Shown piece by piece: positions 1 to 64,000 of a DNA stretch of 64,000 nucleotides; within the stretch, counting starts at the first letter, position 1; each line of letters starts with the position of its first letter. The notes below the pieces were generated by a model that was not told the origin of the DNA, searched no databases, and saw only the letters and a program-made list of their open reading frames with translations. A program made the position numbers and the translations under genes. This DNA comes from Agarivorans albus (GTDB lineage: Bacteria > Pseudomonadota > Gammaproteobacteria > Enterobacterales > Celerinatantimonadaceae): NCBI RefSeq assembly GCF_019670105.1, contig NZ_AP023032.1, positions 3,280,972 through 3,344,971 on the forward strand, in the 5' to 3' direction.

Positions 1-336
1 GTCATCATTAACCACAATTGGCATGAACTGCGCTTATTTATGTGGGACTACGTAGGCATTGTTCGCACCAACAAACGCCTGCAGCGAGCAATGCGCCGTA
101 TTCACTTACTGCAGCAAGAAATTTTTGAGTATTACTCAAACTTTAAAGTGGGTAATAACTTGTTGGAGCTGCGTAATTTACTGCAAGTAGCAGAATTAAT
201 TGTTGGCTGTGCGATGCGCCGTCATGAAAGCCGCGGCCTTCATTACAACCTAGATTACCCAGATAAGTTGGATAAAATCAAACCAACCATTCTCGACCCC
301 AATACCTTCTATCAAGAAGAAGATAACGAAAGGTAA
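1..336 (+). CDS. nadB: L-aspartate oxidase, C-terminal part (5' end outside window)
   Basis: The frame is open from base 1 and ends at 336, giving the last 111 residues of NadB, the cytoplasmic FAD enzyme that oxidises L-aspartate to iminoaspartate in NAD synthesis. The visible part is the C-terminal helical domain, with the family-typical stretches [12 protein letters not shown] and [17 protein letters not shown]; the latter is the substrate-capping region. An ATG at 40 lies inside the gene and is not its start. The gene is followed at once by a strong intrinsic terminator. The catalytic FAD-binding domain cannot be seen, so integrity of the whole gene is unknown. Identification rests on family recognition and is confident. 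Confidence 0.93.
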
Positions 337-339
337 TTA

Positions 340-368
340 AAAAAGGCTTACATAGGTAAGCCTTTTTT
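340..368 (+). terminator. Intrinsic terminator after nadB
   Basis: A stem of about 12 bp (AAAAAGGCTTAC / GTAAGCCTTTTT) with a four-base loop, starting a few bases after the nadB stop and ending in a T run. The A-rich left side means it could also act on the leftward ygfX transcript, whose stop is at 389. Confidence 0.85.
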
Positions 369-388
369 GTAGCCATAAGTTTGCTTAG

Positions 389-787
389 TTAAAGGCTTAC
401 TTCCGCCTTAGGGAAATTAATCACAAAGCACAACTTGCGATAAATATGCTCTGGCAAGCTGTCGGCAAAAATCAGTTTACATTTAGGTACATCTTGCTCA
501 AATACAATCACCAAACAACAGCCAAATGCAACTCGAGAATAGCTTGACCATGTGCATTCAAGCTGTTCATCTTGTTGTTCAAAAACCATTTTGTCAGGGC
601 TGAAGTAGCCACTAGGCTGATAATGCCACCAATGAGAGACAAGCACTGCACTGGTTAACAGACAAAAAACTATAAGCGGAAATAACTGAGGAAAGAGGCT
701 TAAAACCAAGCCTTGGAAAAGCACACTCGCAGCTATCAAGTACAAGTAACTGCGCGAGCGATGAGCCGAAAAGTTACACTTTGACAC
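389..787 (-). CDS. ygfX: YgfX/CptA-type inner-membrane protein
   Basis: About 132 residues, close to the usual YgfX length. After a short basic N-terminus there are two adjacent hydrophobic segments (roughly residues 13-55), then a soluble tail rich in aromatic residues, as in YgfX. It follows sdhE and overlaps its end, the arrangement found in enterobacteria, where YgfX (CptA) is described as a membrane partner of SdhE and as a toxin-like inhibitor of cytoskeletal proteins. A longer frame opens at a TTG at 805. The GTG at 787 is preferred because the overlap with sdhE shrinks to 14 bases and the length fits the family. Sequence similarity to E. coli YgfX is weak to the eye, so position carries much of the call. 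Confidence 0.7.
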   Translation of the reverse strand: MSKCNFSAHRSRSYLYLIAASVLFQGLVLSLFPQLFPLIVFCLLTSAVLVSHWWHYQPSGYFSPDKMVFEQQDEQLECTWSSYSRVAFGCCLVIVFEQDVPKCKLIFADSLPEHIYRKLCFVINFPKAEVSL

Positions 788-1019
788 GCTTAAGGATATG
801 CTCAACCATGGCCGCTAACGGTGCATCTTCACATTCTTTATGGCCCATAAACCAAGCAAATAAATCAGGATCGTCACAAGCTAGTAAACGTTTAAAGGTA
901 AGCTTTTGCTCGTCGCTTAGTTCATCGTAGGCTTCATCAACAAAGGGCATAAACAAAACATCTAGCTCTAACATCCCACGACGGCAAGCCCATTTTAAAC
1001 GTGATTTATTTTCCTGCAT
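774..1019 (-). CDS. sdhE: FAD assembly factor SdhE (CptB/YgfY)
   Basis: An 81-residue protein matching SdhE, which promotes covalent attachment of FAD to succinate dehydrogenase and fumarate reductase flavoprotein subunits. The hallmark RGxxE motif is present as RGMLE near residue 14, within CRRGMLELDVLFMPF, and the later LLACDDPDLFAWFMGH block is also typical. An ATG at 1037 would add six residues. The ATG at 1019 is preferred because AAGGA lies five bases upstream of it. The gene is divergent from ygfZ, as in E. coli, and overlaps ygfX. Confidence 0.93.
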   Translation of the reverse strand: MQENKSRLKWACRRGMLELDVLFMPFVDEAYDELSDEQKLTFKRLLACDDPDLFAWFMGHKECEDAPLAAMVEHILKRVKV

Positions 1020-1174
1020 GTTGTTCCTTGTAGACATGAGTTACACTGGTCAGCATCAACTTATTTCGACTAAAAGCCTTATAAGTAGTGCTGTAAAAGT
1101 ATTGACGAAGATACCATTTCAACAACAAAATTACACCCTTATAAGCTTGACTTAGCTCTCAACGGAAGCCGACT

Positions 1175-2119
1175 ATGTCTCAACAAACTTTATGTACTCT
1201 TCCTCCATTATTGGTTCAACCTTTGGATCAATGGCACCTAGTTAGAGTAAGTGGCGAAGACGCCCAAAGTTATTTACAAGGCCAACTTAGCTGCGATGTA
1301 AATAGCCTGTTACCGGGCCAACAAAGCTTGGCTGCTCACTGTGACCCTACCGGAAAAATGTGGTCGGTATTACGTCTACTGCGCTTGGAGCAAGACTACC
1401 TTTACTTGCAACCAGCATCTTTAGCAGAGTCACAATTAAAAGAACTGAAAAAGTATGCGGTGTTTTCAAAGGTAAATATCGAAACCGAATCCACATTACA
1501 TACAGTAGCGGTAATGGGAGCCGAAGCGCCTCACTATATTGCCGAGCAATTTGGTGAAGAAATTGCCAGCCATGGCGGCCTAATTGAGCAAGGTATTTGT
1601 GTACATATTGATGGCCCGAAACGCCGCTACTTGGTGATCACAGAAGATAACAATTGGGGGGCAGATGCTCCTAACAGTGATCTTGATGCCAATGAGCTTT
1701 GGCGTGCCCTGCAGATTGTTTCTGGTTTACCCACCATTGAACAGGCAACTCAGCAGCAATTTATTCCTCAAGCGCTTAACTTGCAGCATTTAAACGCCTT
1801 AAGTTTTTCTAAGGGCTGTTATACCGGCCAAGAAACCATTGCTCGAGCCAAGTATCGCGGGGCAAATAAACGCGCTTCGTTACGTTTAGCAGGTCACGGT
1901 GCTACATTGCCTAAAGCTGGAGATAGACTAGAACAGCAAATGGGTGACAACTGGCGCGGCAAAGGTACAGTATTGCAAGCAGTTCAGTTAGAACCGGGTT
2001 ACGTAGAGCTATTGGCAGTGCTAAACAACGATACCGATGCAGAAGCTAAGTTTCGCTTAGCAGGCGATGAGCAAAGCTTGTATACCATCGCTCAACTGCC
2101 CTACAGCTTAGTAGACTAA
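1175..2119 (+). CDS. ygfZ: tRNA-modifying / Fe-S cluster maintenance protein YgfZ
   Basis: A 314-residue folate-binding protein of the GcvT-like family. YgfZ supports the activity of certain iron-sulfur enzymes, including the tRNA thiomethylase MiaB. The diagnostic motif KGCYTGQE is at residues 213-220 and contains the conserved reactive cysteine. The N-terminal half carries the VSGEDAQSYLQGQLSCDV block seen in COG0354 proteins. The length is slightly below that of E. coli YgfZ. A GGAA sequence precedes the start. The gene is divergent from sdhE, as in enterobacteria, and is followed 34 bases later by a DUF1289 gene that is probably co-transcribed. Confidence 0.93.
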   Translation: MSQQTLCTLPPLLVQPLDQWHLVRVSGEDAQSYLQGQLSCDVNSLLPGQQSLAAHCDPTGKMWSVLRLLRLEQDYLYLQPASLAESQLKELKKYAVFSKVNIETESTLHTVAVMGAEAPHYIAEQFGEEIASHGGLIEQGICVHIDGPKRRYLVITEDNNWGADAPNSDLDANELWRALQIVSGLPTIEQATQQQFIPQALNLQHLNALSFSKGCYTGQETIARAKYRGANKRASLRLAGHGATLPKAGDRLEQQMGDNWRGKGTVLQAVQLEPGYVELLAVLNNDTDAEAKFRLAGDEQSLYTIAQLPYSLVD

Positions 2120-2153
2120 ACTAGTATTAAGCGCCTGTAGAGATTGCCTAGCC

Positions 2154-2366
2154 ATGGAATTACACAAACTTATTGATTCGCCCTGTATTAGGCAATGCAC
2201 CCTTGACGGTGATGATGTTTGTGTTGGCTGCTTTCGCCACCTCGATGAGATTTGCGCTTGGAGTGGTTCTGACAATGCATCTCGAAAAGCGATTTTGCAG
2301 CGCTGTGAACAACGCCGAAAACTAGCGCCACAATGGCAATTTAACCACAGTATTGTTAAGCGCTAG
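2154..2366 (+). CDS. DUF1289 small cysteine protein
   Basis: Seventy residues of the DUF1289 family. Four cysteines sit in the pattern C-x3-C-x8-C-x2-C (SPCIRQC...VCVGC), followed by a conserved aromatic-acidic stretch ending in a Trp, which is the family signature; it may bind a metal or cluster. Function is not established. It lies 34 bases after ygfZ on the same strand and ends just before a strong terminator, so a ygfZ-DUF1289 operon is likely. Its ribosome-binding site is weak, which would suit translational dependence on ygfZ. Confidence 0.85.
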   Translation: MELHKLIDSPCIRQCTLDGDDVCVGCFRHLDEICAWSGSDNASRKAILQRCEQRRKLAPQWQFNHSIVKR

Positions 2367-2385
2367 AAAGCCATACTTTAGATAC

Positions 2386-2419
2386 AAAAAAGCCGCAGAA
2401 CATAGCTCTGCGGCTTTTA
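2386..2419. terminator. Bidirectional terminator between DUF1289 gene and pstB
   Basis: A 12-bp perfect stem (AAAAGCCGCAGA / TCTGCGGCTTTT) with a seven-base loop and A/T runs on both sides, between two convergent genes. It should stop transcripts from both directions. Confidence 0.9.
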
Positions 2420-2435
2420 TTTAATTGTCTAATAC

Positions 2436-3185
2436 TTAACCAAAATCGCCATTCACGTAACCGCGAGTTCGCTCATCCACTGGCGCATTGAATACTTGGT
2501 CGGTATCGCCATGCTCAACCAACTCGCCCATCCAAAAGAAGGCGGTTTTATCTGAAATACGCTTAGCTTGAGCCATTGAGTGCGTCACAATCACAATAGT
2601 GAACTTTTTACGCAACTCGTCCATCAACTCTTCAATCTTGTGAGTAGCAATAGGATCTAAGGCACTGGTTGGCTCATCCATCAAAATCACGTCTGGTTGA
2701 ATCGCAATGGTGCGCGCAATACACAGGCGCTGTTGTTGTCCACCAGATAAACCAAAAGCAGGGCTATTTAAACGGTCACTCACTTCATCCCATAAAGCAG
2801 CGCTGCGTAGCGCTGTCTCTACCGTTTCATCTAGAATTTTTTTATTGCGAATACCTTGAGCTTTTAAGCCGTAGGCTACATTTTCATAAATGCTCATTGG
2901 GAAAGGGTTCGCTTTTTGGAATACCATGCCCACCTTCATCCGAAGCGCTGCTACATTGCGATCTTGATAAATGTCTTTGCCTTCGAGCTTTACGTCACCT
3001 TTAATGGTTACGTTCTCAATTAAATCGTTCATACGATTTAACGTTCGCAATAACGTAGATTTACCACAGCCAGAAGGGCCAATTAACGCAGTAACTTTCT
3101 TTTCAGGGATCGGTAAGTTAATCCCTTTAAGGGCGTGAGTGTCACCGTAATGTAGGTCTAGTTGGTTAACGTCAAACTTATTCAT
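2436..3185 (-). CDS. pstB: Phosphate ABC transporter ATP-binding protein PstB
   Basis: A 249-residue ABC ATPase that powers high-affinity phosphate import. Walker A (GPSGCGKST) is at residues 36-44, followed by the signature LSGGQQQR and Walker B with [13 protein letters not shown], then the switch histidine in VTHSM. The length is normal for PstB. It is the last gene of pstSCAB, nine bases after pstA. No phoU follows: the next gene downstream is convergent, with a terminator between. PhoU, if present, must be encoded elsewhere. Confidence 0.97.
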
Positions 3186-3194
3186 ATCAATCTC

Positions 3195-4037
3195 TTAGTA
3201 AGAAGCTTTGTTGAATCGGCTAGCGATCAGCTTAGTTGTTAGGTTAATAAGCAGTACTAAAACAATTAGCACTGTTGCAGTTGCATAAGCCTGATTCCAT
3301 TCATGAACAGTGAACAATTCTTGAGTTAATTTGTATAAATGAACCGTTAAAGTTCGGCCTGAATCCATCACTGATTCAGGGATGCGAGTTACCATACCCG
3401 CGGTTAAGAATACCGGTGCAGATTCACCAATAATTCGACCGGTACTTAAGATAACTGCAGTAACAATGCCCGGCATTGCCGATGGTAGTACCACACGCCA
3501 AATGGTGTAAATACGTGAGCTTCCCAAACCATAAGAGGCTTCGCGATAAGCTTGAGGCACCGCAATTAGTGCTTCTTCGGTAGTACGAATAATCACTGGC
3601 AAAATCAAAATAGCTAGCGTTAAGGCGCCCGACAAAATAGAGAACCCCAAACCTAAAGTAACTACAAAGAAGGTCATACCAAACAAACCGTAAATGATCG
3701 ACGGTATGCCCGCTAGCGACTCAGTACAGAAGCGAATAACCTTAACTAATTTACTACCTGGCTTTGCATATTCGGTCAGGTATAAAGCGGTCATAATGCC
3801 AATAGGTGCGGCAATTGCGATAGACAATCCAACCATGTAAATGGTTGAAACAATCATCGAGAAAATACCCGAGGTTTTGCCAACGGTTGTATAAGCAGAG
3901 CTAATAAACTCCCAGCTAACATGGCTTAAGCCGTTGCTTAAAATATGCCAAAGCATCCAAACCAAGAATAAAATAGTCATGCCGGCTCCGCCCCAAATAA
4001 GGCTAAGCGCAATTCTGTCTTCAATACGGCGGCGCAT
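3195..4037 (-). CDS. pstA: Phosphate ABC transporter permease PstA
   Basis: A 280-residue inner-membrane permease with about six predicted membrane segments and the permease EAA-like loop (EALIAVPQAYREASYGLG). It pairs with PstC to form the phosphate channel. Its ATG shares one base with the pstC stop codon (TAATG), indicating translational coupling. The length matches the PstA family. Confidence 0.96.
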   Translation of the reverse strand: MRRRIEDRIALSLIWGGAGMTILFLVWMLWHILSNGLSHVSWEFISSAYTTVGKTSGIFSMIVSTIYMVGLSIAIAAPIGIMTALYLTEYAKPGSKLVKVIRFCTESLAGIPSIIYGLFGMTFFVVTLGLGFSILSGALTLAILILPVIIRTTEEALIAVPQAYREASYGLGSSRIYTIWRVVLPSAMPGIVTAVILSTGRIIGESAPVFLTAGMVTRIPESVMDSGRTLTVHLYKLTQELFTVHEWNQAYATATVLIVLVLLINLTTKLIASRFNKASY

Positions 4038-4972
4038 TACTTCACCCTCTTACGATTTAATACCACTAAGCTGGTATTCAAAATCATCACAAATACCAAT
4101 AAAACAATACCCGTTGAATACAAAGAGCTAGCGTGAATGCCAGTCGCATACGACATCTCTAATGCAATGTTGGCGGTAAGCGAACGGGCTGAATCTAACA
4201 ATGAACCAGGCATAGCCGTTGAGTTACCCATCACCATAATAATTGCCATGGTTTCCCCAACTGCGCGAGCCACACCCAGCACTACGCCTGCCAAAATCCC
4301 CGAGCGAGCAGCTGGCAACATCACCTTGAAAATGGTGAACATGGGTGAAGCACCCAATGCGTATGAGCCTTCTTTATAGGTACGAGGGATAGCGCGAATA
4401 GACGTTTCTGCAATAGTGATTACGGTAGGTAAAATCATCACCGCCAAAACAATGATAGCAGCTAACAAAGTACTACCAGCTGGAACATTAAACGTTGATT
4501 CAATTGCCGGAACAATAATAACCAAACCAAAGAAACCATATACTACCGACGGAATGCCAGCTAGTAGCTCTACGGCAGGGCGAATGATATTTGCCAACCA
4601 TTTCGGCGCAACTTCAGCTAAGAATATTGCCGTTAGTAAGGCTACTGGCACGCCAATAACTACCGCACCTAAGGCCGATACCACCGACGCAACAATCATC
4701 GCGCCAATGCCATATAACGCTGGCGGATACCAATCTACACCAAGTAAGAAGTTGGTTAATCCAGCAAACTGAATGGCCGGTAAGCCCTCAAGCACCAAGA
4801 AGTAGCCAATAGTCGCTACCGATAGCACACCAATCAGAGCGCTCAGCAAAAACAGCAAGTTAAAGAAACGACCAACCCAGTCGACCTTTTGGGAAGACTG
4901 GCTAAGCGCTTCTAATAGCGCAGAATTTTTCAACTCAAATTCTTGAGTTGGAGCAGCAATCGTTTGATTCAT
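4037..4972 (-). CDS. pstC: Phosphate ABC transporter permease PstC
   Basis: A 311-residue inner-membrane permease with six or more membrane segments and the cytoplasmic loop TSIRAIPRTYKEGSYALG that contacts the ATPase. It follows pstS across a 77-base spacer carrying a hairpin, and its stop overlaps the pstA start. Several plus-strand open frames inside it (for example 4416-4772) are antisense shadows. Confidence 0.96.
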   Translation of the reverse strand: MNQTIAAPTQEFELKNSALLEALSQSSQKVDWVGRFFNLLFLLSALIGVLSVATIGYFLVLEGLPAIQFAGLTNFLLGVDWYPPALYGIGAMIVASVVSALGAVVIGVPVALLTAIFLAEVAPKWLANIIRPAVELLAGIPSVVYGFFGLVIIVPAIESTFNVPAGSTLLAAIIVLAVMILPTVITIAETSIRAIPRTYKEGSYALGASPMFTIFKVMLPAARSGILAGVVLGVARAVGETMAIIMVMGNSTAMPGSLLDSARSLTANIALEMSYATGIHASSLYSTGIVLLVFVMILNTSLVVLNRKRVK

Positions 4973-5002
4973 TTTAAAATTATTCCAAAATCAACGTACA
5001 AC

Positions 5003-5028
5003 AAAGAGGCATTAAACAATGCCTCTTT
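5003..5028 (-). terminator. Hairpin between pstS and pstC (partial terminator or mRNA stabiliser)
   Basis: A stem of AAAGAGGCATT / AATGCCTCTTT with a four-base loop lies in the pstS-pstC spacer, followed leftward by a short GTTGT tail rather than a long T run. In binding-protein transporter operons such hairpins commonly reduce downstream expression or protect the upstream message, so that the binding protein is made in excess. That role is inferred here. Confidence 0.7.
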
Positions 5029-5049
5029 TCTTCGTTCCAAATGGGAAGC

Positions 5050-5865
5050 TTAATTAACTTCGATGTAGCCTTCTTCAGCAACAATCGCTTGACCATCAGT
5101 ACCCATAATGAAATCTAGGAACTGTTGAGCTTCAGGAGCAGGCTGGTTGTTCACCAACAATACGAATGGACGTGCAATGCCGTAAGAGCCAGATTTGATG
5201 TTGTCTTTAGTCGCTGCTGCACCTTCAATAGATACTGCTGCTAAAGAGTCATCAACCGAACCTAAAGAGATGAAACCAATAGCGTAAGGGTTGTTAGCCA
5301 CTAAAGTTTTAATTGCACCATTACCACTAGCAACCTGTGCACGTGGAGAGATAGCTGTAACAGTTACATCGTTGATTTTACGAGTTAGACCCATAATGTC
5401 TTCAAATGCACCACGAGTACCTGAACCTACTTCGCGAGTAACTGCAACGATAGGTTGGTCAGCGCCACCTACTTCTTTCCAGTTATTAATCTCACCCATG
5501 TAGATTTTTTTAACCTGCTCAATGCTTAAGTCTTTTATCTCATTAGCATTGTTTACAGCTACTGCAATTCCGTCCATTGCCATAACAATTTCTTGAGTTA
5601 CTTCATTCTTTTCAGAATCTTTAACATCACGAGAAGACATACCAATCATGCTAGTGCCTTCTTTAGCAGCACGAATACCTGCAGAAGAACCAGTACTTTG
5701 AACTTCAACAACGTCATGCTGAGTTGCTTGGTATTTTTCAGCTAATACTTCCATGATTCCTGATACCGAAGTAGAACCAGAAACGGTAACAGTGTTACTT
5801 GCAAACGCGCTAGTAGCAAACAACATAGAAGCAGCACTTAATGCCGTGATTAACTTGGTTTTCAT
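5050..5865 (-). CDS. pstS: Periplasmic phosphate-binding protein PstS
   Basis: About 271 residues: a signal peptide (MKTKLITALSAASMLFATSAFA), then a PstS-type binding fold with the phosphate-loop segments SGSTSV, SSAGIRAAKEGTSMIGMSSR and REVGSGTRGAFE. It captures phosphate and delivers it to PstCA. The frame extends ten residues further upstream, but the ATG at 5865 is preceded by AGAGAA at good spacing and begins a clean signal peptide. A Pho box lies about 70 bases upstream. This is the shorter PstS type common in Vibrio and relatives. Confidence 0.95.
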   Translation of the reverse strand: MKTKLITALSAASMLFATSAFASNTVTVSGSTSVSGIMEVLAEKYQATQHDVVEVQSTGSSAGIRAAKEGTSMIGMSSRDVKDSEKNEVTQEIVMAMDGIAVAVNNANEIKDLSIEQVKKIYMGEINNWKEVGGADQPIVAVTREVGSGTRGAFEDIMGLTRKINDVTVTAISPRAQVASGNGAIKTLVANNPYAIGFISLGSVDDSLAAVSIEGAAATKDNIKSGSYGIARPFVLLVNNQPAPEAQQFLDFIMGTDGQAIVAEEGYIEVN

Positions 5866-5934
5866 AACATTTCTCTTTGCAATTAAAAATAACAATCAAT
5901 TTGTCTAAGTCGGGATGCATTGAAACAATCAAAT

Positions 5935-5952
5935 ATGACAGATAGATTACAA
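5935..5952 (-). promoter_or_regulatory. Pho box upstream of pstS
   Basis: On the minus strand the sequence TTGTAATCTATCTGTCAT has two 7-base PhoB half-sites (TTGTAAT and a perfect CTGTCAT) separated by four bases, the canonical Pho box layout, about 70 bases before the pstS start. This supports PhoB activation under phosphate limitation. Confidence 0.8.
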
Positions 5953-6047
5953 AAAGAATTAATAGGAGATTTTTTGGATTTATTCTGGAGTTTTTATTTG
6001 GATTTTATATTTAAAGCGGTTTTTATGACTAAAATTTAACAAAGAAA

Positions 6048-6077
6048 AGGGCGAACACAGCATTAGCAGTTCGCCCT
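6048..6077 (-). terminator. Terminator of the DUF882 gene
   Basis: A nine-bp stem (AGGGCGAAC / GTTCGCCCT) with a 12-base loop, just past the stop of the minus-strand gene ending at 6083 and followed leftward by TTTTCTTTG. It separates that gene from the pstS promoter. Confidence 0.8.
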
Positions 6078-6082
6078 AAGTA

Positions 6083-6649
6083 TTAAGACCCGCGCCAGCT
6101 GCGCACCCTTCCGGTATCTAAGTGGATAAAACCACTAGCAGGATAATAGCCCACACCACCTAGTTTTAAATCAAGCGCATGTTGGTGAACCTTAGCTAGA
6201 GATTGCCCCTTAACTCGCAGATCCACAGCTTGTCCGGTCATATGGAAGCTTTTTCTGGCAACCCCACCACCATTTTTACGCAACATCTCATTGGTTGCTG
6301 GTGAACGATAGCCAGAAATAATGTCAAAATGCACCTCTCCGCCCAAGCGATCCTGCAGCAAGGCCATTTGCATATATAAGGCCTTATCCATTTCGGTGGC
6401 TTCATTACGTCTAAAATCACGTAACAATTGGTCCAACTGCCCTACTTCCTTGTCTTGAAACTCACCACTTTTCCAAAAACATACCTCACAGCTTTCGTTG
6501 GTATGTAAATTGGTCATGCTTAGAAAGCGCTCTCCTGGCAATTCCCTCGCAATACTAGAACTCGCATAGCTTTTTGGTATTCCAAGACCGACTAACCCAG
6601 CGCCTAACCCTAACAACAACGACCGCCGTTTTATATTTCGGTCTAACAT
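6083..6649 (-). CDS. DUF882/YcbK-like M15-type peptidase, Tat-exported
   Basis: About 188 residues. The N-terminus has a twin-arginine signal (KRRSLLLGLG then a hydrophobic run), implying folded export. The rest matches the peptidase M15A/DUF882 family: SGYRSPATN, SFHMTGQAVDLRV and GVGYYPASGFIHLDTG give the His/Asp/His zinc-binding set of D-Ala-D-Ala-type peptidases. E. coli YcbK (MepK) cleaves 3-3 peptidoglycan cross-links. The gene lies just downstream of an L,D-transpeptidase gene, as ycbB-ycbK do in E. coli, fitting making and cutting of the same bond. Start: GTG (6655) and ATG (6649) compete; the ATG is chosen. Confidence 0.85.
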   Translation of the reverse strand: MLDRNIKRRSLLLGLGAGLVGLGIPKSYASSSIARELPGERFLSMTNLHTNESCEVCFWKSGEFQDKEVGQLDQLLRDFRRNEATEMDKALYMQMALLQDRLGGEVHFDIISGYRSPATNEMLRKNGGGVARKSFHMTGQAVDLRVKGQSLAKVHQHALDLKLGGVGYYPASGFIHLDTGRVRSWRGS

Positions 6650-6803
6650 CAACACTCACTCCAAATGGATCAAAAAACAATCAATTTGGAGAAAAATACC
6701 GACAAACAGCCTAAAAAGCAAACAAAGCACTAGGCTTTAGTCATACCATTTGGAAAAGGATCGTTTACAGATACCAGCTAGTAGTTTGTTTAAACTAGAT
6801 TTT

Positions 6804-8543
6804 CTAGCTCGCTAAAAAAGAATCAACAGAGGCAAAATTATAAATATCTTTTCGATAATGTAGCCCACCACTACCATCAAACCACGAGGTAAAATACACC
6901 AAGTAAACGGGTACTTTTTGTTTCAATGGAACCCATTTAGGCTCACCTTTAGCAATCAAACGCTGTTTATATTGTTCGCTATAACCCGCCTGTTTGAGCA
7001 AAGTCTCTGCTAGGTAATCAGCTGCTTCAACCCGCACGCAGCCGGAGCTAAAAGCCCGCTGTTGTTCAGAAAACAGTTCCGGTGAAGAAGTATCATGTAA
7101 ATAAACTGCAAACTGATTATCAAAATGAAACTTATAAGCACCTAGTGCGTTACCAGGCCCAGGGCGCTGGCGCATACGATAAGGAAAAGCGCCAGTGTCT
7201 TTAACTCGTGTCCAATCAATTTGTTCACTAGGCACGGCTTGCCCCTGATAGTCAAACAACTCAAAACGTTGCTGGTCAACGTAGGCAGGGTCACGACGCA
7301 GCTTAGGGATAATATCTTTACGAACAATGGTTCTTGGCACGTTCCAATAAGGGTTTATCACCACACTACTTATTTCACTCACCAATAAAGGCGTAGCTCG
7401 AGAAGCTCTGCCAACTACCACTTTTGATTGAAAAACCTCGCTGTCTTTATCTAGATAAGTCATCTGGTAAGCTGGCACATTAACCATAATACGCTGTTGG
7501 TTAGAGCTGAGCATAAAGCGCTCGAGTAACTGCTTACGCAGTAAATTTCTGGCCAACATTTTAGAGCGATTCACTGGCTTAAAGTTTAGCCAATACAGCG
7601 TATCGCTCCCGACTATGCCATCAGCCTTTAAACCATGTTGCGTTTGGAAACGCTTTAACGCAATTACAGTGTCTGCGTCCATAGTAGCTAATTGCAAATC
7701 AGCAAACTGATTAGCGATATCAAACTCAGCAAGACGCTGGCGAATTAAGGGCACCCGCCAATCGCGGCTGTTTAAACTAATCAGCGGTCCACTTGCAATA
7801 TTCACTTGTTGTTTTCGCTGCTGTTGCACATTTAACCAATGCAAAATCTGCTGACGATAACGCAAACGCTCAATATTCAGTTCACCGCGCATACTACTTA
7901 ACTGCTGATACAAATCTGCTCGGCTTAAGTGAGCCAACCACGGTTCATCAATTAGTATCACCAGGGGCGTAGCTGTAATGTTGTTTAAGGCCATACTTTG
8001 GGCATAATCTAAACGCATTAATTGCTGGCAAAATGCCATTAAGCCCAAAAAGGCATCGGTATATAAGGCTTCCCACTGGGGGTTATCGTTATTTATCGCA
8101 TTTATTTGCGCCAGCCAATCACTTAACTGTTTTGGCCCCCCCGCTAAACTAAACTCCAGCAACATCCACTGCAGTTGGTCACGGGTATTTCTCGCCTGGG
8201 GGTATCCATACCAAAGTGAATCGGGATGAAAATATTGAATGGATTGTTGAAGATCTGGATAACGAACTTGGTAGTCTTCTGCCTTAAGCACCAAGGCTGA
8301 CTCTCTACTCGCTTGAACTGGCCAACTTAAGCGACTTAATAAGCGCTCTCCTACACCTAATTCACTATTTGGAGAAGTATCTAAACCCTTAATAGCCGAT
8401 TGCGAATTGTCAGTATCAAGATGAGTTTGATTGGCTTGTTTAAACACATTACTGGCTTGCTCGTTAGGCCCAAGCAAGCTTACCGCTGCATGAACATGCA
8501 AACTAAAACAACTTACAAAAATGCCCAACAACAACCTGCTCAC
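6804..8543 (-). CDS. ldtD: L,D-transpeptidase (LdtD/YcbB type)
   Basis: A 579-residue protein with an N-terminal signal peptide, a YcbB-type scaffold, a peptidoglycan-binding helix block (MDADTVIALKRFQTQHGLKADG) and a C-terminal YkuD domain. The catalytic motif is SSGCVRV with the nucleophile at about Cys502. It forms 3-3 cross-links in periplasmic peptidoglycan. The start is a GTG with GGAG six bases upstream. It precedes the DUF882 peptidase gene on the same strand, 154 bases apart. The length is typical of YcbB proteins. Confidence 0.92.
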   Translation of the reverse strand: MSRLLLGIFVSCFSLHVHAAVSLLGPNEQASNVFKQANQTHLDTDNSQSAIKGLDTSPNSELGVGERLLSRLSWPVQASRESALVLKAEDYQVRYPDLQQSIQYFHPDSLWYGYPQARNTRDQLQWMLLEFSLAGGPKQLSDWLAQINAINNDNPQWEALYTDAFLGLMAFCQQLMRLDYAQSMALNNITATPLVILIDEPWLAHLSRADLYQQLSSMRGELNIERLRYRQQILHWLNVQQQRKQQVNIASGPLISLNSRDWRVPLIRQRLAEFDIANQFADLQLATMDADTVIALKRFQTQHGLKADGIVGSDTLYWLNFKPVNRSKMLARNLLRKQLLERFMLSSNQQRIMVNVPAYQMTYLDKDSEVFQSKVVVGRASRATPLLVSEISSVVINPYWNVPRTIVRKDIIPKLRRDPAYVDQQRFELFDYQGQAVPSEQIDWTRVKDTGAFPYRMRQRPGPGNALGAYKFHFDNQFAVYLHDTSSPELFSEQQRAFSSGCVRVEAADYLAETLLKQAGYSEQYKQRLIAKGEPKWVPLKQKVPVYLVYFTSWFDGSGGLHYRKDIYNFASVDSFLAS

Positions 8544-8652
8544 TGGCTACTCCAACACCAAACAACACCCTTTAAGCTTAGTGTCTAACTGGTATTGGCA
8601 GCACAAAAAAACATGACAATTTTATGTCACAATTTTAAGTTGTTGAGATCAT

Positions 8653-9192
8653 TTAGAAAGAAGAGTCGGGCCCTGCTAAAAAGGCGATTTCTTCAGGGCT
8701 AGACTCTCTACCAAGTATTTGATTACGGTGTGGGTAGCGTCCAAAGCGCTCAATAATCACTTTATGCTTTAGCTCAAACTGATAGTTATTTTCTAGCCCT
8801 GGAGCCTTAAACAACTGCTCTGCCTGCTGGTGAATAACTAGGGATTCGCTATGCATATACGGCATATATAAAAAGCTTCGCTGGCTTAGATTAAGCTGTT
8901 GATCAAACCCTTTTGCTACAGCTTGCTGCGCAAGGCATAGTGCTAATGAATCGTTAGCAAAAGCACCAGCTTGGCCACGATGAATATTTCTTGAGAACTG
9001 ATCCAATATTATGATTTCAGCTAAGCTTGCTTGCGCTTGCTCACGCCAAGTAAATAACTCGCCACTGGCAGCTTGTTGCAACAAAGCAGAAAACTGATTA
9101 CTTATGAGTTCATCAATCTTAGCGTCTACACTAAACCACTGTTGTGGATTTAGCTCTTCAAACCAAAAATCTAAAACGTCTTGATAAGCCAT
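8653..9192 (-). CDS. DUF924 family protein
   Basis: About 179 residues of the DUF924 family, soluble and alpha-helical, related in fold to TPR-like proteins. The family hallmarks are visible: LDFWFEEL at the N-terminus, IIILDQFSRNIHRG in the middle and ERFGRYPHRNQILGR near the C-terminus. Its function is unknown. The start at 9192 is preferred over 9210 because AGAGG lies six bases upstream of the second ATG. It follows the Cys-rich secreted protein gene by about 20 bases, so it may share that transcript. Confidence 0.88.
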   Translation of the reverse strand: MAYQDVLDFWFEELNPQQWFSVDAKIDELISNQFSALLQQAASGELFTWREQAQASLAEIIILDQFSRNIHRGQAGAFANDSLALCLAQQAVAKGFDQQLNLSQRSFLYMPYMHSESLVIHQQAEQLFKAPGLENNYQFELKHKVIIERFGRYPHRNQILGRESSPEEIAFLAGPDSSF

Positions 9193-9213
9193 ACTTGCCT
9201 CTTTATTCATTGG

Positions 9214-9657
9214 CTAACAGCCGCAGTCACCTTGTAAGTTCCACTGGCATTGCTGGTAGTTTTCAAAAGTGGAAATTTGACTTATATACCCTACAACTTC
9301 ACAGCCTTGTTCTCCCCAAGTACAGCCAGGGCGAACTTGATTTTCTACTGTTATGGCTGTCGCTTGATAGCGAAAACTTTGAGCTAAACTCAATCCAGCT
9401 TGGGTTAACAAAGGGCTCTCTTTTGCTCCCCATAAACTCACTAGTTTTCCTTCGCGCATCATAATGGGATGAGTTCCATCAAGAGCGGTTTGCAACACAA
9501 TGTCTGGACGAATCGGAAGCTTGGAAGGGAAATAATAACTGCAACCACATCCCCGTCGCTGCTCTGCCACTGGAATAGCTTGCAACTCACAGGAATAAAC
9601 AACACTACTTAGCATTGCTAATAACGCAGTGCAGAATCCAACAACTAACTTATTCAT
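9214..9657 (-). CDS. Cys-rich secreted protein of unknown function
   Basis: About 147 residues: a signal peptide (MNKLVVGFCTALLAMLSSVVYS), then a mature part with about nine cysteines, including CGC motifs near both ends (RRGCGCSYYF and GDCGC at the C-terminus). That suggests a disulfide-rich or metal-binding periplasmic protein. I do not recognise the family. The start overlaps the stop of the upstream regulator gene (ATGAATAA), so translation is probably coupled; an ATG six bases further upstream is an alternative. Pairing with a cysteine-cluster regulator hints at a metal, redox or Fe-S role, which is inference. Confidence 0.7.
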   Translation of the reverse strand: MNKLVVGFCTALLAMLSSVVYSCELQAIPVAEQRRGCGCSYYFPSKLPIRPDIVLQTALDGTHPIMMREGKLVSLWGAKESPLLTQAGLSLAQSFRYQATAITVENQVRPGCTWGEQGCEVVGYISQISTFENYQQCQWNLQGDCGC

Positions 9658-10276
9658 AACCATCCAAAGGCGTTAAGGTATAAGCGCAGCGACGCGAGCC
9701 AGCAACAATGTGTTCGGTGCGCTCTACCTCACATTCGCTAAACAGTTTCTGCAGCATATCAAGTTCAGAGCGGCATAAACCTTGGCATTCGGTAGCAGCA
9801 ATACAAATAGGGCAATGATCTTCAACAAACAGGTAAGCACTTTGCTGGCGCTGCCAATTAGCCATATAACCTTCTTGACTACGCTTATTGCTCAAAAGCT
9901 CTAACTTGTCGGCAATACTGGTAATTCCGTCCATCGCTTGCTGATAAGCACTAAAACTTTGTTGCTCACGATGACTAACCAATTGCTCTAAGCCAGACTC
10001 ACCGAATACCTGCTTCACCGCGCCAATTAGCTGAACACTTAAGTCGCTGTGGCAATCAGGAAAGCGTCCATGGCCTTTATCGGTTAACTGCCAATATCGA
10101 GTAGGCCGACCTACTTTTACTTTTTTGTCGAAATGTTCAATTAGGCCATCACTTTCCAAACTTTGTAGATGCTGGCGAACGCCCATGGTTGTGATATCAA
10201 GCTGCTCGGCTAACATCTTTACCGTAAGCCCACCTTGGCTTTTTATTCGATACAAGATGTTATCTGTGGTTTTCAT
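9650..10276 (-). CDS. HTH regulator with C-terminal cysteine cluster (SufR-like)
   Basis: About 208 residues. The N-terminal winged helix (DNILYRIKSQGGLTVKMLAE, then TTMGVRQHLQSLESDGLIE) is of the DeoR/ArsR type. The C-terminal half carries HCPICIAATECQGLC, then a later Cys (RRCAYTL), the pattern of SufR-like regulators that bind an iron-sulfur cluster. It probably senses Fe-S or redox status; this is inferred from family features. The ATG at 10276, preceded by AGGA at seven bases, is preferred over 10315. The downstream Cys-rich secreted protein overlaps its stop codon, so the two are co-expressed. Confidence 0.8.
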   Translation of the reverse strand: MKTTDNILYRIKSQGGLTVKMLAEQLDITTMGVRQHLQSLESDGLIEHFDKKVKVGRPTRYWQLTDKGHGRFPDCHSDLSVQLIGAVKQVFGESGLEQLVSHREQQSFSAYQQAMDGITSIADKLELLSNKRSQEGYMANWQRQQSAYLFVEDHCPICIAATECQGLCRSELDMLQKLFSECEVERTEHIVAGSRRCAYTLTPLDGYE

Positions 10277-10362
10277 GCAATTGTCCTGCGCCTTTATTAA
10301 GCACATTATTGTCATTGCTACTGGCTTTGTAAAGCTAGCACTTTATTAAGCTAACAAGCCAC

Positions 10363-11676
10363 TTAGTGAATACTTTTAAAAACTTTAATTCTCAGAGCTT
10401 CTAATTGCTCAATAGCTTCAAAAGCAGTAACTCTGCCTTCCAAAAACTCCACCATTATATCCATAGCAGGCAAGGCAAATTGTTTAGGACTATCACGATC
10501 AAAAAACTGCGACACTCCTTTGGCGCTATTTAACAGCTGAGTGCCAGCTTGAATAAACCGATCTTCACTGCCCTTACTGCTAGACAAGGGGTTAATTTTC
10601 CCCAATTGCTGATTAAGCTCGACTAAGGCATCGCCCTTGGACAAGAAATCTAAAAACCAATAAGCGGCGATATTAGTTTTCGCTTGTGGGTGCGCCACAA
10701 TGACATCAATAGGCGCTTCTTCATATTGCTTCTGCCCTTCAAGCACCTGGGGAAACGCCGCAAAGCCTAAATCATTACGCACTCTATCGGGCACGGTCGC
10801 GAGAAAGAAGTTCCCCATTAATACTGCCGCGGCTTTTTCACGATACATTGCTGGTAACGCTTGTTTCCAACCCATCTCATCACTGTTTGGCACAAAACAC
10901 TGAGCATCGATAGCTTGTTGCCAATAATTAAAGACCTGCACCACTCGTTTATCGGTGAACGCGATGTTCCCAGCAAGCAACTGTTGATGAAATGCCAAGC
11001 CATTAATGCGCAAATTAAGGTAGTCAAACCAAGCAGCCACCGGCCATGCCTCTTTGCTACCAATGGTGACTAAGTGTTGTTGTTTGTTGGCAAAGCTTTG
11101 GCAACTCATCAGAAATTGCTGCCAACTAGTAAAAGTATCGGGTTGGTAGCGAATCATCGACTGCCGATAATAAAAGCCCCACTGGTAGTAATTTATCGGT
11201 AAGGCGTAATATTGTTGCTGATACTGGGAAGCGTGTTTGGCAGCCGAACTGAAAGTCTTGTCCCAATTGGCTTGTTGCCACCACGATGAGATATCGAGAA
11301 TTAGGTCATTTTTAGCCAATGCCCTAAGCCGCTCACCACCAAACCAAAAAAACAGATCACCTTCGCCATCATTACTCTTCATGATGTCTTCAATGTTCTT
11401 TTTGTAGTATTCGTTTTCGTAAACCTGTGTCCCCACCTCAACATGTGGGTAGGCAGTACTAAAGCGTTCAATAAGCTGCTTGTAGGCTTGTCGCTGTTTG
11501 CCGCTACTGGGCATTAGTACCAAGGTGAGCGAGTATTGTTTATCTAGTTCATGCTTTGCTTTAACTTGCCAAGAGCCAATGAGTAAACACAATAGCAACA
11601 AGAACTTTAGCCACTTAGACGAATGTTTCAAGGCGCCAATACTCCTTAAGCCTGCTAGTTCAAACAATCTAATCAT
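10363..11676 (-). CDS. Orphan extracellular solute-binding protein, family 1
   Basis: A 437-residue protein with a long basic leader and a hydrophobic signal segment (about residues 23-40), then a family 1 (sugar-type) binding fold: YSLTLVLMPSSG, QLIERFSTAYPHVEV, DLFFWFGGERL, INYYQWGFYYR. Such proteins normally feed sugars to an ABC permease. Here no permease or ATPase gene is adjacent, and flanking genes are unrelated. It may serve a distant transporter or act as a sensor partner. The start is uncertain because the N-terminal 20 residues before the hydrophobic stretch are unusually long. Confidence 0.82.
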   Translation of the reverse strand: MIRLFELAGLRSIGALKHSSKWLKFLLLLCLLIGSWQVKAKHELDKQYSLTLVLMPSSGKQRQAYKQLIERFSTAYPHVEVGTQVYENEYYKKNIEDIMKSNDGEGDLFFWFGGERLRALAKNDLILDISSWWQQANWDKTFSSAAKHASQYQQQYYALPINYYQWGFYYRQSMIRYQPDTFTSWQQFLMSCQSFANKQQHLVTIGSKEAWPVAAWFDYLNLRINGLAFHQQLLAGNIAFTDKRVVQVFNYWQQAIDAQCFVPNSDEMGWKQALPAMYREKAAAVLMGNFFLATVPDRVRNDLGFAAFPQVLEGQKQYEEAPIDVIVAHPQAKTNIAAYWFLDFLSKGDALVELNQQLGKINPLSSSKGSEDRFIQAGTQLLNSAKGVSQFFDRDSPKQFALPAMDIMVEFLEGRVTAFEAIEQLEALRIKVFKSIH

Positions 11677-11893
11677 TAAGCAAAAGCAAGCGCGTTATGT
11701 AGCACCAATTGTTAGCTTATTGCCATGGAAAATATTGATTTAACTATAGTTATAGCAGCTCTTTGGCACACAACAAGTTGCTTTAAACCAAACACACAAA
11801 TTTATGAATACTACTTATTGGCACTCAACATATTCAATTTTCTGTAGAAACATCACAACTCAACTACGGTAAAGCAAATCAGTTTTCTTCACC

Positions 11894-12766
11894 CTATTTA
11901 GTTCTTTCAGACAGAGACGTTTTTAAGGTGAAGTCATTGGGTTTAAGTGTTAACACTAGCTTTCCAAGAATACGATTACCATCAACAGCACCGTATAAAC
12001 GGCTGTCTGCTGAGTTATCCCTATTATCTCCGACAAAAAAGTAGGCATTATCGGGGATCACATAGGCGTCACTAAAAGAGTGAGAAACACCAATAGCTCT
12101 TTGTATTAAATAGCTATTATTGGCTAGCACTTCTTGGTAGGTTTCCGTATGAGTTGTGCCAGATACAAAGCTTATAGGCAATTCTTCTCCGTTTAACTGT
12201 ATATTGCTACCTTTAAAGCTAATCCTATCTCCTGGTAAGCCAATTAAGCGTGCAACGTGAGGCGCGTCCATGTTTGGTGGGTAAAATGCATACACATTGC
12301 CTTTTTGCATCAATTCTGGCTTCACCTTGTCGTTATCAACAAGGATTACCCCGAAAGTACCATAAGTTCCGTAACCTTGCTTCTCTACCACAATGTAATC
12401 CCCAACCGATAAACTAGGATTCATGGACCTTGCGGGAATAGTAAAAGGTTCATATAAAAACGCTCGAAACAAGGTGACCGATATCAACACTCCAGCGTGA
12501 ATAGCGACTAAGCCCCACCATTTGGAAAACCATGCTCTAGGCAAGCAAATATTGTAATGCCTAACAATGAAGTAGCTATGAATAACAATAACTAACACCA
12601 GTCCTAATGTTAAATAGCTTGAAAAATACCAATCGACAATGGCAGTAAAAATTGACACGCACAAGTACAAGCTAAATAAGCCAAGGTGATTTAAGTAAAG
12701 AAATACAAAGGGTTGGACTATTATTCCTAATAGAAATGATATCCAAAATTTAGGCTTCCATTCCAT
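11894..12766 (-). CDS. Signal peptidase I paralogue lacking the catalytic lysine
   Basis: A 290-residue S26 family membrane protein with three N-terminal hydrophobic segments (about 7-28, 32-46, 52-68) and a fourth near 85-102. The periplasmic part has the nucleophile block PARSMNPSL (Ser114), YVGDYIVVEKQGYG-like box C surroundings and the C-terminal GDNRDNSADSR (246-256). In the box that normally reads KR-x-x-GLPGD, this protein has VARLIGLPGD, so the general-base lysine is replaced by Ala172. It may be inactive, use another base, or act on a special substrate. It is not obviously the housekeeping lepB, which usually sits by lepA and rnc. It starts 10 bases after the flavodoxin gene with AAGGAG upstream. 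Confidence 0.85.
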   Translation of the reverse strand: MEWKPKFWISFLLGIIVQPFVFLYLNHLGLFSLYLCVSIFTAIVDWYFSSYLTLGLVLVIVIHSYFIVRHYNICLPRAWFSKWWGLVAIHAGVLISVTLFRAFLYEPFTIPARSMNPSLSVGDYIVVEKQGYGTYGTFGVILVDNDKVKPELMQKGNVYAFYPPNMDAPHVARLIGLPGDRISFKGSNIQLNGEELPISFVSGTTHTETYQEVLANNSYLIQRAIGVSHSFSDAYVIPDNAYFFVGDNRDNSADSRLYGAVDGNRILGKLVLTLKPNDFTLKTSLSERTK

Positions 12767-12776
12767 TTAGGCTCCT

Positions 12777-13361
12777 TTAAGCTTTTTCGGAAGTATTTTT
12801 CAACAGAGACCCTACCCGTTGGCCTAAATAACGCGCAGTTGCAACATCGCTTGGATGAACCTCTCCATTACTTGACTGGGCTACTACACCCAGCTGACAC
12901 CCTAAGCGATTTAACTCTCGTTGATCGTAACCACTAGCTAAGTCTAAACCTACCCACAACATACCATGTTGATTAGCGAGCGTTACTAGGTATTGCAAAG
13001 TACTGGTTTGATCACCATTTAACGCACTGCCGCAAGTAAAGCCAGCGGCCACTTTTCCTGCCCATTGTTGCTTACACCAAAGCTCACTGGTTGCGTCAGC
13101 AAAAGCCTTAAATTGTGCTGCTACTCCGCCCATGTAGGTGGGTGAACCAAAGATAATGGCATCACAATCGACAAGTTGTTCAAATACTTCAGGAGCACAA
13201 AAGCGCCCTTCTACTATTTGCTTACCTTGAATTTGAATACTGACAACTTCTATTGAATATGACTCAGCAAGACCAGCTTGTAGGGCTTTAGCTAAAATGC
13301 CAGTTACATCGGTTTTAGTAAAATACACCACCGCAACTTTAAGTTTCTGTACTCTAGTCAC
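12777..13361 (-). CDS. Flavodoxin/WrbA-like NAD(P)H:quinone oxidoreductase-type protein
   Basis: About 194 residues of the flavodoxin-like fold. The FMN phosphate loop is modified (VVYFTKTDVTGILAKAL), and the later loops FGSPTYMGGVAAQFKAFAD and FTCGSALNGDQTSTLQYL match WrbA/flavodoxin-like NADPH reductases. A role in two-electron quinone reduction or redox signalling is likely but unproven. The open frame reaches back to 13385. The GTG at 13361 is preferred because GAGGAG precedes it and it overlaps the upstream stop by eight bases, indicating coupling. It is the middle gene of a three-gene unit ending with the signal peptidase paralogue. Confidence 0.82.
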   Translation of the reverse strand: MTRVQKLKVAVVYFTKTDVTGILAKALQAGLAESYSIEVVSIQIQGKQIVEGRFCAPEVFEQLVDCDAIIFGSPTYMGGVAAQFKAFADATSELWCKQQWAGKVAAGFTCGSALNGDQTSTLQYLVTLANQHGMLWVGLDLASGYDQRELNRLGCQLGVVAQSSNGEVHPSDVATARYLGQRVGSLLKNTSEKA

Positions 13362-13824
13362 AGTACTCCTCGACCTTTGCTTCAACCTGCTGCTGGCAGG
13401 TTTGCTTATAACGAATATCTATTTCATTAATTAAGTTGGTGTAAACCTCAAAGCTTTCTTCATAGCCTTTAAAGGCTAGATCTGCATTACTTTTATTGCC
13501 TTCGCTAACGCAGGCCTCATGCACCGAATACCACTGCTCCGCGGCTTTCTCGGCATTATCTAATACTGTATTAAGAGGCACTTGGTTAATTAAAGCGAGT
13601 TGGCTTCGCTTATCAGTAAACAATTTACATACCTTGTCGCGAGGCATGTCATAGTCCCAAGAACATATTGCCACATATTGTTTACTCAAAGTTTGAATGT
13701 CTTGGTGTATACGCTGGTTGCTGCTGGAAGCTTCGGCAAAACCTTCTTTAGAACACACACTGGCAAAAGCTAATGTCGGTAAACAGCTTACGACAATAGC
13801 AACAAGTAAATTTCTCATTTTCAT
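13354..13824 (-). CDS. Small exported Cys-containing protein, unknown
   Basis: A 156-residue protein with a clear signal peptide (MKMRNLLVAIVVSCLPTLAFA) and a helical mature region carrying about six cysteines, including one near the N-terminus of the mature chain (SVCSKEG) and an acidic tail ending EEYCD. I do not recognise the family. It is the first gene of a unit with a flavodoxin-like protein (eight-base overlap) and a signal peptidase paralogue. The exported cysteine protein could be a substrate or partner of either, which is speculation from context. Confidence 0.65.
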   Translation of the reverse strand: MKMRNLLVAIVVSCLPTLAFASVCSKEGFAEASSSNQRIHQDIQTLSKQYVAICSWDYDMPRDKVCKLFTDKRSQLALINQVPLNTVLDNAEKAAEQWYSVHEACVSEGNKSNADLAFKGYEESFEVYTNLINEIDIRYKQTCQQQVEAKVEEYCD

Positions 13825-14401
13825 CCTTAAAGCAGAGCTTCATTTCACACTTATATTTATTAGCAATAAACTAAAACTACGCAGCACTCCAATCAAAATG
13901 CCTAAGGCACCTTTCTGAGCAATCTATACCTTTGATTTGATAATGCTTTTCTTACAAGAGTAATAGTTGCTTAAGATCGCATGTTCAATCGAGAAAAACA
14001 TCAGTACAGCTCCAAAAAAACACTTTTTATCAAAAATATGCGCTGTATCTGCTGCTTACCTCAACACTACGATAACAAATATAAAAACTAGCTAAACTAA
14101 AAACCAAGTTCAGAGATACTAGGTTTGACGGTAGTATTTCCCAACCTTTCATGAACTCAACAAGCAGAGTATTGAACTAGGTTAAAAGCATTAGTTAAAA
14201 ATTATCAACCTGCCTTTGTATATTTTACAATTCATTATCTGGTCAACCAATATTACTTATGGTACTAATTAGTCATACGAACGAATCGTAATAATTATTC
14301 CTAAAAATCAGTAAATTAGTGAACCATTCTTATAACTGTGGCTAGCTTTGTAGTTCTGATTTGGCTTGGGAGCAGCAGGAATACTAACAGGGATCTGTAT
14401 C
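13825..14401. other. AT-rich intergenic region between divergent genes
   Basis: About 580 bases with no open frame that looks coding. It must hold the promoters for the leftward exported-protein operon and the rightward chemoreceptor. I searched for sigma-54 and sigma-28 motifs in front of the chemoreceptor and saw no convincing one. Confidence 0.5.
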
Positions 14402-16390
14402 ATGAAACTCAAAGTTGTAACCCGCACACTACTTGGTTTTGCTGTGCTACTTGCGTTGTTGTTGATTGTTGCGCTAATTGGCCAACTTAATATGCGACAA
14501 CTAGAAAGCCAACTGGATCAAACCGTCAGCCGCTTAGCGCCAATGGCAGAGCAAGTGAATCAACTATCGGGATTATTGCTTAACTCGGCGCGCAAAGTTG
14601 GCTTACACAGCAATAGCCAAAACCGCCAACAAGCAGAGCAACTAGAACAGGAAGTTACCAGCCTATTTAGCAGCTACAGCCAACGTATCGAGTCCCTCTC
14701 TCAGTTAGCCCAACCTTACCCGCAAATAGTGAGCGGTTTAAGCCAATTAGACCAAGACCTTAATAGCATTAAAACCACCAGCCAAACGCAGTTAACCTTG
14801 GCCAACCAAGCGCAACAAGCACAGCAGTTGTTAACCAATCAGCGCCAAAGCTTTAATCAAAAGTGGAAAAACTTTGCGGGTGATATGGAGTTTATGATTG
14901 AAATGGTAGAAGAGAATGCCGAATGGGTTGTAACCGGCATGCAAGCCGACATAGCGGCGTTTTCTGGCTCTCTCGAGAAACTGTTTTATGCTCAAAATGC
15001 CCAGCAGTTTGACTCCCAATTTAGTGTGGTATCTAGTTATTACAAATCTCTTCAGCAAAAGCAGGAACAATTGCTCAAGCTAGACCCAGCCAGTGGTGAG
15101 GAGTTAACCAGCTATTTCGAGTTACTCAAACAAGCCTTTGCTAACAACGGTCTATTTACCAATCTAAAAAATCAGCAATTAGTTCTGAGTCGTCAAAACG
15201 AACAACTAGTGACACTAAACCAACAAACAGACCAAGCCCTAAACTTGCTCGACAATATCTCTGAGCAACTAAGCCAAATCATTGCAGCCGCTCACCTGCA
15301 AGCTCAACAAAGCTCGAGTTCAGCGCTATTGCAAACTGGACTCGTGCTGCTTTTGTCAATTGCTATAACCCTCTTTGTAGCTTGGAACGTAAGCAGGCAA
15401 ATTCGCTTACCGCTAGCAAATACCCTGGCTCAAATTAAACGCATGGTAGATGGCGACTTTAGAACAGTTGAAGGTGTAAATGCCCACGATGAATTTGGTC
15501 AAATAGCCACTCACTTACATGAGCTTAGTGCCCAAATGAACCAGGTAATTAGTCAAATGAGCAATAACGCAAAGCAACTTGCTGCCAGTGCCAAGAGCGG
15601 CTTAGCAACCAGTGAGCATTCACATAAAGTGATTCAAGAGCAACAAGATCAAAGCCAGCTAGTTGCTGTTGCGGTAAGCCAAATGGAAGTAGGTGTTAAC
15701 GAAGTATCTGAGCAAGCCCAACAAAGCCGTGACGACATTGGCCAAGTAAACCAACTTACTGGGCAAAGCCACCAAGCCGCACAATCGACCTTAGCCACAA
15801 CTAATCAACTTCAAACCACCGTTGTAGATGCCAGCCAACAAGTGAGCGAGCTTAAACAACAAAGTGATGACATTAACCGTATCGTTGATGTTATCCAAGG
15901 CATAGCCGAACAAACCAACTTATTAGCCTTAAACGCCGCTATCGAAGCTGCCCGCGCAGGCGAACAAGGCAGAGGTTTTGCGGTCGTTGCCGATGAGGTT
16001 AGAGGATTAGCTACTCGCAGCCGCGAAGCCACGCAAGAAATTCTAACAATGATAGAGCAACTACAGAGCCGCGCTCAACACGCTATGGACATGATGGTAC
16101 AAGGCGAAACCATGGTGGGAAGCTGTATCAACGAAGCCGAGCAAAGCTCTCAACAGCTAGAGCAAGTTGCTCAACTGCTAAGCGCTATTCAACAGCGTAG
16201 CGAGAACATTGCCAATAACGCCCAAGATAAACACACCGTAGCGGTACAAGTAGCAAACAACGTTGAGAAAATTGTCGAACTGAGCGAGCTGGCCAACCGA
16301 GATGCTAACCAAACCCAGCAAATTAGCGATGCTCTGCAGCAGCAGTCTCAGCAACAGCTAAGCGAACTATCTAGGTTTAAGCTGGGATAA
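14402..16390 (+). CDS. Methyl-accepting chemotaxis protein with helical sensor domain
   Basis: About 662 residues. A first membrane segment (about 10-32) is followed by a roughly 290-residue all-helical, Gln-rich periplasmic sensor with coiled-coil character, resembling the helical bimodular (HBM) type. Then come a second membrane segment (about 315-335), a HAMP linker ([22 protein letters not shown]) and the cytoplasmic signalling hairpin with the tip [20 protein letters not shown]. It would report ligand binding to CheA. The ATG at 14402 (AGGGA upstream) is preferred over 14366, which would add twelve residues before the membrane segment. The ligand cannot be told from sequence. Confidence 0.93.
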
Positions 16391-16409
16391 ACAAACGGCT
16401 TTTACATAA

Positions 16410-16439
16410 ACATAAAGCGGTAATCACACCGCTTTATGT
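16410..16439. terminator. Convergent terminator, MCP / DUF1275 gene
   Basis: An 11-bp perfect stem (CATAAAGCGGT / ACCGCTTTATG) with a short loop. The DUF1275 stop codon on the opposite strand lies within the loop and right arm, so the hairpin serves two convergent genes that nearly touch. Confidence 0.75.
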
Positions 16440-17089
16440 TTAGCCTTATAGACCGAGTAGAACAGCGCCAAAAACAAACATACTCCAGCTGGTATCAATA
16501 AAGAGTAAAACGCCAAGTTAGCAAAGCCAAGTGCCCCTAAAGTGCCGCCGAGTATAAAACCTAGCACAATGAGTGAGAACAACAGTGCGCGCCGTTTATC
16601 AAATGGGCCACCACGAAGAACAGCCCCCAACATAATCCCCAAATCAGTAAATATACCGGTAACGTGAGTGGTGCGGACAACCGCACCACTGTAGGTAGTT
16701 GCCAAGGCATTTTGTAAGCCACACGCGGCGGATGCTAAGTAGATCCCATAAGAAAAGTCACCAATTAGTAGATAGCTAGCACCACAAAGAAACGTTGCCT
16801 CTAAGCAAAGTAGAGCGCTGTAATTACGCCCCAACTTTAACGCCTCACCACGTAAAAAGTAGCCAGAAATTGCAGCGCCCATAACAAAGCTAAACAACAC
16901 GCCAAACAAATATAGTAAATCGTTAAAGCCAGCACTCATTGCTCCCGTGCCCAGCAAAGTGGCCGTTCCAGACAAATGAGAAACCGACTGGTGCTTAAAT
17001 CCCAATAAGCCCACTGCGTTAATAAAACCCGCGTTCAACGCTAACAAAAACGTTCCATACTCAACCCAGCGAGGTAACTTAGAGATCAC
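16424..17089 (-). CDS. DUF1275/YoaK family membrane protein
   Basis: A 221-residue protein with six or so hydrophobic segments, of the YoaK/DUF1275 family. Hallmarks visible are LNAGFINAVGLLGFKHQSVSHLSGT near the N-terminus and the Ala-rich CGLQNALATTYSGAVVRTTHVTG motif in the middle. Function is unknown; a small-molecule transporter is often guessed. The start is a GTG with AGGA six bases upstream. Confidence 0.88.
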   Translation of the reverse strand: MISKLPRWVEYGTFLLALNAGFINAVGLLGFKHQSVSHLSGTATLLGTGAMSAGFNDLLYLFGVLFSFVMGAAISGYFLRGEALKLGRNYSALLCLEATFLCGASYLLIGDFSYGIYLASAACGLQNALATTYSGAVVRTTHVTGIFTDLGIMLGAVLRGGPFDKRRALLFSLIVLGFILGGTLGALGFANLAFYSLLIPAGVCLFLALFYSVYKAKHKAV

Positions 17090-17446
17090 AGCTATTCCTT
17101 GAACTTATACGCGTTTTTAATCCTTGCGAACAAAAGTTTACCAAACAACCAGGCCTTACCGAAGTAAGTAATAAGCGCCAGAGTAGTGACAACACAAGCA
17201 ACACAAGCAAAACACTTCTGCTAACTAAGGGCTTGGCAAAAATATCGCTCTTAAAATCGATGAAGGTTAAAGAACCCCCTTCGCAAAATGAGCCTTAAAC
17301 GATAATTCAAAGAGCCGAACAATCCAGTAGCGAACATTCATGGCTTTGATTGTTTAGACTAAAATCTAAACTTCACTGTGCGCGATGCTCTTTGATGCCT
17401 TAACGTCAATACTGCCTCAGCTGTATTTCAGCTTTAACTAAAAAAC

Positions 17447-17464
17447 TGTCTCAAATTTATGACA
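17447..17464. repeat. Operator-like site A (TGTCTCAAATT)
   Basis: An 18-base site TGTCTCAAATTTATGACA with inverted TGTC/GACA ends. It shares its first eleven bases and its GACA end with site B at 17550, 103 bases downstream. Two matching spaced sites upstream of one gene suggest binding of a dimeric regulator. Confidence 0.5.
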
Positions 17465-17549
17465 ACAAAAGCCTTTCATAATTATGAACTAAGCAATTTA
17501 TTCGCTTGTAGCCTTTATTTTTAAGCCCACCGCTCACTTTAAAAAACAC

Positions 17550-17567
17550 TGTCTCAAATTGGGGACA
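17550..17567. repeat. Operator-like site B (TGTCTCAAATT)
   Basis: An 18-base site TGTCTCAAATTGGGGACA, the second copy of the motif at 17447, with better arm symmetry (TGTCTC against GGGACA, five of six paired). A GAGACA half-site follows at 17667. Confidence 0.5.
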
Positions 17568-17582
17568 TAATAATTGACAAAA

Positions 17583-17608
17583 ATGAATATTTACCATTTA
17601 ATATTCAT
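17583..17608. repeat. Perfect inverted repeat upstream of GH48-1
   Basis: Arms ATGAATATT and AATATTCAT are perfectly complementary around an eight-base centre. The site lies 16 bases after operator-like site B. It could be a second transcription-factor site; it is too AT-rich to be a terminator. Confidence 0.45.
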
Positions 17609-17985
17609 CATCATTTATTTAAACAACAACACAAAGAAATGCAGTTCTTGGTAAAAAGCCCTCATTGAGACAGGCACAAGAATGCATATAAATCATTAAT
17701 AATAATGAAATAAAACTATAAAAACAGCCAATATAAGTCATACGTTAATATCTATAACAAAACTGAAATTGGTATAAACCTGTTAAAAAATCAATATCAC
17801 CTCAAACACCTCTCGCGATCACAATCACATATTTATGCAATAACACATGAAACAAACTCTAAATGTAGATTGTTTTTTATCCATTCAATGTTTTACATCA
17901 CGCTGCCAGATTTGTTCATCAAAACAGCTATAGATATTTCTATTAATAAGTTTGATTCTTTAGCCCGGATTTATCGTTCGATCTG

Positions 17986-18178
17986 TTGGCTAGGTGTTAA
18001 CTCCCCTTGTAAAAAAACTACACGCTCAAACTAGCCAAGAGCTTGGCGATAGATTCCGTTTTTTTAGGCTGTATAAAAATCTGTAGCTAGGTGATGCGGC
18101 TAGAAAGCCACACACGGCAACAGTGGCCAATGTGTTTTAAAGGTGACAGCAATACCCTGTCGTTAGGGTTTATTTTTT
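17986..18178 (+). promoter_or_regulatory. Structured leader with competing hairpins before GH48-1
   Basis: Two sets of mutually exclusive pairings are visible. First, TTGGCTAG (17986) can pair with CTAGCCAA (18031), while GCCAA (18034) can pair with TTGGC (18043), with a T7 run a little later at 18059. Second, GACAG (18144) can pair with CTGTC (18157), while ACCCT (18154) can pair with AGGGT (18165), directly followed by TTATTTTTTG and then the GGAG of the gene. Overlapping pairings before a U run are the layout of attenuators and riboswitch expression platforms. No known aptamer class matches. Short stems make this a hypothesis. Confidence 0.4.
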
Positions 18179-18193
18179 GAAATGGAGTTTACA

Positions 18194-21100
18194 ATGCAAT
18201 TTGCTAAACGTTTAGGTTCGAACCATTTACGCGGTTCAAATCAAGCTACTGGGTTAATACGACGCTCTAAACTTACCGCCGCAATTGTTAGTGCCCTTGT
18301 TGGGGTTAGCTTTTCTGGTATCGCTAATGCGTCGGTATATGAAGATCGTTTTGCTGAAATTCGCGGTGAAATTTACGCACCAGAAAATGGTTATTTAAGT
18401 GCCGACGGTGGCCCTTACCACTCTATCGAAACTTTTATTATTGAAGCGCCAGATCACGGGCATGAATCAACCTCTGAAGCGTATTCTTACATTCTTTGGT
18501 TAGAAGCTGTTCACGGTAAACTAACCGGTGATTGGCAACCGCTTATCGACGCCTGGGCTCTTATTGAAGACCACATTATTCCTACTTCGGAAATGCAGCC
18601 TACGGCCGATAAATACGCTAACGCTAAAGCGACTTATGTACCAGAAGGCCCGTTACCTTCTAGCTATCCCCTACCACTAACTAACGGCGCAGCTGTAGGT
18701 GAAGATCCAATCAGTGCCGACCTAGCTTCAACTTACGGTACCTGGGACGTTTACGGTATGCACTGGTTGTTAGACATGGACAATGTCTACCAGTACGGTA
18801 ATTTGGGAGACGGAACGTCTACGCCTTCATACATCAACACCTTCCAGCGTGGCGAACAAGAGTCGGTATGGGAAACGGTGCCACACCCATCTTGGGAAGA
18901 TTTTAGTTGGGGCGGCGAGTACGGCTTTTTAGACTTGTTTGTTAAAGAGTCTCAAGCGCCTGCTAAGCAATGGCGTTACACCAATGCGCCAGATGCCGAT
19001 GCTCGTGCAGTTCAAGTTATGTACTGGGCATTGCAGTGGATGAAAGAACGAGGACAAGATCCAGAAGTTGTAGCACCTGGTCTAATGGCTAAAGCAGCCA
19101 AAATGGGTGATTACCTGCGTTTGGCCATGTTTGACAAATACTTCAAGAAGATTGGTTCGCAAGATGCGCAAGGAAGCGCTGGCCAAGGTTACGACTCTGC
19201 TCACTACCTAATGTCTTGGTACTATTCTTGGGGCGGTCCCATTGACCCTTCAGCAAACTGGGCTTGGCGTATTGGTTCTAGCCACGTTCACTTTGCCTAC
19301 CAAAACCCAATGGCGGCTTATGCACTCTCGCAAATTGCCGAGCTACAACCTAAAGCACCAAACTCAGTTCGCGATTGGGATATTGGCCTAGAGCGTTCTT
19401 TAGAATTTTTCCAATGGACACAGTCAGCTGAGGGCGCATTCTCTGGTGGTGCCACCAACAGTTGGAACGGAAAATACGATACCTACCCAGCAGACCGCGC
19501 TAACAATACCTTCTATGGTTTAGCCTACGACGAAAACCCAGTTTATGAAGATCCAGGTTCTGGCACTTGGTTCGGTTGGCAAACTTGGGGGGTTGAGCGG
19601 GTAGCTGAATACTACTTCATTACTGGCGAAGCACGCGCTAAAGCGATCCTAGATAAGTGGATTAGCTGGGTGCTAAACGCTACACCAGAAAAAGGCCTAC
19701 CAGTTCTCGATTTTAGTGACAACGACGTAAAACTCGCTGCAACTTTAGCCTTTACGGGTGTTCCAGAGAAATGGGATCCTGCTAACCCTAAAGCCAATAC
19801 AAACCTTCATGTTGAAGTAATAGACCACGGGCAAGATGTGGGTGTTGCGCACAACTTAGCTAAAACCCTTATGTACTACGCTGCAGCAGAACAGAAACAC
19901 CAAGGTGAAGTTCATCAAGGTGCTAAAGATGCTGCACAAATGATTTTGGATCGTTTTTGGGCTAACCATCGCACAGATAAAGGTGTCTCGGCCCCTGAAA
20001 CACGCAGCGACTATGCAGAACGCATCAACGAGCCAGTATTCTTCCCAGCAGGATGGAGCGGTAAAAATGCGGTTGGCGCAGACTTAAATGCCGACACCAC
20101 ATTCTCTAGCATGCGTCCTTTCTACAACGAATCAGATCCAGGATATCAAGAGCTGCAAAATGCTTTAGCTGAAGGTCGCGATCCAACATACACTTACCAC
20201 CGTTACTGGGCCCAAGTAGATGTTGCAACTGCAAACGCCTTGTATGCTGAATTGTTCCCTGAGGCTGATTGTGCAGACGGATGCGCCCCAAGCGCTAAAG
20301 ACATTGCAGTTAAAACTTCGGTAAACACTGCAACTAGCATTACCCTAGAAGGCAGTGACAGCAATGGCACGGTAGAGTCTTACAACTACAGCCAAGCGAG
20401 CAACGGCACAGTAAGTGGCACAGGTAAACAAGTTACTTATACTCCGCAAAATGGCTTTGTAGGTGTTGATAGCTTTACTTACACAGTTACCGACAACGAG
20501 CAACTAAGCTCTGCCCCAGCTACGGTAACTATCACTGTTGAAGATCTAAACAGTAACTTGCCACCAGAAGCGTGTTTTACTGCTACACCAACTAGTGCAA
20601 TGGTAGGCGATATCATTAGCTTTGACGCAAGCTGTGCAACAGACACTGATGGCGACACCTTAAGCTACAGCTGGGCCTTTGGCGACAACAGCAACGGCAG
20701 CGGTGCAAGCATTAAGCACAGTTATGCAGCCGCTGGCAGCTACGACGCAGTGTTAACAGTAAATGATGGCAAAGGTGGCGTAGATACTTCAAACGTAACT
20801 ATCACCATTGAAGAGCCTGCTGGCAACCTGCCTCCGGAAGCTTGTTTTACCGCTACCCCAACCAGCGCTAATGTTGGCGACGCGATTAGCTTTAACGCTA
20901 ACTGCTCAAACGATGCAGACGGAGATAACTTAAGCTATAGCTGGGCCTTTGGCGACAACAGCAATGGCAGCGGAGCTTCAACTCAACATAGCTACTCACA
21001 AGCGGGTAGCTACAATGCAGTACTAACAGTAGACGATGGTAAAGGTGGTGTAGATACCTCTAGCACTACTATCACTATTAGCGAAGCGCCGGTTTCTAGC

Positions 21101-21406
21101 GCTAGCTGTAAGTACGAAGTGCAAAACCACTGGAACGCTGGCTTTGTTGCAACCATAACCATTACTAACAACGGTAACGAAGTGATTGATGGTTGGGATG
21201 TTAACTGGAACTACGCCGACGGTTCGGTAATGAGCAACGGTTGGAACGCTAACTTTAGTGGTAGCAATCCATACTCTGCTAGCTCATTAAGCTGGAACTC
21301 ACGCATCCAGCCAGGCCAATCAGTAAGTTTTGGTCTGCAAGGTAATAAAGCGGTATTTAACGGCCCTGCTCCTGTGGCAACCGTAACTGGCGCTGTGTGT
21401 AACTAA
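18194..21406 (+). CDS. Secreted GH48 cellulase 1 (GH48, Ig-like, 2x PKD, CBM2)
   Basis: A 1070-residue secreted enzyme. Residues 1-46 form an extended signal peptide ending at FSGIANA. Residues 47 to about 692 are a GH48 catalytic domain, the family of processive reducing-end cellobiohydrolases; the block APDHGHESTSEAYSYILWLE holds the likely general acid Glu91, aligned with Glu55 of Cel48F. An Ig/cadherin-like module (about 700-785, YTPQNGFVGVDSFTYTVTD), two PKD domains (about 789-878 and 879-968, each with SYSWAFGD) and a C-terminal CBM2 (971-1070) follow. The start at 18194 is chosen because GGAG lies six bases upstream; an ATG at 18182 is in frame. It is paralogous to the next gene. Confidence 0.95.
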   Translation: MQFAKRLGSNHLRGSNQATGLIRRSKLTAAIVSALVGVSFSGIANASVYEDRFAEIRGEIYAPENGYLSADGGPYHSIETFIIEAPDHGHESTSEAYSYILWLEAVHGKLTGDWQPLIDAWALIEDHIIPTSEMQPTADKYANAKATYVPEGPLPSSYPLPLTNGAAVGEDPISADLASTYGTWDVYGMHWLLDMDNVYQYGNLGDGTSTPSYINTFQRGEQESVWETVPHPSWEDFSWGGEYGFLDLFVKESQAPAKQWRYTNAPDADARAVQVMYWALQWMKERGQDPEVVAPGLMAKAAKMGDYLRLAMFDKYFKKIGSQDAQGSAGQGYDSAHYLMSWYYSWGGPIDPSANWAWRIGSSHVHFAYQNPMAAYALSQIAELQPKAPNSVRDWDIGLERSLEFFQWTQSAEGAFSGGATNSWNGKYDTYPADRANNTFYGLAYDENPVYEDPGSGTWFGWQTWGVERVAEYYFITGEARAKAILDKWISWVLNATPEKGLPVLDFSDNDVKLAATLAFTGVPEKWDPANPKANTNLHVEVIDHGQDVGVAHNLAKTLMYYAAAEQKHQGEVHQGAKDAAQMILDRFWANHRTDKGVSAPETRSDYAERINEPVFFPAGWSGKNAVGADLNADTTFSSMRPFYNESDPGYQELQNALAEGRDPTYTYHRYWAQVDVATANALYAELFPEADCADGCAPSAKDIAVKTSVNTATSITLEGSDSNGTVESYNYSQASNGTVSGTGKQVTYTPQNGFVGVDSFTYTVTDNEQLSSAPATVTITVEDLNSNLPPEACFTATPTSAMVGDIISFDASCATDTDGDTLSYSWAFGDNSNGSGASIKHSYAAAGSYDAVLTVNDGKGGVDTSNVTITIEEPAGNLPPEACFTATPTSANVGDAISFNANCSNDADGDNLSYSWAFGDNSNGSGASTQHSYSQAGSYNAVLTVDDGKGGVDTSSTTITISEAPVSSASCKYEVQNHWNAGFVATITITNNGNEVIDGWDVNWNYADGSVMSNGWNANFSGSNPYSASSLSWNSRIQPGQSVSFGLQGNKAVFNGPAPVATVTGAVCN

Positions 21407-21437
21407 GATCCAATGTTCGTTTCATAATCCGTAAGTA

Positions 21438-21461
21438 AAGGAGGCCTAGGCCTCCTTTTTT
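21438..21461 (+). terminator. Terminator after GH48-1
   Basis: A perfect stem (AAAGGAGGCC / GGCCTCCTTT, two-base TA centre) followed by a T run, 30 bases after the stop. The two GH48 genes are therefore likely to be separate transcription units. Confidence 0.88.
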
Positions 21462-21937
21462 CATGTTTAAAACTAACAGCATGAGCATTTCCTCCAAACT
21501 AGAACCCATTTCGCAATCAACCCACCTCGCTAAGCAACAGGCGATAAATCCAGATCTCATTTTGAGCCGCTCACCTTCTGAAACATCGGCCTAATATTTC
21601 TTAACACTCACTAAGTTTGTGCTGCTCTCACACATTCGATCATTATTATCAAATCACATAATAAAAATCAAAAAGCTGACTTATACCTTTATTCGCATGA
21701 GGGAATTATGTGATTAGTCAATACTGTAAGGGCAAGATTGCCGCAAAGACATTGCCAAAGAGCAAACGCTAGCAATTCTTACAAATAAATTGAATGAACA
21801 TACATGCAAAGCAAAAGGTAAATAGCTAGCGAACGGAAAATTAGCTTACAGCACCAAGCTATGCGGTAACGAATCGTCGGCTATTGATGATACTCGCTCA
21901 TCATAATGATGAGTTTTCATACGAAACGGAGATTCAC
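21462..21937 (+). promoter_or_regulatory. Promoter and leader region of the second GH48 gene
   Basis: About 475 bases with no gene, between a terminator and the start of GH48-2. Near its end is a terminator-like palindrome (21897-21913). The TGTCTCAAATT motif of the first gene was not seen here, so the two genes may be regulated differently. Confidence 0.5.
21897..21917 (+). terminator. Terminator-like palindrome just before GH48-2
   Basis: CTCATCAT and ATGATGAG form a perfect palindrome around one base, followed by TTTT and then the GGAG of the gene. A long frame (start at 21884) runs through it, but the ATG at 21938 has the ribosome-binding site. This puts the hairpin in the untranslated leader, as in the first GH48 gene. 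Confidence 0.5.
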
Positions 21938-24871
21938 ATGTTTTTATCTAAAACATCCTGGATAAAGCCACAACAAACCACCGGCTTCTCAGGAAAAATC
22001 AAACACCACTCATTACGTTTATCTGTTATTGCCGCCCTTGCCAGTGCTGGTTTGAGTAGCATGGCTAATGCTGGTGTATATCAAGACCGCTTTACTGAGC
22101 TACGTAATGAAATTTATAACCCTGCTAATGGTTATCTAAGTGCTGATGGAGGTCCTTACCACTCGGTAGAAACCTTTATTATTGAGGCCCCCGATCACGG
22201 CCACGAATCAACCTCGGAAGCTTATTCCTATATTCTTTGGTTAGAAGCAGTGCACGGTAAAATCACCGGTGATTGGCAACCCTTAATTGAAGCTTGGAGA
22301 ATAATTGAAGAGCAGATTATTCCTACTTCAGAAATGCAGCCCACCGCAGCGAACTATGCCTCGGGTAAGGCAACTTATGTTCCAGAAGGACCTCTCCCCT
22401 CTAGCTATCCTCTAGCGCTAGACTCTGGTGCAGCAGTGGGTGAAGACCCAATTAGCGCAGGGCTAGCTGCAACTTATGGCACCTGGGATGTGTACGGCAT
22501 GCACTGGTTGCTAGACATGGATAATACCTACAAATACGGCAACCTTGGCGATGGTGTTTCTACTCCTTCTTACATCAATACCTTCCAACGAGGGGAACAA
22601 GAATCGGTGTGGGAAACTGTGCCTCACCCATCATGGGAAGAATTTAAATGGGGTGGAGAATATGGCTTTTTAGACCTATTTGTCTCTGAGCCGCAAGCCC
22701 CAGCCGCACAATGGCGCTACACCAATGCGCCGGACGCAGACGCGCGTGTAGTACAAGTGATGTATTGGGCCTTACAGTGGATGAAGGATCAAGGCGTAGA
22801 CCCAGAAGTGGTTGCTCCGGGTTTAATGGCTAAAACCTCCAAAATGGGTGACTACTTGCGTTTGGCCATGTTTGACAAATACTTCAAAAAAATTGGCTCG
22901 CAAGATGAACAAGGTAGCGCAGGTGTAGGCTACGAGTCTGCGCACTATTTAATGTCTTGGTATTACTCTTGGGGCGGCCCAATTGATACCACTCAAAACT
23001 GGGGCTGGCGCATAGGCTCAAGCCATATTCACTACGCATATCAAAACCCAATGGCAGCGTATGCGCTATCGCAAATCCCTGAGCTAAAACCACAGGCGCC
23101 TAACTCAGTAGAAGACTGGACCGTTGGTTTGGAGCGTTCTTTAGAATTTTTCCAATGGACCCAATCTGCGGAAGGTGCATTCTCTGGAGGAGCCACCAAT
23201 AGTTGGAACGGCACTTACTCCACCTACCCAGTAGAGCGCCAAAATGCCACTTTCTATGGCATGGTTTACGATGAAAACCCCGTTTATGAAGATCCCGGTT
23301 CGGGCACATGGTTTGGTTGGCAAGCTTGGGGCACCGAGCGCGTAGCCGAGTATTACTACATAACTGGCGAAGCGCGCTCTAAAGCGATAATGGATAAATG
23401 GATAGGCTGGATTTTAGACAGCAATCCGGCCACTGGTTTAGCTGTGCTAGATTTTAGTAATGACGATGTAAAACTCGCTGCAGGCCTAGAGTTTAGTGGC
23501 TTACCAGAGAAATGGGACCCCGCTAACCCGGTAGCTAACAACAACTTACACGTTACCGTTACTTCGCAAAACCAAGATGTTGGTGTAGCACACAGTTTGG
23601 CTAAAGCCTTAATGTACTACGCCGCTGCTGAAGAGAAACACCAAGGCCAAGTACACCAAGGAGCGAAAGACGCCGCGCAAATGATCTTAGATCGTTTCTG
23701 GGCTAACCATCGCACCGATAAAGGTGTAGCAGCTCCCGAAAGTCGTGGCGATTACCGAGAAAGAATTAACGATTCGGTATACTTTCCTCCCGGTTGGAGT
23801 GGTGTAAACGGTGTAGGAGCAGAGCTAAATGCAGATACTACCTTTACTAGCATGCGTCCTTTCTACAACGAGTCAGATCCTGGCTATGTAGAACTGCAAA
23901 CAGCCATCAGCGAAGACCGCGATCCAAGCTATACTTACCACCGTTACTGGGCTCAAGTAGATGTTGCTACCGCCAACGCGCTATACGAAGATTTGTTCCC
24001 CATCATCTGTGATGCCAACTGCCCACCAACAGCCAAAGACCTAGAAGTTAGCGGCAATTTGGATACTCCACTTAGCATTACCCTTGAGGGTAGCGACAGT
24101 AACGGCAGCATTGTTAGTTATGCCTATACTCAGGCAGCTAATGGCTCTGTTACTGGAAACGGTCCACAAGTGACCTATACGCCAAATGCTGGATACATCG
24201 GCGTAGATAGCTTCTCCTATACCGTTACCGACGATGAACAACTTACTTCAGAGCCAGCAACGGTAACCATTACGGTAGAAGATCCCAATAGCAATCTTCC
24301 TCCAGAAGCCTGTTTTTCTGCTTCACCAAGCAGTGCATATGTTGGTGACCCAGTTGCCTTTGACGCAGGTTGCTCAAGCGATGCAGACGGCGATACGCTT
24401 AGTTATGCTTGGGCCTTTGGTGATACCGCAACGGCCACCGGCGAAACCACTAGCCATAGCTATACAACTGCAGGTACTTATACTGCCGAGCTAAGTGTTG
24501 ATGATGGTAAAGGCGGAGTAGATACTAGCAGTAAAGTCATTACCGTAACCGAAGCTCCAGTAGTCGCTAACTGCAGTTACACTGTTGATAACGAGTGGAA
24601 CTCTGGCTTTGTAGCTAGTATTACCATTAGCAACAATACTAACGCAGTCATTAACACTTGGGATGTAAGCTGGAGTTATAACGATGGTTCAAGTATGACC
24701 AGCGCTTGGAATGCCACTGTTAGTGGTACTAACCCTTACAGTGCAAGCTCACTGGCTTGGAATGGTCAAATTCAACCTGGCCAATCGGTAAGTTTTGGCC
24801 TGCAAGGTAGCAAAGGAGCGGCGAACCAACCAGCGCCAATCCCGGTAGTAAGCGGCGCAGTATGTAACTAG
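21938..24871 (+). CDS. Secreted GH48 cellulase 2 (GH48, Ig-like, PKD, CBM2)
   Basis: A 977-residue paralogue of the preceding enzyme: signal peptide (1-45, ending SSMANA), GH48 catalytic domain (46 to about 690, likely general acid Glu90 in GHESTSEA), Ig/cadherin-like module (about 700-785), a single PKD domain (from about 787) and a CBM2 (878-977). The catalytic domains of the two proteins are very similar residue for residue, with long identical blocks such as VYGMHWLLDMDN and SAEGAFSGGATNSWNG, so the pair arose by duplication. It lacks one PKD present in the first. The start at 21938 has GGAG seven bases upstream; in-frame ATGs further upstream lie within a leader hairpin region. Confidence 0.95.
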   Translation: MFLSKTSWIKPQQTTGFSGKIKHHSLRLSVIAALASAGLSSMANAGVYQDRFTELRNEIYNPANGYLSADGGPYHSVETFIIEAPDHGHESTSEAYSYILWLEAVHGKITGDWQPLIEAWRIIEEQIIPTSEMQPTAANYASGKATYVPEGPLPSSYPLALDSGAAVGEDPISAGLAATYGTWDVYGMHWLLDMDNTYKYGNLGDGVSTPSYINTFQRGEQESVWETVPHPSWEEFKWGGEYGFLDLFVSEPQAPAAQWRYTNAPDADARVVQVMYWALQWMKDQGVDPEVVAPGLMAKTSKMGDYLRLAMFDKYFKKIGSQDEQGSAGVGYESAHYLMSWYYSWGGPIDTTQNWGWRIGSSHIHYAYQNPMAAYALSQIPELKPQAPNSVEDWTVGLERSLEFFQWTQSAEGAFSGGATNSWNGTYSTYPVERQNATFYGMVYDENPVYEDPGSGTWFGWQAWGTERVAEYYYITGEARSKAIMDKWIGWILDSNPATGLAVLDFSNDDVKLAAGLEFSGLPEKWDPANPVANNNLHVTVTSQNQDVGVAHSLAKALMYYAAAEEKHQGQVHQGAKDAAQMILDRFWANHRTDKGVAAPESRGDYRERINDSVYFPPGWSGVNGVGAELNADTTFTSMRPFYNESDPGYVELQTAISEDRDPSYTYHRYWAQVDVATANALYEDLFPIICDANCPPTAKDLEVSGNLDTPLSITLEGSDSNGSIVSYAYTQAANGSVTGNGPQVTYTPNAGYIGVDSFSYTVTDDEQLTSEPATVTITVEDPNSNLPPEACFSASPSSAYVGDPVAFDAGCSSDADGDTLSYAWAFGDTATATGETTSHSYTTAGTYTAELSVDDGKGGVDTSSKVITVTEAPVVANCSYTVDNEWNSGFVASITISNNTNAVINTWDVSWSYNDGSSMTSAWNATVSGTNPYSASSLAWNGQIQPGQSVSFGLQGSKGAANQPAPIPVVSGAVCN

Positions 24872-24898
24872 CAGCTACAGCTAGCTTGTTGCAAGATC

Positions 24899-24926
24899 TA
24901 AAAAGGAGGCGCCGGCCTCCTTTTCT
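24899..24926. terminator. Terminator after GH48-2
   Basis: A stem of AAAAGGAGGC / GCCTCCTTTT with a GCCG loop and a T-rich end. It resembles the terminator of GH48-1 in sequence (AGGAGGC / GCCTCCT), suggesting that it was copied with the gene. It may also serve the convergent gene ending at 24950. Confidence 0.85.
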
Positions 24927-24949
24927 AATACCTAAAAACTCATTTTAAC

Positions 24950-25279
24950 TTAGTAATGAGTTAACGCATAAGCCAAAGAACGACCGCTACGGCAATCTTC
25001 TGGTGCAGTACCGTAACCAACCAATACAGGCGCATTAGTGGTTTTAGCCGACAATAGCATAGTAAAGAATCGCTCAGTCATAGCATCGTCCATCAGCGAA
25101 TCCAGAATAAAATAATCTTGGTCACAAGGCGTGCTTGGATGGTCATTCAGCTTAAAATAGATGGTTTGATTATTGTAGATTTTTACCCATTGCACTGTTG
25201 ACGTTACATTAGCGGTGTAGGCCGCACTCGAAGAAAATGAAATAGTTAAAAGAGCAATAAAAGCGAAAATAGTTTTCAT
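24950..25279 (-). CDS. Small secreted protein, unknown
   Basis: A 109-residue protein with a clean signal peptide (MKTIFAFIALLTISFSSSAA) and a compact mature part of about 90 residues with two cysteines that could form a disulfide (TPCDQDY and EDCRSG). I do not recognise the family. The frame extends upstream to 25309, but the ATG at 25279 follows AGGAAA at good spacing. It lies convergent to GH48-2 and is preceded by two abutting palindromes that may be its operator. Confidence 0.7.
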   Translation of the reverse strand: MKTIFAFIALLTISFSSSAAYTANVTSTVQWVKIYNNQTIYFKLNDHPSTPCDQDYFILDSLMDDAMTERFFTMLLSAKTTNAPVLVGYGTAPEDCRSGRSLAYALTHY

Positions 25280-25291
25280 ATGATTTCCTAG

Positions 25292-25329
25292 TTCAATCCA
25301 TTGAATCATTTGTCGTTAACAACAAATGA
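25292..25329. promoter_or_regulatory. Two abutting palindromes upstream of the small secreted protein
   Basis: TTCAATCCATTGAA (25292-25305) is a perfect 6-bp-arm palindrome. It directly adjoins a 24-base palindrome (25306-25329) with perfect arms TCATTTGT / ACAAATGA around a GTTAAC core. Both lie 13-50 bases before the start codon, where an operator or leader hairpin would be. Confidence 0.5.
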
Positions 25330-25462
25330 ATTATTTAGAGAGGTATTAAAAACATCTCTACTCCACGTTGAAGCTAGAAAAAATTAACTTTATATCAAAC
25401 ACTTATCAAGCACGAATTTCGCAAATTGACTAACTATTCTTAGTCTTAACCTACTAATACAA

Positions 25463-26407
25463 TTAAAATCCAATCTTGCTCAAGCTTTCTCGCATCGTTT
25501 CACCTGATTTTTGCAGAGCAGCTAACTCCTCGCTTTCAAGTGGTAGCTCAATCAATTTCTCAACCCCTTTTAAGCCAATGCACGCCGGTAAACTAAGGGC
25601 TACATTGCTAAGTTGATATTCGCCACTTAAACGCACCGATACAGGCAACACTGTTTTGCTGTCATCCAATATCGCTTCGACCAAACGTGCAATCACTACT
25701 CCTATTGCTAAGTTGGTGTAGCCCTTCCCTTCAATAATTTTGTAAGCCGCTTGCTTAACACTCTCGGCTAGCTCTTCTAATCGGCTAGCAGAATAGCTTA
25801 CGCCAAATACCGTTTGTCCTTGAATAGCTAAGCCTCCAATGCTCACCGTCGACCATGCCGCCAACTCCGAATCGCCATGCTCACCCAAAATGTAACCATG
25901 CACCGATTGCGGATCGACTTGATACATTTCGCCCAACAATGTTTTTAAACGCGAAGTATCTAACATAGTGCCGGTACCAATAATCCGATGTTTAGGGCGC
26001 TGGCTCAGCTCCTGCAACATAAACGTTAATACGTCTACCGGATTACTGGCCACCACCACAATGGCGCTAGGTGCATAGCGGTCGAGTTGATCAGCAATAG
26101 ATTTAAATACTTTGGCATTGTTTTCTAATAGCTCTAAGCGGCTCTCGCCCGATTTTTGTCCCACTCCAGCGGTAACAACAATAACTTGGCAACGGGCCAA
26201 GTCCGAGAACTCACCCGCACTAACTTGCATTCTGCCAGTTAAACCCTGCCCATGCATTAAGTCTAAGGCTTCCCCTTCTGCTCTAGCCTTATTCATATCT
26301 ACCAAAACCAGCTCTTCACAAGCTTCACGTAAGTACAGAGCGTAAGCCCCTGCTACACCAACATTGCCTACACCTACAATGCCCACACTGCGCGTTCGAT
26401 GTTCCAT
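25463..26407 (-). CDS. ldh: L-lactate dehydrogenase
   Basis: A 314-residue NAD-dependent lactate/malate dehydrogenase family enzyme. It has the nucleotide loop GVGNVGVAGA, the substrate loop AGVGQKSGESR with Gln84, which marks lactate rather than malate specificity (malate enzymes have Arg), Arg90, SNPVDVLT, and the catalytic GEHGDSE with His177. It interconverts pyruvate and L-lactate. The ATG is preceded by AAGGA. It is divergent from the GST gene. The Gln at position 84 makes LDH much more likely than MDH. Confidence 0.9.
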   Translation of the reverse strand: MEHRTRSVGIVGVGNVGVAGAYALYLREACEELVLVDMNKARAEGEALDLMHGQGLTGRMQVSAGEFSDLARCQVIVVTAGVGQKSGESRLELLENNAKVFKSIADQLDRYAPSAIVVVASNPVDVLTFMLQELSQRPKHRIIGTGTMLDTSRLKTLLGEMYQVDPQSVHGYILGEHGDSELAAWSTVSIGGLAIQGQTVFGVSYSASRLEELAESVKQAAYKIIEGKGYTNLAIGVVIARLVEAILDDSKTVLPVSVRLSGEYQLSNVALSLPACIGLKGVEKLIELPLESEELAALQKSGETMRESLSKIGF

Positions 26408-26576
26408 TAGTCATCCTTAACTTATTTTGGCGACCGCTAGCCGCATAATATGAAATGCATTAATAATGAATTAGTGATAGTGCTAAGTGTTACTTTTAGC
26501 AAGCCTTTAAACCAATCACTTGCGTGATAAAAGGTAACTGGGTAAGGTCGGCCTACGCCATGTTTGAGAGTTAGTT

Positions 26577-27209
26577 ATGTCCACTATTTTGTATTCTTTT
26601 CGCCGCTGCCCCTACGCCATGCGAGCGCGGTTAGCTATTGCAGTTAGCCAAACACCAGTAAAACTACGAGAAATAGTCCTCAAACATAAGCCGCCAGAAA
26701 TGCTGGAAATATCCCCCAAAGGCACTGTTCCTGTTTTGCAATTAGCCAATGGCCAAGTCATCGAAGAAAGCTTTGAGATAATGCTTTGGGCACTTAAACA
26801 AAACGATCCCAAGGCTTGGCTTTCCCCTAATTTCCAGAAGATGCTAGATTGGGTGCAGCGCAATGATGAGCAATTTAAGCCTTTATTAGATAAGTATAAA
26901 TACGCGGTGCGTTTTCCGGAGCAAAGCCCAGAAGACTACCGCCAACAAGGTGAGGCATTTTTGCAAGAGCTTGAACAACAGCTTAGCCGCACCCCTTATC
27001 TAATGGGCGAACAGCAGAGCCTAGCAGATATGGCATTGCTGCCTTTTATTCGTCAATTTGCTTCGGTCGATCTAAGGTGGTTTGAGCAAGCCCCCTATCC
27101 ACATTTGCAAGCGTGGTTAAAACAGTTTATTGACTCAGTATTGTTTCGCTCAATTATGCAAAAGCATCCCACATGGTTAGAGAGCGCCAGTGAAATCGAT
27201 TTTCCTTAA
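26577..27209 (+). CDS. Glutathione S-transferase family protein
   Basis: A 210-residue protein with an N-terminal thioredoxin-like GST domain and a C-terminal helical domain. The active-site motif is RRCPYAMRARLA, with Cys11 followed by PYA, as in glutaredoxin-like and omega-type GSTs that do thiol exchange rather than conjugation. The GTVPVLQL cis-proline loop and EESFEIM glutathione-binding segment are also present. Substrate unknown. It is monocistronic by appearance, with about 125 bases to the next gene. Confidence 0.9.
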   Translation: MSTILYSFRRCPYAMRARLAIAVSQTPVKLREIVLKHKPPEMLEISPKGTVPVLQLANGQVIEESFEIMLWALKQNDPKAWLSPNFQKMLDWVQRNDEQFKPLLDKYKYAVRFPEQSPEDYRQQGEAFLQELEQQLSRTPYLMGEQQSLADMALLPFIRQFASVDLRWFEQAPYPHLQAWLKQFIDSVLFRSIMQKHPTWLESASEIDFP

Positions 27210-27335
27210 CCACAACTAAAAGTTCGGTAATTACCCCGTGATAGGGTGCCTATACTTGAAACAAGCCTAGTTGCTGTAAACTCAGCAGTTAGCTTTTAGC
27301 AAGTGCATTTCAGCAAGCAAACTGGAGAACACACC

Positions 27336-27866
27336 ATGTCGAATATCGTATATATCGCCCTAAGCCTTGATGGCTATATCGCCGACAAAGAAGGGGATAT
27401 AGCTTGGCTAGAAAGTGTTGCGAACCCCGATGGCGGAGACTTAGGCTTCGGCGAGTTTATGGCGGGTATCGACGCTTTAGTTATGGGGCGAAATACCTTT
27501 GAAAAGGTTGTAAGCTTTGGCATTGATTGGCCCTACAACAAACCGGTAATGCTGCTGAGTAACAGCCTAAAAAAATTGCCAGAAGGCTTTACTGGCGATG
27601 TACGCATTGTAAACGGCGAGCTTAAGCAGCTGGTAACATCGCTCAACCAACAGGGCTACCATAATCTATACATTGATGGTGGCATTACCATTCAACAGTT
27701 TTTGGCAAAAGAGCTGATTGATGAACTTATTCTTACTCGTTTCCCCATTTTGTTAGGCGGCGGAGCGCCGTTATTCGGGGAGCTACTGCAAAGCCAAAGC
27801 TTTAAGCACAAGCAAACCAAGGTCTTGCTAAACGAGCTAGTACAAAGCCACTATGTGCGCGCTTAA
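27336..27866 (+). CDS. RibD C-terminal / dihydrofolate-reductase-like family protein
   Basis: A 176-residue protein of the RibD_C/DHFR-like family. Visible features are IALSLDGYIAD at the N-terminus, ALVMGRNTFE (the NADPH-binding region) and LYIDGGITIQQFL with a late GGGAPLF loop. Physiological substrate is unknown in this subfamily; genuine folate reduction is doubtful. The ATG at 27336 has GGAG eight bases upstream and is preferred over 27303. Confidence 0.88.
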   Translation: MSNIVYIALSLDGYIADKEGDIAWLESVANPDGGDLGFGEFMAGIDALVMGRNTFEKVVSFGIDWPYNKPVMLLSNSLKKLPEGFTGDVRIVNGELKQLVTSLNQQGYHNLYIDGGITIQQFLAKELIDELILTRFPILLGGGAPLFGELLQSQSFKHKQTKVLLNELVQSHYVRA

Positions 27867-27971
27867 GGCACCAGAAGGCATAAAACTATCAGTAAGCTGT
27901 AAAAAGACCGCAATAACTGCTTTAATTAGAACAATACGGATGATTAAAAAGCAAACAGACATGGAGTAAAT

Positions 27972-28754
27972 GTGCGCAGCTATTTTTATTACTTTGTTTA
28001 TGTTTGCAAAACCATCATTGTGTTTGCATTGCTAGTCCTGCCTACAAAAGCTGCCGAGCTCGTTACCCTTTCTAGTGGAGAGTGGCCCCCGTTTACGTCT
28101 AAGTCTTTAGCGCATCAAGGCTTTTATTCAGAAATAGTTCGTCAAGCTTTTGCCCTAGAAGATTACGAAGTGCAATATCAATTCTTACCTTGGGCTAGAG
28201 CCTATATGTATGTTGAACAGGGCAAGGTAGATGGCTCTTTAACATGGGCAAAAACCACCAGTAAAGAAAAAGCAGTGCTATTTAGTGAGCCGGTCTTTTG
28301 GCACAACAAAGTGTTTTTTCACTTAAGCCAGCAGCCCTTTAATTGGCACAATATAGACAGTTTAAAACAGCTAACAATAGGTGCAACAGAGCAATATACT
28401 TACGGCTATGCCTTTGATCTAGCAGCTGAAAAAAGTGAATTAAAAGTAGAGTATGTTTCTTCTGATTTACTAAACCTTAAGAAACTTCTCGTCGGTAGAA
28501 TTGACATATTTCCTTCCGATATTCATGTTGGCTATCAATTAATCAAGCAGCACTTTCCTGCAAAAAAAGCAGCTCTATTCACCCACCACCCTCAATCGGT
28601 GCAACAGACTTATACGCATGTGATTTTTTCAAGAAACAACCAACAACGTAGTAAACAATTGTTGGCTGCTTTTAATCGTGGACTTCAGAAACTAAAGCAA
28701 TCTGGTGCTTATCAACAAATTATTGATGATGCTGCCTTACTTGAGCACAACTAA
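27972..28754 (+). CDS. Periplasmic binding protein, amino-acid (SBP_bac_3) type
   Basis: A 260-residue protein with a signal segment (about 12-28, cleaved near TKAA) and a family 3 binding fold: GEWPPFTS, GFYSEIVRQAF, YQFLPWARAYMYVEQGKVDG and FSEPVF. Such proteins bind amino acids or serve as sensors; no transporter genes adjoin. The start is a GTG with GGAG five bases upstream. Confidence 0.83.
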   Translation: MRSYFYYFVYVCKTIIVFALLVLPTKAAELVTLSSGEWPPFTSKSLAHQGFYSEIVRQAFALEDYEVQYQFLPWARAYMYVEQGKVDGSLTWAKTTSKEKAVLFSEPVFWHNKVFFHLSQQPFNWHNIDSLKQLTIGATEQYTYGYAFDLAAEKSELKVEYVSSDLLNLKKLLVGRIDIFPSDIHVGYQLIKQHFPAKKAALFTHHPQSVQQTYTHVIFSRNNQQRSKQLLAAFNRGLQKLKQSGAYQQIIDDAALLEHN

Positions 28755-28791
28755 CACGCTAAGCAGAGCAGCCTAGTTTCAATATCGGGGC

Positions 28792-29289
28792 TTATGCCAT
28801 TAGCATCCGCCACCACATACCCGGTAAGGTGGTAAAACCCGCGGTATAGTGTTTTAGCTCTCCATTTTTAACTACCATCAAGGTTGGCGTTACCGAAATA
28901 CCCCATTGCCCGCCCAAGTTAGCTTGCGGATCGTTAATCACTGGGAACTGGTATTCATGATGTGTTAAATAAGCCTGTACCTTGGCTTGCTCGCCAGAAC
29001 GTAATGCAACTGTCACTACATTGAAGTGCTTAGCCATGGTGTTTACCGCTGGGCTCACAAAATTACATACGCCACACCAAGATCCCCAAAAATAAACCAA
29101 TACTGGTTCATCTTTGCTTAGCTCCTTTAAGTCTATTGCCTCACCGCCTAGAGTAACTGCGCTTAAGTTGGGCAACTCACCTTCTGGTAAATCTTGTGAG
29201 CGCCAGAAATCCACACCAATGCCTACCACAGTGACAAAAAGCACCATGCTGATGAGTTGCTTAAAAACAGACCATAACTTACTTAACAT
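28792..29289 (-). CDS. scsD: ScsD-like membrane-anchored thioredoxin
   Basis: A 165-residue protein with an N-terminal membrane anchor (about 9-27) and a periplasmic TlpA/ScsD-type thioredoxin domain. The active site is WGSWCGVC, and the cis-proline segment is ISVTPTLMV. In the Scs system ScsD is a periplasmic thiol reductase partner of ScsB. It is the last of three scs-like genes (A, B, D); the soluble ScsC is not present in this cluster. Confidence 0.82.
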   Translation of the reverse strand: MLSKLWSVFKQLISMVLFVTVVGIGVDFWRSQDLPEGELPNLSAVTLGGEAIDLKELSKDEPVLVYFWGSWCGVCNFVSPAVNTMAKHFNVVTVALRSGEQAKVQAYLTHHEYQFPVINDPQANLGGQWGISVTPTLMVVKNGELKHYTAGFTTLPGMWWRMLMA

Positions 29290-29385
29290 GAGCGTTCCTC
29301 CGCAAAAAAGGCAGGCTTATTAACACTTAACAGCAAGCTAGATAGCGCAGGTTTTGCGACGATAAAAATTATAGAGTTCATAAAT

Positions 29386-31452
29386 TCAATCCTGAAAAAG
29401 AGATGCATCACCGGCAGCTTGAGCAAGTGCTTGCTCAATCACCTGATGGCTTAAAATGACGGGGAGAGCGATACCATTTGGCGCGGCAGGGCCATAGACG
29501 ATATTAAACGGCACGCCAAAACGTTGGTAACGTTGTAAGAAGGCACTTACCTCACTAGAGGGCTTAGTCCAATCACCTTTTACTAAATGCACGGTATCTA
29601 GCTTTAGCCGGCTGTATGTTGGGTCTTGAAGCAGCACCCCCACTTTATTTGCCTTACAGGTAATGCACCAATCAGCAGTCACATCAACCAACACAACTTT
29701 GCCTTGCGCCACTTGCTCGGCAATGTTGCTTTGTTGGAGAGGCTGCCAAACTAAATCATTAGGCAATACTTTTGCCCAGCGCTCACTCGTCATTGCGCCC
29801 ACTAATGCAACGCCGCCGCCAAGCAACATCAAGGCACTAAAACTTATCAGCAATGCTTTAGCGCCGTATTGTTTAAGCAGTACCCAAACAAAGGTCAGCA
29901 CTACCACGGCAGTTACAAGTAACAACCCAACACCAGATAAAAAATTGGCCAGTAAACTTAACAGCCATAAGCAAGTTGCAAGCAACATCAAAGCAAAAAC
30001 CAGCTTTACTTGCTTCATCCATTTACCGGGTTTGGGTAAAGCTTTTGCTAAGCTTGGAAATGCCGCTACTAACAGCCAAGGCAACGCCATGCCAAGCGCT
30101 AATGCGCTAAAGATGATGATTAGGGATAAGGGTTCTGCTCCCAGAGCAAACGCCACCGCGGTTCCCAAAAAAGGCGCACTACAGGGCGTCGCTAATAGAG
30201 TGGCGAACATCCCCTGTAAAAAGTGCCCGCCATAGCTATTTCCACCGCTGGTTGCTAACCGCGTTTGCCAAGAAGCCGGCAGGCTTATTTCAAACGCCCC
30301 CAACATATTTAGCGCAAACAACGCAGTTACCAGCGCCATAAAGCCGATAAACCAAGGTTGTTGAAATTGAATCCCCCACCCTACAGCCTGGCCACTAACT
30401 TTAAGCAACATAACAAAGCCAGCCAAGATCCAAAATGACACAACAATGCCAGCAGCTGAAGCTAAAAATTGGCGGCGAATTCGCCCTTGGTCGACACTAG
30501 CTGCAGCAATCACCGAGCTAAGCTTCATGCCTAATACCGGCAATACACAAGGCATAATATTGAGGATTAAACCACCCAATAGTGCAAACACTAATAGCTT
30601 AGGCCAAGCGATTTCTTCTGCACTTAGCTGCCCAGTAACAACCTTACCTTGGTACTCAACAGCCTGCTGCTTATCAAATATAGTTAAGTGCAATACTTTG
30701 TCGGTAAGCATGGGGGGTGCTAACCAGTTTTCAGCACTAAAAACCGCGCTTACTTGCTTAGGCTGTAGGCTCAAATTAAGCAGTTTAAATGTGGTTTCAG
30801 GGTCACCATCTACCACTAGTTGCGGCAACTGCCATTGATGTTCACCACGCAGTGTTACCTGCAATTGCTGCTTGGTTTCATCCCATACAAAGTCACTAGA
30901 GCCAGCTTCAGCGAGTAGCGGTACCGCCATTTTTGCTTTGTTGTATAAATACATCGCTTCACTGTCTGGGCGCAGCGCTTGTAAGTTCACATCAACGGTA
31001 AAAGGATATTCGGTGAGAACACAAACGTTGGTGCAAGTAGATAGGGTTAATACCCCACTTATACGGCTTGCCTGAGCGCTGGAATCAACTCTTAACAACA
31101 GTGGAAAATCGACCGCTTGTTGGTAGCCAAAGGTTTGCAAACCCAGCAATGAAAAGCGCTCGGGGCGCGGCCACAACCATTCAAGTGATTGAACGCTGCT
31201 TGCCTCATCCCAACGAATACTGGGCGCAATGCCGCCTTCTCCTGGCGAGCGCCAGTAGGTTTTCCAATCGTCTTCTAACTTCACTTGCAACACTGCAGGC
31301 AAGAGCTTGGTTTGCTGATTAAACTCACCAGTAAGCATAAGCCGAACTTGCGCAGGTGGGTGTTGTTGATGAGTTAACCAACCCGTGCTTTGGCTTAACG
31401 CCAAGCTCGGCGTTAAGCTCAATAACAACAGCCAAGGTAATAAAATTTTCAA
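29386..31452 (-). CDS. scsB: ScsB: DsbD-like transmembrane thiol-disulfide reductase
   Basis: About 688 residues: signal peptide, a large periplasmic domain (about 20-280) with conserved Trp-rich blocks (DDWKTYWRSPGEGG), a CcdA/DsbD-like membrane domain of eight or so segments (GGLILNIMPCVLPVLGMKL and TPCSAPFLGTAVAFALG hold the paired cysteines), and a C-terminal thioredoxin domain (VDVTADWCITCKANK). It relays electrons from cytoplasmic thioredoxin to periplasmic partners. Start: the open frame begins with a TTG at 31464 and an ATG at 31458. GGAG abuts that ATG and sits six bases before a TTG at 31452, which is chosen; certainty is low. Confidence 0.88.
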   Translation of the reverse strand: MKILLPWLLLLSLTPSLALSQSTGWLTHQQHPPAQVRLMLTGEFNQQTKLLPAVLQVKLEDDWKTYWRSPGEGGIAPSIRWDEASSVQSLEWLWPRPERFSLLGLQTFGYQQAVDFPLLLRVDSSAQASRISGVLTLSTCTNVCVLTEYPFTVDVNLQALRPDSEAMYLYNKAKMAVPLLAEAGSSDFVWDETKQQLQVTLRGEHQWQLPQLVVDGDPETTFKLLNLSLQPKQVSAVFSAENWLAPPMLTDKVLHLTIFDKQQAVEYQGKVVTGQLSAEEIAWPKLLVFALLGGLILNIMPCVLPVLGMKLSSVIAAASVDQGRIRRQFLASAAGIVVSFWILAGFVMLLKVSGQAVGWGIQFQQPWFIGFMALVTALFALNMLGAFEISLPASWQTRLATSGGNSYGGHFLQGMFATLLATPCSAPFLGTAVAFALGAEPLSLIIIFSALALGMALPWLLVAAFPSLAKALPKPGKWMKQVKLVFALMLLATCLWLLSLLANFLSGVGLLLVTAVVVLTFVWVLLKQYGAKALLISFSALMLLGGGVALVGAMTSERWAKVLPNDLVWQPLQQSNIAEQVAQGKVVLVDVTADWCITCKANKVGVLLQDPTYSRLKLDTVHLVKGDWTKPSSEVSAFLQRYQRFGVPFNIVYGPAAPNGIALPVILSHQVIEQALAQAAGDASLFQD

Positions 31453-31500
31453 TATCATCTCCAATTAATAAACATTAACGCAAAAGGTTGCCGTTAGTTT

Positions 31501-31851
31501 TTATTCTCGAAAATGACACACCGAGCGATGCATTCGCCGAGGAGGCGGAATAGTAGGTTTAAGAAAGGTTTGAAAAGCGCTTAAGTGTGGCAGCATTACC
31601 AGCGCTAAAGCAGCGAATAGCACCACTACAAATACTTGCTCTAAAGTTTGAACGTATTGCTTAAGTAAATGTTCAGTAAAGTGACAGCTTTGCTCGTTTA
31701 ATACCTGGCTGGAAAAGCTTTGTTCATCCGCTAAATGCGCACTGGGGCATGTGACACTCAAGCCAAGGTTTTTTGCTAAACAGGTAGCCAATAGCACTGC
31801 TAGAAGCAGTAAAGTAATTTTAGCTTTAAAAGTAGTGTGCTTAAAAAACAT
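31501..31851 (-). CDS. scsA: ScsA-like small membrane protein
   Basis: A 116-residue protein with two hydrophobic segments (about 10-28 and 72-92) and two periplasm-facing cysteines between them (TCPSAH, NEQSCHF). Size, topology and position directly before scsB fit ScsA of the suppressor-of-copper-sensitivity cluster. The C-terminus ends in a His/Arg-rich tail. Sequence similarity cannot be confirmed here, so the call rests on context and topology. Confidence 0.65.
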   Translation of the reverse strand: MFFKHTTFKAKITLLLLAVLLATCLAKNLGLSVTCPSAHLADEQSFSSQVLNEQSCHFTEHLLKQYVQTLEQVFVVVLFAALALVMLPHLSAFQTFLKPTIPPPRRMHRSVCHFRE

Positions 31852-32061
31852 GGCTTGGGATTAGCAAAATGATGTTCATCTTTTACTGATACTCGCTATA
31901 AATTACAAGTAATACCACCAAAAATTGATCAACAAAATGTAAGTGGGATAAGGGCTAAAGTCAGAAATTTTCGCAGTAGAACAAAATGTTATACAAGGGT
32001 GCAACTTAGCAAAACTTTTTAGGTCGAAGCTTAACAACAAAAATACCTTGTAATCACTTTT

Positions 32062-32988
32062 ATGACACCAACTACCGCTATTACTATTGTTCGCTACCCT
32101 GGCGCCTCTCAGGCCGCCATATTTGGCTTACAAGAAATGTTTTTGTTAGCCAACAGTACCTCTCAACAGCAGCAATATAACCATCATTTTGAATGTAACA
32201 TTGTTGAACATTGCGATGTAAAAGCACAAGCATCCTGCTTACAAGTGGTAATCGTGCCACCCAGCATTAATCATGATTATTATCTCTCGCCAACTGCAGA
32301 GCTTTTGCAATGGTTAAAGCTGCAGCATAAACAAGGTTGTATAGTAAGCTCGGCCTGTGCTGGCGCATTTATATTAGCTAAGACAAATTTATTAAACCAA
32401 CGCCAGGTAACTACTCATTGGGCCTTAGCCGAAGACTTTGCTAAGCGCTTCCCTGATTGCCTAGTGCGCAGTGAACAAATTCTCATTAACGATGGCGATA
32501 TTATTACTGCTGGCGGTTTAATGTCGTGGGTTGATTTGGGTTTAGAGCTAGTCGCGCAATACACTCGGCCAAGCATCATGCGCCAATTGGGGAAAAGCCT
32601 GGTTGTAGACACAGGGCCGCGCGAACAACGTTACTACCAAAGCTTTAACCCAAACTTTGAACATGGCGACAACGACATCATTAAAGTGCAGCACTTTATA
32701 CAAAGCCGTTACCAGCAAAACATCAACGTGGCACTACTGTGTGAACAATGCTTTCTCACAGAGCGAACTTTATTAAGGCGTTTTGTTAAAGCTACTGGCC
32801 TAAAGCCTATTCAGTATTTGCAAAAATTGCGGGTTCAGAAAGCCTGTGAACTACTTGAAACAAGCCCGCAAAGCACTGAAGCCATTGCCCAACAAGTAGG
32901 TTATGAAGACGCCGGAGCGTTTAGAAAAGTATTTATAAAAATCATCGGCTTAAGCCCAAGGGACTTTCGCCGACGATTTACCAAGTAG
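32062..32988 (+). CDS. GlxA-type AraC family regulator with DJ-1/PfpI domain
   Basis: A 308-residue protein. The N-terminal half is a DJ-1/PfpI-like domain (SSACAGAFILAKTNLL, with the elbow cysteine, and THWALAEDFAKRFP). The C-terminal half is an AraC DNA-binding domain with two helix-turn-helix motifs (CFLTERTLLRRFVKATG and IAQQVGYEDAGAFRKVF). Such regulators respond to small metabolites; the ligand is unknown. It is convergent with the chemoreceptor gene, 10 bases apart. Confidence 0.9.
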   Translation: MTPTTAITIVRYPGASQAAIFGLQEMFLLANSTSQQQQYNHHFECNIVEHCDVKAQASCLQVVIVPPSINHDYYLSPTAELLQWLKLQHKQGCIVSSACAGAFILAKTNLLNQRQVTTHWALAEDFAKRFPDCLVRSEQILINDGDIITAGGLMSWVDLGLELVAQYTRPSIMRQLGKSLVVDTGPREQRYYQSFNPNFEHGDNDIIKVQHFIQSRYQQNINVALLCEQCFLTERTLLRRFVKATGLKPIQYLQKLRVQKACELLETSPQSTEAIAQQVGYEDAGAFRKVFIKIIGLSPRDFRRRFTK

Positions 32989-32998
32989 TGATGTTAGG

Positions 32999-35035
32999 CT
33001 AGCTAAATTGGGCCACCTGTTGCTGCAGCTCTTGCGACAGTGTTTGCAGTTGGGTGGCGCTACTGGCTGTTTGCGCCGCAGTGTTTCGGCTATCACTGGT
33101 AAGGTTGCTAATTTGCGAGGCATTAGCAGCAATTTCTTGCGATACCTGCGCTTGTTGCTCGGTAGTAGCAGCAATGGTTTCCGACTGGCTAGCAATACTA
33201 GTAACTTGCTCGGTAATGCCATTTAAGGCTTCACCAGTTTGCGCTGCATGCTCGGTAAAAAACTCACCGCGTTTCTGGCTCTCGCTCATCATGCTCACCG
33301 CATTGCTAGTGCTTGATTGCAACTTGGCGATAATGGTTTCCACTTCTTTAACCGATTCTTGAGTACGTTGGGCCAGCGTTCTTACTTCATCTGCTACCAC
33401 TGCAAATCCGCGCCCTTGCTCTCCGGCTCGCGCCGCTTCAATAGCGGCATTAAGTGCTAATAAGTTGGTTTGGTCGGCAATATCGTTGATCATTTTAGTG
33501 ACATCTTGAATGTTGTTACTTTCTTTACCCACTAACTCAATGGCCTCGGCTGAGGATTTTAATTGGTCATTAAGTAAATCAATCTCTCCCACCATTCGAG
33601 CGACCAGTTTTGCCCCTTGCTGGGTATTACCGTCAGCAGCGCGCACACTGCTAGCAATGTCTTCAACCTGTTCCGCTACCGACGCCGCAGAGGATGACAT
33701 TTCCTCAATAGCCGCAGCTACTTGATCAACCTGCGCTTGCTGATTATCCAACTGGCCTAGGCTATGCTCCGCATCTTGATAAACACCGCTGGAGCGCTCT
33801 TGCAGAGCACTACTGGTATTTCGAATACTTCCAACCAAGTCGTTTAGTTTACTAGCCATCTCTTTCGCGCCAGCACTTAACTGCTCAACTTCGTTGCTTG
33901 ATTCTGCTCGGCCATCTTGAAAACTAACGCTAATTTCACCGTTACCCATGCGCTGCATGTTTTCGCTTAATACCTCTAAGGGTTTAGTCATTTGTTTTAG
34001 TAACAAGGCTAAACCCAGTAACACCACTACCGCTACCGAAACCGATACTAAAGCAATTAACACCAGTAAATCGCGGCTAGCTTTAGTGATTTCACTAACA
34101 AAGGTGCCACCTAGTATTTTCCAATTCCAACCTGGTACTTCGGCAAATACCAAGTATTTCTCACCCACTACACCATTGTATTCATAAGGGTAAAACAAAC
34201 GACCAGAAGGCTGCTTAAAGATTTCTTTAAATGGCTGATTACCGTCGTAGTCACGGCGATCAATAATTGATTCGCCTGGTTTAATTTCTGGGTGTAATAA
34301 GTAGTTACCGAGTAAATGGCTAGCATCGTTGTCTACCACAATGGTGTAACCAGTATCGCCCCATTTAATTTGTGAAAGATTGTCGAAGATTTCTTCTGTG
34401 GCTTGGTCGATAGGTACCCCAATAAAACTTAAGGCAGCTACTTTGCCCTGCTGGTTTTTTATCGGCTTATAGTAAGTGAGATAGTCTTTTCCGAATAAGG
34501 TAACTTTTGCATGAAAGGCTTGGCCACTTACCAAAGTGATATAGCCAGGGTGATTTAAACCCAACTTAGTGCCAACTGCGCGTTGAGCTTGGCTGTTCTT
34601 TAATGAGGTGCTCACCCGCACAAAATCGTCGCCAGAGGCACTAAACAAAGTAGCAACCGCGCCGGTATCGGCGGTAAAACGGTCCACATAGCGACTGTTA
34701 TCAATCAGTGAGGCACCACGAATATGAACATCTTTAACGCTAAACTGCTCAAATTGAACAGTGCGTTCAGCCACTTCTACGCCACTCAAATAGCCATTTC
34801 GAAAGGTAGCTTCTAAATCCTGAGCTCGCTCTAAATAAGACGCAAATTGCCCTTCAACCATAGAAGCAACCGCTTTTACTTTTGATTCATGATCAGCCAT
34901 CGCTTGTTCAAACAGCGCTTTAGAGGCTTTGTTGTATACCAGAGCCGCCATTAAACCCAAACCTAACAAAATGATCAGGCCAATAACTAACTGCAACTGC
35001 AATGAGATACTGCGACTTTTAAACCCACTAATCAT
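32999..35035 (-). CDS. Methyl-accepting chemotaxis protein with Cache sensor
   Basis: A 678-residue receptor: membrane segment 1 (about 15-35), a roughly 280-residue periplasmic double-Cache-like sensor (Cache_3/Cache_2 type; [16 protein letters not shown] and [13 protein letters not shown] are typical), membrane segment 2 (about 325-348), HAMP, and a signalling hairpin with [20 protein letters not shown] at the tip. It detects an extracellular ligand for chemotaxis. GGGAG sits five bases before the ATG. Confidence 0.94.
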
Positions 35036-35331
35036 GCCAAACTCCCTTTCTTAAAACTGACTAAAAAGTCAACAATTCACTTACTAAAGCTAATTTAAGC
35101 AAAACAACCGGTCAAGTAAATATCACAAAGGCATCACAAGAGCTTTCCTTGTTTTATATCAACAAGCGCTCTACACGGGCATTTTTTGTCAATAAGTGCA
35201 ATATTTTATCGGCGAGAACGCTCACAAAAACGTTTATATGACAATTGCATCACATAACGTTTTATTAACATATTTAAGGGAGTAAGAACCAAAGCAGCTG
35301 GATGCTACTTTGGCTACGTAAGATAAAAGAA

Positions 35332-35805
35332 TTAGTTAGCTGCAGCCTTACTTATTGCGGCTAGTGCACCAGAAACTTTGCCAAACACAGGATCGCAACC
35401 AGCTACCTGATGGCGCTTAACGAGATACTGAGGATCGTTATAAGAAATCCATACTTTCCCAGCTTCATCTTGCCAAATAAGTGCTTTTTGCGGCAAATCT
35501 AAGGCAATCAGCTGTTGGCACTTCATTAGAGGTGAACCGACTTTAGGGTTACCAAATATAATCAATTGAGTATCTCTAAGCTCAATACCCACTTTCTCTG
35601 CGCCATCAGAATGCTTAACTTGGTTAAACACTGTCATGCCTTTTTGCTCGAGTATGCTCAACATACGCTCTGCGGTTTGGTTTACATCATGCTGGCTGGC
35701 CACACTGATTACGCCATCACTAGCAGCATTTGCAACAAATACACTGCAGTACATGATCAACAGCACGCTCATCTTACTGATAACGCTTTGCCCGACTTCC
35801 TTCAT
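35332..35805 (-). CDS. DUF302 family exported protein
   Basis: A 157-residue protein with a signal segment (about 10-28, cleaved near NAAS) and a DUF302 domain (HDVNQTAERMLSILEQKGMTVF, then LIIFGNPKVGSPLMK). DUF302 proteins have a small alpha/beta fold of unknown role, often with heme or quinone enzymes. A second ATG at codon 12 is possible. The 296 bases upstream, between it and the chemoreceptor start, hold an inverted repeat with arms AAAACGTT (35227) and AACGTTTT (35256) and no gene. Confidence 0.83.
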   Translation of the reverse strand: MKEVGQSVISKMSVLLIMYCSVFVANAASDGVISVASQHDVNQTAERMLSILEQKGMTVFNQVKHSDGAEKVGIELRDTQLIIFGNPKVGSPLMKCQQLIALDLPQKALIWQDEAGKVWISYNDPQYLVKRHQVAGCDPVFGKVSGALAAISKAAAN

Positions 35806-36063
35806 CTGCCCACATCCTAATTGATTAATAAATACTGGAAAAACAAGCTAGTGGCTGTTTTACCGTCCACCATCAAGTCTAGTGCATTATTTGTTTTGCA
35901 GATCCACAAGCGACTTTTTGCGCTGCTTTAAATGTTTACTGCGGCAAAAATGAATTTCTCTAATTCCCCAATTTCTTAGTTAAAGCCACTATTCTGAGGC
36001 CATCAATAGCTGGCCTCAAAAATAGATGCCAGCGAGAAATAGTTTAAGCCAGGAGAGTCTAGT

Positions 36064-37119
36064 ATGTTCAATCTTAAAACCTTTAGAAGCACCACCGGTG
36101 TGGCAGCCCTTAGCTTGACACTGCTAAGCCCATCGCTTCTGGCCAGTCAATCTAGCACCCAAATCCGCAATACTCCGACGCCGATTGGCGTATCGAGCAC
36201 AATGGCAACAATAATTGAAAATCGTCAAGTTTCTAACAGTGAAGTAAAAGCGCCAGATTCAACGAAAGCTTGGCTAGAGGTACAACAACAATTAAATAGT
36301 GAGTTTTCTAAACTTGCCCTAAAAGCCGCAGAAAGCCTACCTGTAAGCTATCAGAAAAAGACTATAGCGGGCGTAGATACTTTTGTAGTAACGCCAGATA
36401 AAATTGACCCTCGCTACGCTGACCACTACTTCATGCACCTACATGGTGGAGCCTTTGTATTTGGCGGAGAAGAGGCAGCACTGCGCGAAGCAATTTGGAT
36501 GGCAAACGGTCTTAATGTAAAGGTAATTTCGGTAGATTACCGCAAGCCCCCTTTACATCCTTTCCCAGCCGCCATCGATGATGCTGTTGCAGTTTGGAAA
36601 GAGATTACTCGCCAGCAACCTGCCAACAACACGGTGTTATTTGGCACTTCTGCAGGCGGTAATTTAACCTTGGCGACAACCTTACGGCTAAAAGAGCTGG
36701 GCTTAGAACTACCTGGAGCGCTGTTTGCTGGTACTCCTGCCACCGATTTGGCTCACACTAGTGATAGCTGGCACACCTTAAAAGGACTTGATCCCTTAGG
36801 TAGCCGAGAAGGCTTAATTCAAGGCACTTTTGAGATTTATGTCCCTTCTAGCGATTTTAACAACCCTTTAGTGTCTCCTATTTATGGTGACTTAAGCGGC
36901 TTCCCACCAACCCTATTAATATCAGGTACTCGTGATTTACTGCTTAGTGACACAGTTCGTATGCACCGTGCTCTGCGCGCAGCAGAAGTAACCGCAGACT
37001 TACATATATACGACGGCCAATCACACGGTGATTACATGATGGGACTGTTTTATGACTTACCAGAATCTGATGATGCTCTGGCTGAGTTAGGAAGCTTTTT
37101 TGACACTCACCTTAACTAA
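36064..37119 (+). CDS. Exported alpha/beta-hydrolase, hormone-sensitive lipase (GDSAG/HGG) family
   Basis: A 351-residue esterase. A signal peptide (about 1-28) precedes the mature enzyme. The oxyanion-hole motif HGGA is at 127-130, the nucleophile elbow GTSAGG holds Ser196, and the acid and histidine follow (SGTRDLLLS, YDGQSHGDYM). It probably hydrolyses short-chain esters in the periplasm or outside. GGAGAG is six bases before the ATG. A modest hairpin lies between it and the MscS gene. Confidence 0.9.
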   Translation: MFNLKTFRSTTGVAALSLTLLSPSLLASQSSTQIRNTPTPIGVSSTMATIIENRQVSNSEVKAPDSTKAWLEVQQQLNSEFSKLALKAAESLPVSYQKKTIAGVDTFVVTPDKIDPRYADHYFMHLHGGAFVFGGEEAALREAIWMANGLNVKVISVDYRKPPLHPFPAAIDDAVAVWKEITRQQPANNTVLFGTSAGGNLTLATTLRLKELGLELPGALFAGTPATDLAHTSDSWHTLKGLDPLGSREGLIQGTFEIYVPSSDFNNPLVSPIYGDLSGFPPTLLISGTRDLLLSDTVRMHRALRAAEVTADLHIYDGQSHGDYMMGLFYDLPESDDALAELGSFFDTHLN

Positions 37120-37125
37120 ATAACT

Positions 37126-37147
37126 GCGAGCCTCATGGGGGGCTCGC
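37126..37147 (+). terminator. Weak hairpin after the esterase gene
   Basis: A seven-bp GC-rich stem (GCGAGCC / GGCTCGC) with an eight-base loop, but with no good T run behind it. It may partly terminate or only pause transcription before the MscS gene. Confidence 0.5.
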
Positions 37148-37178
37148 GGGTCTTCTAATACACGGGGCATTGCTTAAT

Positions 37179-39011
37179 ATGACGCGCTTACTCATTGCTA
37201 TTACCTTACTAAGCCTTTCAGTTTCAACAATGGCGAGTGCTGCCTCAACAGAAGACCCAGTCTCAGCGCAACGCAGTATCGATTTATCCTCTCCTCAGCA
37301 AACCTTAGACAGTTTCCTTCGTAGTTCTAAGCAAGTTATTAGCGCATGGCGCTCCGAACAATTTAACTCTTTAGAAGGGCAAATTGCCTTTTACCAAGCC
37401 AGCAAAGCTCTCGACTTATCCACCACAGCCAACCGCAATCGAAATGTTGTAGTAATGGAGAAAATCGTATTGCTAAGGGAAATACTTAATCGTATTGAAT
37501 CCAGAGAGTCAGTTCAATTTACTCCTCTGCCCGCAGATGAAGCAGGCCTAAAGTCACGATGGCGCATTAGTGGCACCGACTTAATCATTGAAAAACAGCT
37601 AGAGGGTTTTAGAGCAGGCCAATATTTGTTTTCAGCCTTGTCAGTTAACCGCTTATCCCATCAATACTTTCTATTTGCCATTAGTGAGAAGCAAAACTTA
37701 GCGCACCAAGATCTCTATCAAGAATTTATCTTAAACCCTGGTCCGCTGCTATCACGAAGCTTAGTAATGTCTCTTCCCGCGTGGAGCCAAGAATTGCTTG
37801 CGGGACTGCCTATTTGGCAATGGATAATGTTACTAAGCATGTCACTAGTAAGCTTTAAAGCGATTAGGTTCAGTTTTTTGTTAGGCCAGCTATGGAATGC
37901 GCGCTTTAACAATAGCAAACGCCATTGGCAATTTGGTAAGCAACTGGCACTAATATTTAATATCTCGTGGATGATGTTGTTTAGCAAAATCATAGACGAT
38001 GGTATCTGGCTCTATGGCATGGTCTACCAGATCAGTTCAAGCTTGATCCTTAGTGTACAGTTTGTGCTTGTTGCTTGGTTTGTCTTGTCTATTTTCATCT
38101 ATATCGCAATCCTTATCACCACCAAAAAGTATCAAGATACACCCTTAGAATCATCCCCAGATTCCTCACTCATCTTGGTGCTAGCTAAAATTTTAGGCGG
38201 CATAACCATTGTGTTGCTTGGCTTGTACGTCTTGGAGTTTATGGGCGTATCTATATCTCCACTGGTTGCTGGTTTAGGTGTCGGTGGTTTGGCAATTGCT
38301 TTAGCCATTCGCCCACTACTTGAGAACTTAATTAACGGCTTAACTCTATACGCTGATGGCGGCATTAAAATTGGCGAGCTATGTCGCTACGGCGACAAGA
38401 ACCTTTATGGTGTTATCGAGAATATTGGGCTGCGGGCAACTCGTATTAGAACATTAGAACGCTCAGTAATTACCATACCTAACTCTGAATTTGCCAATAT
38501 GGAAATCGATAACCTAGAACGGCGAGACAGGCGCCGTATGGAGCATATACTCAAGCTAAGACCAGAAATAAGCGTAGAGCAACTGCAAGTACTGCTGGTG
38601 AATTTACGGCGCGACTTTTTGCGCCACCCCAAAGTAGAAGAGGAACCAACGCGGGTTAGATTTATGGGGCTAGGCAGCTATTCACTTAATGTCTCGATCG
38701 TACTGTACATTCGCTGCCGCGATCACGACGAGTTTATGGCACTGCAAGAAGACTTATTATTTATGCTGTACAAAGCTGTTGATCAAGTTGGCGCAAAACT
38801 AGCGTTTTCAACCCAGCACCAATATGCCGGAAAACTTAAAACTATCGAAGCAGAACAGGTACTTAAAGCTCAGCAAACTGTACAAAAGTGGCATGATGAG
38901 GAAAGCTTCCCCTTCCCTAACTTTAGTTACAGCTACCGTTATGAAATTAAAGACACCTCTATCTTTCCTGTCCTCACATCGGCAGTAAGAAAAGACAGCC
39001 AGTTCAACTAA
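37179..39011 (+). CDS. MscS-family mechanosensitive channel
   Basis: About 610 residues: a signal peptide (to about residue 24), a long periplasmic N-terminal domain (about 25-200), several membrane segments, and the MscS core with the pore-lining Gly/Ala-rich helix (SPLVAGLGVGGLAIALAIRP), the beta domain (GGIKIGELCRYG, IPNSEFANMEIDNL) and a C-terminal alpha/beta domain. It would release solutes on hypo-osmotic stress. A TTG at 37170 is in frame; the ATG at 37179 is used. The last 15 bases before the MITE are AT-rich. Confidence 0.9.
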   Translation: MTRLLIAITLLSLSVSTMASAASTEDPVSAQRSIDLSSPQQTLDSFLRSSKQVISAWRSEQFNSLEGQIAFYQASKALDLSTTANRNRNVVVMEKIVLLREILNRIESRESVQFTPLPADEAGLKSRWRISGTDLIIEKQLEGFRAGQYLFSALSVNRLSHQYFLFAISEKQNLAHQDLYQEFILNPGPLLSRSLVMSLPAWSQELLAGLPIWQWIMLLSMSLVSFKAIRFSFLLGQLWNARFNNSKRHWQFGKQLALIFNISWMMLFSKIIDDGIWLYGMVYQISSSLILSVQFVLVAWFVLSIFIYIAILITTKKYQDTPLESSPDSSLILVLAKILGGITIVLLGLYVLEFMGVSISPLVAGLGVGGLAIALAIRPLLENLINGLTLYADGGIKIGELCRYGDKNLYGVIENIGLRATRIRTLERSVITIPNSEFANMEIDNLERRDRRRMEHILKLRPEISVEQLQVLLVNLRRDFLRHPKVEEEPTRVRFMGLGSYSLNVSIVLYIRCRDHDEFMALQEDLLFMLYKAVDQVGAKLAFSTQHQYAGKLKTIEAEQVLKAQQTVQKWHDEESFPFPNFSYSYRYEIKDTSIFPVLTSAVRKDSQFN

Positions 39012-39026
39012 ATATGTAGGCAAAGA

Positions 39027-39294
39027 CTAGGGGCTGTTGATCTTTGGTGTTGAAATGTTGTTCGAGATAAGCGGGCTTTAATCGCGGCGAGCACTTAGAA
39101 GCCTAGTGGGCTAAGCAAGAAGTGCTTAACAAAGAGTAAAGTTCGCTTATCCGAACCCTTCGGGCAGCATTTCTTAGCCATTTATTCTGCGTTAGCGAGT
39201 GATTATTAAGCCCACTTAACTGCACACTCACTGCCTTGCCTAAATGGCTAATAAATTGCTGCAAAAACCATCAGCAAAGATCAACAGCCCCTAG
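39027..39294. mobile_element. 268-bp palindrome-ended repeat (MITE-like)
   Basis: The element begins CTAGGGGCTGTTGATCTTTG and ends with its exact reverse complement. The interior has no open frame and contains further short inverted segments. Non-coding elements with long terminal inverted repeats of this size are usually miniature transposable elements moved by a transposase encoded elsewhere. The CTAG ends form part of the arms, so a target duplication cannot be told from here. It separates the MscS gene from chaA. Confidence 0.75.
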
Positions 39295-39386
39295 TACATG
39301 AATTGCTGAAATACATATACTCATTGCCCCATATAGGCAAAATAGAAGTCAAATATTTATCCTTAACTTCTATTTGGAACAACACC

Positions 39387-40478
39387 ATGACAGCTTTCTT
39401 GAAACGCGAACACATACTAATTTTTGGGATGCTACTTGTTGCTTTTCTTAAGCTAGGTGGCGACAGCTTTCTGGCTCCCACTAGCGGCATAGTTGCTTAC
39501 TCGTTCACTACACTTATTCTGTTCGGTATTGTATTAGCATCTATCTTTGCGGTAGTTCGTCACTCCGATGCGCTAGCCATAAAACTGGGTGACCCCTACG
39601 GCACCTTATTGCTGACTCTCTCGGTGATTATTCTTGAAGTTGTGATGATTTCTTCGGTGATGTTAACCGGAGACGCCAACCCTGTACTAGCTCGAGACAC
39701 GATGTTTGCGGTGATTATGGCGGTACTTAATGGCTTACTCGGCATAGGCTTAGTGCTAGGCGGGCTGCGTTACCATACTCAAACCTTTAGCCGAGAAGGC
39801 ATTACTTCATACATGGTGGCCATTATTCCACTTTCGGTATTGTGTTTAATTTTACCTAACTTTATTCCCACTAACAGCGCAGGCGCAATGCCACTCATTT
39901 TCACCATCGCACTGATTGTGGTGTCGGTCGCCTTGTATGCTGTTTTCCTCTACACCCAAACTAAAAGTCATAGCTACTTCTTTGTAGATGCTAAAAATGA
40001 AGACGAACACGAAGCGCACGGCCCATTAAAGAGCAATCTCTATCACTTCTTACTACTCGTGGGTTATCTAGCGGTGATTATCTTACTGGCTAAAAACTTG
40101 GCCATGCCTATCGACCACGGCATTAGCAACCTTGGCGCGCCAGCAGCACTAGGTGGTTTAATTGTTGCGCTGTTAGTGCTTGCGCCAGAAGGCCTTGGTG
40201 GGGTTAAAGCCATTATGAAAAATCAATTACAGCGCGCCATGAACCTATTTTTTGGTTCGGTACTGGCCAGTATTGCCCTTACGGTGCCTACCGTATTAGT
40301 GATTTCAAGCTTGATGGCTGAGCCAATTACTCTGGGTTTAGGGGCAATTGATACTACCCTGCTTATTGCTACCTTGTTGGCCACTTCTGTGAGCGTGGTG
40401 AGCGCTAAAACCAATGTACTTAATGGCGTTTCTCACCTAATACTGTTCACCATGTATTTAGTACTGATTTTTGTATAA
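39387..40478 (+). CDS. chaA: Ca2+/Na+(K+):H+ antiporter ChaA
   Basis: A 363-residue inner-membrane exchanger of the CaCA family, the length of E. coli ChaA. About eleven hydrophobic segments; the duplicated acidic motifs are visible as SVIILEVVMISSVML (first half) and LVLAPEGLGG (second half). It exports Na+, K+ or Ca2+ in exchange for protons. The frame extends to 39303, but the ATG at 39387 has GGAA seven bases upstream and begins with a normal cytoplasmic start. It is followed 14 bases later by dedA, in one operon. Confidence 0.92.
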   Translation: MTAFLKREHILIFGMLLVAFLKLGGDSFLAPTSGIVAYSFTTLILFGIVLASIFAVVRHSDALAIKLGDPYGTLLLTLSVIILEVVMISSVMLTGDANPVLARDTMFAVIMAVLNGLLGIGLVLGGLRYHTQTFSREGITSYMVAIIPLSVLCLILPNFIPTNSAGAMPLIFTIALIVVSVALYAVFLYTQTKSHSYFFVDAKNEDEHEAHGPLKSNLYHFLLLVGYLAVIILLAKNLAMPIDHGISNLGAPAALGGLIVALLVLAPEGLGGVKAIMKNQLQRAMNLFFGSVLASIALTVPTVLVISSLMAEPITLGLGAIDTTLLIATLLATSVSVVSAKTNVLNGVSHLILFTMYLVLIFV

Positions 40479-40491
40479 GGAGAGGAGCTAA

Positions 40492-41145
40492 ATGCTTGAA
40501 TTATTATCGATGATTTATAACAGCGACTTCGAATCATTGCGGGAAATGAGCTCCACACATTGGTTATTATTTTTGCTGTTCTTAATTTTGTTTATTGAGT
40601 CTAGCTTTGTATTCCTGCCACTACCCGGCGATAGCTTAGTGCTATTTGCTGGGACCCTTATCGGCTTAGGCATACTGGATTTTACCAGTACCTTTGCATT
40701 ACTAAGTTTAGGAGCAGGTTTAGGAACCTGCATAGCTTACTTACAAGGTCGTTACTTGCAAAAAAACAAGCTAATGAGCCATGCTAAGCGAGCAGTTCCT
40801 AGCGATACCATGCAGCGGGCAAACACTTTGTTAAGGCGCTTTGGTTTTATCGCCCTGCTGGTTTCTCGCTTTATTCCTTTTGTACGCGTGGTCACCCCCA
40901 TGTTAATGGGAGCTGCAAGGTTTAAATCGTCAAAAACTGTATTGATGAGCTTTACCAGTGCCTTAATGTGGGTTTGCCTACTGCTCCTAGTAGGCAAATG
41001 GATCACCATTAACCCTTTAGTAGATGCATACCAACATCTACTCACTCGGATTTTTATACTTAGTAGCCTAGTGCTTATGTTAGTGGCGATCGTGGGTATA
41101 CTGTATCGCCTAAGCAGCCGAGGTAAGCGGATTAAGTCTTTGTAA
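40492..41145 (+). CDS. DedA family membrane protein
   Basis: A 217-residue DedA/VTT-domain protein with about five hydrophobic segments. Hallmarks are FIESSFVFLPLPGDSLVLFAG and the Arg-containing FGFIALLVSRFIPFVRVVTPMLMG motif. DedA proteins are implicated in undecaprenyl-phosphate or phospholipid flipping and membrane potential. A strong GGAGAGGAG lies before the ATG, 14 bases after chaA. Confidence 0.92.
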   Translation: MLELLSMIYNSDFESLREMSSTHWLLFLLFLILFIESSFVFLPLPGDSLVLFAGTLIGLGILDFTSTFALLSLGAGLGTCIAYLQGRYLQKNKLMSHAKRAVPSDTMQRANTLLRRFGFIALLVSRFIPFVRVVTPMLMGAARFKSSKTVLMSFTSALMWVCLLLLVGKWITINPLVDAYQHLLTRIFILSSLVLMLVAIVGILYRLSSRGKRIKSL

Positions 41146-41266
41146 AAGCTATTGATAGCAAGGGATTGCTTTCCTCTTCTTCCTATTCCACTAGCATTGC
41201 TAAGCTGTCTATTCGTGTTTATTATCACCCTATTGCGCTAACATTTTTGTAACCAGCAGGGTAAAC

Positions 41267-42202
41267 ATGGATAAACAACTGGCCGATCTTGATTTAAACC
41301 TCATAAAGTTACTCAAGGTAGTTGTAGAAACCAAGAATACCCACCAAGCAGCCAAAGTTTTAGGCATTTCTCAGCCCAGTGTCAGCCGAGGTTTAGCCAA
41401 ATTAAAAGAAACCTTCGGCGAGCAATTAGTAATAAGAAAAGCCCACGGTATAGAACCCTCGGAGTTAGCAGAAAAGTTAGCTGAAGCCGCCGATGACATG
41501 CTGCTACCGATCAGTAAAGTTATACAAACTTACCAAAACTTTAATCCTTTGGAGTTTGATGAAGAGGTAAGCATAGCCCTTACCCCAACTTTGTTAGAAG
41601 TATTTGGCTCTGAGCTCTATCAGGCTTTAGAAAACGCTTTGCCTAAAGCAAAATTCAAGCTAGTTTTTATTAACTCAAATAGCTTAAATTACCTGCTCAA
41701 TGGCAAGCTAGACTACATTGTCCAAATCGGCGAGCTCAGCTTACCGCAAGAGGTATACTCCCATGCTTTAAAACGCGTTAAATTAGCGATTGTTGCAAGA
41801 GAAGCTCACCCTGTACTTAGCCAAAGCTCGGAACTTGCCGATATTCACCACCTGCCTGTTGTACGTATGGCTCCAGAAAATCAAGGCTCAAAGCGCTCTG
41901 CTTTACATGAGTATTACGCAGCAAAAGGCTACTCAGCTCAGGTTATCTTAGATACTCATGAAATTGAGTTAATCACCGAAAAACTTAAGCGCTCAGACGC
42001 CATAACTTACTCTAGCAGCTTTATCACTTACAATAACCCTAAGCTAAAATGCTATCCACTTCCTAGTAATACTCCTCATAGCCAACGCGAGATATCAATT
42101 GTGGGGAACTACTTGCAAACCCGACGCGGCTCACCACTTAGCCAACTAATCCATCAGATACTTAGCAGCTGTTTTAATAGTTTTGAGCAACCCGAGAGCT
42201 AA
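41267..42202 (+). CDS. LysR-type transcriptional regulator
   Basis: A 311-residue LysR family regulator: N-terminal helix-turn-helix (TKNTHQAAKVLGISQPSVSRGLAKLKE) and a C-terminal periplasmic-binding-like effector domain. It is followed, after 292 bases, by the alkylsulfatase-like gene on the same strand. Regulation of that gene is possible, but a divergent arrangement, usual for LysR, is absent. Confidence 0.92.
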   Translation: MDKQLADLDLNLIKLLKVVVETKNTHQAAKVLGISQPSVSRGLAKLKETFGEQLVIRKAHGIEPSELAEKLAEAADDMLLPISKVIQTYQNFNPLEFDEEVSIALTPTLLEVFGSELYQALENALPKAKFKLVFINSNSLNYLLNGKLDYIVQIGELSLPQEVYSHALKRVKLAIVAREAHPVLSQSSELADIHHLPVVRMAPENQGSKRSALHEYYAAKGYSAQVILDTHEIELITEKLKRSDAITYSSSFITYNNPKLKCYPLPSNTPHSQREISIVGNYLQTRRGSPLSQLIHQILSSCFNSFEQPES

Positions 42203-42494
42203 ATATTTTTTCAGCACACACCACAGCCAAGGCTTTAACTGTTCACTTGCTAGATCTTGTTTTCTGACAAAAGACACCTGGTATACAAAGCTATAACTCG
42301 CCCAGCTAACTAAGGTAAATGAATCACTGTAATTCATCGCCTCCGCGCTTATCCCTCAATACACTGCTTATCAACTAAACGGGAATACTCTTTCACCTGT
42401 ATCCCAATTTACCAACGCAATATAGCGGCAGTTGCTTAAGCCTTATCACTTAACGCTGCTCCCGGATACGACAACATAATCAGGTTCTAGAAAG

Positions 42495-44267
42495 ATGAAG
42501 ATAACAAAGGCTGTTAAACCAATAAGTGCCAGCTTAATCAGTTTGGCTATTGCCGGGGCAGTGTCTGCTGCACCTAATCAATACGGCATGTCTCTGCAAC
42601 AAGAGCTTGTGACGACCGAAAATGGCGCTATTACTGCTCGCCCACAAGCCGCAGTGAATACCGCTTGGAATGTGGCCGAAAAACAAGTAAATCAAATTAG
42701 CGAGGGGGTGTATCGCATCGCCGGCTGGGGGATTGGCAACATCATTGCTTTAGAAGGTCCTAAAGGATGGATCATTATAGATACCGGAGACAACATTCAA
42801 TTAGCAAGCGAGCAACGAGCAGCACTAGAGAGAAAAGTAGGCCAGTCAATTAAGGTAGCTGGCATTCTCTACACCCACTCTCATTATGCACATGGCGCTG
42901 AGGCTTGGCGGGATGAAAACACCCAAATCTTTGGCCATGAGGAACTCACCGCTAACTTACGAGCAGATGAGGGCATAAGCATATTAAGCGGTAACTTCAA
43001 AACCAGAGCCGCTATTCAGTTTGGCATGCTTCACCCTCTAAAAGGTAAAGATGCTTTTCCCAGCATGTTAGGTTTTAGTCCAAAGAAACTGAGTGGTGAA
43101 TCCGGATTTATTCCACCTGACATAACCTTTAAAGACCGCGTAATTGAAACTTACTCCATTGCAGGCCTTGAGGTAGAAGTACTGCCAAGCCAAACCGACG
43201 TGCTCGACTCTGTGGCATTCTATTTCCCACAGCATAAGTTGCTGGTTTCTAATGCGATGAATGATGACAGCCTATTTAATCTTTATACTCTGCGAGGCGA
43301 TATCTACCGAGATCCTATGCGTTTAGTCAACGCGGCTGATTTAGCCTTAAGTCGCGATATAGAGCTACATATAGACATTCATGGAGCAGCTAACATTGGT
43401 AAAGATAAGGCCCGCCAAGCACTCGAGTATTTTAGAGACAGCATGCAACTCATCCATGACCAAACCTACCGCGGAATTGCCATGGGTAAAGATGCCCAAG
43501 AAATTGCAGAATGGATCTACATGCCCAAACGCTTACGTGCTAATCAAGAAACCTATGGCCAGGTAGAAAGCTACGCCAAGCAAGTATACAACGCTCGAAT
43601 TGGCTGGATGGGTTGGGATGTCTACGATATCAATCCACTTCCCAAACAGCTACAAGCGCAGAAAACCGTTGAAGCAATGGGCGGTGTAGATGCAGTTATT
43701 GCCATGGCACAACAAGCCCAGGCCAAAGGCGATATAAACAGTACACAGTGGAGCTTGTTTTTAACCACGCAGTTGCAAAACATGGGAGCATTAACAGAGC
43801 TGGCCAAACAAACCCGAGCCGATAGCGCCCGATCACTTGGCCAACATACTAGCTCAGCTAACGCTCGTGGCTTCTACATTTCCGAAGCCTTATTACAGGA
43901 AGGAAGTCTTAGCTTTGGTAAACACACCATCACAGACTATCAACAACTCAGTGATAGCTTCGCAGCATTAGATGCGCAAAAGCTCGCCAGCTCCCCATTA
44001 GATGATAACGTTCACTACCTACGTTATATGCTTGATACCCGCTTAGCCGAAGATAAGGCGCTACAGTTTAATCTTCATTTTGTAGATGAAGATGCGCATT
44101 ATGCGATTGCGCTAAGAAATGGAGTGATTGCGATTACCCAACAAGCGAATAAAGGCAAGACCTTTGAGCTAACAAAACAAAAGTGGGATCAAATGCTACT
44201 GGGTGAGTTGGCTTTCTCGCAGCTAGATAAAGAGCTTAAACTCGTTGACCAGGTTGTCAGTCGCTAA
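42495..44267 (+). CDS. Alkylsulfatase-like metallo-beta-lactamase fold enzyme with altered zinc motif
   Basis: A 590-residue exported protein: signal peptide (about 1-26), a metallo-beta-lactamase domain (IIIDTGDN at 94-101, then the metal motif), the alkylsulfatase dimerisation domain (MGWDVYDINPLPKQ), and a C-terminal SCP2-like domain. SdsA1-type enzymes cleave primary alkyl sulfates such as SDS. The usual HxHxDH zinc motif reads THSHYAHG here (His128, His130, His133), with Ala132 in the place of the Asp that ligates the second zinc. Other ligands such as ALRNG-region residues cannot be judged. Activity or metal content may differ. Confidence 0.88.
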   Translation: MKITKAVKPISASLISLAIAGAVSAAPNQYGMSLQQELVTTENGAITARPQAAVNTAWNVAEKQVNQISEGVYRIAGWGIGNIIALEGPKGWIIIDTGDNIQLASEQRAALERKVGQSIKVAGILYTHSHYAHGAEAWRDENTQIFGHEELTANLRADEGISILSGNFKTRAAIQFGMLHPLKGKDAFPSMLGFSPKKLSGESGFIPPDITFKDRVIETYSIAGLEVEVLPSQTDVLDSVAFYFPQHKLLVSNAMNDDSLFNLYTLRGDIYRDPMRLVNAADLALSRDIELHIDIHGAANIGKDKARQALEYFRDSMQLIHDQTYRGIAMGKDAQEIAEWIYMPKRLRANQETYGQVESYAKQVYNARIGWMGWDVYDINPLPKQLQAQKTVEAMGGVDAVIAMAQQAQAKGDINSTQWSLFLTTQLQNMGALTELAKQTRADSARSLGQHTSSANARGFYISEALLQEGSLSFGKHTITDYQQLSDSFAALDAQKLASSPLDDNVHYLRYMLDTRLAEDKALQFNLHFVDEDAHYAIALRNGVIAITQQANKGKTFELTKQKWDQMLLGELAFSQLDKELKLVDQVVSR

Positions 44268-44516
44268 GCCTTACTCGCCAGTTTATACTGCCTCCTTGCT
44301 CAGCCCATGCGAGCAAGGAGCTTAGCCCTCCCAGTAAGCGGAAACACTGCTTCTTTGCTACAGCTCGATTCAATCACTTAAGTTTAATGCCTTGCACTAA
44401 GCGGCTCTATCCCATCTAGCCTCGCCCTATGAAATACACATATGAATTTTTGATATACCTGTGAGATTTATGTCTTAGTTACTAAAATTCTCTTCTTTTT
44501 ATTAAGAGGAGAAACC

Positions 44517-45272
44517 ATGATAAAGCCTGTTGCGGCGGCCCTTGCCTTAACATTTAGCACCACTAGTTTTGCCGAAAGCAGTTCAAGCAATCTATTTCCT
44601 GAAGTTACCTTATTTAACGCCGCAAATGGCGAAGACCAAGAGCGTCTATGGTCACAAACTAAGTTAATGTTTGGGCTTGGAGCAGGCGTAATTGGTGCTT
44701 TATACCTAATGCCAGAGTCCGTGACCAACTGGGATAAATCAGAAATAGGCCGCGGCAACATGGCGCAGAAATGGTGGGACAATGTAAGACAAGGTCCGGT
44801 ATGGGACGACGACCATTGGGCAATAAACTACATTGGCCACCCTTACTTTGGCGGGGTGTATTATCAAGTAGCCCGAAAAAGCGGTTACGACCAGTTTAAC
44901 TCCTTTCTCTATACCACCCTCATGAGCACCTTTTACTGGGAATATGGTATTGAGGCCTTTGCCGAAGTACCGTCTATTCAAGATCTAATTGTTACTCCCA
45001 TCGGTGGCTGGTTATATGGTGAATGGGCCTATCAAACCGAGCAGCGCATTCGCGCCGGTGGCGGTGAGGTAATGGGTTCTACTAGGTTGGGGAACGCCTC
45101 CTTGTTTTTACTGGACCCAGTAGAAAGTATTGGTAAGGGGATTAACCGAGTTACCGGGAATGACACCATAAAAACAGGCATTACTTTTAACACCAGCAAT
45201 CCAGTGCAAACGCCAAGTGAGGTTCGCGCTAAAGAATCCTACTACGGCTTCACCCTACATTTTCATTACTAA
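44517..45272 (+). CDS. DUF3943 family protein
   Basis: A 251-residue protein with a signal peptide (about 1-19) and a DUF3943 domain: NYIGHPYFGGVYYQVAR, STFYWEYGIEAFAEVPSIQDLI and TPIGGWLYGEWAYQTE. Probably periplasmic or outer-membrane-associated; function unknown. It has a strong GAGGAG before the ATG. Confidence 0.88.
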   Translation: MIKPVAAALALTFSTTSFAESSSSNLFPEVTLFNAANGEDQERLWSQTKLMFGLGAGVIGALYLMPESVTNWDKSEIGRGNMAQKWWDNVRQGPVWDDDHWAINYIGHPYFGGVYYQVARKSGYDQFNSFLYTTLMSTFYWEYGIEAFAEVPSIQDLIVTPIGGWLYGEWAYQTEQRIRAGGGEVMGSTRLGNASLFLLDPVESIGKGINRVTGNDTIKTGITFNTSNPVQTPSEVRAKESYYGFTLHFHY

Positions 45273-45506
45273 TTAACACTAGCCATCTAACAGTCACGGA
45301 CGACTTAAGTTCACTTTTCTCCACCTTCCCTTTGGTAATAAATCCTAAATAAACTCGGCCTCATTGCTTGCCAATACCATTACTTTCTCATTCATTTAAA
45401 CCAGCTAGCGTCACTTTCAATTAGGCTTACTACAGCTAAGTAAAACCGCAACAAAAAACGACACCCAAAGGGTGCCGTTAACGAAAACATCTCAGCTTAG
45501 TTAGCG
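45273..45506. other. Intergenic region with a hairpin between two convergent units
   Basis: No gene seen. A stem at 45457-45479 (AACG then CACCC, three-base loop, GGGTG then CGTT, with an A/C mismatch) may terminate the leftward secDF transcript or the DUF3943 gene. Confidence 0.5.
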
Positions 45507-45638
45507 CTAGCTTTCTTGAATTAGCTCAATGCTCAACTCATTACCTAGGCTAGGGTCAGGATTGACTAAAGAATGCGTCAGTCTTGGTAACACAATAAAA
45601 AGTAACAACATAAAGGCAATAAAATAGCTTTGTTTCAT
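45507..45638 (-). CDS. 43-residue membrane protein in the secDF operon
   Basis: A short gene that length filters would drop. The ATG at 45638 is preceded by TTGGAGGAT, a strong Shine-Dalgarno sequence, 18 bases after secF. The product, MKQSYFIAFMLLLFIVLPRL followed by an acidic tail ending ELIQES, has one N-terminal hydrophobic helix (about residues 5-18) and a soluble tail of about 20 residues. Its place and ribosome-binding site suggest a partner or assembly factor of this SecDF pair. I do not recognise the family. Confidence 0.7.
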   Translation of the reverse strand: MKQSYFIAFMLLLFIVLPRLTHSLVNPDPSLGNELSIELIQES

Positions 45639-45655
45639 CTTTTATCCTCCAATCT

Positions 45656-46564
45656 TTAGCCAACTCGGCCATTTCTAGTTGGCTCTATAAGCTGATAGTC
45701 AGACGCTTGTAAGCCTAATACTTTTGGCAAGGTGGCACCAATGCCTACCGAGGAGAAGGTGCCTATAACAATCCCGCTAAATAAGGCGGTAGCAAAAGCT
45801 TGTAGCGGAGCGCCAGCCAATAACCAAATACAAGCAACGGTTAACAAAGTAGTACCAGATGTCACCAAAGTGCGGGTCATTGTCGACACCAAAGCACGGT
45901 TAATTTGGGTATCGAGTTCTATTTTGCTGCTGGCCCGTAAGTACTCTCTTATCCTGTCGCCAATCACTATCGAGTCATTCAGGGAGTAGCCTATCACCGC
46001 CAGAACAGCTGCCATTACCGTTAGGTCGAATTCAATCTGTAACCAGGCAAACAAACCTAATACCAGCAATACATCGTGAAAAAGCGCAATCACCGACGCT
46101 AAGGCTAATCGCCACTCAAAGCGGAACGACAAATAGATCATCATCGCCAGCAATGAAGCAAAAATTGCCAATCCGCCCATTTCAAACAACTCGCTACCTA
46201 CCTGCGGACCAATAATCGAGCTACCCAGCAACTCAACTTGCCAAGCATCTGGTAACTGGCTGTGCCAATTGGCAGTAACCGCCTCGCTAATATCCAACCC
46301 TTGGCGAATGATCCAATGGTTGGAACCAGAGCGGCTCATTGAATACCCATCGACCAGCAGCAGGTCTAATTGCTTAGCCATTTGCTCTTGCTCCGGCGGG
46401 TAATGAGTAGCTAATTCGGTCACAACTCCGCCAGTAAAGTCGACGCCAAAGCTAATCCCTTTTGTGACCAACCCCACGACAGAAGCCAGTACCAAAACCA
46501 CCGACAGGTTCAAAGCCCCTTGGCGCAAAGCCGTAAGCGAAAAACGGTTTATCCAAGCTTTCAT
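45656..46564 (-). CDS. secF: Protein translocase subunit SecF (second SecDF pair)
   Basis: About 302 residues with six membrane segments, a periplasmic head domain after the first, and the RND-type motif SLNDSIVIGDRIREYLR, then TRTLVTSGTTLL. It works with SecD to drive late export by proton or sodium flux. The start at 46564 overlaps the secD stop (ATGA). The yajC-linked housekeeping pair is not in this window, so this is likely an additional copy. Confidence 0.92.
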   Translation of the reverse strand: MKAWINRFSLTALRQGALNLSVVLVLASVVGLVTKGISFGVDFTGGVVTELATHYPPEQEQMAKQLDLLLVDGYSMSRSGSNHWIIRQGLDISEAVTANWHSQLPDAWQVELLGSSIIGPQVGSELFEMGGLAIFASLLAMMIYLSFRFEWRLALASVIALFHDVLLVLGLFAWLQIEFDLTVMAAVLAVIGYSLNDSIVIGDRIREYLRASSKIELDTQINRALVSTMTRTLVTSGTTLLTVACIWLLAGAPLQAFATALFSGIVIGTFSSVGIGATLPKVLGLQASDYQLIEPTRNGRVG

Positions 46565-48384
46565 GATGCAAGCTCCTGTAGTTGTCTTAGCGCAGCTTTT
46601 CGACGCCAAGCAAGTTGTAAATTGACCAAAGAGCGCGACACATACACGCCGGTAAACACGCTGGTTAACAAGCCAAGGCCGAAGGTAATGGCAAAGCCTT
46701 TAATCGGGCCAAAACCTACCGAAAACAAAATTGCTGCAATAATCAGTGAGGTAAAGTTGGCGTCAAAAATAGTGCTAAAAGCATTTTTGTAGCCATGATG
46801 TACCGCCATTTCTTCACTTAAACCACGGCGCCTTTCTTCTTTTATTCGCTCAAAAATCAGTACGTTGGTGTCGGTTGCCATACCAATAGTAAGCACAAGG
46901 CCCGCAATGCCTGGCAAAGTGAGTACAGCCCCCGGCACCAAAGAAAGTAAACCAATCAAACAAACTAAATTAAGCACCAAGGCGATGTTTGCAATTAAGC
47001 CAAGGCCTCGATACCACACCAACATAAAGGCCAGCATTAAGCCCATACCAAGGGCAAGAGCCGCAAAGCCATTGCTAATATTTTGCTCACCTAAACTGGG
47101 GCCCAATAGCCGTTCTTCTACAATAGAAATAGGTGCCGACAAGCTGCCTGCTTTAAGTAGCAAGGCAAGCTCTTGGGTAGCTTGCACACTGTCCATACCG
47201 GTAATGGTAAACCTAGATCCTAAATGCGCTTGAATGGTAGCAACACTAATTACCTTGCTATGTCGCTCCAATACTCCAGCGTCATTTTCTAAGTATTCGG
47301 TATAAAGCGTGGCCATTGGCTGGCCAATATTTTGTCGGCTAAAATCAGACATCCGGTTACCACCAGCACTGTCCAAATTAATCAACACTTCAGGCATGCC
47401 AAACTCACCAAACTGAGCACTAGCATTAGTAATTTTTTGACCAGTTAAAATGGGCCTAGTATCGATGCCAACAGGCTCACCAGAAACGTTTTGATGAACA
47501 TCGCCGTTAGCACTAAGTGCGTGAAAGCTAATGGTAGCTGTGGCACCGATAACGCGTTTTGCTTGCGCGGGATCTTGTACGCCAGGCAACTCAATTCTTA
47601 TAAAGTTATGGCCCTGGCGCTGCACTACTGCCTCGGTAATGCCGAGGGCTGCTACGCGATCTCTCAAGGTTTGCAAATTTTGCATCATCAGCGCTTGATG
47701 AAAATCTTGATTACCAGCTAGGTTAATGGTGAACAAACCCGCTTGTTGCTGTCTCACTTCATGCTCTGGGAAGTTGCTTTGAAAGGCATTAAGTGCTGCC
47801 ATTGTTTGCTCTGCCACTCTTGCAGGGAAGCTTAATTCAAGTTGTTGCTGCTCATTACTTAACACTCGTGCGCCACGCGCATCTTGTGTTCGTAGTAGCG
47901 TATTTAGTTCACCTCGTTGCTGTGCTAAAGACTCATTAATCGCTTGTTGAGTATCAACTTCTAGTAAGAATTGCACACCACCACGTAAATCCAAGCCAAG
48001 TTGCAACGGTGATAATCCTAAGCGCGCTAACCATGCTGGCCCACTAGACTGCATAGCAATAACTACTTCAGCATGCTCTCCGAGATGCTTGTTTAATACT
48101 GCTTGAGCGTGCTGCTGCTCGCTGGCACTGGCCAGAGTGAGCGTAGCTTGGCTATCACTTATTTCAGCAAAACTTATCTCTATACCTTCCTCGTTCAACC
48201 ACTGGTAAAGCTGAGTCCCCACTAGCTCGCCAGACGCTGCTTGCGTATTAGTACTGACTTTAATCACTGGCCGTTCGGCATAAATATTAGGTAAGGCATT
48301 TAGCATCAAAAAGCCAAGGCTAATTAAGATGACCAAGTAGTGCCACAACGAGTAGCGATTAAGGGCTCTTGTCTGTCTGCGCAT
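46561..48384 (-). CDS. secD: Protein translocase subunit SecD (second SecDF pair)
   Basis: A 607-residue SecD: an N-terminal membrane segment (about 12-30), a large periplasmic P1 domain (LQLGLDLRGGVQFLLEV is the hallmark), and five C-terminal membrane segments. The ion-coupling aspartate is retained in GMATDTNVLIFERIKEE, and FDANFTSLI is also conserved. SecF overlaps its stop by four bases. Downstream come secF and a 43-residue membrane protein. There is no yajC upstream. Confidence 0.93.
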   Translation of the reverse strand: MRRQTRALNRYSLWHYLVILISLGFLMLNALPNIYAERPVIKVSTNTQAASGELVGTQLYQWLNEEGIEISFAEISDSQATLTLASASEQQHAQAVLNKHLGEHAEVVIAMQSSGPAWLARLGLSPLQLGLDLRGGVQFLLEVDTQQAINESLAQQRGELNTLLRTQDARGARVLSNEQQQLELSFPARVAEQTMAALNAFQSNFPEHEVRQQQAGLFTINLAGNQDFHQALMMQNLQTLRDRVAALGITEAVVQRQGHNFIRIELPGVQDPAQAKRVIGATATISFHALSANGDVHQNVSGEPVGIDTRPILTGQKITNASAQFGEFGMPEVLINLDSAGGNRMSDFSRQNIGQPMATLYTEYLENDAGVLERHSKVISVATIQAHLGSRFTITGMDSVQATQELALLLKAGSLSAPISIVEERLLGPSLGEQNISNGFAALALGMGLMLAFMLVWYRGLGLIANIALVLNLVCLIGLLSLVPGAVLTLPGIAGLVLTIGMATDTNVLIFERIKEERRRGLSEEMAVHHGYKNAFSTIFDANFTSLIIAAILFSVGFGPIKGFAITFGLGLLTSVFTGVYVSRSLVNLQLAWRRKAALRQLQELAS

Positions 48385-48619
48385 TTAAATCTCAAAGATT
48401 AGGAAGTAGATATGCGGCCAATTTATCGCTAACAAGCCGGATTGAAGAGGTATTTCAGTGATTCATTAATGTTGCTTTTGGCGTCGAGACGTAGCCTAAA
48501 AGGTGAACAAAAACGAATCACTCAAATACATCGAGTTAAGCTAGAAATTCATCAACAATGCCTGCAACACGGTGGCTAACTCACCTAAACCTTAACGCAA
48601 TCAACCAAAAGAGACTGAT

Positions 48620-49270
48620 ATGCAGATTGAAACTATTTTTACCGTAGCAGGCTTAACCATGCTGGCTTTGCTCCCCATGGTTAACCCTCCCACCTCGGCC
48701 ACCCTTTTGCTGGGTTTAAGTAAAGGGCATGGTAAAAGCTATCTGTCGCGCCAAGCCAAGATGGCCAGTTTGTTTTTGTTTATCGCCTTAACCGTTACCT
48801 TTTTTATCGGTTCTTCTATCTTGGAATTATTTAGTATTTCGATGCCTAGTTTACGTTTAGGCGGTGGACTGATTATTGGTGCAATTGGCTTTAAGATGCT
48901 ATTCCCAGCACCACCAGAAAAAATTGAACTACCCAAGCAAGACTCCATCGCATTTGTACCGCTCACCATTCCGTCTATGTGTGGGCCAGGTACCATGGCG
49001 CTAGTGATTAGTGGCGCGTCTGAGATTGCCAGCTTACCTGAGGATGTAAGCAAACCTAGCGTTTACTTAGGCAGCTTAATAGGCTTCGCCGGCGTGGCCT
49101 TGGTTGCATGGCTAGTACTTAGCATGGCTTATCCAACACTTAAATTATTAGGTAAAAACGGCATCGACGCCTTCACCCGTATTATGGGCTTCTTGTTGGT
49201 GTGTATGGGTGCTCAGTTCTTGGTTAACGGCCTCACCGAAGTTTATCAAACCATGGAGCTGGTGCTGTAA
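48620..49270 (+). CDS. MarC family (UPF0056) membrane protein
   Basis: A 216-residue protein with six hydrophobic segments, of the MarC/SnatA family: MVNPPTSATLLLGLSKGHG near the N-terminus, GFKMLFPAPPEK in the middle, then PLTIPSMCGPGTMA. Some members are amino-acid exporters; MarC itself has no proven role in resistance. It is followed by a CorA-type gene 33 bases later, in a probable operon. Confidence 0.9.
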   Translation: MQIETIFTVAGLTMLALLPMVNPPTSATLLLGLSKGHGKSYLSRQAKMASLFLFIALTVTFFIGSSILELFSISMPSLRLGGGLIIGAIGFKMLFPAPPEKIELPKQDSIAFVPLTIPSMCGPGTMALVISGASEIASLPEDVSKPSVYLGSLIGFAGVALVAWLVLSMAYPTLKLLGKNGIDAFTRIMGFLLVCMGAQFLVNGLTEVYQTMELVL

Positions 49271-49303
49271 GCCTTACTTGCCCGCCAAATAAAGAGATAG
49301 CCA

Positions 49304-50269
49304 ATGAGCATAAAAGTAATTAAAAAAACGGCCGGTGTGTATAAACAAGCGGGCCTTGAGCTAGTCGCCAGCTTTAACCCAAGCGTAGATGAGTTTTTGT
49401 GGATAGATATTTCGGGTGACGTATCTAAGGAGCTGCAACAACAATTGGTTCACCTTGGTTGTCATGAGCTGGCGCTTGCCAGCTACTTCCAACAAAAACA
49501 AACAGCCAGAGCCGAAGCATTTCCCGGCACTACCTTAATCCTATTTAAAGAAGCGGTTAGCCTAGCCGACGACTATGAACTACGCGCACAAAATATTGGT
49601 TTAATTTGTAAAAGCCGAATGATTGTTAGCCTGCATCCGCAACCTTCGCAAGCCATTGAAATGCTACAAGCTAACTTAAGTAAAGAGAACAATAAAACCA
49701 CCGAGCACTTGGCGGTAGCACTAATGCAAAACGTGGCGAACAATTACTTACACAAGTTATTAGATTTTGACCAAGAAATCGAACGAGTAGAAGATGAATT
49801 ACTCGCTGGTGATAAAGTTAACAGCTTAAAAAAGCTAGTTAATTATCGATACCATTTTCGCAAACTCAACCGCGTTCTAGAGTTTAATCAAAATGTTATT
49901 GATCGCCTAAGCTCCGATGAACTGGCGTACTTTTCGACAAAATCAACCAAAGACCAACATGAATGGCTAAAACTATATGAGCGTAGTAAGCGCATATATG
50001 GTTTGTCTAAAATGTATTACGAACTGTGTGGCGACTTGTTAGACGGACATATTTCCATTAGCACTCACGACCTAAACAACACCATGAAAGTACTCACCAT
50101 GATTACCGCCATCTTTGTTCCCTTAGGTTTTATCGCAGGGATCTACGGAATGAACTTTGAAAATATGCCCGAACTAAACTTTAAATATGGCTACTACTTC
50201 ACCTTAAGTGGCATGGCAGTGATTGCCGCATCATTCTTTGCCATTTTTAAAGTGAAGAAATGGATCTAA
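49304..50269 (+). CDS. CorA-type divalent cation transporter
   Basis: A 321-residue CorA family protein: a large N-terminal cytoplasmic domain, a long helix, then two C-terminal membrane segments. The selectivity motif GMN is present in GIYGMNFENMPEL, just after the first membrane segment. It likely transports Mg2+ or Co2+, though Zn2+ efflux (ZntB-type) cannot be excluded. AGAG precedes the start. Confidence 0.9.
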   Translation: MSIKVIKKTAGVYKQAGLELVASFNPSVDEFLWIDISGDVSKELQQQLVHLGCHELALASYFQQKQTARAEAFPGTTLILFKEAVSLADDYELRAQNIGLICKSRMIVSLHPQPSQAIEMLQANLSKENNKTTEHLAVALMQNVANNYLHKLLDFDQEIERVEDELLAGDKVNSLKKLVNYRYHFRKLNRVLEFNQNVIDRLSSDELAYFSTKSTKDQHEWLKLYERSKRIYGLSKMYYELCGDLLDGHISISTHDLNNTMKVLTMITAIFVPLGFIAGIYGMNFENMPELNFKYGYYFTLSGMAVIAASFFAIFKVKKWI

Positions 50270-50296
50270 GGCGGTACTTGGTCAACAAAGTGCAGC

Positions 50297-50728
50297 TTAA
50301 GTCATCTGGTTTAGATTCCCCACCATCATCTTTGCCAGCGTTTCAAATTCCTCAACTTGTTGTTCACTCAGGTTTTGACACATTTGGCTTTGTACTTTGC
50401 TTTGGGTCTCTTCAATTAAGCTTGCCAGCGCTTGCCCCTCGTCGGTGAGAGACAAGAGCTGGCTGCGTTTATCTTCTGGGTTGGCGGTTTTTCTCAGCCA
50501 ATCTTTTTCAATCATTTCTTTTAGCAAACGGGCGATTTGCGCTTTATCGCGAGAAAAGTGATTAACAATGTCGTTAGCCGTGCAATGGTGACTAGCGGCA
50601 ATAAAACTTAAACAGCTCACATGCATGGCATTTAAGCCGAGTTGTTGGGCTTTTAAGCCAGAGCGCATAGCAATTCGATATGCTTGAACCAGAGCAAAAA
50701 CCGAATCAGAAATTGATTGCTGTTTCAT
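50297..50728 (-). CDS. MarR family regulator
   Basis: A 143-residue winged-helix regulator: CTANDIVNHFSRDKAQIARLLKEMIEKDWLRK is the DNA-binding segment, and NPEDKRSQLLSLTDEG the wing. Divergent from a siderophore-interacting protein gene, with a palindrome between them that probably binds this regulator. Regulation of that gene is inferred from layout. Confidence 0.9.
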   Translation of the reverse strand: MKQQSISDSVFALVQAYRIAMRSGLKAQQLGLNAMHVSCLSFIAASHHCTANDIVNHFSRDKAQIARLLKEMIEKDWLRKTANPEDKRSQLLSLTDEGQALASLIEETQSKVQSQMCQNLSEQQVEEFETLAKMMVGNLNQMT

Positions 50729-50742
50729 AAGACCTCAAATAA

Positions 50743-50787
50743 TAGTTGACTAAGTCTACCTTTAAAAATATAGTTGATTTTATCAAC
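50743..50787. promoter_or_regulatory. Likely MarR operator between divergent genes
   Basis: A perfect palindrome GTTGATTTTATCAAC (50773-50787), with a second copy of its TAGTTGA half-site at 50743. Its position between the marR and siderophore-interacting protein starts is where an operator controlling both would lie. Confidence 0.6.
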
Positions 50788-50821
50788 CTATTAAACAATG
50801 TACAAGTCATTCGGAGTAACG

Positions 50822-51553
50822 ATGAAGCCAAAAATGTATCCCGTTCAGGTATCACAGCTTATCCCACTCTCTCCTCACCTACTGCGGATTGTAGTGAAAG
50901 GCAGCAGCCTTAAACGCTTTCCTGAATCTAAGGAAGGGGCACATGTGAAGGTGATATTGCCAAACAGCGATGGTTCAAAACCTAATATGCGCTCCTACAC
51001 CATTCGTTGGTTTAACTCGGCGAGCCAAGAGCTTGCTTTAGATTTTGTAATAAATCGGCACAGCGGGCCAGCGACTAACTGGGCGAGCCAAGCAAAACTA
51101 GGTGAGCATTTAAGCATTGCTGGTCCTGGGCAACTAAAGCTAACCCAGTTTAATCATCACAGTTATTTGCTACTAGGGGATATTACCTCGGTTAACGCCA
51201 TTAATGGCTATGTGCCAAGGCTTAACCCACAAGCTGAATTAAGGGTCGTAATCGCCGTTCCCACTCGCGCAGACATTATAGAGCTAGACTATCACGCTGC
51301 AGAGAACACCCACTGGTATGTTGAGGATGAAGCAACTATTAGCTTTGCAGAGCAAGTGCAAACAATCGCCGCAGGTATGGCTAGCGATAGCCATATATTT
51401 ATGGGCTTAGAAGCCTCGCAGATCCGCTCTTTACGGCCGATGTTGCAGCAAGACTTAGATTTTGATCGCCTAAACACCTTTGCAGTAGGTTATTGGAAAC
51501 AAGGCGTAGATGCTGATCGCTTTGGCGCTCAAAAAAAAGCGGCTCCTTTGTAG
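50822..51553 (+). CDS. Siderophore-interacting protein (ferric reductase, SIP family)
   Basis: A 243-residue NAD(P)H-type flavin reductase of the ViuB/SIP family. The FAD-binding motif RSYTIRW is at 57-63. It probably reduces ferric siderophores in the cytoplasm. The ATG at 50822 has GGAG five bases upstream and is preferred over 50798. No siderophore genes adjoin. The 3' end overlaps the terminator of the convergent operon. Confidence 0.88.
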   Translation: MKPKMYPVQVSQLIPLSPHLLRIVVKGSSLKRFPESKEGAHVKVILPNSDGSKPNMRSYTIRWFNSASQELALDFVINRHSGPATNWASQAKLGEHLSIAGPGQLKLTQFNHHSYLLLGDITSVNAINGYVPRLNPQAELRVVIAVPTRADIIELDYHAAENTHWYVEDEATISFAEQVQTIAAGMASDSHIFMGLEASQIRSLRPMLQQDLDFDRLNTFAVGYWKQGVDADRFGAQKKAAPL

Positions 51554-51558
51554 CCGCT
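51531..51558 (-). terminator. Terminator of the sigma/anti-sigma operon, inside the SIP gene end
   Basis: A seven-bp stem (AGCGGCT / AGCCGCT) with a seven-base loop, followed on the minus strand by a run of eight T. It is 55 bases past the anti-sigma stop and overlaps the last codons of the convergent SIP gene. Confidence 0.75.
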
Positions 51559-51612
51559 ATGATCTTGCCATTAAAACTCGCTAACCTAAAAAGCTTGGCC
51601 TAATTGAGCGAA

Positions 51613-52467
51613 TCACTTCGACGATTTACAGGCTTCGACTAGCGAATTTGGCAAGCGGTAGATACGTGATGAATCAACGTCAAGCCCATCCCCTACTATC
51701 AGCCAGCCACTTTCAACAGTCACTAACTTCCATTGTATTTGTTGCCAACTTAACCAGCGTGGTGGCTGCGTAAGTGCTTGCTTAGCATCTTCTGGCAAAG
51801 TTTGGGCGAGTTGTAATTCCAACTGCTCAAATGAGTAAGCGCTTAGCGCTTGCTCCACACACTGCAGAACAGCATCGCTTACGGCTATAGCAACAGCATC
51901 AGACATCTCATCACTCGGCAAAGATGAGAATGCAGCTGGCTGCTCTTCAAGAGCGTAATGCTGCTCAGCAGACTTAGCGGCAATCTCTGTTTGCCTTTGT
52001 ATTTTTTCAGCCTGCATAGTTGGTTTTTGCATGGCCTTCTGTTTGGCTAACTCTCTGCGCTCTCGCTCAATTGCTTGGGTATCTAGCTCTCGCTTACGCA
52101 ATAGCTTTTCTGCTAGCTGCCGTTTTTGCTGGTCGAGCTCTTCAGTCGCCAGCTCATTAGCCTGTTGCGACGGGCTAATTAACTGCACATTGCTTTGATA
52201 ACTTATTTCACTTGGTGGCACACTAATTTCGGTAACCAACCACCAGCCTAGCACTCCCACACAAGCCAAAGACGCAGCGCTCGCCCACCAAGGTGCAGCC
52301 GCCCAAGAGTAAGATTTAGCCTTACGGGATTGTTTTGCCTGCTGCTTAGCCAGATTTTGAATACGTTTATCTAGCAGTTCCGAGGGTTCAAATTGGTTTA
52401 GCGCTTGCTGATAAGCTTGATCAATTTGCTGATCGCTGGGCGCATTACCTTTAGGTGTATCAACCAT
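51613..52467 (-). CDS. Probable anti-sigma factor, single-pass membrane protein
   Basis: About 284 residues: a cytoplasmic N-terminus of about 60 residues, one membrane segment (about 64-78, WWASAASLACVGVLGWWLV), a charged coiled-coil (about 108-150) and a periplasmic C-terminal domain. It starts at ATG 52467 (GGGAG upstream) and overlaps the ECF sigma stop by eight bases. Topology and position fit an anti-sigma factor for that sigma; no known anti-sigma motif is recognised. Confidence 0.6.
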   Translation of the reverse strand: MVDTPKGNAPSDQQIDQAYQQALNQFEPSELLDKRIQNLAKQQAKQSRKAKSYSWAAAPWWASAASLACVGVLGWWLVTEISVPPSEISYQSNVQLISPSQQANELATEELDQQKRQLAEKLLRKRELDTQAIERERRELAKQKAMQKPTMQAEKIQRQTEIAAKSAEQHYALEEQPAAFSSLPSDEMSDAVAIAVSDAVLQCVEQALSAYSFEQLELQLAQTLPEDAKQALTQPPRWLSWQQIQWKLVTVESGWLIVGDGLDVDSSRIYRLPNSLVEACKSSK

Positions 52468-53035
52468 GATGTTTCTCCCAGCACTCTCGCAATTGTTGAT
52501 AAGCAACCCGCATGCGGCTTTTTATGGCATCAAAGGATGCATCAAGTACTTGGCTCATCTCGGCCACAGCTAGGCCCGATTGTTTTAGCATAAATACATC
52601 TTGTTGCTTACTAGGCAGTAACTCCACACAGCGTAATATCACTTGCTTATCAAGGCCTTGCTGATGCTCTTTCTCGGGGTTTGAAAGAGATTCCAATTCA
52701 TCTACTTCTTGTTCGTCGTTATGGCTATGCTTGCCTTGCGAGCGCCAGTAATCGGCAATTCGGCGGCGTGTAATGGTATAAAGATAGCCTCGAAAGTGCG
52801 CGATATTTTGCTCGTCATCACTAGGTACCTTGTATTGGCTAGCTTGACTAATTATCGATTCCCAAACTTCTTGAAATACTTCGTTGCAGGCAGCCTCTGC
52901 CATTTTTTGCCGAATAAAACCAAACAAGGGTTTGCGATAGCGTTGATAAAGCTGGTCAAACGCGGCTACGTCACCACGCTGACCATAATCAAGCATCAGT
53001 TGTTCATCACTGACTAAGCTCTTCATTGTTCGCAT
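52460..53035 (-). CDS. ECF-type RNA polymerase sigma factor
   Basis: About 191 residues with sigma regions 2 (ACNEVFQEVWESIISQ, FRGYLYTITRRRIADYWRSQ) and 4 (LPSKQQDVFMLKQSGLAVAE, then the helix-turn-helix FDAIKSRMRVAYQQL). Start codons TTG 53038, ATG 53035 and ATG 53026 compete near an AAGGA; 53035 is chosen with moderate certainty. It overlaps the end of the upstream vWA gene and the start of the anti-sigma gene. Confidence 0.9.
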   Translation of the reverse strand: MRTMKSLVSDEQLMLDYGQRGDVAAFDQLYQRYRKPLFGFIRQKMAEAACNEVFQEVWESIISQASQYKVPSDDEQNIAHFRGYLYTITRRRIADYWRSQGKHSHNDEQEVDELESLSNPEKEHQQGLDKQVILRCVELLPSKQQDVFMLKQSGLAVAEMSQVLDASFDAIKSRMRVAYQQLRECWEKHHG

Positions 53036-54875
53036 CAATCCTTGCGGGTAAGGTTACCGGTAATGGTTGCACTGCATACTCTAACTCTGGCAATTGCTGC
53101 GGCTGTGGCGTAATCGGCGATTGCAAGGCTAAGGTATTGGTTAATCGCGCTAATTTAACAAACTCTGCGCGATAACCAAACTTATCTTGTCCTTTTGCAG
53201 CATTAGCCCAATCAATAATTTGCTGATAAGCAAGCTCATCCAACTGCTCATTGGCCCGTAGTTTTTGGCCAAAAGCTGCTACAGCAATCGCAAAGCGGTC
53301 GTCATTGTTAGCTTGCTCAAAATCAACCAAATCTTGGCTAAACACCCGCTGAGCATACTTTTCGGAAGCTTGCGATTGCGCTTTTTTGTAACGTACTCGC
53401 ACTTCGGCCAGCGCTTCATTCACCTGTGGCTTAGCCATTTTGTTTTGCTTCTGCTGCTGAAATACCAAAGGGTCAATTAAACCCGGTTTACCCACTGGGG
53501 TTATCTCGTAGATAGCCGTTACACTGTGCCCCGCTCCCATGTCGCCAGCATCTTTTTTGTCATTGTTAAAATCGGCGCGCTCAAGTTGGCGGTTCTCGTA
53601 ACCCAGTAAGCGGTATTCCGACACCATACGGGGATTAAACTCTACTTGAAACTTCACATCATGCGCCACCGTATGCAAGCTGCTACCTAATTGATCCACC
53701 AGCAGTTTTTGCGCTTCGTGCAAGGTATCAATATAACCCGCTACACCATTGCCATTATCAGCCAGTTGCTCCATTAAATGGTCATTATAATTGCCGGTAC
53801 CAAAGCCAATGGTTGAGAACTGCACGCCTGCTTTACGCTTTTGAGTAATGCGATGTTTAAGCTCATCAATGTCGGTGATGCCTACATTAAGATCGCCGTC
53901 TGACATTAAATAAACATGGTTAATGCCGCCTTCAATAAAGCCTTGCTGCGCTTGGTTGTAGGCCAACTCTATGCCAGCAGAGCCATTGGTTGAACCACCC
54001 GCTTGCAAGCCGTTTATGGCCGCTACAATTTTGTGTTTATCTTTTACGCTAGTGGCACGCAAAGCCACACCTGTACCACTGGCATAAGTCACAATCGCCA
54101 CATTGTCGCTGGCTTTTAGGTTATTAAGCATCAATAACATTGATTGCTTTAACAGGGGCAGCTTTTCTTGCGATTGCATCGAGCCAGATACATCAACCAA
54201 AAACACTACATTGGCAGCTGGGCGAATGCTGGTATCCGCTTTGTATGCGCTCACTCCAATGCGAATTAGTTGATTGTTGCTGTTCCAAGGAGAAGCGGTA
54301 AGTAAGGTATCAATCGCAATAGGCTGCTCAATGCTCAAAGCTGCATCGTTGCCAGTCGCGTAATCGTAAGAAAAGTAGTTAATCAGCTCCTCTACACGCA
54401 CTGCATCTTTTGGTGGAAGTTGGCCATTGTTGATAAAACGGCGCATGTTGGCGTAACTGGCACTGTCGACATCGGCACTAAAAGTAGAAACCGGTTGCTC
54501 TGCTACGGCCACTACCGATAAATCGGAAAACTTTTGGTAGTTTTCGTTATTGCCCTGCTCGTAGTAATACGAAGAGTCGGCAAGCCCCTGCGCCGCCGCA
54601 AAGTTAGATGTTCTTGCCGTTTGCATTTGGCTAACTGCGCGCTTTTCTCGCTGATGCTTAGCAATGGGGTGCACTGCCTTAATAGATTGGTCTTGCTGCG
54701 GTCGTTGGGCTGGCTTGGTTTGCTTAACAGACTCATTCTGCTGTTGCGACTCTACTCGATCAACATTGGCCTGCTCATCAGCACTATATTGGCCACAGGC
54801 AACTAACGAAGAAAGGGTTAAGCCCACAAGCACTGCACGAGCAATAGGTGAATATGAAACATGTAACTTTTGCAT
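53007..54875 (-). CDS. von Willebrand factor A lipoprotein (YfbK type)
   Basis: A 622-residue protein: signal peptide with lipobox (LVAC, Cys27), a low-complexity Gln-rich linker, a conserved DUF3520-type N-terminal block (FSADVDSASYANMRRFINNGQLP), a VWA domain with the MIDAS motif DVSGSM and later threonine and aspartate, and the C-terminal YfbK domain. It is likely anchored in the outer membrane. It is followed, with a short overlap, by the ECF sigma and anti-sigma genes, so all three are co-expressed. Confidence 0.88.
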   Translation of the reverse strand: MQKLHVSYSPIARAVLVGLTLSSLVACGQYSADEQANVDRVESQQQNESVKQTKPAQRPQQDQSIKAVHPIAKHQREKRAVSQMQTARTSNFAAAQGLADSSYYYEQGNNENYQKFSDLSVVAVAEQPVSTFSADVDSASYANMRRFINNGQLPPKDAVRVEELINYFSYDYATGNDAALSIEQPIAIDTLLTASPWNSNNQLIRIGVSAYKADTSIRPAANVVFLVDVSGSMQSQEKLPLLKQSMLLMLNNLKASDNVAIVTYASGTGVALRATSVKDKHKIVAAINGLQAGGSTNGSAGIELAYNQAQQGFIEGGINHVYLMSDGDLNVGITDIDELKHRITQKRKAGVQFSTIGFGTGNYNDHLMEQLADNGNGVAGYIDTLHEAQKLLVDQLGSSLHTVAHDVKFQVEFNPRMVSEYRLLGYENRQLERADFNNDKKDAGDMGAGHSVTAIYEITPVGKPGLIDPLVFQQQKQNKMAKPQVNEALAEVRVRYKKAQSQASEKYAQRVFSQDLVDFEQANNDDRFAIAVAAFGQKLRANEQLDELAYQQIIDWANAAKGQDKFGYRAEFVKLARLTNTLALQSPITPQPQQLPELEYAVQPLPVTLPARIDANNEELSQ

Positions 54876-54928
54876 TTTGAATACCTTGTTTAAATCAATC
54901 TCACACAGGTAATCGCAACAAATAAAAA

Positions 54929-54965
54929 AACGAGGCTAAAAAAGTTTAAATTTTTTAGCCTCGTT
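54929..54965. terminator. Terminator after the lipoprotein gene
   Basis: A 15-bp stem (AACGAGGCTAAAAAA / TTTTTTAGCCTCGTT) with a seven-base loop and T-rich sequence on the leftward side. It separates the lipoprotein gene from the vWA operon, so the vWA promoter probably lies in the 50 bases downstream. Confidence 0.88.
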
Positions 54966-55043
54966 AGTTTTTCTGATTCTAGATAAGGCTACATGCCTTA
55001 AAAAAGCTCAGCTTTATTCGACCCACAGGCTCAGTTTCTGAGC

Positions 55044-55727
55044 TTATTCTTTTGGCTTAGCAACAAAACTATATATTTGCTCACCAGAATTACGAAGAGC
55101 ATCTAGCGCTACATCACTGGCCCAAAACTCACCAATCTTGCCTGCGGGTATCCAACCCGTAAACATCTGGTGGGCTTTAAGGCTTTTACCATCATGTACG
55201 TATGACGATGGGATATGAACTTCTAAGTCTTCAGCTAAATCGTTATTCAGCACAAATACGCTTTCTAGCTCCAGCATATTTAGCTCTTCGGTACGGGCTT
55301 TTAGCCGCTTACGTAAGTTGTCGTCTAGCTGTAAACTAATATAACCCTGTTCGTTATTAGCAATAATCACCATGCCGGTTTTAGACTCAGGAGACTTTTT
55401 GTCTTGTACCGTATCTAGCACCACATCAACTTTGTAGTTGGCAGTATATTCCAAACCTAGATCATCATTCGCCTTACACGACACCAGCTCATGGTTCTGC
55501 TTAAACAAATTGAACATCAATCCATTAGCTTCGGCCAAACCATCGCTTTCCACGCCCGTTTCGGGATGAAAACACCCATCCATTAAAGTGACATACATAT
55601 TGGCACTAAGTACCTTGCCGTTGGAATCTGGGTTATTAATATCTGATGCGTTTAATTGGGTCACCAGCTCAGCCTTACAGCCAACTAACATTAATATTGG
55701 TAGCACTAGCAAGCATTTTAGATTCAT
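55044..55727 (-). CDS. Lipoprotein of unknown function
   Basis: A 227-residue lipoprotein: signal peptide with lipobox LVGC (Cys17), then a mixed domain with several acidic residues and three further cysteines. I do not recognise the family with certainty. The start is followed by a normal lipoprotein signal. Single-gene unit, ended by a strong terminator. Confidence 0.72.
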   Translation of the reverse strand: MNLKCLLVLPILMLVGCKAELVTQLNASDINNPDSNGKVLSANMYVTLMDGCFHPETGVESDGLAEANGLMFNLFKQNHELVSCKANDDLGLEYTANYKVDVVLDTVQDKKSPESKTGMVIIANNEQGYISLQLDDNLRKRLKARTEELNMLELESVFVLNNDLAEDLEVHIPSSYVHDGKSLKAHQMFTGWIPAGKIGEFWASDVALDALRNSGEQIYSFVAKPKE

Positions 55728-56284
55728 GATTCGTCACTCTTTACTTAGGGTGCGCGCAGTGTAAGCAAGCACTATGAGCAAAATAGACAATTTACGAACT
55801 ACCTACCCATTACCGCCACTAAAACACTACAACTCCTTAAGACAGAGAAACAGTAACCACCTAGTGAAATACGCTAGTAAATTAGCTATTTACAAAAATT
55901 TGTAGGGCTTAAGTGACTACTTTCTATAAATGACATTAAATTGTCTTATTTATGCCGCATATTTATCCACGATCAAATATCAACAAAACATAAAAATATA
56001 GTATTCAGCAAAGTAGTGGCTAGGGTGTTGAAAAGTCGGGTTATTGAGACGGAGTGTTTATGCCAATCACACCAAGTAAGTAATCAGAAATAACGCCGTG
56101 AAAATACTCGAGAACAAGGCAGATTTTTTCGATACGTAGTTATTCTACAAACAAAAATTCTAACGCAGTTATCGAGTATTTTAACCCGATAGAATGAACA
56201 GTTACTTAGTACGATTGGTATTCGTTCAGGCAAGGCGATCAAACACTAGCAACAAGTTATGGATGTTTAGGAGTAATAACTTAG
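55728..56284. other. Intergenic region with a short repeat element
   Basis: About 557 bases between divergent genes. It includes the promoter of the lipoprotein gene, AT-rich sequence, and a 161-bp palindrome-ended repeat (56061-56221). No other gene seen. Confidence 0.5.
56061..56221. mobile_element. 161-bp palindrome-ended repeat (MITE-like)
   Basis: It begins TGCCAATCACACCAAGTAAG and ends TTACTTAGTACGATTGGTA, imperfect inverted ends. Inside, ACTCGAGAACAAGGC and TATCGAGTATTTT parts also show internal symmetry. No open frame. The form fits a small non-autonomous element; I recall similar repeats in vibrios and relatives, but cannot check this. Confidence 0.65.
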
Positions 56285-57829
56285 ATGACGGATCAACGCG
56301 TTAGGTTTGCCGACAGCGACAACCTTATATCAACCACCACAGCCGACAGCCACATTACCTATTGTAACGACAGCTTCTGTAAAGTAGCAGGTTACCAACA
56401 AGACGAATTACTAGATAAGCCACACAATGTGATTCGCCATGCCGACATGCCCAAGCCCGCTTTTGCTCAGTTGTGGCAACATATTCAAGCAGGTTCTAGC
56501 TGGATGGGATTAGTAAAAAACCGTTGCAAAGAGTCTGGACACTACTGGGTATCGGCATTTGTTACTCCCATAATGGATAAAAATGGCGAAGTATTTGAAT
56601 ACCAATCAGTGCGCACCCAGCCTAACGATGAGCAAATATCTCGGGCCAGCAAGCTTTACCAAAAACTCCAACAAGGCGAAGCAAAAGTAAGGCGGCTGGC
56701 GCTGTGTAGCTGGCAGCAACTTGGCATCTTAGCCTCCCTAGGTTGCTTGGTATTAACAGCTTTGGATGTAATTAGCTCGGCCACTTTACTGGCCACCGCC
56801 ATTCCACTTTTGGTGATTAGTTTACTGCTTAGTATTAAGTTTAAAGCTAGGTTAGCTGCGCTTAAGCAAATTGCCCAAGCAAACTACCACAACCCCTTGA
56901 TGGAAATGCCCTACACCGGCCACTGCGACGATTTATCTTCCATCGAGCTAGCCATGCTAATGAAAAAGGCAGAACTGCGCGCCGTAACTGCCCGAGCAAA
57001 CGAAACCTCCGAGAGCATCCTAGATTCCGCCAAACAAGAAGTCGCTAACAGCCAAGCCATAGACAAAGAGCTAAGCGAACAGAGCAATGCCACCGACGCC
57101 ATGGCGGTATCGGCCGAGGAAATGCTTGCCTCAATTGATGAAGTCTCGCAACAAGCTAAACAGAGCAGCGAGTTTACTCAAGATGCCAGCATTACCGCGA
57201 TGCAAGGAGCAAAAACCATTGATGAAGCGGTTGCCACCGTTAACTCATTAAGCCAACAATTAGACGACTCTCGGCAAGCCCTTGGCCAGCTATATAACGA
57301 TGTAGAAAGCATCGAAACCATTTTGGGGATGATTCAAGGCATTGCCGAGCAAACCAACTTGCTGGCGCTAAATGCTGCCATTGAAGCTGCTCGAGCTGGT
57401 GAACACGGCAGAGGTTTTGCTGTGGTGGCCGACGAAGTGCGCGCGCTATCGGGTAAAACCAGCAGCTCGGTAGACGACATTCGAAGCAAAATAGAAGTAC
57501 TACAAGCCACAGTAAACAAAACCGGAAACTTAATGGAGCAAGGTATAGTCGCTTCGGATTCCAGCGTAGCTAAATCGCAACAAAGCAAACAGGCTTTTCA
57601 AGCCATTGTTAACGATTTACATGCCATTGGTGAGCAAAGCACTAGCACTTCACAGGCAATCGCCGAGCAAGTTCAGGTTACCCAAGGCATGACCGAGCAC
57701 GTACACCGAATGAAAGAAGCGGTAGATTCTACCAAGCTATTGTCCGACAGCTCGGTGGGCCGCACTCAAAAACTGGTAAGTAGCTTAGAAAGCTTACAGC
57801 GCTTGGTTAAACAGTTTAGCCAAGCCTAA
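56285..57829 (+). CDS. Aer-like PAS chemoreceptor
   Basis: A 514-residue receptor: an N-terminal cytoplasmic PAS domain (about 15-115; [20 protein letters not shown] and [16 protein letters not shown]), two close membrane segments (about 140-185), and the signalling hairpin with [20 protein letters not shown] at the tip. The layout is that of Aer, the FAD-based energy/oxygen taxis receptor; FAD binding is inferred, not seen. Ribosome-binding site AGGAG is about eleven bases upstream, which is a little far. Confidence 0.92.
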
Positions 57830-57866
57830 GCGCGCTTAAGTGCCAAATACCTAAACGCTAAAACAA

Positions 57867-57890
57867 AACAGCCCGCACAAGCGGGCTGTT
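57867..57890. terminator. Bidirectional terminator between receptor and ilvE
   Basis: A ten-bp perfect stem (AACAGCCCGC / GCGGGCTGTT) with an ACAA loop, between convergent genes, A/T-rich on both sides. Confidence 0.9.
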
Positions 57891-57912
57891 TAACATCAAT
57901 CTACTATTTAGC

Positions 57913-58908
57913 TTAAATGCTAGTTAACCAGTTATGCTGGTCTTGGGCTTTACCCCATTGAATATCGTTAAGCGCTTGGCGCAACTTCAAGGTAGTTTCA
58001 CCGGCTTCGCCATTACCAACGGTGTGTTCTTTGCCGTTGTGAATAAGCGTACCTACTGGCGTTAATACCGCAGCAGTACCCGATAAAGCTGCTTCACAAC
58101 CTGGCTTAGCTGCACGCTCTAATAGCTCGTCAACAGTAAGCTCACGCTCACTTACTTTTAAGCCCAAGTCACGCGCCAAGGTTAGAATAGAGTTACGTGT
58201 CACCCCGTGTAAAAAGCTACTGTCGAGCGCTTTAGTAATTAGCTCGTCGCCATCAATTAAAATAAAGTTGGCAGCACCCGTTTCTTGTACGTCGCCACCT
58301 GGGCAAAACAGAACTTGGTCGGCGTCAACTTCGGTGCGCGCTTGGCTAATTGGCCCTAAAGCGCTGGCGTAGTTACCGCCAGATTTAACCATACCCATAT
58401 GCGGCGCACAGCGCATGCCGTTTTCTTCTAGCAATAAGCGTAGCGGCTTAGCACCTACCGCAAAGTAATCGCCCACTGGCGATAGCAATACGTAAAGCAA
58501 TGCCGAGCTAGTTGGCGCGGCCGCTTTACCAATGGCAGGCTCGGTGCCAATAAAGGTTGGGCGAATATACATAGAACCAGGAGCAGCTGGCACTTCATCG
58601 GCAAATTTTGCCACAATGTCTTTAACCATTTGCTCTAATAATTCGGGTTTAAAAGCAGGTAAGCTTAGTAACTCAGCAGATTGCGCCATACGTTTAATGT
58701 TGGCGTCCATGCGAAAAATATGCACGCTACCATCTTCGTGACGAAAGGCTTTAAGCCCTTCAAAACAAGTGCTTGAGTAATGAAGTACGTGCGCGCCAGG
58801 GTGCAAGCTAATACTGTCAGACGAGACAATTTCACTATCACCCCATTGCTGATCTTCGTATTTTGCTAATGCCATTTGTGGCATAAAAACCGTACCAAAA
58901 GCTGCCAT
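57913..58908 (-). CDS. ilvE: Branched-chain amino acid aminotransferase
   Basis: A 331-residue class IV PLP enzyme, the last step in valine, leucine and isoleucine synthesis. The PLP lysine is in MVKSGGNYASAL; HYSSTCFEGLKAFR, MYIRPTFIGTEP and GTAAVLTPVGTL are family hallmarks of the longer (type II) IlvE. AGGA precedes the ATG. It lies apart from other ilv genes. It ends at a strong terminator and its promoter faces the integron. Confidence 0.93.
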   Translation of the reverse strand: MAAFGTVFMPQMALAKYEDQQWGDSEIVSSDSISLHPGAHVLHYSSTCFEGLKAFRHEDGSVHIFRMDANIKRMAQSAELLSLPAFKPELLEQMVKDIVAKFADEVPAAPGSMYIRPTFIGTEPAIGKAAAPTSSALLYVLLSPVGDYFAVGAKPLRLLLEENGMRCAPHMGMVKSGGNYASALGPISQARTEVDADQVLFCPGGDVQETGAANFILIDGDELITKALDSSFLHGVTRNSILTLARDLGLKVSERELTVDELLERAAKPGCEAALSGTAAVLTPVGTLIHNGKEHTVGNGEAGETTLKLRQALNDIQWGKAQDQHNWLTSI

Positions 58909-59349
58909 GTTGTGTTCCTACTTATGTTGGGGCTTTAAGCCCTATTCTTTATTTTGATTGTCTGTTCTTTAGCGAAGTAGAAAACTGGTGGGACTGAACG
59001 AGTTCGCGCTTTTATCAAACCGAGGTACCTGAACGACCAATGCCAATTTTTCCATAAACTGGATTCGCAGAATGGTAAAAGAGTATGTGGTGTTATGGCA
59101 CTGTGATCAAGCTTAAGAAACCCTCAATCTGCAAATATTCTGCAATAAATGTGTATGCAAAGGGATTTTGGCAACCAACAAAGCAAATTTGTAAACTGAC
59201 TTTGCTTAAACTTTCCCATAGCCCCCCAGCAATCAGTAGAAGGAAAAGGCAAGGCATCACCTAAAAATAGGCGATGCACTATTTTGGTAACGCTTCAAAC
59301 ACCGTCTTGGTGAAGTTGGTAATGTTTTTGGAGCAAATAGTTGACTGAC
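58909..59349. other. Region between ilvE promoter and last integron cassette
   Basis: About 440 bases with no gene. The right part includes a leftward terminator-like hairpin (59254-59277). I see no attC-like site here, so the array appears to end at 59350. Confidence 0.5.
59254..59277 (-). terminator. Hairpin closing the cassette array
   Basis: In leftward RNA GCAUCGCCUA pairs fully with UAGGUGAUGC (one G-U wobble) around a UUUU loop, followed by a T-rich CTTGCCTTTTCC. In rightward RNA the same site has an A-C mismatch. The strand bias suggests it ends the leftward transcript of the cassettes before ilvE. Confidence 0.6.
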
Positions 59350-59422
59350 ACATAACGCCCAAAGCAGCGGCGCGCGTTAGCGCGTCCAGCCCGCAGGGCG
59401 ATGCTGCCTTTGCTTGTTATGT
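59350..59422 (-). repeat. attC of cassette 6 (last)
   Basis: Core ACATAACGCC at the left and CTTGTTATGTG at the right, with internal complementary arms (AAAGCAGC / GCTGCCTTT). About 73 bp. On the minus strand the GTTATGT core is the crossover site. Confidence 0.8.
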
Positions 59423-59424
59423 GT

Positions 59425-59631
59425 TTACTCATAGTTTTCTAACCCACAGAATGAAATATCACCTTCGTGGTGCTTGCCGACCAAGCTGATACATTTGAAT
59501 GTATCACCACCATCAATAGATATTTTTACTTCTAACTCTTGGTTTTCAAATGACTGAAGCTCTTGAATGAGTTGCTTAATAGTCTTTCCTCGAGTTACCC
59601 ATTCTGGGTTTTCACTTACATCATTATCCAT
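59425..59631 (-). CDS. Integron cassette 6 protein, unknown
   Basis: A 68-residue protein starting at ATG 59631 (MDNDVSENPEWVTRG). The frame extends to 59676, but that part overlaps the attC of the neighbouring cassette, so it is left out. The product has a helix (KTIKQLIQELQSF) then strands (LEVKISIDGGDTFKCISLVG). No family recognised. It is the last cassette from attI, so likely weakly expressed unless it has its own promoter. Confidence 0.65.
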   Translation of the reverse strand: MDNDVSENPEWVTRGKTIKQLIQELQSFENQELEVKISIDGGDTFKCISLVGKHHEGDISFCGLENYE

Positions 59632-59652
59632 TGAATTTAATTCTCTGATGAC

Positions 59653-59752
59653 ACATAACGCCCAATTAACAGGCAAAAAATTGTTGGCTAAAATAGCGAC
59701 GAAGGAGCAAAAGCCAACTGTTTTTTGTCCTTGTTTAATTTCTTGTTAGGTA
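59653..59752 (-). repeat. attC of cassette 5
   Basis: ACATAACGCCC at the left and CTTGTTAGGTAAC at the right, about 100 bp. Between them, AAACAGTTGGCTTTTGCTCC-like and GTTGGCTAAAAT segments show the usual imperfect symmetry. Confidence 0.75.
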
Positions 59753-59756
59753 ACTT

Positions 59757-60122
59757 TTACCACTGACCAAATCTTACTATCTGCTGCGGAGCATATTCCA
59801 TTACCCATGTACGATCTGATGAAACAATTAGAATATTTTCTTGATCGAAGTAAGTTGGTAAATCCGATAATAATTGAGACCAACTTAAATACCTTAAATT
59901 TGACCAAGCTTTATCTGTGATAATTATTTTAAAAGAATCCGATACATTTTTGCCGTTAAGCCAATTAAGTAATTTACTTTTATGATCGCTATCTTCGAGA
60001 GATGCAATAACCCATTCGCTTGTTTCGTCAACGCCACGCTCCCAGCTAACTGCATGTAAGTGAGGTTCAACTAATTTTCTTAAATCCCTGACTCTCAAAT
60101 CAGGATTCAACAGATTAACCAT
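59757..60122 (-). CDS. Integron cassette 5 protein, unknown
   Basis: A 121-residue protein starting at ATG 60122. It is rich in aromatic residues (WERGVDETSEWVIASLED, WSNLRYLSWSQLL, TWVMEYAPQQIVRFGQW), with no membrane segment or signal peptide. I do not recognise the family. Start and stop lie within a few bases of the flanking attC sites, as is normal for cassettes. Confidence 0.7.
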   Translation of the reverse strand: MVNLLNPDLRVRDLRKLVEPHLHAVSWERGVDETSEWVIASLEDSDHKSKLLNWLNGKNVSDSFKIIITDKAWSNLRYLSWSQLLSDLPTYFDQENILIVSSDRTWVMEYAPQQIVRFGQW

Positions 60123-60130
60123 CCGTAGTT

Positions 60131-60234
60131 ACCTAACGCCGCGTTAAACGGCTGAGTAATGCTTGCTAAAATGTGGAGCGAAGCAGAACCGAGCAAGCTT
60201 TACGGTGTCCGACTTTTTGAACGCCTTGTTAGGC
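60131..60234 (-). repeat. attC of cassette 4
   Basis: ACCTAACGCCGCG at the left and CGCCTTGTTAGGC at the right, about 104 bp. Inner arms TTGCTAAA / GCAAGCTTT and others give the stem. The GTTAGGC core matches the consensus exactly. Confidence 0.85.
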
Positions 60235-60238
60235 ATAC

Positions 60239-60859
60239 TTAACTACTAAATTTGTGCTTTAACCACTCAATTGATTTATTAAGCTCTTCATTGAAATCTG
60301 GATCTGAATCGGGAACCAGGCCAATTAAGAATTTTAAATTCTTTTCGCCATGATGAGCAACTAAACCTTCTAAGCAAGCGATACGAGTTTGATTAAATAG
60401 CGTTTTATCGTTAATGCCCTCAAGGTAAAAATTTATACAAGCGGAATGTTCCGTATCCTTTAAAATTAATGAAGACTTCCATGATATTTCACCACCATTT
60501 GTATTTAACATCCATTTACCAAGTAAATGAACAAACTCTCCATTCGGTGTAAAATATTCATCCCAATCTTCAATAATACAGTTGAGTGAGTGCATATAGC
60601 TGGCTAAATATTTCGATTTACCCGGTTCTGCCAGCATTATCATTTCTACCAATGGTTCAATAAAGGCGTCATCTTTAATTTCTGATAGTAATAAACCAAA
60701 TTGATTTAGATCTGCAATTTTTTCGGGGAAGGAAATTAAAGAAGTTAAGCTACTAATCAATGCCCGATCAGTATTAACAACTATATGACTCAAGAAATCT
60801 AAAGCCATGTTCATTTTGTCATCCGAACATAATTCAGCACTCAATTTCTTAATACTCAC
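60239..60859 (-). CDS. Integron cassette 4 protein, helical, unknown
   Basis: A 206-residue all-helical, acidic protein with HEAT-like spacing (ALISSLTSLISFPEKIADL, AFIEPLVEMIMLAEPGKSK). Start is a GTG with GGAG about six bases upstream. No membrane segment. Function unknown; base composition is AT-rich compared with flanking core genes, as often for cassettes. Confidence 0.7.
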   Translation of the reverse strand: MSIKKLSAELCSDDKMNMALDFLSHIVVNTDRALISSLTSLISFPEKIADLNQFGLLLSEIKDDAFIEPLVEMIMLAEPGKSKYLASYMHSLNCIIEDWDEYFTPNGEFVHLLGKWMLNTNGGEISWKSSLILKDTEHSACINFYLEGINDKTLFNQTRIACLEGLVAHHGEKNLKFLIGLVPDSDPDFNEELNKSIEWLKHKFSS

Positions 60860-60892
60860 ACAAACTCCATTTCTACGCTCAATTTTCCTGTA

Positions 60893-60975
60893 TGCCTAAC
60901 GCCGCAAGCAAAGGCGAGCGCTTGCGCGAGTCCAGTAGCACGAAGTGCTACGATTTTGGCTTGCCTTGTTAATGG
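60893..60975 (-). repeat. attC of cassette 3
   Basis: TGCCTAACGCCGC at the left and TTGCCTTGTTAATGG at the right, about 83 bp. GCAAGCAAAGG and TTTTGGCTTGC arms pair imperfectly, and an internal TAGCACGAAGTGCTA gives a hairpin. Confidence 0.8.
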
Positions 60976-60981
60976 TTTTTA

Positions 60982-61320
60982 CTAGCATTGCGGAAAATTG
61001 GGTGGCAGGCCATTAAGCCAATTCGTTTTTTCGTGAGATACACCATTTTGAAACGCCTCTATTTCTTCCTGGGTTAGCCATATTCCATGTGCATCAACGC
61101 CGAAGTTCATTCCGTTACTAAATTTGGCCGAACAAACAATACCTTCAAAGTTCCTTCGAAAGAGTAGATCATATGAGACTATATCCGTCATAGATATTAG
61201 GTCTGAATTATCATATGAAGCACCTACTTGAACTAAATCAAAGTATCGTCGTCCATTCGAAGACTGACAAAGAGCTACGGTGTACTTTGTATTTTCATCT
61301 ACTTCGTAGTTTTTCCACAT
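60982..61320 (-). CDS. Integron cassette 3 protein, unknown
   Basis: A 112-residue soluble protein from ATG 61320, directly by the next attC. Mostly beta-rich by appearance (YTVALCQSSNGRRYFDLVQVG, GIVCSAKFSNGMNFGVDAHG). No recognised motif, no signal peptide. Function unknown. Confidence 0.7.
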   Translation of the reverse strand: MWKNYEVDENTKYTVALCQSSNGRRYFDLVQVGASYDNSDLISMTDIVSYDLLFRRNFEGIVCSAKFSNGMNFGVDAHGIWLTQEEIEAFQNGVSHEKTNWLNGLPPNFPQC

Positions 61321-61327
61321 TGCCGTA

Positions 61328-61428
61328 CCATTAACGCCGCATTAAGGCGCGGAGTAACGCGTGCCATACTGTAAGCGGAGCGAAACCGGCACGCGTTATG
61401 GAGTCGCTCTTAAATGCTTTGTTAGGGC
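61328..61428 (-). repeat. attC of cassette 2
   Basis: CCATTAACGCCGC at the left and CTTTGTTAGGGCGC at the right, about 101 bp. Arms ACGCGTGCC / GGCACGCGT pair perfectly within the site. Confidence 0.85.
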
Positions 61429-61432
61429 GCAC

Positions 61433-62116
61433 TTAAACTTGTGCGAATCTTTCCTTGTCACGAATAGAACCATGCTCCTCAAAGTACTTATATTCTGCTA
61501 TCCAGAACGCAACGTCTTCAGAGTTGATACCATATTTCTCTATAACTTTTTTCGTTTGGCTTGCTGTTGGTGATGTCCAAGTATCAAAATCTGACAATAT
61601 CTTCAATTCTGCACTCGCACTTTTTTGTGCTTCTGTAGCTGCTGAATTAACTTGATGTGCTTTCTCACGGCCTTCTACTGCCGATGTAATAGCCCTCAAA
61701 TAAATGATAGAAATTCCCTTTTTCCAATCACGTTCAACAAACTCTAACTCAGCCTCATCCGCTCCTATTTCCTTAAGCGCACTCACTACATTATTATGAA
61801 TTTCCAATCGTTTAGCTTGGGACATGCCTCCCATAAAGCTCCCTGCAATTAAGTCAGAAAGAGTAGCCTCTGAATTGGACACTGCGATTTTTTTGAGTTG
61901 AGTGATGGTTACCGATGCTTCCTCAATTTTGTCTCTCATTCTCGCTTTCACTGGACCCAAAGACAGCTCCGCAATTTCTGGCAACTTCGCAACAAAAGTA
62001 ATGAACGCCCCACTTAATGCAGCAACCCAACTAGTTGATGTGTCATTGAAGTGAATTCCAATAACAATGGGGGCACAAAGGGTAAAAAACACGCCAAGCC
62101 AAAATAATATTTTCAA
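61433..62116 (-). CDS. Integron cassette 2 protein, membrane-anchored, unknown
   Basis: A 227-residue protein with two N-terminal hydrophobic segments (about 4-20 and 30-45) then a cytoplasmic helical domain with coiled-coil tendency (VKARMRDKIEEASVTITQL). Start is a TTG at 62116, with a GAGGTG about eight bases upstream. Function unknown. Membrane anchoring is inferred from hydrophobicity. Confidence 0.7.
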   Translation of the reverse strand: MKILFWLGVFFTLCAPIVIGIHFNDTSTSWVAALSGAFITFVAKLPEIAELSLGPVKARMRDKIEEASVTITQLKKIAVSNSEATLSDLIAGSFMGGMSQAKRLEIHNNVVSALKEIGADEAELEFVERDWKKGISIIYLRAITSAVEGREKAHQVNSAATEAQKSASAELKILSDFDTWTSPTASQTKKVIEKYGINSEDVAFWIAEYKYFEEHGSIRDKERFAQV

Positions 62117-62138
62117 CTGTACCCACCTCTATAAATTT

Positions 62139-62270
62139 AGCCCTAACGCCGTTATAACCGGCCGCAGCTGTGTTGATTGTTTTGTGGTAGCGTAGCGTAA
62201 AGCCGCAAAACAGGCGACGCAGCGGAGGTCCAGCCAGCTTGCTGGCGGTGGTTAATAACCTTGTTATGTG
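62139..62270 (-). repeat. attC of cassette 1
   Basis: GCCCTAACGCCG at the left and CCTTGTTATGTG at the right, about 132 bp. It is the longest of the six. Internal palindrome CCAGC / GCTGG and TTTTGTGGTAGC / GCCGCAAAAC arms support a folded site. Confidence 0.8.
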
Positions 62271-62276
62271 TTTTTG

Positions 62277-62696
62277 TTAGTGTTTGTAATTTACCCACGA
62301 AACTGTTGCCTCACGCACTAACCTGCAAGTAGAAATAGCTACCTTAGTAAACTCCAATTCCGTATTTAACCCACCATGACTACTAAGTGATACCAGCACG
62401 GCGCCCTGTGACCACAGAACGCCTTGGTTAGTTAGAGCGTACGATTTTCCGTCTTTAGCGAACATTCTTGCTTCAATACAACCTTCTTGATACTTCGACT
62501 CCACATCTTTACGAGATTCAAGTAGATCATCTGTTTTTACGTTTTTACTAATATCTATTAGTAGATGTGCGCCAGTGGTAACTACGTCAAGAAGTTCTGG
62601 CGCTTCGATAACAAAAGGGGTTTCATCGATTTCTAAGGGACTATTTGTCAGCTGAATCGAGGTGCCAAATAATATGATTTTGATGAACGTTAAAAT
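62277..62696 (-). CDS. Integron cassette 1 protein, full length with ATT start
   Basis: A GTG at 62504 would give 75 residues. The same frame stays open from there back to a stop at 62706-62708, with no ATG, GTG or TTG. The extra codons make sense as protein: a hydrophobic start (ILTFIKIILFGTSIQL), then SPLEIDETPFVIEAPELL. An ATT at 62694-62696 lies about four bases after AAGGTGAG, a good Shine-Dalgarno sequence. With it the product is 139 residues: signal or anchor segment, then a soluble domain of about 115 residues. ATT is a rare start (known in infC). Expression from Pc would be highest for this cassette. Function unknown. Confidence 0.6.
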   Translation of the reverse strand: MLTFIKIILFGTSIQLTNSPLEIDETPFVIEAPELLDVVTTGAHLLIDISKNVKTDDLLESRKDVESKYQEGCIEARMFAKDGKSYALTNQGVLWSQGAVLVSLSSHGGLNTELEFTKVAISTCRLVREATVSWVNYKH

Positions 62697-62896
62697 AGTC
62701 TCACCTTATACACATAACAGTTTATTAATAGGAAAATTTCCTTGTTTAAACACGGAATTTTTCCTCTTATCATACATTTGATAAAAACAAGGTTATCACC
62801 TTTCCTAAGCTACATCAGCCACCTAGCTCGAAAAATAACAAAAACATCAGCATGAAAGTATGCAATCACTTGTAGAAAGTAGGAATCGCACCAATA
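62697..62896. other. attI site and cassette promoter region
   Basis: The minus-strand GTTATGTG at 62711-62718 is the junction where cassettes join the attachment site; it repeats the end of the cassette 1 attC. Between it and intI lie candidate integrase-binding segments: two GATAA units, and TTATCA / TGATAA (62767, 62779). The leftward promoter Pc should lie here or in the start of intI; I could not fix a convincing -35/-10 pair. Confidence 0.65.
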
Positions 62897-62912
62897 CTGT
62901 ATAAAAAAACAG
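62897..62912 (+). promoter_or_regulatory. LexA box upstream of intI
   Basis: CTGTATAAAAAAACAG has the exact CTGT-N8-ACAG form with a TA prefix, 14 bases before the intI start, and probably overlaps the -10 region. It indicates that the integrase is repressed by LexA and induced by DNA damage, as shown for Vibrio cholerae and class 1 integrases. Confidence 0.88.
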
Positions 62913-62926
62913 CGTTAGGGATTGTT

Positions 62927-63889
62927 ATGAGCTCGCCTTACCTCAGCTACATAGAAGAAAAAATGCGAACCAAACGTTTTAGGGAGTCCACTATTCGCAG
63001 CTACCGACAGTGGATAAAACGCTTTATTTTATTTAATCACAAAAAACACCCTAGCGACTTACACAATCATGAAGTTGAGCAATTCCTCAGCCATTTAGCC
63101 AATCAACGAAACTTGGCTCCGCAAAGCCAAGCAGTGGCACTAAACGCTTTAGTTTTTCTTTATAAAGAGGTTGTTAAGAAACCTTTATCACTACAGTTAG
63201 ACTTTCGCCATAGCAAGCGCCAAGCCAAACTACCTGTTGTACTTACTCGTCACGAGGTTACCGCATTAATAGATGCGCTCTCCCCACCACATGTATTAAT
63301 GGCACAGCTAATGTACGGCAGCGGCCTGCGAAAAACCGAAATGTTACGTTTACGCATTAAAGATATTGATTTTGACTATTTCGGTATTGAAGTATGGGAC
63401 GCCAAAGGTGGTAAGCATAGGCGTGTGACACTGGCAAAGTCACTGGTTACGGCAATACAAAAGCAAATTACTGTTGCTTATCAATACTATCAGAGTGACA
63501 AGCTAAAAAATGAATATGCCGGCGTATATTTACCTTATGCTCTTGCTAAGAAGTACCCAGCTGCCCCACACGACTTTGCTTGGCATTATTTGTTTCCTTC
63601 GCACTCGTTAAGTAAAGATCCCAACGATGGCTGCATTCGCCGCCATCATCTAGATCCAAGCGGTATTCAAAAAGCCCTTAAGGCTGCCAGAACAAAAACG
63701 CATATTGGTAAACCTATCACTTGCCATACCTTGCGCCACTCTTTTGCTACGCATTTATTGCAACGAGGTACAGATATTCGCACCATTCAAGCCCAGTTAG
63801 GTCACAGTGATATTAGAACCACTCAGATTTATACCCATGTACTTAATATGGGTGCCGATGGCGTGGCTAGCCCACTAGACACGGTTTAA
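62927..63889 (+). CDS. intI: Integron integrase IntI
   Basis: A 320-residue tyrosine recombinase, the same length as the V. cholerae integron integrase. The catalytic set is complete: Arg135 (GSGLRKTEM), His267-Arg270 (CHTLRHSF), His293 (LGHSD) and Tyr302 (QIYTH). The integron-specific additional domain is present (YALAKKYPAAPHDFAWHYLF, then HHLDPSGIQKALKAA). It excises and inserts cassettes at attC and attI. AGGGA precedes the ATG by six bases, after a LexA box. It is divergent from the cassettes, as in all integrons, and looks intact. Confidence 0.97.
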   Translation: MSSPYLSYIEEKMRTKRFRESTIRSYRQWIKRFILFNHKKHPSDLHNHEVEQFLSHLANQRNLAPQSQAVALNALVFLYKEVVKKPLSLQLDFRHSKRQAKLPVVLTRHEVTALIDALSPPHVLMAQLMYGSGLRKTEMLRLRIKDIDFDYFGIEVWDAKGGKHRRVTLAKSLVTAIQKQITVAYQYYQSDKLKNEYAGVYLPYALAKKYPAAPHDFAWHYLFPSHSLSKDPNDGCIRRHHLDPSGIQKALKAARTKTHIGKPITCHTLRHSFATHLLQRGTDIRTIQAQLGHSDIRTTQIYTHVLNMGADGVASPLDTV

Positions 63890-64000
63890 GACAAATTTTG
63901 CAAAGCTGGCGATAACTCTACATCTGAATTTTGTACTAAGGTAGGCGTGGTTAAACTTAAACATTGCTCGATGCTGACTTGTACAAAACGTTGTGCGCCC
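63886..64000 (-). CDS. C-terminal end of an unidentified gene (continues beyond window)
   Basis: On the minus strand a frame is open across the window end and stops at 63886-63888, overlapping the intI stop by three bases. It gives about 37 residues ending SDVELSPALQNLS. It is too short to name, and its coding status is a guess based on an uninterrupted frame. Confidence 0.35.
   Translation of the reverse strand, partial: GAQRFVQVSIEQCLSLTTPTLVQNSDVELSPALQNLS

Follow-up and report, generated by a model that had tools for sequence, protein, structure and literature searches.

The window, a stretch of 64,000 nucleotides analysed as a whole, codes in Agarivorans for two full-length tandem GH48 proteins, both secreted-looking, which were numbered copy 1 and copy 2 in order along the + strand (Table 1). 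The initial annotation had described two full GH48 proteins lying side by side, with the module order GH48, Ig-like, PKD and CBM2 and with a leader and a terminator for each gene. This description held: the Pfam matches agreed with that order and revealed two PKD modules in copy 1, a signal-peptide-like leader was read by eye on each copy, and a terminator-like hairpin was located 3' of each gene. The start of copy 1 was set at 18194, with GGAG just upstream, where the list of open reading frames gives 18182; that of copy 2 was set at 21938 from the starts of its relatives, where the list gives 21884 (TTG).

Table 1. Features of the GH48 locus, in positions of the window
Feature	Position	Strand	Basis or content
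Stretch missing in G001 and G003, 8104 bp	17360..25463	.	Bounded by TAAAATC at 17360 and 25464
Copy 1 (1070 aa)	18194..21406	+	GH48 / Big_9 / PKD / PKD / CBM2
Copy 1 GH48 catalytic domain	18338..20257	+	Pfam PF02011, E 9e-265, residues 49-688
Glu95 codon, copy 1	18476..18478	+	Cel48F Glu55 (acid), by alignment
Asp267 codon, copy 1	18992..18994	+	Cel48F Asp230 (candidate base), by alignment
Copy 1 Big_9 Ig-like module	20285..20536	+	Pfam
Copy 1 first PKD	20555..20809	+	Within 270-nt direct repeat shared with second PKD
Copy 1 second PKD	20825..21079	+	Pfam
Copy 1 CBM2	21101..21400	+	Pfam PF00553, E 5e-29
Terminator-like hairpin 3' of copy 1	21437..21458	+	Terminator scan
Copy 2 (977 aa)	21938..24871	+	GH48 / Big_9 / PKD / CBM2
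Copy 2 GH48 catalytic domain	22079..23998	+	Pfam PF02011, E 2e-258, residues 48-687
Glu94 codon, copy 2	22217..22219	+	Cel48F Glu55, by alignment
Asp266 codon, copy 2	22733..22735	+	Cel48F Asp230, by alignment
Copy 2 Big_9 Ig-like module	24017..24274	+	Pfam
Copy 2 PKD	24293..24547	+	Pfam
Copy 2 CBM2	24566..24865	+	Pfam PF00553, E 3e-30
Hairpin 3' of copy 2	24901..24924	+	Read from sequence; not listed by terminator scan

Both copies covered positions 1-619 of PF02011, which is the whole model, with 880 and 859 bits against a cut-off of 25, and the catalytic part was matched at E <1e-100 by 14 distinct solved chain sequences, the best being 4fus. By these matches the GH48 membership of both copies is firm, as had been claimed. 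The NCBIfam profile NF041611 (exoglucanase CbhB equivalog) gave 839 and 831 bits, below its curated cut-off of 1950; judged by this profile, both copies are related to CbhB and lie outside the equivalog. A structure prediction made from 8 sequences was largely helical, but its mean pLDDT was 53.7, with 452 of 643 residues below 70 and 318 below 50, and the predicted (alpha/alpha)6 barrel fold follows only by homology to the solved chains. The catalytic parts of the copies are connected by two direct repeats of 300 nt, spaced 3741 apart, as is expected from one duplicated gene. The genome of the window (G000, 4.79 Mb in one contig) has no GH48 match besides these two.

The terminator scan returned 10 sites where 8.8 were expected by chance, so the hairpins are proposed on the basis of their position and of the GGAGGC/GCCTCC stem core that they have in common. 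The promoter scan returned 5 sites against 13.7 in shuffled sequences, and no promoter is therefore claimed. An operator shared by the cellulase genes was sought in seven upstream regions, with the GH5 gene inside the cluster described below left out. The best 10-mer (1 mismatch) occurred in 5 of the 7 regions, was equalled in 3 of 5 shuffles and was rejected.

Cel48F from Clostridium cellulolyticum (chain 1f9o) was used as the reference for residues, with Glu55 taken by us to be the catalytic acid and Asp230 and Glu44 the base candidates. The aligned copies contain the acid and both candidate bases, Glu44 being equivalent to Glu84 in copy 1 and Glu83 in copy 2, and all three residues are kept in 16 of 16 aligned rows. 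It had been stated earlier that the catalytic Glu is retained as residue 91 or 90. The acid and the surrounding block are present, but the residue is Glu95 or Glu94, four positions downstream; the alignment pairs Glu91 and Glu90 with Cel48F Val51.

The tunnel was compared at the 36 positions of Table 2 in PMC5707792, mapped onto Cel48F by letter and offset. The copies agree at all 36 in the three genomes that bear the pair. Both equal Cel48F at 29, and the 7 positions at which they differ from it are ones where the five tabulated enzymes likewise differ from one another. Asp534 of the same table corresponds to Cel48F Asp494 and is likewise kept in the copies. Aromatic residues have been named for chain sliding in a section of PMC10317168; the mapped positions 154, 299, 310, 403, 411 and 417 are all aromatic here. 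Position 403 is Tyr in the copies and in Table 2 of PMC5707792, where PMC10317168 prints Trp. As enzymes, the GH48 proteins of the pair look ordinary.

GH48 is the key processive cellulase of Clostridia and Actinobacteria, usually found as one copy per genome, and in many bacteria it is a key enzyme for crystalline cellulose. It proved uncommon in Gammaproteobacteria, as the initial annotation had stated: a sample of 369 genomes from the class and one of 398 from the phylum each gave a single GH48-bearing genome, in both cases G000 itself. Within the family of the host it was present in 3 of 12 genomes, all three belonging to Agarivorans and holding two copies each (G000, G004 and G006, out of seven Agarivorans genomes). 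Agarivorans has been studied for seaweed polysaccharides, and the pair suggests that some of its members also feed on cellulose. The bearer G004 is Agarivorans sp. Toyoura001, whose genome note names agar, alginate and carrageenan and does not name cellulose (PMC6509519). Cellulase activity has been reported, in passages of PMC9029943 and PMC11122777, for an abalone isolate of the genus; the main text of the latter, on A. albus B2Z047, gives GH5, GH8 and GH9 for cellulose and contains no GH48. No report of GH48 in Agarivorans was found in our literature search.

The pair had also been regarded as unusual, and this was partly upheld. More than one GH48 per genome is described as rare in a passage of PMC7565076, but two are reported there for Clostridium thermocellum, and three for Bacteroides cellulosolvens in part of PMC6507058. 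Similarly, GH48 is rare in the class, but a GH48 domain followed by an Ig-like module was also encountered outside the genus, in 4fus and in Cellvibrionaceae bacterium AOL6. GH48 in Gammaproteobacteria is already known; the conserved tandem pair represents a modest novelty.

The origin of the pair was examined in a tree of 16 rows. Five of the nine homologue loci hold GH48 (L007-L011); L012-L015, whose matches are confined to query residues 725-1062 and lie beyond the catalytic part, were left out. The L007 protein, 91% identical to copy 1, was not entered as a separate row, its contig being that of G004, and the tree contained no insect GH48. The copy-1 and copy-2 proteins formed one clade each (100/100 for both), the two clades were joined at 99/98, and the Agarivorans pair was sister to Exilibacterium (100/100). 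Three of the 13 inner branches were open and the outgroup did not form one clean side, with the duplication nodes unaffected. In the catalytic domain, the six Agarivorans rows were 83-85% identical between copies and 94-96% between orthologues. Judged by these clades and their sister group, the duplication is younger than the divergence from the sampled Exilibacterium lineage and had already happened when the three Agarivorans gene sets separated. As read from the sequences, the pair is an old tandem duplication in the ancestor of several Agarivorans species, in line with the duplication suggested at the outset.

Strong purifying selection maintains both copies. The dN values were 0.019-0.036 between orthologues and 0.103-0.115 between copies, and omega was 0.013-0.059 where dS was finite, values which are approximate since dS was near or beyond saturation. 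Between the copies of G000, GH48 is 83% identical, against 62-66% in Big_9, PKD and CBM2. The catalytic domains contain 54 fixed differences between copies; the change seems to have occurred on the copy-1 side at 15 of them and on the copy-2 side at 11. A few of the 54, at 221, 311 and 416 in Cel48F numbering, flank tunnel residues.

It had been proposed that one copy either gained or lost a PKD module. Copy 1 has two in all three genomes and copy 2 has one, as do the two Exilibacterium proteins, while AOL6 has three. Within copy 1 the two PKDs share 81% identity and form a group of their own (84/80) that excludes the PKD of copy 2. This grouping and these counts indicate that the extra module was gained in copy 1; a later gain is the best reading, with moderate support, and a loss is not favoured.

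The closest relatives in the tree outside the genus, Exilibacterium tricleocarpae R142 and an Exilibacterium MAG (L008 and L010), have catalytic domains 77-78% identical to those of the pair and a single GH48 gene per stretch of about 20 kb, in contrast to the two found here; in L008 it is adjoined by a GH12-PKD-CBM2 gene. The AOL6 protein (L009) combines GH48, 67-69% identical, with Big_9, PKD and CBM2 as in the pair, but it carries two CBM2 modules besides its three PKDs, and its neighbour is a GH9 gene (L009:4857-12642). A GH9-like gene, recognized by eye, also adjoins GH48 in a Ruminococcaceae genome (L011:7983-13774). The chain 4fus, presumably from Hahella chejuensis, is 61-63% identical in GH48 and continues into the start of a similar Ig-like module, only the solved chain having been compared. 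Its deposited name, RTX toxins and related Ca2+-binding protein, is a misleading label for a GH48 catalytic domain. Cel48F is 51-53% identical and has the acid, the base candidates and most tunnel residues in common with the pair. It is a cellulosomal enzyme with a dockerin, whereas the Agarivorans proteins are free and carry CBM2. Clostridium (Hungateiclostridium) thermocellum likewise has more than one GH48 per genome, as given in a passage of PMC7565076, but its enzymes are 54% identical and differ in anchoring (dockerin versus CBM3), while those of Agarivorans are in tandem, 83% identical and nearly the same in modules.

Four of the seven Agarivorans genomes do not have the pair. In two of them, G001 and G003, similarity to the window stops at 17373 and starts again at 25464, and the junction holds a single TAAAATC, the 7-bp repeat that bounds the missing stretch in the window. 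Identity to the window was 95.9% on the right side, 90-92% on the left beside the gap and 97% further left; about 2.5 kb (G001) and 4.2 kb (G003) of extra sequence lies beside the chemotaxis gene. In G004 the pair stands between that chemotaxis gene and the one located at 26577 in the window, and its left side holds different genes. In G006 it occupies the corresponding place, and 16382-17772 of the window has no match there. The missing stretch also includes a small secreted-looking frame of 119 aa (24950-25309) with no Pfam match. A gene of the lactate/malate dehydrogenase family (25463-26407) stands beside the pair; its orthologues (92-99%) occur in G001, G003 and G006, hence in 4 of 7 genomes including G000, and it is absent on the right of the pair in G004.

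G003 is also without the GH9-GH5-GH9 cluster found in G000. A relic remains at L037 (about 2797-3290), in which sequence from the beginning of the first GH9 gene, or from immediately ahead of it, runs straight into the CBM2 end of the last GH9 gene and contains an internal stop, and the direction of change at that locus reads clearly as loss. Given this relic, and given that the 8.1-kb gap is clean and lies between 7-bp repeats, the GH48 pair too is best read as lost, and we propose, as the simplest explanation, that G001 and G003 show the locus after deletion of the pair.

A recent horizontal arrival of the pair in this strain was weighed against deletion. Its absence from four of the seven genomes of the genus and the close match of G001 and G003 to the nearby sequence would be consistent with such an arrival, as would the conflict among gene trees, which indicates that exchange happens within the genus. 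A two-gene tree joined G000 with G006 (92/94), whereas a three-gene tree, built without the second, identical rpoB of G000, joined G000 with G003 (88/91) and G001 with G006 (96/97). Recombination is thus likely, and a sister relationship of G001 and G003 cannot be asserted; exchange among the lineages of G000, G001, G003 and G006 probably occurred, and the junction common to G001 and G003 may have spread by it. However, the pair is at the corresponding position in three genomes, and it is 81% identical to that of G006 where the flanks are 78% identical, so pair and flanks diverged together. Together with the loss seen at the other cellulase locus of G003, these points make a recent arrival improbable. 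An older transfer into Agarivorans, or re-entry into G000 from an unsampled relative, could still have taken place.

A genome-wide family count showed GH9 and GH5 to be present, and GH6 to be absent, in the seven Agarivorans genomes; the same profile search for GH6 found three members in a Streptomyces plasmid used as a control. CBM2 occurs eight times in G000, namely in the GH48 pair, two GH9 proteins, three GH5 proteins and one LPMO. Two GH9-CBM3-Big_9-CBM2 proteins are encoded on either side of one GH5-CBM2 protein in the cluster mentioned above, two more GH5-CBM2 proteins are encoded elsewhere, and the LPMO (LPMO_10-Big_9-PKD-CBM2) has the same tail order as copy 2. LPMO_10 was found in 3 of 7 Agarivorans genomes, exactly the bearers of GH48, and GH9 with CBM2 was, by coordinates, limited to the same three. 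Only part of the cellulase set co-occurs with GH48, since one other GH9, and GH5 with 3 to 7 matches per genome, are present in all seven genomes. G006 carries in addition a GH8-CBM2 protein (L036), and a CBM2 frame of comparable length is present in G004. Near the GH9-GH5-GH9 cluster lies a frame of 865 aa (L035:13956-16553) with no Pfam match.

Taking these results together, we consider it highly probable that the pair represents tandem secreted GH48 cellulase paralogues, derived from an ancestral Agarivorans duplication and belonging to a free GH48/GH9/GH5/LPMO system without GH6. Each enzyme would be exported and then held on cellulose through its CBM2, and a cellulose chain would be threaded through the GH48 tunnel with mainly cellobiose released. 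Hydrolysis would be inverting, with Glu95/94 as the acid and Asp267/266 or Glu84/83 as the base. The enzymes would work jointly with GH9, GH5 and the CBM2-bearing LPMO in a non-cellulosomal system that employs GH48 and GH9 and no GH6. We infer the activity, direction, product, residue roles and secretion from the GH48 family, and activity on cellulose from the residues and partners as well; joint action draws on family knowledge, since in G000 a long distance separates the pair from the remaining cellulase genes.

Chitin had been named as an alternative main substrate of one or both copies, as proposed for insect GH48, and a passage of PMC12093494 lists the family for chitin as well as cellulose. 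The CBM2 modules are not decisive on this point, because CBM2 is also present in chitinases (ChiC match). The partner genes found, however, are of cellulase type: the six other CBM2 proteins are GH9, GH5 or LPMO, none (0/6) belonging to a chitinase family. The tunnel, moreover, differs from that of Cel48F only at positions of Table 2 in PMC5707792 that are variable among cellulases. Chitin as the main substrate was thus not supported, and we regard it as very improbable.

As for the second copy, neither dose nor targeting is clearly favoured. Retention of two near-equivalent enzymes for dose, GH48 being slow and required in quantity, is given by us a little less than an even chance. The identical tunnel residues suit it, as do the intrinsically low activity of GH48 and the sharp drop in biomass breakdown upon its deletion, both described in a part of PMC5707792. 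On the other hand, the copies have diverged to 83-85% with separate fixed residues, and each remains its own clade with no whole-domain gene conversion. A division of labour, in which the same tunnel is directed to different cellulose surfaces or conditions by the binding and linker modules and possibly by expression, is a tentative explanation that we rate slightly lower. It is suggested by the greater divergence of the non-catalytic modules, by the second PKD kept in copy 1 of all three genomes, by the fixed catalytic differences beside tunnel residues and by the separate upstream regions of the copies. Non-catalytic modules, however, often diverge faster, and the 54 fixed sites have no position in common with the 36 tunnel residues tabulated in PMC5707792; with tunnels that agree at 36/36, any division must lie elsewhere.

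With one tunnel in common and binding tails that have diverged further, the conserved tandem pair is a clean natural experiment on whether a duplicate can be retained through its targeting modules. One speculative scenario, which we hold to be rather doubtful, is that one cellulase gave rise to two durable forms, alike in their tunnel and unlike in their aiming parts, that targeting and not catalysis has long kept both in a GH6-free marine system, and that some relatives later discarded them.

A further doubling was noticed in G000, which has two rpoB copies (C1:4142927-4144570 and 4161190-4162833, L085 and L087) located 18 kb apart and identical over the 1126 codons compared, where the six other genomes have one. 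This doubling reflects either a segment that was duplicated recently or a repeat produced by the assembly.
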